Virus record (IMG/VR): IMGVR_UViG_3300042351_001110
Coordinates: 1-24,154 of that record
Reading direction: 5' to 3' (one strand)
Length of the DNA: 24,154 bases
From: a virus
The notes beneath the pieces are model-generated. The model had not been told where the DNA came from. It ran no database searches and worked only from the letters and a program-made list of their open reading frames with translations. Positions 1 to 24,154 of this stretch are shown here, in pieces. The position numbers and the translations under genes were made by a program. Numbering within the stretch: the stretch's first letter is position 1; each line of letters begins with the position of its first letter.

Positions 1-266
1 TTGCCGCATTTGGGGCATGTTAGTGGAATTTGTAAAGCTTTTTTAACTAAATCTAATTTAGATATGGTCATTTTAATGCCATTCTTTATGGTCCATTGCT
101 TACCATTTTCATCCCAAATATCACCTTCTTTATAGTCGATATTTTCTTTAGTATAACCTACTTGAGTTGCGATTTTATCGCCGTACTTTTTATTTACTAT
201 ATTTCTTACTCTTTGTACATCTCTTTCTCGGAACTCTTTTTTCAAAACGCTTTCGTTACCTATCAT
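1..266 (-). CDS. Partial hypothetical protein with C-terminal zinc-ribbon start (runs off left edge)
   Basis: An open frame begins with ATG at 266-264 and stays open to the window edge, giving the first 88 residues. The ATG overlaps the TGA of the upstream three-domain gene in an ATGA junction, which supports translational coupling and this start. The N-terminal half is charged and probably helical (KKEFRERDVQRVRNIVNKKY). It is followed by a small beta-rich stretch (EGDIWDENGKQWTIKNGIK). The visible part ends in a Cys-Pro-Lys-Cys-Gly knuckle, the first half of a likely zinc ribbon whose second Cys pair would lie outside the window. I do not recognise the family. It has the same base composition as its neighbours and appears to be the last visible gene of the accessory cluster. 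It lacks the MIKL-type N-terminus found on other members of that cluster. Confidence 0.8.
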   Translation of the reverse strand, partial: MIGNESVLKKEFRERDVQRVRNIVNKKYGDKIATQVGYTKENIDYKEGDIWDENGKQWTIKNGIKMTISKLDLVKKALQIPLTCPKCG

Positions 267-1651
267 AAACCTAGATCTTTTAGTTGTTGGATTGAATCGG
301 CAGCTGAGGTATGTAAAATACCAATACCTCCCGCTTCATTCCATCGTTGAATATTATCCGCTCTATCATCAATTAATATTGAATTAGATGATGCATATAA
401 TTGTTTTAATTCCGCTGATTTAAGTAATAATGGTGTACCGGGTATATTTTGTTCTACCCATTTTATTTTACCGGTTTTAGATGATTCTTCTCTTGAAGGA
501 GCTGAAAGTAATTTAGGATTATATCTTTTAATATATTCCCATAATTGTACTCCATCGCTCATCCAATTTAACCCAGTCCAAAATGACTCACCTGCTTTAG
601 AAATAGGTGCCCAAAAATCTTTATCACCCTTAACGTGATTTCCTTTAATATTTTTACCAGTTAATTGCTCATACCCATCTTCAAAGTCAACAAGAACACC
701 ATCCATATCGCAATAAATTTTGTATTGTGGTGTTTGTGCTTCGAATATCATAGGATTAATTTGTGCAAATTTTCTCATTATTTGTCCTGCTTTAGAATTT
801 GCCTCATTTTCAGTATCTGAACCTGTGGTTCCATCTAAATTTTGACCTTTTTGTTTTTGTGATAAGTGTACTAATTCGTGAGAAACAGTTCGGCAGATAT
901 CAGCCATATTGCGGTTACCCGTATAAACCCATATCTTATCATCCTGCGGACTATACAATCCCATCGACTTCATTTCCCTCGCCTTTTCCGTATCCTTACT
1001 TATCACTATCTTTCCCCCGCCACCCTCAATTCCCAACTCACGTAGGGTGAAGCTAATGAATTTCTTTAATAAATCCAAGTTTTCTTGACCTTCTTTTATT
1101 TCTTCTTTTTCTGTGTCACCCATTGTGTAACCTGCAGCGTCCATGAATTGTTTCACATCGATACCATCTGGTAGGTATTTTTGAATTAAATCTTCTTTTT
1201 TAGATTTGATTGCAATTCTGAAGTTAGTAGCATTTACATTATCGAACGTACCTGCATTGAATAATTCTGCATTCTTATATTTCTCATTAGAAAGAATAGA
1301 ATTGAAACGAGTAAATTCATCTTTACCAAATGCAGCTATAATTTTAGCTTCTGGGTTTGATGTAATTAAGTTATAGGTTTCTTTAACAGGATTTTCATTA
1401 GCAACTAAATAGTTAACGTTTCCTGGTAATATTGATTTATATAATTCCCATATAGCAACACTTTCATCTTTTGTAATTCCTTCACGTGTTTTAGGGGAAA
1501 TTAATATTTGAACCTCATCACACATATCTGCTAATTTCTTAACAACATTAAAGTGACCTTTATGTGGTGGTTTGAAAGCACCAGGAAATACACCGATGGT
1601 GTACTGGTCGTTTTCTAATAATTGCTGTGCTATGTATTGACCTAAATTCAT
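263..1651 (-). CDS. Three-domain fusion: NMN-adenylyltransferase-like / HExxH metallopeptidase / HAD 5'-nucleotidase-like
   Basis: Residues about 17-165 form a nucleotidyltransferase of the HxGH type. They carry GVFPGAFKPPHKGH (H30, H33) and a late NATNFRIAI segment that fits the family's C-terminal nucleotide-binding motif. Nicotinamide-mononucleotide adenylyltransferase is the best guess. Residues about 190-300 hold a zinc-metallopeptidase motif, SHELVH (H258, E259, H262), followed by TENEAN (E281/E283), which could supply a third ligand. Residues about 308-462 are a HAD phosphatase with CDMDGVLVDF (D315, D317) and ILIDDRADN (D428, D429), resembling 5'(3')-deoxyribonucleotidases. The ATG at 1651 overlaps the previous stop in a TAATG junction. 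The N-terminus (MNLGQYIAQQLLE) ends in L-L-E. I-K-E/G (187/188) and I-F-E/A (304/305) sit in the two linkers and could be prohead-protease sites. Domain assignments are from motifs; the exact substrates are inferred. Confidence 0.85.
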   Translation of the reverse strand: MNLGQYIAQQLLENDQYTIGVFPGAFKPPHKGHFNVVKKLADMCDEVQILISPKTREGITKDESVAIWELYKSILPGNVNYLVANENPVKETYNLITSNPEAKIIAAFGKDEFTRFNSILSNEKYKNAELFNAGTFDNVNATNFRIAIKSKKEDLIQKYLPDGIDVKQFMDAAGYTMGDTEKEEIKEGQENLDLLKKFISFTLRELGIEGGGGKIVISKDTEKAREMKSMGLYSPQDDKIWVYTGNRNMADICRTVSHELVHLSQKQKGQNLDGTTGSDTENEANSKAGQIMRKFAQINPMIFEAQTPQYKIYCDMDGVLVDFEDGYEQLTGKNIKGNHVKGDKDFWAPISKAGESFWTGLNWMSDGVQLWEYIKRYNPKLLSAPSREESSKTGKIKWVEQNIPGTPLLLKSAELKQLYASSNSILIDDRADNIQRWNEAGGIGILHTSAADSIQQLKDLGL

Positions 1652-2487
1652 TATTGTGCGAATGCTTTTACTTTACTTATAATTTCTTGTTCAGATAAAA
1701 CGTAATTTTTAATTTTATTATTAATATTACCAAATTCACGCTCCATCTGTTCTACTTGTTGTTTATATACTTCACTTTGTTTTTCTTTGGCCTTATCTTT
1801 TTTAGCTTGCTCTTCAGGTGATAATGGTTCTGTCGATTTAGTACCCAATGTTGATTTAAATGCGTCTTGATCTTGGTCAGTTAAATCGTTAAACCAATCA
1901 TATAATTTACCCGCTTTAACGGCCGAATTAAACCCGCTAATTTCTTTTGCGAACTCCTCATCAGGAGCTTGATACATAATAAAATTATCGCCTAACTTCG
2001 CTTTATACGTATCTATACTACCATATACCGAGTTCCAAGTAGATAATACAGCCATTTTAGGTACTTTACGTTCACGTTTAAAATTTCTTAAAAACGAAAC
2101 AATAGGATGAGCATAAACCATAATCATCATTACATCGTAATCTGGGTGTTGGTTTATTAATCCTGGTACTTCTTTGCGTCTATATAATCCACCAAATAAT
2201 TTAGCAGCATTAGATGCGGTAGTATCCCAAATAAATGATTTATGATTAGCTAAAGCATCAGGAACATCTTTATCATCAACTTGCATTGATGCTTGCATTA
2301 AATTATTATAGATAGGACTGTCCTTATCTTCAACGTATTTGTCTGGGTTTATAATTTCAAAACCAGGAGCAGAACTTTTAATTTTATTAATTAAAGTAGA
2401 TTTACCTGACCCAGCTCCACCAGCCATGATAATCATCTTATCTTTAGGTGCCATAGCTTCTTTTAATATGTCTATTAGTTTAATCAT
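1651..2487 (-). CDS. P-loop kinase, zeta-toxin-like, with MIKLIDILKE leader
   Basis: A 278-residue protein. It begins MIKLIDILKEAMAPKDK and then has a Walker A motif, MAGGAGSGKST (G23 to T31, with K29 and S30). Downstream, INPDKYVED (about 46-54) and the RERKVPKMAVLSTW segment (about 138-151) match the layout of zeta-toxin and related P-loop kinases, where the Asp and Arg residues serve substrate phosphorylation. The substrate is unknown; UDP-N-acetylglucosamine is used by zeta toxins, but that cannot be read from the sequence. Residues about 215-255 are Lys/Glu-rich and probably helical or coiled coil. No antitoxin-like neighbour is visible, so a simple toxin-antitoxin role is unlikely. The first ten residues are nearly identical to those of three other proteins here, and L-K-E/A at 10/11 matches a T4 gp21-type cleavage site. 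It lies 2 nt after the previous stop. Confidence 0.8.
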   Translation of the reverse strand: MIKLIDILKEAMAPKDKMIIMAGGAGSGKSTLINKIKSSAPGFEIINPDKYVEDKDSPIYNNLMQASMQVDDKDVPDALANHKSFIWDTTASNAAKLFGGLYRRKEVPGLINQHPDYDVMMIMVYAHPIVSFLRNFKRERKVPKMAVLSTWNSVYGSIDTYKAKLGDNFIMYQAPDEEFAKEISGFNSAVKAGKLYDWFNDLTDQDQDAFKSTLGTKSTEPLSPEEQAKKDKAKEKQSEVYKQQVEQMEREFGNINNKIKNYVLSEQEIISKVKAFAQ

Positions 2488-2489
2488 TC

Positions 2490-3023
2490 TTATTTTTTAA
2501 AAAATCTTGAAAAAATTGATTTATTAGATTCAGGTGGTTTGTTTAAATAAATGTATCCATAAGAATCTTTTTTGTATTTCCAATCAGGTAGATTTTTTTG
2601 AACATATATTTGATATAATTTTTCTCTTGCTTGATCGTCTGTATTCTTCTTTACTGGTTCGTAAGATATTTCTACTAATTCAGGATGTTGATTTATATAT
2701 TCTTTTAATATTTTAATTACAGTTGCCATTACTTGATATTGCACTCCTTTATTAGTTCTTGAAGTATCACCACCTTGATATTTATCTGTTTTTAATCCAA
2801 ACATTATACTCATACCTGTATTTCCCTTCTTATAATCTTTCTTAGAATCTAAATCTATATCTATATCACTTATAAACATACTTACTACATACGTATCTTC
2901 TCCTATATTAAACTCATATTTTTCAACAGTTTCATATTTACTCTTTCCGGAGTCTGTGTGAGTATAAGGTACAGCCATTGACGCGTCACCAATTTCATTC
3001 AATATATCAATTAACTTAATCAT
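2490..3023 (-). CDS. Hypothetical protein with MIKLIDILNE leader
   Basis: A 177-residue protein I do not recognise. It opens with MIKLIDILNE, the leader shared with its neighbours, with L-N-E as a possible cleavage site after residue 10. The body has an alternating beta-strand pattern (YEFNIGEDTYVVSMFISDIDIDLD, residues about 36-59), then a conserved-looking helix (QVMATVIKILKEYINQHPEL, about 97-116). Further on are a mixed charged region and a basic tail (SIFSRFFKK). No catalytic motif is evident. Its ATG forms an ATGA junction with the TGA of the nucleotidyltransferase gene upstream, so the two are probably translated together. The context suggests a co-packaged or co-acting protein of the same accessory set. 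Confidence 0.75.
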   Translation of the reverse strand: MIKLIDILNEIGDASMAVPYTHTDSGKSKYETVEKYEFNIGEDTYVVSMFISDIDIDLDSKKDYKKGNTGMSIMFGLKTDKYQGGDTSRTNKGVQYQVMATVIKILKEYINQHPELVEISYEPVKKNTDDQAREKLYQIYVQKNLPDWKYKKDSYGYIYLNKPPESNKSIFSRFFKK

Positions 3024-3979
3024 TTCTTGTATTGTAATAAATTTGAATTATCTGGGAGATATTTTCCTGTTAATTGTAATCTTTCCTGATTATCAATCCA
3101 AAATTGTTGTAGATCATTTGGTATATCTGCTCTAGTTAAGTCTAATATTCTTAAATACTTACTTATAACATTTTTATAATCTTCTTCATTTAAATTAGTC
3201 TTTAAAAAACTAATCAATTTATGATAATCATTTAATATATCAGGTGTAACTTCAAACTTAAATAATCTATTTAACAAAGCAGCAGCCTCTTCAGGATTTT
3301 TTGCTTCATTTTCTCTAGTTTCTTTATTAATAACTCCAATAGCGTGATTGAATATTCTACCTTTAAATGAAAATAAAGTCAATATTAATTGGGTACGATG
3401 CAATCCCTTAACATTATCTTGATACATGTTTGAATGATAACTAAATCTTAACCAATCTGGGCTTCCAATATTAATGTCCGCTTGAACATTTTTATTTAAT
3501 TTTTGCCCTTGAGGGTTATATTGAGGTATGCTACAAAATATTGTACCTTTACCTGATGATTTAGTATCAACTTCTATTTCACTAGAATTTTCATCTAATT
3601 TATTTGATATCAATTCTACCATTGCACGCAATGATGTTTGTTCCGGAGTTGCTGTTCTAGCTCTTTGGGTAAATAATTGAAATAATTCATTATATTTTCC
3701 CTCATCTACTCCCCAACCTTTAAAATCAGGTAAGTTTTTATTATATAAGTTATGTTCATCGTATGATAAATCAATATCACCCGATACATTTTTCTTACCA
3801 ACTGATCCTAATCTTTCAAATGCTTTAAATGTATCCTTCTTTTTAGGAAAAATACGAGACATTTCATCTACAAATTTTTCTATTGTAGGTTCGATATTAG
3901 CCTTGTCGATTGGTGATGTAGCGTCGAATACGTTACCACCTTCAACAATTAGTTTAGCTATGTCGATTAATTTAATCAT
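3020..3979 (-). CDS. Polymerase-beta-type nucleotidyltransferase with MIKLIDIAK leader
   Basis: With the ATG at 3979 the protein has 319 residues. The open frame extends upstream to a TTG at 4015, but that stretch contains a strong hairpin, and the ATG restores the MIKLIDI leader seen on three neighbours, so I chose the ATG. Residues 55-72 carry the nucleotidyltransferase signature: G58-S59, then SGDIDL with D68 and D70. A third likely metal ligand, D168, lies in VQADINIG. This set of three acids is the classic hG[GS]...DxD...D pattern of the polymerase-beta superfamily. The substrate is unknown; members add nucleotides to tRNA, proteins or antibiotics. I-V-E/G at 13/14 is a candidate leader cleavage site. 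The stop overlaps the next gene in an ATGA junction. Confidence 0.8.
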   Translation of the reverse strand: MIKLIDIAKLIVEGGNVFDATSPIDKANIEPTIEKFVDEMSRIFPKKKDTFKAFERLGSVGKKNVSGDIDLSYDEHNLYNKNLPDFKGWGVDEGKYNELFQLFTQRARTATPEQTSLRAMVELISNKLDENSSEIEVDTKSSGKGTIFCSIPQYNPQGQKLNKNVQADINIGSPDWLRFSYHSNMYQDNVKGLHRTQLILTLFSFKGRIFNHAIGVINKETRENEAKNPEEAAALLNRLFKFEVTPDILNDYHKLISFLKTNLNEEDYKNVISKYLRILDLTRADIPNDLQQFWIDNQERLQLTGKYLPDNSNLLQYKK

Positions 3980-3995
3980 ATACGTAAATGTAAAT

Positions 3996-4022
3996 AGGCG
4001 ACTTGGATAGTCCAAGCCACCT
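3996..4022 (-). promoter_or_regulatory. 12-bp hairpin upstream of the nucleotidyltransferase gene
   Basis: Read on the minus strand, AGGTGGCTTGGA and TCCAAGTCGCCT pair around a CTA loop. The two mismatches on the plus strand become G-U wobbles in minus-strand RNA, giving 12 continuous pairs and fixing the orientation. It lies between the stop at 4042 and the ATG at 3979. The following sequence is only moderately U-rich, so it is a weak terminator at best. It could also be a 5'-end stabilising stem or an RNA-processing site. Confidence 0.6.
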
Positions 4023-4030
4023 ATAAATAT
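4023..4030 (-). promoter_or_regulatory. Recurrent gap motif ATATTTAT (candidate promoter element)
   Basis: ATATTTAT in the minus-strand sense, within the longer form TAATATTTATA. It lies directly 5' of the hairpin and 43 nt before the ATG at 3979. If it is a -10-like element, the transcript would begin with the hairpin. It is one of six copies in gaps; the role is inferred. Confidence 0.3.
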
Positions 4031-4041
4031 TAGTTTATTGA

Positions 4042-4761
4042 CTATTTATGTAAAGTTATAATACCCTTATCATCGACCAATATGGCACTCATATTTTCAA
4101 CCCAATCACCACTATTAATATAACGTTTACCATTAATCATTCTATCTTCAGGTTGATGAATATGACCACACATAACCCCATCACATCCTTTTTTAGTAGC
4201 CATACTTAAGGCCGTTGTTTCAAAATCATTTATATAGTTAGTTGCCGCCTTAACACCACTTTTAATTTTCTGAGATATGGATTGGTATGGTAAATTTCTT
4301 AATTTGCGATAATGGTTGTACCAACGGTTAAGTGTTAGTGCAAAATCATATCCTATAGCTCCAATTTTAGATAACCATTTATATTTGGTTATAAAAACAT
4401 CCACAACATCTCCGTGAAAAATATAATAATTCTCCATAGTGTTATTGATATGTAATTTGTAATCTTCTTTAATTTCAATTCGGCCCAAGTGCGTACCGAT
4501 AAAGTCTTGTATAAATTCATCATGATTTCCTCTTATCCAAATTATTTGTGTTGTATTCGATAACTGTAATAGTTTAGAAATAACCTTTGTATGTTGTTTC
4601 TTCCATTTTGTTCCTCTATTTAATGCCCAACCATCCACAATATCCCCATTTAATATTAAAAGATTAGTAGGATGTTTATCTAAAAATTCAATAAATTCCT
4701 CTGCTTTAGAGTCTTTAGTACCTAAATGCAAATCAGATACTACAATAGCTTGATATATCAT
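4042..4761 (-). CDS. LpxH-like UDP-2,3-diacylglucosamine diphosphatase family metallophosphoesterase
   Basis: A 239-residue calcineurin-type phosphoesterase. The ATG at 4761 forms an ATGA junction with the upstream glycosyltransferase and is preferred over a TTG six nt earlier. The dinuclear-metal motifs appear in order: SDLHLG (D10, H12), NGDIVDGW (D40), RGNHDEF (N79, H80), FHGD (H116) and CGHIHQP (H200, H202). The stretches YINDFE and YINSGDWVENMSA match my recollection of the LpxH-like family common in Bacteroidota and Proteobacteria. LpxH cleaves UDP-2,3-diacylglucosamine to lipid X in lipid A synthesis at the inner membrane. The phage protein could act on lipid A precursors or on another UDP-linked or phosphodiester substrate. 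Its coupling to a glycosyltransferase supports a cell-envelope role. Confidence 0.85.
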   Translation of the reverse strand: MIYQAIVVSDLHLGTKDSKAEEFIEFLDKHPTNLLILNGDIVDGWALNRGTKWKKQHTKVISKLLQLSNTTQIIWIRGNHDEFIQDFIGTHLGRIEIKEDYKLHINNTMENYYIFHGDVVDVFITKYKWLSKIGAIGYDFALTLNRWYNHYRKLRNLPYQSISQKIKSGVKAATNYINDFETTALSMATKKGCDGVMCGHIHQPEDRMINGKRYINSGDWVENMSAILVDDKGIITLHK

Positions 4762-5462
4762 TTCCAATAGTTGTGATGGTGTTTAAAGAATTCTGGATTA
4801 TTTCTGTTTAGATAACTTTTAATCATAATCCAAAACATGTAACTAATTCCCTTTTTCTTAAAACGTCTTGCTGATGTAAATACTCCTGTTGATCCGTGGA
4901 TCCAAAATTTCTTAGGTTTTACTTTAGATGATAAAGAATAATCCTCAGCAAACAATTCATCTTCTTTATAACCACCTAGATCCCAATATGTTTGTGTATT
5001 CCAATATTGAAAACCACCCACTGCGAATGGTGTACCTAATTTTATACTCAATATTTGAAACCAATCAAATAAACGAAATACCCAATTCCAACCTTTTTCT
5101 GTTTGGAAAGGTACTGTTAATAAATCTCCTTTAAAACCAGATATAATATTTAAAACACTTTTATCAAGTAACATTATATCGGCATCTAAAAACAATATAT
5201 AGGGGGTATCAACTAATTTCGAACCTTCAAGGCGCGCTTTAGATGGATATCCCCCTTTAATAACTTCTATATTAATAGAATACTTATAATCTGTTTGAGC
5301 CCTGAACAACCAATTTAATGACTCTTCATCATCGCTTATATCAGCAATGATAACTTTAGTATTTCCTATTCCTTTTTGTTTACAAATAAAGCCTAAACAA
5401 TCATATATGTTTATACCTTCATTTTTACAAGGAATAACTATTGTAAATTGATTATTATCCAC
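4758..5462 (-). CDS. Glycosyltransferase family 2
   Basis: A 234-residue GT-A fold glycosyltransferase. The start appears to be GTG at 5462, as no ATG is near. Residues 6-16 (FTIVIPCKNEG) form the nucleotide-sugar-binding strand and loop. FLDADI (D93, D95) is the DxD metal-binding motif. FAEDYSLS (E173, D174) is the ED motif carrying the likely catalytic base, followed by the SARRFKKKG region. FKGDLLTVPFQ and the AVGGFQYWN segment fit the acceptor side. A hydrophobic stretch near 207-217 (SYMFWIMIKSY) suggests membrane association. It would transfer a sugar from an activated donor to a surface glycan, lipid or, less likely, phage DNA. The stop overlaps the LpxH-like gene in an ATGA junction, so the two are translated together. 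A copy of ATATTTAT ends 4 nt before the GTG. Confidence 0.85.
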   Translation of the reverse strand: MDNNQFTIVIPCKNEGINIYDCLGFICKQKGIGNTKVIIADISDDEESLNWLFRAQTDYKYSINIEVIKGGYPSKARLEGSKLVDTPYILFLDADIMLLDKSVLNIISGFKGDLLTVPFQTEKGWNWVFRLFDWFQILSIKLGTPFAVGGFQYWNTQTYWDLGGYKEDELFAEDYSLSSKVKPKKFWIHGSTGVFTSARRFKKKGISYMFWIMIKSYLNRNNPEFFKHHHNYWK

Positions 5463-5466
5463 AGGG

Positions 5467-5474
5467 ATAAATAT
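5467..5474 (-). promoter_or_regulatory. Recurrent gap motif ATATTTAT upstream of the glycosyltransferase
   Basis: ATATTTAT in the minus-strand sense. It touches the TAA of the nuclease gene and leaves 4 nt before the GTG start. The spacing resembles that at 9597 and 23791, so a translation-initiation role is as possible as a promoter. Confidence 0.25.
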
Positions 5475-6259
5475 TATTCGGCTATCTTAATAGTTGTTGG
5501 TAATGATTCCGTCATAGGCCTATAGTTTGGATTTTCCAATTTAAATATTTCGTATATATTTTGGAACATTCTAAAATTAGTAAGCACATCACCAATTTGT
5601 TTTAATTGCCATCCCTTACCTTGAATATTTTCTCCTTTACCTTCACCACGAGTAGATGCTTTTAACCACAATATACCTGTTTCTTCAATAGGTTCTGTAT
5701 GTGTTTCATTCCATGCCATTGCATATGCTGCTAACTGTAGATTATGAGCTGTGTGAAGTGAATTTGATGTTTTAGTATCAATTAACCATAACTTCTTATT
5801 TATTCTAACAACTAAATCCACTGTACCTGCATATTTTGATACATCTGAGAATACATGGTATTCGGCTGCTACTAATTCTGGCTTATATGTGTTCCAAAAA
5901 TCTGCAAATTTAAGTATCATTTTCCATACTTCAAGAGAATATTTAGCATTACCAAACTCATCAATCCATCCAATTTCTTCTCCATTGATGAATCTTTCAA
6001 TAGCATTGTGAGTTTGTGTACCTTCTCCTGCTGCTTTATTAGCTATAATTTCACTGTTGTGTCCTACATCTTTTAACCATGAATGGAAAAATTGATTTTT
6101 AGGAAAATAATTCAATACTGATGTTACTGATGGATAATATTCTTCCCCCCTTCTGTAGAATCTTTGATCTAGTATGTTAATTTGTTTGTCTCCCTCGTTG
6201 TAATCAACGATTCTCTTAATTTTTGGATCTTTAATGATATTGACGTTTTTGTCTATCAT
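5474..6259 (-). CDS. PD-(D/E)XK exonuclease, RecB/Cas4-like
   Basis: A 261-residue nuclease of the PD-(D/E)XK superfamily. The signature residues are in the right order: H84 in GTQTHNAIERF, E133 in AAEYHVF, D148 in AGTVDLV, D161 and K163 in LIDTKTS, and Q175/Y179 in LQLAAYA. This H...D...DxK...QxxxY layout is that of RecB-type and Cas4-type nucleases, which degrade or trim DNA ends. No iron-sulfur Cys cluster is seen, so it is closer to the phage exonuclease type than to true Cas4. No CRISPR is present in the window. The ATG overlaps the stop of the primase gene by 4 nt, so it belongs to a replication/recombination pair. It could serve recombination, host DNA degradation or end processing. 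Confidence 0.85.
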   Translation of the reverse strand: MIDKNVNIIKDPKIKRIVDYNEGDKQINILDQRFYRRGEEYYPSVTSVLNYFPKNQFFHSWLKDVGHNSEIIANKAAGEGTQTHNAIERFINGEEIGWIDEFGNAKYSLEVWKMILKFADFWNTYKPELVAAEYHVFSDVSKYAGTVDLVVRINKKLWLIDTKTSNSLHTAHNLQLAAYAMAWNETHTEPIEETGILWLKASTRGEGKGENIQGKGWQLKQIGDVLTNFRMFQNIYEIFKLENPNYRPMTESLPTTIKIAE

Positions 6260-7194
6260 ATGTTTTGTAATTTTTTCTCAAGTAAACTCTGAAATGTTAA
6301 AGGTTCAGTGTGTTCAAGAGTTGTTAAAAATGATTCAAATCCAATTTCATTCGCATCTTTACCTTCTAATTCTACCATGTAAACTTCCTTACCATACGAC
6401 ATTAATTTCTCGGCATGTTTAAGGGCGTCTTTTTTAGCATCATTATCCAGTGCAATGTAAATTCTATCGACACTTGATTTTACTATTCTTTCCATTAATT
6501 TGTTGTGTAAAACTTTACCTAACAATGGAATGCAATTTCTTTTAATTGTAATAGCATCAAACATACCTTCACATAGTATGAGTGGTGCGTCCCAATTAAT
6601 ATATAATTCAAAACCAATAACTTCCTTAGATGCTACAGGTGGGTTTTTATACTTACGAGCTGAATCTTTATAATCTCTGGCTGTGTAATAATTTAATATA
6701 CCTCTAGAGTCATATGAAGGAATTATAATACGCCCACCATATGGACCATCTTTACAAAACCCTATATTATATTTTAGTATATCGTCTTTAGTTACGTTAC
6801 GTTGTGTTAGAAACTTCAATGCATGTTTAGCCTCTATTTGAGCGATTTTATCCAAGTAAATATCGTTTAAGGCTATAAATTCAGCGGGTAATGCTAATAT
6901 ATCAGCAGAAGCGCGTTCTTCATACGCTGTAGGCACAATCAGCAAACTTAGGTCTTTAAATCGATCAGGAGCCGCTTTTGCTTGCTTGAATAGTGTACGG
7001 ATAGATTTACCTTTAGCGTCACAAACCCAACAATGCCAAAAGTTTTCCTTTTTAGCTGTGGTGCGTAGACTTACTTCTAGTTTTTGTTTGTGGTGACTGC
7101 AAAACGGACATTTGAAAGCATAGTTACCTTTACTTGTGACCTGTCCCTTCCCTAACACTGATTCCACTAATACTAATAAAGCAGCATTTTCCAT
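6256..7194 (-). CDS. DNA primase, DnaG-type (CHC2 zinc finger plus Toprim)
   Basis: A 312-residue primase with a shortened DnaG architecture. Residues 27-60 form the zinc-binding domain (CPFCSHH with C29 and C32, then HCWVCDAKG with C55 and C58). Residues about 80-200 form the N-terminal catalytic subdomain, with GRIIIPSYDSRGILNYY typical of DnaG-like primases. Residues 203-280 are the Toprim domain: LILCEGMFDAI (E209) and YIALDNDA (D250, D252) supply the metal-binding acids. It would make RNA primers for lagging-strand synthesis, as T4 gp61 does with the gp41 helicase; no helicase domain is fused here. The ATG is preceded by a weak CCAGG sequence. The downstream exonuclease overlaps by 4 nt, so the two are co-translated. 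Confidence 0.9.
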   Translation of the reverse strand: MENAALLVLVESVLGKGQVTSKGNYAFKCPFCSHHKQKLEVSLRTTAKKENFWHCWVCDAKGKSIRTLFKQAKAAPDRFKDLSLLIVPTAYEERASADILALPAEFIALNDIYLDKIAQIEAKHALKFLTQRNVTKDDILKYNIGFCKDGPYGGRIIIPSYDSRGILNYYTARDYKDSARKYKNPPVASKEVIGFELYINWDAPLILCEGMFDAITIKRNCIPLLGKVLHNKLMERIVKSSVDRIYIALDNDAKKDALKHAEKLMSYGKEVYMVELEGKDANEIGFESFLTTLEHTEPLTFQSLLEKKLQNI

Positions 7195-7215
7195 AACCTG
7201 GAATATACGACCTTA

Positions 7216-7665
7216 CTATGACAAAATCAAGTCTTTGCTATAAAATTTTCCTAGTATATTATCGTTTATAAAACGACTATCTTCTAAAACGTTGTATTGA
7301 AATAGATATTTCGCCTCGTAGTATGTTAGTTCCTTTTTAGTTCTACATAAACGCAATACGTGACGCATCATTTCCTCTGGTTTATATAACTTAACTTCAG
7401 TAGCAGAACCATAATATGTTTTCCAATCACTTTCCTTAGTAACTAATTTTTTAGTTGGTCTTCTTCCTTTAGTAACAGGAATTTCTGCTAATTCTTTTTT
7501 ACCTAATTTCTTTGTTGTGTTGTGGAAAAATGCTTTTCGTCCAACATATTGACGATTAGTAGGAATGTGAGTAGTTATATAAACATAACCAACAAAATCC
7601 TCGATAACAAAATCGGGATTATTTATTAAATCTTCCACTTTCATAGCGGGGCTAACATATACCAT
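7216..7665 (-). CDS. GIY-YIG-type nuclease
   Basis: A 149-residue protein whose segment 24-43 (FVGYVYITTHIPTNRQYVGR) fits the GIY-YIG core: GYVY stands for GIY, and YVG at 40-42 for YIG, followed by R43. Further matches are DWKTYYGSATE (about 80-90), a pattern common in phage GIY-YIG proteins, the possible metal-binding glutamate E117 in YYEAKYLFQYNV, and Asn residues in FINDNILGKFY. No DNA-recognition domain or intron is visible, so it is either a compact free-standing endonuclease or a nuclease with a role in recombination or host DNA breakdown. It lies just upstream of the primase gene with a short gap. ATG at 7665 is used; an in-frame ATG at residue 8 is an alternative start. Confidence 0.65.
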   Translation of the reverse strand: MVYVSPAMKVEDLINNPDFVIEDFVGYVYITTHIPTNRQYVGRKAFFHNTTKKLGKKELAEIPVTKGRRPTKKLVTKESDWKTYYGSATEVKLYKPEEMMRHVLRLCRTKKELTYYEAKYLFQYNVLEDSRFINDNILGKFYSKDLILS

Positions 7666-7686
7666 AACTAAATTTTATTTAAATTT

Positions 7687-8421
7687 TTAAAGCATTGCTT
7701 TAATTAAATCAATATGTCCTTCTCCTGCAGTAGCTATTACTTTATAACCTCTACTTTCATACTTCTTTAGTTTTGATAGTAAGTTTTCATCTCTAGCTTC
7801 ATTAAAAGCATCAGCTACCTTAGCTACTTTTGTATACTTATCTCCATAATCTGCTGGAAAAGAGAGTCTATACAAGGTATCGTAGTCTTTAGCTGTTGGT
7901 TCGTATAAATTATCTGAAAGGGGTAATTCTGCTTCTTGTGCCGCTACTTTCAAAAACTTAATACCTTCTGTACTTAAATAATCTTCTGGAGTAAAGTCTG
8001 CTATTGATTGACCTTGTAGAATATTCTGTCCGACCATACTTGCCCAATTAGCTGCTAATATTTTACTATGAGAAAGACCTGTTTTCTCTTTTTGTATTTT
8101 GTATAAAAAAGATTGATCATTCATTACATTTAAATCGGAACCATCCCATGAATCATTAACTAGGTTTTTAAAGTAAGAACTTAACTCATCATAAATCATT
8201 TCTTGCTCACTACCTGCTACATATTTATTATTATCATCCCCACCTTCTCCCATAAATACTACCTTATCATCAGGTGAAAAATGCTTCTTAACATAATCAA
8301 CAACTTGCTTAGCATCTGATTTACTATGATGCTCAACACCAAAAATAATAGAATTACCAATAAGGAGTTGGTTAATTTCTCTTAAAGCAATTTCTTTTAA
8401 TATGTCGGATAACTTAATCAT
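7687..8421 (-). CDS. MIKLSDILKE-leader protein, possibly TIKI/TraB/ChaN-like
   Basis: A 244-residue protein starting MIKLSDILKE, the same leader as three genes at the left end of the window although 3.7 kb or more away from them. L-K-E/I and L-R-E/I at residues 10 and 15 are possible cleavage points. The remainder has a pattern reminiscent of the TIKI/TraB/ChaN superfamily. An early strand ends in GVEHHSKSD (E30, H31), a second strand VVFMGEGG (E59) follows, and a late segment has NEARDENLLSKLKKY and VIATAGEGHIDLI (R210, H236). Members are metal-dependent proteases or haem-binding proteins. This assignment rests on a few motifs and is tentative. It follows a small fibre-like gene with a TAATG junction, so it is translated with structural genes, which fits a virion-associated product. 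Confidence 0.7.
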   Translation of the reverse strand: MIKLSDILKEIALREINQLLIGNSIIFGVEHHSKSDAKQVVDYVKKHFSPDDKVVFMGEGGDDNNKYVAGSEQEMIYDELSSYFKNLVNDSWDGSDLNVMNDQSFLYKIQKEKTGLSHSKILAANWASMVGQNILQGQSIADFTPEDYLSTEGIKFLKVAAQEAELPLSDNLYEPTAKDYDTLYRLSFPADYGDKYTKVAKVADAFNEARDENLLSKLKKYESRGYKVIATAGEGHIDLIKAML

Positions 8422-8729
8422 TATGTATCATATTTAACTAAGAAAGTCATATCTGTTTCTGATGAAATAGGAATTGGTTTTCCGAATTTTGCAACCATTA
8501 AAAGTTCATTTTGTTCATTATATAAACCCAATGTTGTGACATAAGGTCTAAAATTAGAACCAGTTGCAAAACTCGTTAATGACGATGATACGTTAGTTCT
8601 GTCAGATAACAAAGTAGGATTATAAGATAAATTATATTCACTTTCCTCAACAGTACATTTTACAAAATTTTCGTAAACTGTATGTTCATTTCTGAAATTA
8701 ATATTAAATGATCCTGTATATTGTGGCAT
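8421..8729 (-). CDS. Small structural protein, paralogue of the C-terminal module of the 318-aa fibre protein
   Basis: A 102-residue protein. From about residue 27 to the end it aligns with residues 242-318 of the protein at 12983-13939. Shared elements are SEYN, NP, Y(V/I)TT(L/V)GLYN, NELL.VAK..KP, and a hydrophobic final strand ending in K.D. The match implies a duplicated beta-rich module, probably a fibre tip, collar or trimerisation unit. It lies between the Cys-rich fibre protein and the TIKI/ChaN-like gene, with 1-nt overlap to the latter. The function is inferred from the virion context only. Confidence 0.75.
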   Translation of the reverse strand: MPQYTGSFNINFRNEHTVYENFVKCTVEESEYNLSYNPTLLSDRTNVSSSLTSFATGSNFRPYVTTLGLYNEQNELLMVAKFGKPIPISSETDMTFLVKYDT

Positions 8730-8742
8730 TATTAATTAAATT

Positions 8743-9591
8743 TTATACTGGACAAACTGTTGGGGTTTGACCACCTGATGTTAAATGTACTTTAGTAGTA
8801 AGTGGGGTTGGACTTACTAAAAATGCAACACTACCTGTGTTTAAATCAATATCACCACTATAAAATAGTTCACCACCACTTTCAATATTACATATTCTAT
8901 AACGAACTATATTACCAGATCCCGCACTCCATGATCCTGTTACTGAGTAAGGTAACAAAGATGATGTTACAAATAATGTACCATTTTTAACTCCAGTTCC
9001 TGTAGTTTCATCTAATATAACTGTACCTGCACTATCTCTTATTTTTAATACTCCAGCTCCTGCTCCTTTAATACCAGTAACCCAATCAATATAAGCACCT
9101 TGAGGTACAGATCCTGTAGGGCAACTTCCACTTGACATGAAAGTTCCATTATTCCAACCACAACAATCACCATTACCTATTTTATAATATAATCCCCCAG
9201 AGGCATAATATCCGTCTGGTGCTAATTCTAAGCTAGAAGATAAATATAATCTTGATCCAGTATATAATAAAATTCCTGATGTATAATCTCCAACAGTTCC
9301 TGTTGAATCAATTGTTATTGCTGAGGTGTCCATATAGAATTGTCCACAATTACTAGAAGTGCAAGCTCCATTATAAGTTGAACTAGAGCAAAAAGTGTAA
9401 GGACCATATAAACAATCATGCCATTTACCATTAGCTAAGCTGCTACTATATATATTTTCATAATTAAATGCAGTTCCACAAAAGCTCTCTGTTGATGTTG
9501 TTAGTACATGAGAATATCCCACAGTACTATTATTATCAGTAAAATACTGAGTGACTTTAGTATGAATTTTATGTCCGGATCTTCTTATCAT
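8743..9591 (-). CDS. Cys-rich putative tail fibre / adhesin protein
   Basis: A 282-residue Ser/Thr/Gly-rich protein with little charge in the body, typical of beta-structured fibre proteins. Many cysteines lie in residues 35-160 (SFCGTAF, KWHDCLYG, TFCSSS, GACTSSNCGQF, GDCCGWNN, GSCPTGS), which is unusual for a cytoplasmically made phage protein. The C-terminal half (about 165-282) looks like an Ig-like fold (KIRDSAGTVILDETTG, IVRYRICN) with a Thr/Pro-rich end. I do not recognise a named family. It follows the SprB-repeat adhesin and probably contributes to host-surface binding. A copy of ATATTTAT lies 5 nt before its ATG, and it may begin a transcription unit. Confidence 0.7.
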   Translation of the reverse strand: MIRRSGHKIHTKVTQYFTDNNSTVGYSHVLTTSTESFCGTAFNYENIYSSSLANGKWHDCLYGPYTFCSSSTYNGACTSSNCGQFYMDTSAITIDSTGTVGDYTSGILLYTGSRLYLSSSLELAPDGYYASGGLYYKIGNGDCCGWNNGTFMSSGSCPTGSVPQGAYIDWVTGIKGAGAGVLKIRDSAGTVILDETTGTGVKNGTLFVTSSLLPYSVTGSWSAGSGNIVRYRICNIESGGELFYSGDIDLNTGSVAFLVSPTPLTTKVHLTSGGQTPTVCPV

Positions 9592-9596
9592 TACTT

Positions 9597-9604
9597 ATAA
9601 ATAT
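9597..9604 (-). promoter_or_regulatory. Recurrent gap motif ATATTTAT upstream of the Cys-rich fibre gene
   Basis: ATATTTAT in the minus-strand sense, within AATATTTATA, leaving 5 nt before the ATG at 9591. It occupies half of the 15-nt gap. A promoter here would give a nearly leaderless mRNA. The role is inferred from recurrence. Confidence 0.3.
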
Positions 9605-9606
9605 TT

Positions 9607-12600
9607 TTAAACTGATGGGGTTGTTATATCGTTTGTATTAAATGAACCAGCATTTGTTGATAAGTTATAAGATAATGTAGCAATTCTATCACCACTATCA
9701 TTAGATTCATTTGTAGCTGTTATTACTTTTGGTGTTGTTTCTATAAATGAAGTTGCTACTGCTGTTGAGTTAGTGAATGTATATCCTACTTGAGTTGGTG
9801 TTCCACCCTTCCATAATGTAGCTTTTATATTAACTGGTTGTACACCTACTGTTGTGAACCAATGAGCTCTCATATCTATTAGAATTTGAGGACTTGATGG
9901 GTAAGCAGCACTATATGCAGCTAAATCTACTAATACTGATTCAAATCCAATCCCTATATTATCTCCAGCCCCTTTTAATATAGGAGTGGCAGATGCAGAT
10001 GGATATTGACTCACATAACTTTCACCTGGATGGTAACCTATAGTTTCATTTAAAGTATCTTGACCAATATCTGGAAGAACAATTCTAGTTCTTGTATCTA
10101 AATCTTGACCATCAGTAAACTCATAAGTTAACATCATATAATCAGCATCAAATACGAAGGTTGATTCTCCAAGAATAAATGAACTTATTACTGTACAATT
10201 ACTTGAATCTGTAATTGAGGCTGTATAAGCTGTTGCTGATGATAATCCACTAATTACTAATGGAGATGAAGCAGATGTTGAAGAACCACCATTTAATGTA
10301 TATGTTGAGGGACCATGTGTTGTTGTAAATGTTACTGTTGCAGTACCATTATTTCCTGCAAAATTATCTGGATTAGTAGTTGTTGTAGATAATATAGTAA
10401 GATCACAAGCTGATGTAGCTGATGCATTTACTTTAATCAAGTAATCATTATTACTTCCTGTGAATGGATAAGTTAACCAATCCCCACTTCCTGTTTCTAC
10501 AGTAGTTTGATTGTATACTGATGATCCATTCATCCAAATAGACATTGTATTTGATGCATAAGGATAATTACCAATCCAACCTACATCACTACTTGTACCT
10601 GGATATATTGGAGATACAGCAGCGTATAATGAACCACTATGTAATTGAATATATTTAAATCCTGTAGATATTATTTGAGCAGTATTTCCAGTGGATTCAT
10701 TTATAAATAAATTTGTACCGACACCCATTGATTCATCTACAATTAATGTAGCATTTAAATCTTGACAAGCTGGATCTGAGTATCTATATTCTCTAGCTCT
10801 AACTGCTTTAGATGTTGTTGCAGTACAACCATTAGCATCTGCTACTGTTATACTCCAAGTTCCACCTGCTAATCCACTATTTAAAGCAATAGTGCCTGGA
10901 TTAGTAGTAGGACCTACTGATCTAGTAGTTCCTCCATTTACAGCCACAAATGTATAAGGACCAGTTCCACCAGTTGCTGTTACAACTAAACTACTATCAC
11001 ATTGATTATATGTAATAGAAGCACTTACTGCAGTTATACCTGGGGTTGATGTAATTGTTGCACTTCCAGAAGATGTACATCCTGTACCTGCATCCGTCAC
11101 AGTTAAAGTATAAGTCCCGGCACTACCAGTAATTAAACTTCCTGTAGTTCCTGTACTCCATAAATAACTAAATCCATTTCCACTACCGCCACTTACGGAT
11201 GATGAAACTTGTCCATTACCAGCACCACATGAAGAATTAGTTGCTGTTAAGTTTATAGATATTGAACTTACACTACTAATTGTAGCACTACCTGTAGCAG
11301 TACAACCATTAGTATCGGTTACAGTAACATTATAAGTTCCAGCAGGTAAACCTGTTGGATCTTCTACTGTTCTTACTACTGTAGATCCAGTAACCCAAGA
11401 ATATGTGAATGGAGAAGTACCTCCAGCTACGGTAATATTAATAGCACCAACTTCTTGACCTGGTTCAGGACAATCAGCTACAGTTGAATTAATTGTTACT
11501 GTGAATGGAGATGGTTGAGTAATAGTAACTAAAGATGAAGTACTACATAAGTTATCTTTTACAGTTACTGTATAAGTAGCTGGTGTTAAGCTTGAGAATA
11601 AAGTGTTTGAAGCAAATCCTGACCATGTACTGCCACCATTGATAGATGCAGAATAAGGAGCTCCATAAGTTGAAGAACCAGTAACTGCAATTTTTCCATT
11701 CCCACTACCATAACAAGTTACGTTAATAGGATTTGTAGTTACAGTAATTATATCTGCTGTTACAGTAAATGAAGAAGAAACAATTGTTCCTTCACTATCT
11801 TTAATATATAAAGTACTATTACCAATAGGGGCTGTTGTTGATGCTGTTGGTTGATACCACTCACAGTTAGCTAAATTACTATATGTACTACCTCCAATTG
11901 AATATTGGTAAGGAGGAATACCATAATTTATTGAAAAAGTTACAGGTGAAACACCTCCAGCACAAACAACTGATTGGTTGGACTGAGACATTGCAAGAGG
12001 TAACTTATATAATTCTAAATTAATACTAGCTGTATTACTTGTTAAACAAGTATTATCATTAACTGTATAATATAATTTGTAATTTCCTGGTGTTATACCT
12101 AAAGTTTCACATTCATTTATAAAAAGAGAACCTGTAATTAAGGTAATATTAGGAAAACTATATCCTGTATAAGGATATGTTACTATTGAACCAGTAACGA
12201 TAGCTGTAGAATTACAACTATCAATATAGTCATTAGCTAGAACATCTAATTTTTTAACACGCTGTACGTTTAATACACTAAAGTAATCGTTTATAGCGTT
12301 TGGAGGAGTAGGTAGAAAACATTTATAATTAGGATTAGTAATAACAACTACACCTTGAGAATAAAATATATTTCCTACATGAACTTTATTCTGTAATTCA
12401 GCTATATATCCTGGAGGAGCATAGTAACCTGGTTCTACATAATAACCTGTAAATGATATATCGTATACGTTTCCAAATCCATCATCTGCTAATTGATAAC
12501 TACCACTTGCAGTTAAAATAAAATTATCAGGTTTGATTTGTTCACCATAAATGTTTTGGTTGAACGACATTACTCTAATAATATCATTAGATGCAGTTGG

Positions 12601-12963
12601 AAAATTATTTATAAATTCAGGATTCTCATTAAAATCAAAATAAGAACTAGTTGAAATAGTACTTGATTCTGTCATATAAGATTCATAATACATAGAATCT
12701 AATAATGAATGAGAATCAAGAATACTTGAAGAATGGTATTGGTAATATAGATGATTTACTTGACGATAAACTAAAGACTCATATTGAGTCTCTGTTATTG
12801 GTCCATTAATTAAATCAATACTACCCGTTAAATTTTTTCCTTTGAATATAGTAAAATACGCACCATCCTGAGGAACACAAGCGAAATCAAGGTTCCAATT
12901 TTTATTTGCTGTATAAGGAACAACAAATACGTCTGATGTACTCAGTTTTTTGAATGATGCCAT
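9607..12963 (-). CDS. Large tail-fibre/adhesin protein with SprB-like repeats
   Basis: An 1118-residue, secreted-looking but signal-less protein. Residues 1-215 form an N-terminal domain, rich in Tyr and Ser, that probably attaches to the tail. Residues about 222-318 hold a cadherin/Ig-like domain with KKLDVLANDYID. Residues about 320-720 contain four to five SprB-like repeats. Each has a GG(T/S)xP(F/Y)xYxW-like strand, a (L/A)xAGTYxVTVxD strand, NGCTxT or similar, and an xITxP link. A more diverged copy lies at about 860-932. Residues 933-1118 form a distinct C-terminal domain (LTYEFTDGQDLDTRTRIV), a likely receptor-binding tip. SprB repeats are a hallmark of Bacteroidota surface adhesins, including the gliding adhesin SprB. 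Here the repeats probably act as a rigid, variable shaft. ATG at 12963; the next fibre gene follows 15 nt downstream. Confidence 0.8.
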   Translation of the reverse strand: MASFKKLSTSDVFVVPYTANKNWNLDFACVPQDGAYFTIFKGKNLTGSIDLINGPITETQYESLVYRQVNHLYYQYHSSSILDSHSLLDSMYYESYMTESSTISTSSYFDFNENPEFINNFPTASNDIIRVMSFNQNIYGEQIKPDNFILTASGSYQLADDGFGNVYDISFTGYYVEPGYYAPPGYIAELQNKVHVGNIFYSQGVVVITNPNYKCFLPTPPNAINDYFSVLNVQRVKKLDVLANDYIDSCNSTAIVTGSIVTYPYTGYSFPNITLITGSLFINECETLGITPGNYKLYYTVNDNTCLTSNTASINLELYKLPLAMSQSNQSVVCAGGVSPVTFSINYGIPPYQYSIGGSTYSNLANCEWYQPTASTTAPIGNSTLYIKDSEGTIVSSSFTVTADIITVTTNPINVTCYGSGNGKIAVTGSSTYGAPYSASINGGSTWSGFASNTLFSSLTPATYTVTVKDNLCSTSSLVTITQPSPFTVTINSTVADCPEPGQEVGAINITVAGGTSPFTYSWVTGSTVVRTVEDPTGLPAGTYNVTVTDTNGCTATGSATISSVSSISINLTATNSSCGAGNGQVSSSVSGGSGNGFSYLWSTGTTGSLITGSAGTYTLTVTDAGTGCTSSGSATITSTPGITAVSASITYNQCDSSLVVTATGGTGPYTFVAVNGGTTRSVGPTTNPGTIALNSGLAGGTWSITVADANGCTATTSKAVRAREYRYSDPACQDLNATLIVDESMGVGTNLFINESTGNTAQIISTGFKYIQLHSGSLYAAVSPIYPGTSSDVGWIGNYPYASNTMSIWMNGSSVYNQTTVETGSGDWLTYPFTGSNNDYLIKVNASATSACDLTILSTTTTNPDNFAGNNGTATVTFTTTHGPSTYTLNGGSSTSASSPLVISGLSSATAYTASITDSSNCTVISSFILGESTFVFDADYMMLTYEFTDGQDLDTRTRIVLPDIGQDTLNETIGYHPGESYVSQYPSASATPILKGAGDNIGIGFESVLVDLAAYSAAYPSSPQILIDMRAHWFTTVGVQPVNIKATLWKGGTPTQVGYTFTNSTAVATSFIETTPKVITATNESNDSGDRIATLSYNLSTNAGSFNTNDITTPSV
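10804..12006 (-). repeat. SprB-like protein repeat block
   Basis: Protein-level repeats covering residues about 320-720 of the adhesin. Units of about 75-85 residues start near 320, 405, 487, 568 and 645. Conserved elements are a Cys near the start, a GG-P-Y/F turn, the AGTY or ATYTVTV strand, and a D-x-x-x-C segment. The DNA of the units has diverged, so they are not a recent tandem duplication. The two units around 487-640 are the closest to the Bacteroidota SprB pattern. Confidence 0.7.
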
Positions 12964-12982
12964 TTAATAACATTTCTTTATA

Positions 12983-13939
12983 TTAGTAGTCTAACTTGAT
13001 ACGAATTAAGGCTTCCTTAGTAAAGTCTTTTACTAATGGTTTGCTTAATTTAGCAACAGCTAATAATTCGTTATTATCATTGTATAACCCTACAGTTGTG
13101 ATATAAGTTTGTGGATTATCAATTAATGTAGTGTACAAGATATTACCTGTATTATCAATAATTGATGGATTCGAAGTATAATTATATTCACTGTTTTTAA
13201 TTCTTGTAAAGAAGAAACGGGATGAAATAGTTTCAGATGATTGTAATCTAAAAAACTTACTTCCACCTATTGCTGCATTTATAGAATTATATAATTTAGC
13301 GTTATTGTTGTCATAACTATTAGTTGATGTTGCCGGAGCTACCAAAAATCCTGTAATTGCACCTGGATTTAGAACTATTAATCCTAAATCAGGGAACATA
13401 TGACCATACACGGTTGTATTGGCTGGTGTACCTGCTGAACCGCTTACAATATTAAAATATCTATTACTATCAATAAATTGGCTAGTAGTTAAAACATTAC
13501 TATTATCTGTTAAAGAAATTGTAGAACTTCCACTTGTTAAAGATAAAGTTAAAGAACCTGGATGTAAACTTTCTTTATAACGAGATCTTGCTACGTTAAT
13601 AACATAAAATGAGTTTACAGTAGAACCTCCAATTTGGAAAGTTGCTGTTTCACTTCCGTAAATTAAATTTCTATATTGACCATATACTACTTTTGTAGGT
13701 GATGAACTAGTTACATTTGAATTAAAGTAAGCTGATCCTGAACCTGAAATATGAGCATACTCAATAGAGAATACTACTTCACCTGCATTGTAAACATCTA
13801 AATAAAATTGTGATGCTGATGCTTGTGTTGATGAAGTTGCTACCGATGTTAAATTCACGTTATCAGAAGGAAATAATCCTCTAACAACTGTTTCTGAACT
13901 TATTACTGAATCTTCTGTGTTATATCTATTAAATGACAT
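12983..13939 (-). CDS. Putative tail fibre / structural protein
   Basis: A 318-residue Ser/Thr-rich protein beginning MSFNRYNTEDSVISSETVVR. Residues about 40-130 form a beta-rich region (FYLDVYNAGEVVFSIEYAHI). Residues about 135-235 form a second, glycine-rich part. Residues 242-318 form a C-terminal module repeated in the 102-residue protein at 8421-8729. This is the layout of a multidomain fibre or collar protein in which the C-terminal module may be the exchangeable piece. It starts 3 nt after the stop of the preceding structural gene, so the two are co-translated. I do not recognise a named family. Confidence 0.75.
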   Translation of the reverse strand: MSFNRYNTEDSVISSETVVRGLFPSDNVNLTSVATSSTQASASQFYLDVYNAGEVVFSIEYAHISGSGSAYFNSNVTSSSPTKVVYGQYRNLIYGSETATFQIGGSTVNSFYVINVARSRYKESLHPGSLTLSLTSGSSTISLTDNSNVLTTSQFIDSNRYFNIVSGSAGTPANTTVYGHMFPDLGLIVLNPGAITGFLVAPATSTNSYDNNNAKLYNSINAAIGGSKFFRLQSSETISSRFFFTRIKNSEYNYTSNPSIIDNTGNILYTTLIDNPQTYITTVGLYNDNNELLAVAKLSKPLVKDFTKEALIRIKLDY

Positions 13940-13942
13940 ATG

Positions 13943-14602
13943 TTAGTTAACTTTTTGGATTATTAAAGGAACAGTAATTCTTGAACCACTATCTCTACCT
14001 GTTACAGTAATTGTAGTAGTTAATGAAGTAGCTGTAGTACCAAATAATGTGTTAATTGTAGTTCCAGTTAGTGTGAATGAAGTACCAATTTCTGCTTTAG
14101 ATAATTTAGTACCGCTTGTAGTATTTAAACTGCTATTACCTACAGTAGCACCAGTGATACCAGCACCTGTAAAGGTAGATATTAATCTAACATCAGCTAC
14201 ACTCATTACATAACCATTAGTTTCATAAGTACTATTAGCACCTAAGTAGTTTAATGTTTGTGGAGTAATACTTAATGATTGGCCTTGTTTTAAGATAATT
14301 GAAGAGTAACCTAAAGAAATAACAGGCATTTTGCTTGTACCTCTTGGTAAAGTTACTAATTTATAACGCATGATTTGCGCCTCGTCTGGGAACGCTTCAA
14401 TAACAGGCATAGCTTCAATAGCTTCACCATAATATGCTGATCCAGATGGGTGTGTCGGGTTGTATAAAGTATAATCAACCTCATCATCTGCTAATGAGAA
14501 CTGAGTTATTTGGAATGAACCGTCGTTGCGAGCCAACAATTCGCGGCCCTTTTTGGTTAAAACCGCATCAACAGTTACATAAGAAGGATTTAATATTGCC
14601 AT
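13943..14602 (-). CDS. Conserved phage structural protein
   Basis: A 219-residue protein. Its N-terminal region (VTVDAVLTKKGRELLARNDG, then FQITQFSLADDEVDYTLYNP) resembles structural proteins I recall from many environmental T4-like phages, though I cannot name a T4 counterpart. Residues about 1-95 are charged and well ordered. Residues 100-219 are Thr/Ser-rich beta structure. It is the first gene after a 45-nt gap that carries the ATATTTAT motif, so it may head the transcription unit for the tail-fibre genes. It may connect the fibres to the baseplate or tail, which is inferred from position. Confidence 0.75.
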   Translation of the reverse strand: MAILNPSYVTVDAVLTKKGRELLARNDGSFQITQFSLADDEVDYTLYNPTHPSGSAYYGEAIEAMPVIEAFPDEAQIMRYKLVTLPRGTSKMPVISLGYSSIILKQGQSLSITPQTLNYLGANSTYETNGYVMSVADVRLISTFTGAGITGATVGNSSLNTTSGTKLSKAEIGTSFTLTGTTINTLFGTTATSLTTTITVTGRDSGSRITVPLIIQKVN

Positions 14603-14622
14603 AGTGTATTTAATTACTGTAT

Positions 14623-14630
14623 ATAAATAT
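14623..14630 (-). promoter_or_regulatory. Recurrent gap motif ATATTTAT upstream of the 219-aa structural gene
   Basis: ATATTTAT in the minus-strand sense, within GTATATTTATATAC, 20 nt before the ATG at 14602. The flanks form a weak AT-only dyad. This is one of the largest gaps in the window and a plausible promoter site for the fibre genes. The role is inferred. Confidence 0.35.
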
Positions 14631-14647
14631 ACAAAGTTTAAATTTTA

Positions 14648-17600
14648 TTATATTGTGCCTCCATCTAACCCACCACCTTCAAGCATCTTTGATTTTACTT
14701 CACGGGTAATTGTGTCAATGTTTTTAAATACATCTGGGTGGATGTTTTCGGGAATTGAGAAGCCATATGATGTTTTACCATCACGTTTAATGAAATTTAT
14801 AATTGTGTTTGTTTCGTCTTTTAATCTTTTTAAGAATAATATTTTACTCATAGATCCTCTAAATGCTGTTGCTTTATCACCATTGTCAAAAGAAGGATAT
14901 ATGTCTAATACTAATTTACCACCAACAACTGTAGTATTAACTACCCTGTATTCAGCTACTGATCCACTAGTATTGTGATGGACAATTAAATCATAATATC
15001 CCGGATTAAATGTATAATCTACATCTCCATAAGTAGGATATAATACATTAATAGTTGCTGCGGATCCTGTAGGAGGGTTTGGTATAAAGTTATACCCAGC
15101 AAAACTAGATAATTGTTGATTTAGTGTTATGCTGCTTGTTGTACTACCTGAAGTGAAAGTAGTAGATTCAATAAATCCAGAACCACCAGCTATAGCAGTT
15201 GGAAGATTGTTAATTTGATTAGAAACTGACGCTATTCTTAAATTTCCACTAGTATTAAATCTAGTTATATAATTACCACCAGCATTGATAGTTAATCCAC
15301 TTTGTCTTAAGCGAATTTGAAATTTGTCAGTTGGTCCTGTTAAACTTTGTGGTGTATTTATATTTAAACTAATAACAGCAGTTTCAGCAACATTATATAT
15401 TCCTGGGATTTCATAGAATTGGCTATAAAGATTTGCTTGACCATAGCTATAATAACCACAGTTAATAACACTTCCATATCCACCACCAGAAGTTGCATTA
15501 CATGAACCACCACTAATAAAAAAAGTTATAGTTGAACTTGTTCCCCATATAGCCTTATAATTAGAAAAACTAACACTACAACTACCACAACTACTACAAT
15601 CATTACAGTTAGTGGTTGGAAAGGATATTGAACTATAAATATCATATCCGTAAACTGTAGTTCCTCTAGGAAATACAACAGTTCCTCCAACAGTAATATC
15701 TGCTTCTAAAACATAAGGAATACCATTAAGAGTTATAGATTCTCTAAAATTTGGATCCCCTCCAGTATAACTAAAATCATTAGTATATGCTTGACCGTTG
15801 AATATAGATCCTGTTACTTGATCTACTATTGTAACTGATTGTTGACTAGAAGCTAATACTGTAGAACCACTAACAACTTCTAAAGCCCAAGTCACTGAGC
15901 CACCATTAGACATACTTATTTCTAATGAAACATTAGCTGCAATATCATATAAACCTGTTTCAGGTACCGAGTATGAAGGGTGGGTTTGAGACCCTGTACT
16001 TCCAATATTATAATAAGCAGAGGAATTAATATCTGTAGTTATATTTGTAAAAACATTATAAACTACTCTATCACTTGACCCACTCGTAAATAAAGGATAG
16101 GTTGGAGTTGTTCCAACAGAACTAGTTATTAATCCAGCAGGATGGGATGCAACTAATTCATGAGCTGTATTTCCTATAGTTGATTCAAAGTATAAAGTAC
16201 TAGCGCTTCCTGAAAAATATAATAAAGGTGTATATGAATATCCACTTTCAAAAATATGTTTAGTTCCATCTAAACTCTTTTGATTACTATACTTTTGATT
16301 ATCAAATAATGATATATTTAAATCATCATCAGTAATAAATGTTCTTTGTACTTCTTCCCAATTTTTATTACGTTGGTTAAGTTCAGTTAAATTTCCTTCC
16401 TCATCTACAAGATATTTTGTAATAACATCATTTCTATTTGGTAAAAATTTATTTTTTACAACTTCAGAAAATAAACCTATCTTTCTTACTTGATGATCAA
16501 TAGCCGCTGTTTTACCATACGATTTATCACCTTCATAAGATGCCGAAGCTGAAGAGTAGTTATTGTATTCTAAACTAGTTACTTTAACACCACCATATCT
16601 TGATAATTCAAATGATTTTAAAGATTCATTGCTATCTTGAACATCGGTTTGTATTTGTTTAGATCCACTTTGTATTAAACTTCCACTTGAATTATAGACA
16701 TATATTGGAATTAATTTTTGAACTTTAACTGATGGTCTGCTTCCACTAGTGTTATTTATCATAACATTAAAGTCGGTATGTTCAAATTGATATGAGCTAG
16801 ATGTGGTTGTAACTAAAAATGGGTTTGGGTTTGTGCGCTTAAAATCCTCATTAATATCCGGCCAACTTCCACTCAATTCCCCGTTGTAAAATGCTCGTCT
16901 ATCGTTTGGCAATAAACTATATAAATAATCGTTGTCCTCAGCAATTGTAGGCCCTTGATAATTAGCTTCATGTACTATTTGTCTAACAACACCAGGTTGA
17001 ATTCTTTTCATTTTAATTCTTTCCAAATGTTGAGGGCGTATAGTAACACCTGTCAATAGAGTAGATCTACCAGGTACATAATCCTTTAACATTTTAAACA
17101 ACGAATTATCAAAGAACTTTATTAACTCAATAAACCCAGCATAATCAAATTCAACATTAAAGTTGGAATTAATATGTGTTTTTCTTAAGGTTTCTAATGT
17201 TGGATAACTACCACTTGCTTCAAAACGTGGATCACCAATATAGCTATCAATTTCAAAATTAGTAACAGCACTTGCTATCGATGATGATAATACGTTATCT
17301 ATTTTATTTTGAGGTGAAAATGATATATCAACTTTATGATAATCTACTGATCTGGCTGATGTAATATCTGTATCTTCTTTTTCTAATCTAATATAAGGAG
17401 ATAATACACTTCCTGTAATTTGAGTAGAAATAACACGAATTTTATCACCATTACTGTCGGTTAATGTATTGCGTTTAGTATTACCACCAAATTCTTTAAT
17501 TGGTAAAATACTTCCTGTAATACCAAATACATTAATTAAATGATCTAAACCTTTATTACTACCTTTTGATTTGAATAATAATGGTATGTTGTGGTATATT

Positions 17601-19123
17601 CTTTTATATACTTCGGCAACTAAATCTTTTTTAGGAATATTATTTAAATCTCCTATACTACCACTATTAGCACCTAATAATGCTAAATCTAAATCTACAT
17701 CAGCTTTACTATTGTATAAATGAACACCTAATGATTGTAAGGCATGGAATACAATATCTTTTGAAACACCTTCTTCAAGGTTGTTTCTATTCTTATATAA
17801 ATCGGTAACTGAATTTAAGTAAATCCATATATTATCAAAATATTGACCCATCATATTAACAAATGTTAAGTATGGGGTATTAACTGAATCTTCAAGAACG
17901 TAACTAGGTATCAATTGTAATAATTGATCTTGGTTATCTAAATCAAAATCTTGAGCAGCTATTATTCTACCATTATACCAGTTAGTAACAATTGATGATG
18001 TTACTGGTTGTAATATAAATGGTTTAGTACTTGTTGTTTTTGGGTAAGCATATGATCCTGACTCAAAATACATATATTTTTCATATTCATCAAACCCAGT
18101 AACAAGAGAGGTAATGCTTGATGAATAATAAGCTAATTCTGTTGCTTTGGTGGATAATGTACTAGATGCTATAATAGACGAAGTAGCCTCATATTTTTGT
18201 ATTAGAGTAACTTTATCTTTAAAATTAGCAATTCTAGATTCAGCTGAACTAAATCTAACAAAATCATTAAAATCAGTATAGTCTACATTAATGTCAACAG
18301 ATCCACTTAAATAGCGAGTAATGAAATTAAAATTAGAACCTGTTAATTGATTGATTAATGAATTGTGATTATGATAAGGAGTACTTACATTATTAAAATC
18401 AACTTTAACACTAAAATTAGGTCCCTTTATATTGGGAGCTTCATCTAATATTAATAATTTATCTAAATTAATATCAAAAGTATAACTATCAATAATTTCA
18501 TCCACAATCCAAAAAGTATCTTTTACAGATATATCTTCTGATAGTGGGCTATATAATTTAATTAATACGTAGTAGTCATCTTCTGTTGTATCTAAAGCAA
18601 CATTAATTATAACAGGTGTATTATTCCTTCCAAAATTTGCTAAATAAGATTTTAAATAGGGAGTAGTATTAATTTCATTTACTAAAGCTAATGCTCTTGG
18701 TCCTAATAAATCATTATTTAAAAAAGTAGAACCTACTTTAAGTTCAGTTCTGTCATCAGAAATTTCTTTGATAAAAAGAGGAGCAACAGGTAAACCTAAT
18801 TTATTTCTAAAAAAGTTATATGTTGTTTGAAACTCACCATTACTATATTCTTTCTTTAAATCTTCAATAGGGTCTACTTCTAAAAAAGAATAAGTTCCAT
18901 CTATATTTAAAGCAACGTTTGAGGGTGATTTATAAGATAAATAAGAATAAGCTTGTCTTAAAGGATTGCCTAAAATATCATGTATGTGATATTCTACATA
19001 GTCATCAGGTGTTCCAAAATTATTTATAATCTTGTTTTGACCCAACAAAGCAATATCTTTTTCATCAAATCTATTTGATTGACTTGTATTGCTAATATTT
19101 CCTATAATCTTTATTTCAGCCAT
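14648..19123 (-). CDS. Giant baseplate / tail structural protein (gp7-like by position)
   Basis: A 1491-residue protein, the largest here. Residues 1 to about 980 look like a conserved baseplate core. A feature I recall from large baseplate proteins of T4-like environmental phages is the segment YKRIYHNIPLLFKSKG with GLDHLINVFGITGSILPIKEFGG, at about 509-546. The last about 100 residues (LKRLKDETNTIINFIKRDGK to the end) also look conserved. Between these, residues about 1010-1385, is a Gly/Ser/Thr-rich beta region with a Cys cluster, CNDCSSCGSC (C1173, C1176, C1179, C1182) and further single Cys residues. This looks like an inserted, more variable domain, perhaps glycan-binding. It could be the T4 gp7 counterpart, being large and downstream of gp6, but this is inferred. 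Its ATG overlaps the previous stop by 1 nt. Confidence 0.8.
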   Translation of the reverse strand: MAEIKIIGNISNTSQSNRFDEKDIALLGQNKIINNFGTPDDYVEYHIHDILGNPLRQAYSYLSYKSPSNVALNIDGTYSFLEVDPIEDLKKEYSNGEFQTTYNFFRNKLGLPVAPLFIKEISDDRTELKVGSTFLNNDLLGPRALALVNEINTTPYLKSYLANFGRNNTPVIINVALDTTEDDYYVLIKLYSPLSEDISVKDTFWIVDEIIDSYTFDINLDKLLILDEAPNIKGPNFSVKVDFNNVSTPYHNHNSLINQLTGSNFNFITRYLSGSVDINVDYTDFNDFVRFSSAESRIANFKDKVTLIQKYEATSSIIASSTLSTKATELAYYSSSITSLVTGFDEYEKYMYFESGSYAYPKTTSTKPFILQPVTSSIVTNWYNGRIIAAQDFDLDNQDQLLQLIPSYVLEDSVNTPYLTFVNMMGQYFDNIWIYLNSVTDLYKNRNNLEEGVSKDIVFHALQSLGVHLYNSKADVDLDLALLGANSGSIGDLNNIPKKDLVAEVYKRIYHNIPLLFKSKGSNKGLDHLINVFGITGSILPIKEFGGNTKRNTLTDSNGDKIRVISTQITGSVLSPYIRLEKEDTDITSARSVDYHKVDISFSPQNKIDNVLSSSIASAVTNFEIDSYIGDPRFEASGSYPTLETLRKTHINSNFNVEFDYAGFIELIKFFDNSLFKMLKDYVPGRSTLLTGVTIRPQHLERIKMKRIQPGVVRQIVHEANYQGPTIAEDNDYLYSLLPNDRRAFYNGELSGSWPDINEDFKRTNPNPFLVTTTSSSYQFEHTDFNVMINNTSGSRPSVKVQKLIPIYVYNSSGSLIQSGSKQIQTDVQDSNESLKSFELSRYGGVKVTSLEYNNYSSASASYEGDKSYGKTAAIDHQVRKIGLFSEVVKNKFLPNRNDVITKYLVDEEGNLTELNQRNKNWEEVQRTFITDDDLNISLFDNQKYSNQKSLDGTKHIFESGYSYTPLLYFSGSASTLYFESTIGNTAHELVASHPAGLITSSVGTTPTYPLFTSGSSDRVVYNVFTNITTDINSSAYYNIGSTGSQTHPSYSVPETGLYDIAANVSLEISMSNGGSVTWALEVVSGSTVLASSQQSVTIVDQVTGSIFNGQAYTNDFSYTGGDPNFRESITLNGIPYVLEADITVGGTVVFPRGTTVYGYDIYSSISFPTTNCNDCSSCGSCSVSFSNYKAIWGTSSTITFFISGGSCNATSGGGYGSVINCGYYSYGQANLYSQFYEIPGIYNVAETAVISLNINTPQSLTGPTDKFQIRLRQSGLTINAGGNYITRFNTSGNLRIASVSNQINNLPTAIAGGSGFIESTTFTSGSTTSSITLNQQLSSFAGYNFIPNPPTGSAATINVLYPTYGDVDYTFNPGYYDLIVHHNTSGSVAEYRVVNTTVVGGKLVLDIYPSFDNGDKATAFRGSMSKILFLKRLKDETNTIINFIKRDGKTSYGFSIPENIHPDVFKNIDTITREVKSKMLEGGGLDGGTI

Positions 19124-19452
19124 TATTTCTTATTCTTTGTGTAGTCTGTAATAATTGTTTTTGTTTCTAAAAGCTGTTGTCTTAAAGAAGTAATTTCATT
19201 AAGTAACGCTTGTATATCAACATCATCCGCTAATTGAACTCCTAAATATTCTGCTTCTTTATTTAGAATATATCTATGAGATTCAACTTCACCTTCTTTA
19301 GGAATTTGATAGAATAATTCTTCATATAATTGAAAAAAATCTTCAAGTGTAAATTCAGGTACTATTGTGTCTTTTAAAAAGAAACTAAAGTCTGTATTTA
19401 ATACACTATTATTCTTTCCTAAAATAGTTTTATCAACCTTTATACTTTCCAT
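19123..19452 (-). CDS. Small coiled-coil protein of the baseplate block
   Basis: A 109-residue, acidic protein with no recognised family. Residues 1-50 have FSFFLKDTIVPEFTLEDFFQ. Residues about 75-105 (DIDIQ..., NEITSLRQQLLETKTIITDY) form a likely coiled coil. It is joined by 1-nt overlaps to the genes on both sides, which encode structural proteins, so it may be a small baseplate component or an assembly chaperone. Confidence 0.75.
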   Translation of the reverse strand: MESIKVDKTILGKNNSVLNTDFSFFLKDTIVPEFTLEDFFQLYEELFYQIPKEGEVESHRYILNKEAEYLGVQLADDVDIQALLNEITSLRQQLLETKTIITDYTKNKK

Positions 19453-20516
19453 TATCTAATTACTTTAAAAATATAATCTTCATCAAATATAATAGTTGAA
19501 CCATCAATTACAGATTTAATAAGTATTTTATAAAACCTTTCTGGTTGTAATCCATTCATATAAACTGTAAAGAAACTTGAAGTTGGATCAGCGCTTATTT
19601 TTGTATATGATGTATCAAAATCAACTACCCAATCTTCAGTATCTAAATCTTTAATAGCCCAATATGATGCACTAGGTAGTAATTGAGACCCGGTTACATA
19701 TAATTGATTTGTATTAAATGTTCTTGGTGGATGTTGGTTTCTAACTCCTAATCTAAATTTATTAATTGAATCTTGCTGAAATTCAGCTTTATTATTTTTT
19801 AATGAAACAACAGATTGATGATTAGTTGTTACAACTAAACTACCAGTAACAAATGTACTATCATCCCATCTAACCTCCAAACATGGTGGATAAATAGTAT
19901 GAGTATCTGATGAGAAATATTTTAATTCAAATGGAGCACTTGATGTTGCAAATTCAATACTGCTTGTGTGTTTTAAAATAAAACCTTCATTTTTGATTCT
20001 AGTAGCAGCAAATGGATTTGTTTCATAAGCAAAAAACGCAGCTACTGCTGTAGTAACGTCTAATTCAATGTCTTTTTCATCATTATAAGTAAATGATTGA
20101 GTAGCAACAGAGCCAGTAATCCAATCACCACCTGCTGTTGTCCATGTATTAGTTAATGTCTTATAATTCCAACTAACACCATTTTGAGTAACAGGAAAAT
20201 TAGCTAATCTTCCTGTTCCCATATCCCATGTCCCCGAAACTGGGTGGCATTCGATTTTATACTCTGTTGGAATTTCAGAAGCGTTTGCTAAATACAATTT
20301 TAAAAATGCTTTATAACTTCCTGACGCTTTGCCAGTAATAGCATTAACTATTTCGCTAGTTGAAAATTTAATCAGTGCTCTAGAAGCCTCTCTAGTACCT
20401 TGGAAAGTACTTTCGTATGTACTAACTTCTAGAATCTCGTCTATCCCTGTGTTAGTTAGGGGGTAGTAAGAATAAATTGTTGCGTCCTTTTCAGGGAATA
20501 TTTTATATACGGCCAT
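19452..20516 (-). CDS. Baseplate/tail structural protein with DNRLRE-like domain
   Basis: A 354-residue protein. The N-terminal part, about 1-220, follows the pattern of DNRLRE-type jelly-roll domains. It has an opening strand KDATIYSYYPLTNTG, then a segment ending SRALIKFSTSEIV, a segment AFLKLYLANA, and later DIELDVTTAVAAFF with GFILKHTSS. These domains bind or connect to carbohydrate or cell-surface material in bacterial proteins. Residues about 235-354 look like one or two Ig-like strands (KFRLGVRNQHPPRTF, YKILIKSVIDGS). It starts directly after the terminator that follows the lysin gene, only 2 nt past the T-tract, so it may head a new transcript. It occupies the place of a wedge or fibre-attachment protein; no T4 counterpart is recognised. 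Confidence 0.75.
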   Translation of the reverse strand: MAVYKIFPEKDATIYSYYPLTNTGIDEILEVSTYESTFQGTREASRALIKFSTSEIVNAITGKASGSYKAFLKLYLANASEIPTEYKIECHPVSGTWDMGTGRLANFPVTQNGVSWNYKTLTNTWTTAGGDWITGSVATQSFTYNDEKDIELDVTTAVAAFFAYETNPFAATRIKNEGFILKHTSSIEFATSSAPFELKYFSSDTHTIYPPCLEVRWDDSTFVTGSLVVTTNHQSVVSLKNNKAEFQQDSINKFRLGVRNQHPPRTFNTNQLYVTGSQLLPSASYWAIKDLDTEDWVVDFDTSYTKISADPTSSFFTVYMNGLQPERFYKILIKSVIDGSTIIFDEDYIFKVIR

Positions 20517-20518
20517 GT

Positions 20519-20563
20519 AAAAAAGTTTCCGGTTACTATATATAAATATTGCAACCGGAAGCT
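20519..20563 (-). terminator. Intrinsic terminator after the GH19 lysin gene
   Basis: On the minus strand, AGCTTCCGGTT is followed by an 18-nt loop, then AACCGGAA, AC and TTTTTT. The 8-bp GC-containing stem (arms at 20553-20560 and 20527-20534) with two more outer pairs, directly followed by six U, is the classic rho-independent form. It lies between the lysin stop at 20584 and the ATG at 20516. The downstream gene starts 2 nt after the T-tract. Confidence 0.85.
20542..20549 (-). promoter_or_regulatory. Recurrent gap motif ATATTTAT inside the terminator loop
   Basis: ATATTTAT in the minus-strand sense, lying in the loop of the intrinsic terminator and 25 nt before the ATG at 20516. A transcript started here would lack the upstream stem arm and could not form the terminator. 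This suggests a nested promoter and terminator; the role is inferred. Confidence 0.35.
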
Positions 20564-20583
20564 CCTAATTTAATTATGTGTTA

Positions 20584-21183
20584 TTATGCTAGTAAGGCGT
20601 GATATTCCTTAAAGTGTTTAATTCTATCCGGCAATCCAATAGTACCACCGTTAACACGTTTAGTAATTTGTGTAACAACTGCATCAGTTGCACCACCATC
20701 CGCTAATTTATGTAAACCGTTTTTACTAAAAAACCAAGCAGCAGACAATAAAGCATACTTCTCAGCAACCCATTGTGGATTAGCTGCAATATCTTCATTA
20801 ATTGATTTACCAAATGCTGTGTAGTTATCTTTACCTGTTAATTGGATATAACCACGACCACAGAATTTAGCACCTTCACCAGAAGCTTCAGGTCCGTTAC
20901 CCATTCTATTGCCATAAACTTTATTAGCAATTTTTTCTGGTTTGCGGGCGTATTGATTAGCTAGTGCTTCATTTGGAAAATATTTTTTAAATATACCCAT
21001 TAAACCTTTAGCACTGTAATTTAAGTTTTCTTTTGTTAAACGGAAACCGCCTGATTCATGACCACATTGAGCTAAAAAGTGAGCTAAACGTAGTGGGGTA
21101 TTAATTTGGAATTTTTCCATTACTCCTGGAATCTGGGTGATTACCACATCCGGAATATGTCCTTTTAATTTGTCTAAATTCAT
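20584..21183 (-). CDS. GH19 chitinase-like endolysin
   Basis: A 199-residue glycoside hydrolase of family 19, a fold used by phage endolysins and chitinases. Residues 35-47 (HFLAQCGHESGGF) hold the likely catalytic acid E43. Residues about 92-121 (NRMGNGPEASGEG, then CGRGYIQLTGKDNY) form the conserved substrate-cleft region, with E99 or E103 as a possible second acid. The length is normal for a single-domain lysin. No signal peptide or transmembrane segment is seen, so export would need a holin or the tail. The position between gp6 and other baseplate genes raises the possibility of a tail-associated lysin that opens the peptidoglycan at entry, as T4 gp5 does. It could equally be the lysis enzyme. 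A strong terminator follows. Confidence 0.9.
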   Translation of the reverse strand: MNLDKLKGHIPDVVITQIPGVMEKFQINTPLRLAHFLAQCGHESGGFRLTKENLNYSAKGLMGIFKKYFPNEALANQYARKPEKIANKVYGNRMGNGPEASGEGAKFCGRGYIQLTGKDNYTAFGKSINEDIAANPQWVAEKYALLSAAWFFSKNGLHKLADGGATDAVVTQITKRVNGGTIGLPDRIKHFKEYHALLA

Positions 21184-21193
21184 ATTTTAATTT

Positions 21194-23023
21194 TTATAAT
21201 GTTACAATTCTACCTTGTATATCAACATTAGGAAATCTAATTTCAAATATAGAGGGGTCTAATGATGGATATAGTATATTATTTCTAGTTGCACCAAATA
21301 TATCATAGCTGTATGGAGAATAATCACCACCTGATTTATTTACAACTTCAACTTTTGTTATTGATTGAACTCCCTTAACCTGTATTAATGTTGAATTAAT
21401 ATCAGATATAACAAATGGTTTATTAATTTGCATGTACTCAATACCAAATTTATCTTTCAAAGCACTTATACAATTACTTAATACCTCTTTATTATTAAAT
21501 GTTGGTAAAACAGAAATATCAAAGTTAATACCTATATTGAGAAAATAAGCATTTTTAATATTGATAGCATCTGTAGCCATTCTGTACTGTGATAAATAAT
21601 TTTTGATATTATTCTTAAGTGCAGAAGAAGGAGTTGTTAAATTTTTATTTGCATTATATCCCAAAGTATATAAACTAATAGATAAAGGATTATTATCTAA
21701 TAATCTATCGTTTCCTGAATTAACTGATAAAGCAAAATCATTTATAGCATATACTTTAGCAACTGCGCCAAAATGGCTAGGCATACTAAGTACTCTATTA
21801 ATATAATCTTCTTTAGTTACAACTCTGTTTTGTGAAGAGAAAGAGTAAAGAGTATTTTGTCTAATTTCTTCAACTGTATCTTCATCTCTACCCCCAATAG
21901 CAGGTTCAGGATTATTAATAATCATGCTATTAAAAATGGTTGTATTTTGAGGAGACGTTACAGTACCATTAAATGTAATATCAGCTAAGTTAAACTTTCT
22001 ATTTACAATTTCATTAGAAGGAACGTTTGATACTATACCACCACCTATAAGATATTTTATTGTTAAAATACCTGTTGGAGCTAAACCATATTCTCTTGTA
22101 GTTACTACGGCGGCTCTATTAAATGTGTTGTTTGGATCATATACATTAACATCCGTACCTAAATTTAAGTTATTTGGATTAGGTAATATAGAAGTATCTG
22201 AAGATGAGTTTGTTCCTGCTCCAAATTGTAATTCTAAATCACCATTTTCTTTAAATCTAGTTACAAATCTTCTAGGTGTTTCAATATAGCTTAATAAATA
22301 AGGAATTGAATCAGAATTATATGTTGGGTTAGTAGCTTTTTGAGGAATGCCTTGTTGAGCTAAATAAGGAACTTCATACCAAATATTACTACCAGCATCT
22401 GTAACTTGTAATATGTTTAATATATTATTGTCAGATATAGTAGTACTAGTAAACTTTTGAGGAGTAGCACCAAAATCAATAGTTGTTGTTTTAATTTCTG
22501 CTGATATTGCTTTTACTGTTTTTGTTACTCTATAATAACCGGGTTGGTCAAAAGCAATAGTTCTATTTTCTTCTTTAGAAAAATCAACTAATTCTGTAGT
22601 TAAAAACTTAATACCACTAATACTCTCTACAACACTATTTTCAGGAATTATAATATAATAATTGGCATTTGGAATTTCAGTGTTGTTTAATATGTTTGTT
22701 ACAATTGGAACTAATTGAGATATTTGTAAATCAACATAAGAAGCATAAGACATTTTAGGCCTATAACCTAATGCATAAGCTAAAGATATAGCATTGTCTT
22801 TTTCTTTTGTATATAAAAGTAAGTTTTCTTGAAATTGAGTATCTAAATAGAATGATAATACATCACCCACATAAGATGCCATTTCGATAAACATCATCCC
22901 GGGGGACGCGTCTGAGAAATCATTATAAGCTGTAGGGAAATAAGTTTTAGCATGTTTTATCAATGTAGACTTAAAGTCACTAAAGCTTTTATTTAGATAT
23001 GATATGTTTTTAGTTTCGGACAT
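21194..23023 (-). CDS. gp6: Baseplate wedge protein gp6-like (baseplate J family)
   Basis: A 609-residue protein close in size to T4 gp6 (660). The N-terminal region (residues 37-95, with SDASPGMMFIEMASYVGDVL and LAYALGYRPKMS) is the characteristic start of gp6-type wedge proteins. The region around residues 374-415 (AIGGRDEDTVEEIRQN, then RVVTKEDYINRV) is the baseplate-J-like core. In T4, gp6 forms the dimeric ring of the wedges around the hub and links wedge to wedge. It follows gp25 with a 1-nt overlap, which matches their interaction at the inner baseplate. ATG at 23023. Confidence 0.9.
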   Translation of the reverse strand: MSETKNISYLNKSFSDFKSTLIKHAKTYFPTAYNDFSDASPGMMFIEMASYVGDVLSFYLDTQFQENLLLYTKEKDNAISLAYALGYRPKMSYASYVDLQISQLVPIVTNILNNTEIPNANYYIIIPENSVVESISGIKFLTTELVDFSKEENRTIAFDQPGYYRVTKTVKAISAEIKTTTIDFGATPQKFTSTTISDNNILNILQVTDAGSNIWYEVPYLAQQGIPQKATNPTYNSDSIPYLLSYIETPRRFVTRFKENGDLELQFGAGTNSSSDTSILPNPNNLNLGTDVNVYDPNNTFNRAAVVTTREYGLAPTGILTIKYLIGGGIVSNVPSNEIVNRKFNLADITFNGTVTSPQNTTIFNSMIINNPEPAIGGRDEDTVEEIRQNTLYSFSSQNRVVTKEDYINRVLSMPSHFGAVAKVYAINDFALSVNSGNDRLLDNNPLSISLYTLGYNANKNLTTPSSALKNNIKNYLSQYRMATDAINIKNAYFLNIGINFDISVLPTFNNKEVLSNCISALKDKFGIEYMQINKPFVISDINSTLIQVKGVQSITKVEVVNKSGGDYSPYSYDIFGATRNNILYPSLDPSIFEIRFPNVDIQGRIVTL

Positions 23024-23433
23024 TATTCAAAGTTAATTTGTATTTCATCTGCTTCACCTGAGATCTTCATACTGTATTCAACTTTTACGTTTACTATATG
23101 TTCATCAGGTGTTGGGGTAATAATTACATCCTCTAAATTTACTTCAGGAATAAACATTGATATACCCATTCTTATATTATTTTCAATTTTATTAACATTT
23201 TCATCATTAATAAAATCAAATATGGATTTTTTTATATCACAACCAAATTCAGGGTTTTCAATTCGTTCGCCTTTATTAGTTAATAAAAGGTTAATTAAAT
23301 TATATTTTACCTGTTCTTTAGTACTATATGTACTTTTAAAAGCAGAAGGTTTATTAAAGGGCAAACCAACACCGATTGCAATATTTTTTTGCAAATCCCT
23401 AGGATCTATACGATATGTTTTAGGTACTGCCAT
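23023..23433 (-). CDS. gp25: Baseplate wedge protein gp25-like
   Basis: A 136-residue protein close to T4 gp25 (132), a GPW/gp25 family member. The typical core is present: YNLINLLLTNKGERIENPEF at about 45-64, then GCDIKKSIFDFI and the closing strands. The ERIENPEFG stretch is the family hallmark and corresponds to the EPR-type motif. gp25 initiates sheath polymerisation on the baseplate and forms part of the inner wedge with gp6 and gp53. The ATG forms a TAATG junction with the preceding gene, and an unusually strong ribosome-binding site precedes it. Confidence 0.92.
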   Translation of the reverse strand: MAVPKTYRIDPRDLQKNIAIGVGLPFNKPSAFKSTYSTKEQVKYNLINLLLTNKGERIENPEFGCDIKKSIFDFINDENVNKIENNIRMGISMFIPEVNLEDVIITPTPDEHIVNVKVEYSMKISGEADEIQINFE

Positions 23434-23786
23434 TATCCTCCTTGTAGCATTTGATTCATTTCAGAACGAGTAAGGTTAGAAGCGGTATCATTGATAAACG
23501 CAGCAAATGGATTATCACTTGTTGGGTCTACTTTTAATTGTGTTTGAGGTTTGGCTCCTGCTGGCATTCCAAACATTTCGGCCATCTTATTACTCATTTG
23601 AGATCTCATACCAACATTATGTACATCCCCGCTATCAAATGACATCGAGCGACCTTCAGTAAGTGGTTGAGTTGTTTGTGGTGTTACACCACTCTTTAAT
23701 TGTTCTAACAGCATTAAGCCAAGTTCTTCACGAACTGCTTCACGTACTGCTTCTTTAATTAACGATTTAAATTGTTTAGCTTCCAT
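23433..23786 (-). CDS. Small helical protein upstream of gp25
   Basis: A 117-residue protein not recognised as a named family. Residues 1-32 form an amphipathic helix, with KSLIKEAVREAVREELG repeating the KEAVREAV pattern. The middle is Gln/Thr/Pro-rich and looks flexible. The C-terminal part, about 88-117 (SDNPFAAFINDTASNLTRSEM), is likely helical. I-K-E/A at 12/13 matches a prohead-protease site, but the leader differs from the MIKL proteins, so this may be coincidence. It overlaps gp25 by 1 nt and supplies its ribosome-binding site. A baseplate or assembly role is suggested only by position. Confidence 0.75.
   Translation of the reverse strand: MEAKQFKSLIKEAVREAVREELGLMLLEQLKSGVTPQTTQPLTEGRSMSFDSGDVHNVGMRSQMSNKMAEMFGMPAGAKPQTQLKVDPTSDNPFAAFINDTASNLTRSEMNQMLQGG
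23437..23443 (-). promoter_or_regulatory. Strong Shine-Dalgarno site for gp25
   Basis: AAGGAGG in the minus-strand sense, 3 nt before the ATG. It is built from the Gly-Gly codons at the end of the preceding gene. It stands out because the other genes here have AT-rich leaders with no clear Shine-Dalgarno sequence. The spacing is short. Confidence 0.6.
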
Positions 23787-23790
23787 AACA

Positions 23791-23798
23791 ATAAATAT
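23791..23798 (-). promoter_or_regulatory. Recurrent gap motif ATATTTAT upstream of the small helical gene
   Basis: ATATTTAT in the minus-strand sense, within TAATATTTATTG. It starts in the TAA of the upstream gene and leaves 4 nt before the ATG at 23786. Spacing matches that at 5467 and 9597. The role is inferred. Confidence 0.25.
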
Positions 23799-24154
23799 TA
23801 GGGTTTGAGATTTTGTTGATCTATGATTAATTTAAGTTCTTCAATAAGGATGTCTGGGTCTAAGGTAAATGATCTAGAAGATTGTATTACTTCTACATTA
23901 TCATTACTAATAGCTACAGCATATCTACGCTTATTCCCAGCAACGATAAATTTAGGATCGTTTTCCTCTTTAATAGCAAATTTAAATCCTTTATATCCTG
24001 TAGTTAAATCACCAAAATTACCTGATGGTGATAATGTGGATAGGATTTTATCTAAGTCGGTTCTGTCAAATGCTTCTAGATTAGAAGGTTCATCAAAAAA
24101 GGCATCAATTTCTTTAAGTCTTTCTTTTTGGTCTTCTAATTCTTCAATAATTCT
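23798..24154 (-). CDS. Partial hypothetical protein (N-terminus beyond right edge)
   Basis: An open minus-strand frame enters from the right edge and ends at a TAA at 23800-23798, giving the last 118 residues. It begins with a charged helix (RIIEELEDQKERLKEIDAFF). It continues with a mixed alpha/beta domain (GDLTTGYKGFKFAIKEEND, KFIVAGNKRRYAVAISNDN) and ends in a helix (LDPDILIEELKLIIDQQN). I do not recognise the family. Codon use matches its neighbours, and it lies 11 nt upstream of the small helical gene in the baseplate block. Confidence 0.75.
   Translation of the reverse strand, partial: RIIEELEDQKERLKEIDAFFDEPSNLEAFDRTDLDKILSTLSPSGNFGDLTTGYKGFKFAIKEENDPKFIVAGNKRRYAVAISNDNVEVIQSSRSFTLDPDILIEELKLIIDQQNLKP

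Follow-up and report, generated by a model that had tools for sequence, protein, structure and literature searches.

A three-enzyme phage protein with predicted prohead protease sites in its linkers may be a packaged polyprotein

The viral DNA analysed here (IMG/VR record IMGVR_UViG_3300042351_001110, positions 1 to 24,154; this whole stretch of 24,154 nucleotides is referred to as the window) encodes a 462-residue protein in which a short leader is followed by three enzyme domains. We consider it probable, if far from certain, that this protein is a cargo polyprotein of a marine T4-like phage that is packaged and then cut in its linkers by the prohead protease. Packaging and cleavage are both inferred, and no cleavage product has been seen. 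What could be demonstrated are the reading frame, its domains, the positions of the motifs, the predicted disorder of the linkers, the conservation of the sites, their leader context and a motif-specific retention of such sites in the linkers of fused proteins. The last four of these support the proposal, made in a preliminary description of the window, that a packaged polyprotein is cut into three enzymes, the cuts themselves remaining an inference. The features of the protein are as follows (slashes mark putative cuts).

263 to 1651, minus strand: three-domain reading frame of 462 residues, comprising a leader, a HIGH-type nucleotidyltransferase, an HExxH zincin-like peptidase and a HAD 5'(3')-deoxyribonucleotidase
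1613 to 1651, minus strand: N-terminal leader MNLGQYIAQQLLE (residues 1-13), capsid-targeting-sequence-like, with a predicted cut after E13
1118 to 1612, minus strand: HIGH superfamily nucleotidyltransferase domain (HKGH at 30-33, NATNFR at 140-145; PF01467; PHROG 395/3462)
1079 to 1117, minus strand: linker 1, disordered, with the predicted prohead protease site IKE187/G (triplet at 1091-1099); pLDDT below 50 at residues 179-189; conserved LKE
755 to 1078, minus strand: HExxH zincin-like peptidase domain (HELVH at 258-262; candidate third zinc ligand E within ENEAN at 281-285; weak DUF6782 match)
725 to 754, minus strand: linker 2, with the predicted prohead protease site IFE304/A (triplet at 740-748); pLDDT below 50 at residues 304-308; I(F/Y)E conserved
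266 to 739, minus strand: HAD 5'(3')-deoxyribonucleotidase domain (DMDGV at 315-319, DDRADN at 428-433; PHROG 2643, E 8.5e-30; Z 15.9 to 3bwv)

The reading frame described earlier is real and lies on the minus strand, the plus strand across 263-1651 being interrupted by many stop codons. Its first domain (residues 14-178), whose PF01467 score fell just below the cut-off, has a PPAT/NadD/NadM-like fold according to structure comparison (Z about 13-14). This domain had been called NMN-adenylyltransferase-like; the HIGH fold and motif hold, but specificity for NMN is not established, because the solved structures of PPAT, NadD, NadM and NadR match it about equally well and do not separate these activities. 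The other two assignments, an HExxH peptidase and a HAD nucleotidase, were borne out, the former by HELVH and ENEAN in the sequence only and the latter by DMDGV, the PHROG 2643 match and the similarity to 3bwv. We read residues 192-299 as a zincin-like peptidase on the strength of the HExxH motif and the downstream Glu, without assigning a family; the predicted structure places helices at 249-267 and 279-298. The HAD domain occupies residues 305-462, and a Pfam NT5C match was obtained in 17 of the 36 family members. With two or more distinct enzymatic domains, including a zincin HExxH domain, in one chain, the protein satisfies the domain criterion for polyvalent proteins.

Capsid-targeting leaders are known from T4, in which gp21 cuts at (L/I)xE (PMC9026906). 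On recount, the 462-residue protein contained the six (I/L)xE triplets listed in the preliminary description at the same positions (LLE/N at 13, IWE/L at 69, IKE/G at 187, LRE/L at 205, IFE/A at 304 and LWE/Y at 372), and it is correct that only those at 187 and 304 are followed by Ala or Gly. Their number is at chance level (5.5 ± 2.1 in sequence shuffles). When the 462-residue sequence was considered alone, the occurrence of a triplet followed by Ala or Gly in both linkers had a P value of 5e-4 in a post hoc test, and that of any (I/L)xE in both linkers a P value of 0.03. Because the triplet count equals the shuffle level and the Ala/Gly test is post hoc, the evidence from the single sequence is merely suggestive; the strong evidence comes from relatives. 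As a rule of specificity the Ala/Gly criterion fails, since leader sites in relatives tolerate many following residues: the residue after 184 distinct leader sites was E in 39, A in 30, V in 21, I in 18, S in 12, D in 10, K in 9 and G in 8, among other residues. A filter for Ala or Gly was rejected, P1' being highly variable at leader sites and the filter being unneeded. The LLE at residue 13, given only as an additional remark in the preliminary description, is present and conserved and has to be ranked as a third site equal to those at 187 and 304.

An AlphaFold model of the protein, built on a 36-sequence alignment (mean pLDDT 82), fell below a pLDDT of 50 only at residues 7-13, 179-189 and 304-308, which contain LLE13, IKE187 and IFE304, respectively, whereas the triplets at 69, 205 and 372 lie within ordered helices. 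The probability that three of the six triplets fall inside the 23 of 462 residues with pLDDT below 50 is 0.002. As regards the exposure of the sites, all three candidates thus lie in the only low-confidence linkers or tails of the model. Residues 1-13 resemble a T4 capsid-targeting leader, and by their length and (L/I)xE end they satisfy the T4-type criterion of a 10-19-residue leader.

The conservation of the sites was tabulated in a set of seven close relatives at 78-86% identity, among which L007 covers only residues 164-462, together with six that are more distant; the full-length relatives compared reach down to about 40% identity. Site 13 is (L/I)xE in every homologue that covers the position, and site 304 is I(F/Y)E in all homologues of the table. 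At site 187, LKE is present in all close relatives and in L008 and L009, LTE in L010 and L011, and IKN in L012 and L013, where the region carries large insertions and is badly aligned; the replacement of I by L leaves the motif intact. In contrast, the triplets at 69 and 372 are retained in none and one of the homologues, respectively. Thus, two of the candidate sites are kept wherever they are covered and the third nearly everywhere. Two of the outcomes named in the preliminary description as refuting, sites buried inside domains and sites lost from close homologues, were not observed. Up to a divergence of about 50%, the P3 and P1 residues persist, but P2, P1' and the length of the linkers vary. 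Outside this table, L076 has IFQQ at the position equivalent to 304. The conservation of IFE304 could be partly structural, because this triplet also closes the peptidase domain at its C-terminus (the L014 protein ends with IYE).

Several genes in the window encode proteins with leaders of the same kind:

1651 to 2487, minus strand: P-loop kinase (AAA_33/zeta-toxin-like), upstream; leader MIKLIDILKE/A and a C-terminal VLSE/Q tail
2490 to 3023, minus strand: DUF6934 protein; leader MIKLIDILNE/IGDA; an internal polyprotein domain in L028 and L066
3020 to 3979, minus strand: Pol-beta-type nucleotidyltransferase-like protein (motif only); leader MIKLIDIAKLIVE/GGNVFDATSPI
7687 to 8421, minus strand: unknown protein; leader MIKLSDILKE/I
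23433 to 23786, minus strand: small protein MEAKQFKSLIKE/AVREAVREELGLMLLE/ with a leader-like start

The 3020-3979 protein has an ortholog in Flavobacterium phage immuto (L103 4309-5217) that lacks a leader and begins with M-GGNVFSSTAPI, so that the start of the immuto gene coincides with the predicted mature N-terminus of the window protein. The C-terminal tail of the kinase, VLSE/QEIISKVKAFAQ, recalls the C-terminal processing of T4 Alt.

No protease gene was found in the window's own record, because this is a 24-kb fragment. Of 10 relatives, 7 encode the prohead protease PF03420 (E 1e-25 to 1e-33), among them the close relatives G001, G002 and G009; the first two of these are 160 and 171 kb long, with E values of about 1e-32. 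In G001 the protease adjoins a scaffold with many (I/L)xE triplets and a capsid protein that has LLE/G and LLE/N close to the N-terminus. The head half of this genome has a leader on 15 of its 56 reading frames, versus 3 of 114 elsewhere (Fisher P = 5e-6). The gene of the 462-residue protein therefore fulfils a further criterion for T4-type internal head proteins, namely a position in the head or late region among other leader-bearing genes. Other head-region proteins of G001 contain embedded leaders with an apparent former start Met (IYE/MKLNDIIE/QGVLNE/V and IQE/MKSNINEIIRMQQLAGIITE/V). A second recurring motif, NEI.RMQ.LAGI, was noticed in G001 (L086; 113137-114270, 114417-115928 and 118940-119617): the scaffold has it at its C-terminus (NEQISRFQKLAGITKY), a further head-region protein at its N-terminus, and a fused protein internally. 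This motif is possibly a second targeting or core-binding signal.

A homologue of the first domain has been found in virions. The cytidylyltransferase GC190 of S-SM1 was detected in purified virions by mass spectrometry (PMC3037559); it starts with MKKFSAFLNE/A, and its nucleotidyltransferase domain matches a profile of the family studied here (i-E 6e-9). NMNAT-like proteins were also detected in virions of S-SCSM1, S-CBWM1 and S-CREM2, co-purification not being excluded by the authors (PMC9602691, PMC10665884). These cyanomyovirus proteins are alike to the present one in the HIGH nucleotidyltransferase, homologous in S-SM1, the leader found there and the detection in virions. Unlike in the window, the S-SM1 protein has no fusion to a peptidase or HAD domain, and its processing has not been reported.

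Among 78 related loci, the HAD mostly has a downstream gene to itself, which starts with a leader that ends in (I/L)xE. Such standalone HADs begin with MYKLTDLYKQIKE/E or MIKLLDILKE/A just ahead of QYKIYCDMDG, one example being MIKLLDILKE/AEEQQYKIYCDMDG. In L014 the nucleotidyltransferase-peptidase gene ends at the equivalent of E304 (RKNPQIYE followed by a stop), and the separate HAD without its leader would start with AEEQQYKIYC, close to the AQTPQYKIYC of the window. An (I/L)xE within 22 residues before the HAD core was present in 12 of 12 fused and 40 of 42 separate versions (background 13-17%); before the start of the nucleotidyltransferase it was present in 4 of 4 internal and 37 of 40 N-terminal copies (background 21-23%). 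Internal copies may retain the entire leader (LFKGLVKELLSGFIAE/E versus N-terminal MNSLVKELIQPLLE/K or E). In addition, the DUF6934 neighbour of the window gene, with its start MIKLIDILNE/IGDA, recurs internally in L028 and L066 as LNE/VGEA. Fusion of genes that had each borne a leader is the probable origin of the linkers, the downstream leader or its cleavage site having become the linker.

We also conducted an unbiased fusion scan of the 1324 reading frames of all loci, in which a short reading frame of one phage was aligned inside a longer one of another. In families whose standalone version carries a leader, DUF6934 among them, 51 of 74 distinct junctions had (I/L)xE near the aligned position, which is 2.9 times the 17.8 expected by position and well above the 25.6 ± 3.6 of composition-preserving shuffles (z = 7.0). 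The control motifs (I/L)x followed by D, K, Q, N or S, (V/A/F/M)xE, (K/R)xE and Ex(I/L) gave no excess beyond composition. Since the loci are interrelated and families differ in size, the z-score overstates independence; when averaged by family (26 families), the junction rates were 0.75 observed versus 0.23 expected. Families without a detected leader had a weaker (I/L)xE excess, part of which is owed to a tail protein family in which IYE is conserved.

These data bear on two alternatives in which the linkers are not cut. In one of them the protein is an ordinary cytoplasmic multi-enzyme fusion that is never packaged and in which the (I/L)xE triplets occur by chance, as would agree with their number being that of shuffled sequences; with the disorder, the conservation, the leader context, the outcome of the fusion scan and the presence of a homologous nucleotidyltransferase in virions against it, we find this highly unlikely. 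In the other the protein is packaged but loses its leader only, so that the mature cargo is a single three-domain chain and the linker triplets are relics of gene fusion. The leaders of the standalone genes are compatible with this, as are the packaging of P1 DarB at its large size (250 kDa) and of the N4 vRNAP unprocessed (PMC9024508, PMC5512222). We nevertheless regard it as unlikely, given that P3 and P1 persist over a divergence at which P2, P1' and linker length have changed, that the enrichment at junctions is specific to the protease motif, and that gp21-type enzymes demand little beyond this short motif (PMC9026906).

Further fused proteins were observed in the related loci. A 430-residue reading frame (L012 11578-12870) has three consecutive internal junctions, NLDE/S, KINE/I and DLDE/Y, each of which aligns to a separate reading frame elsewhere, two of these starting with MIKL leaders. 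In a 1306-residue polyprotein (L066:1485-5405), Pfam recognises DUF6934, part of a RegB-like endoribonuclease and an entire Fe/Mn superoxide dismutase; the chain also has a nucleotidyltransferase at its N-terminus and contains two HExxH motifs, and (I/L)xE triplets lie between its domains. The polyproteins L032:7059-10004 and immuto L103:5219-7942 open with a segment whose motif (GS...DIDLIV) marks it as a DNA-polymerase-beta-like nucleotidyltransferase; behind it come a HIGH nucleotidyltransferase, a peptidase and a second HEIEH motif. The immuto protein is annotated as NMN adenylyltransferase only. Flavobacterium phage immuto thus has a 907-residue nucleotidyltransferase polyprotein and, besides it, a HAD with the leader MKKVMGNLADLLLE/E; virion proteomics papers on this phage were not found in the literature search. 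In a model of the 981-residue L032 polyprotein, 7 of 13 sites fell in the 29% of residues that are disordered, and the expected linker sites IAE303, IQE625, LNE633 and LNE781 were in low-confidence stretches, but this gives only weak support because the confidence of the model is low (mean pLDDT 65.7).

Polyvalent proteins are multi-domain packaged proteins in which the zincin is a hub domain, and their self-cutting by the zincin has been proposed (Iyer et al. 2017, PMC5512222). The embedded HExxH peptidase, in which HELVH and the downstream Glu are intact, could by analogy cut its own polyprotein. This seems barely credible to us, as the linker motif fits the specificity of a separate gp21, the same motif ends leaders on proteins without an evident peptidase, and it is also retained at the junctions of proteins that lack an evident HExxH domain, such as the 430-residue protein of L012.

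If the prohead protease makes the cuts, as we prefer to think, the pattern of the leader and its gene context suggest that MNLGQYIAQQLLE would direct the whole chain into the prohead core in the manner of a T4 capsid-targeting sequence. At head maturation, a gp21-type protease recognising (L/I)xE would cut after E13, E187 and E304, as inferred from modelled disorder and conservation. The products would be three mature enzymes, a HIGH nucleotidyltransferase, a zincin-like peptidase and a deoxyribonucleotidase, with predicted ends that match the separate enzymes of relatives. It is a matter of speculation that these might stay with the DNA, be injected early in infection and then alter the pools of nucleotides or NAD, or have host proteins as their targets.

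Parts of this scheme have precedents. The T4 proteins IPI, IPII, IPIII and Alt likewise have a short helical N-terminal leader ending in (I/L)xE, a protease of the gp21 family (here found in relatives), genes in the head region and a role as cargo (PMC9026906); however, each internal protein is small, stands alone and is cut a single time close to the N-terminus (Alt is cut at the C-terminus too), whereas here one chain carries three enzymes and sites in the linkers between them. Polyvalent proteins of phages and conjugative elements similarly contain several enzymatic domains, including a zincin-like HExxH domain, and are thought to be packaged and injected (PMC5512222), but autoproteolysis by the zincin was proposed for them, while the leaders and linkers described here bear the motif of a separate prohead protease. 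The head ejection proteins of phiKZ, SPN3US and 201phi2-1 are also cut after Glu by a distant gp21 relative, gp175/gp245 (PMC5694885, PMC9026906); there the motif is S/A-x-E, and propeptides are removed without enzymes being freed from one chain. Capsid-targeting leaders, gp21 specificity, polyvalent proteins and virion NMNAT-like proteins are thus known already. What appears to be new is their combination, cargo polyproteins whose linkers are retained leaders or prohead protease sites; our search, which was limited to the open-access literature, yielded no paper in which T4-like phages have cargo polyproteins that the prohead protease cuts.

We lean towards the view that this is a general strategy of marine and freshwater T4-like phages, in which fused leaders serve as protease-cut linkers and one head maturation step frees many enzymes in the capsid, including nucleotidyltransferases, a RegB-like RNase, superoxide dismutase, peptidases and nucleotidases. 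If this is true, phage heads would be supplied with enzymes by way of polyproteins that the prohead protease matures, a parallel among dsDNA phages to viral polyprotein processing, and two separate ideas, the capsid-targeting sequences of T4 and the polyvalent proteins, would be joined. A leader together with (I/L)xE in the linkers would then be a sequence rule that predicts, for the many uncharacterised proteins of abundant aquatic phages, which ones are packaged and injected and where their mature ends lie.
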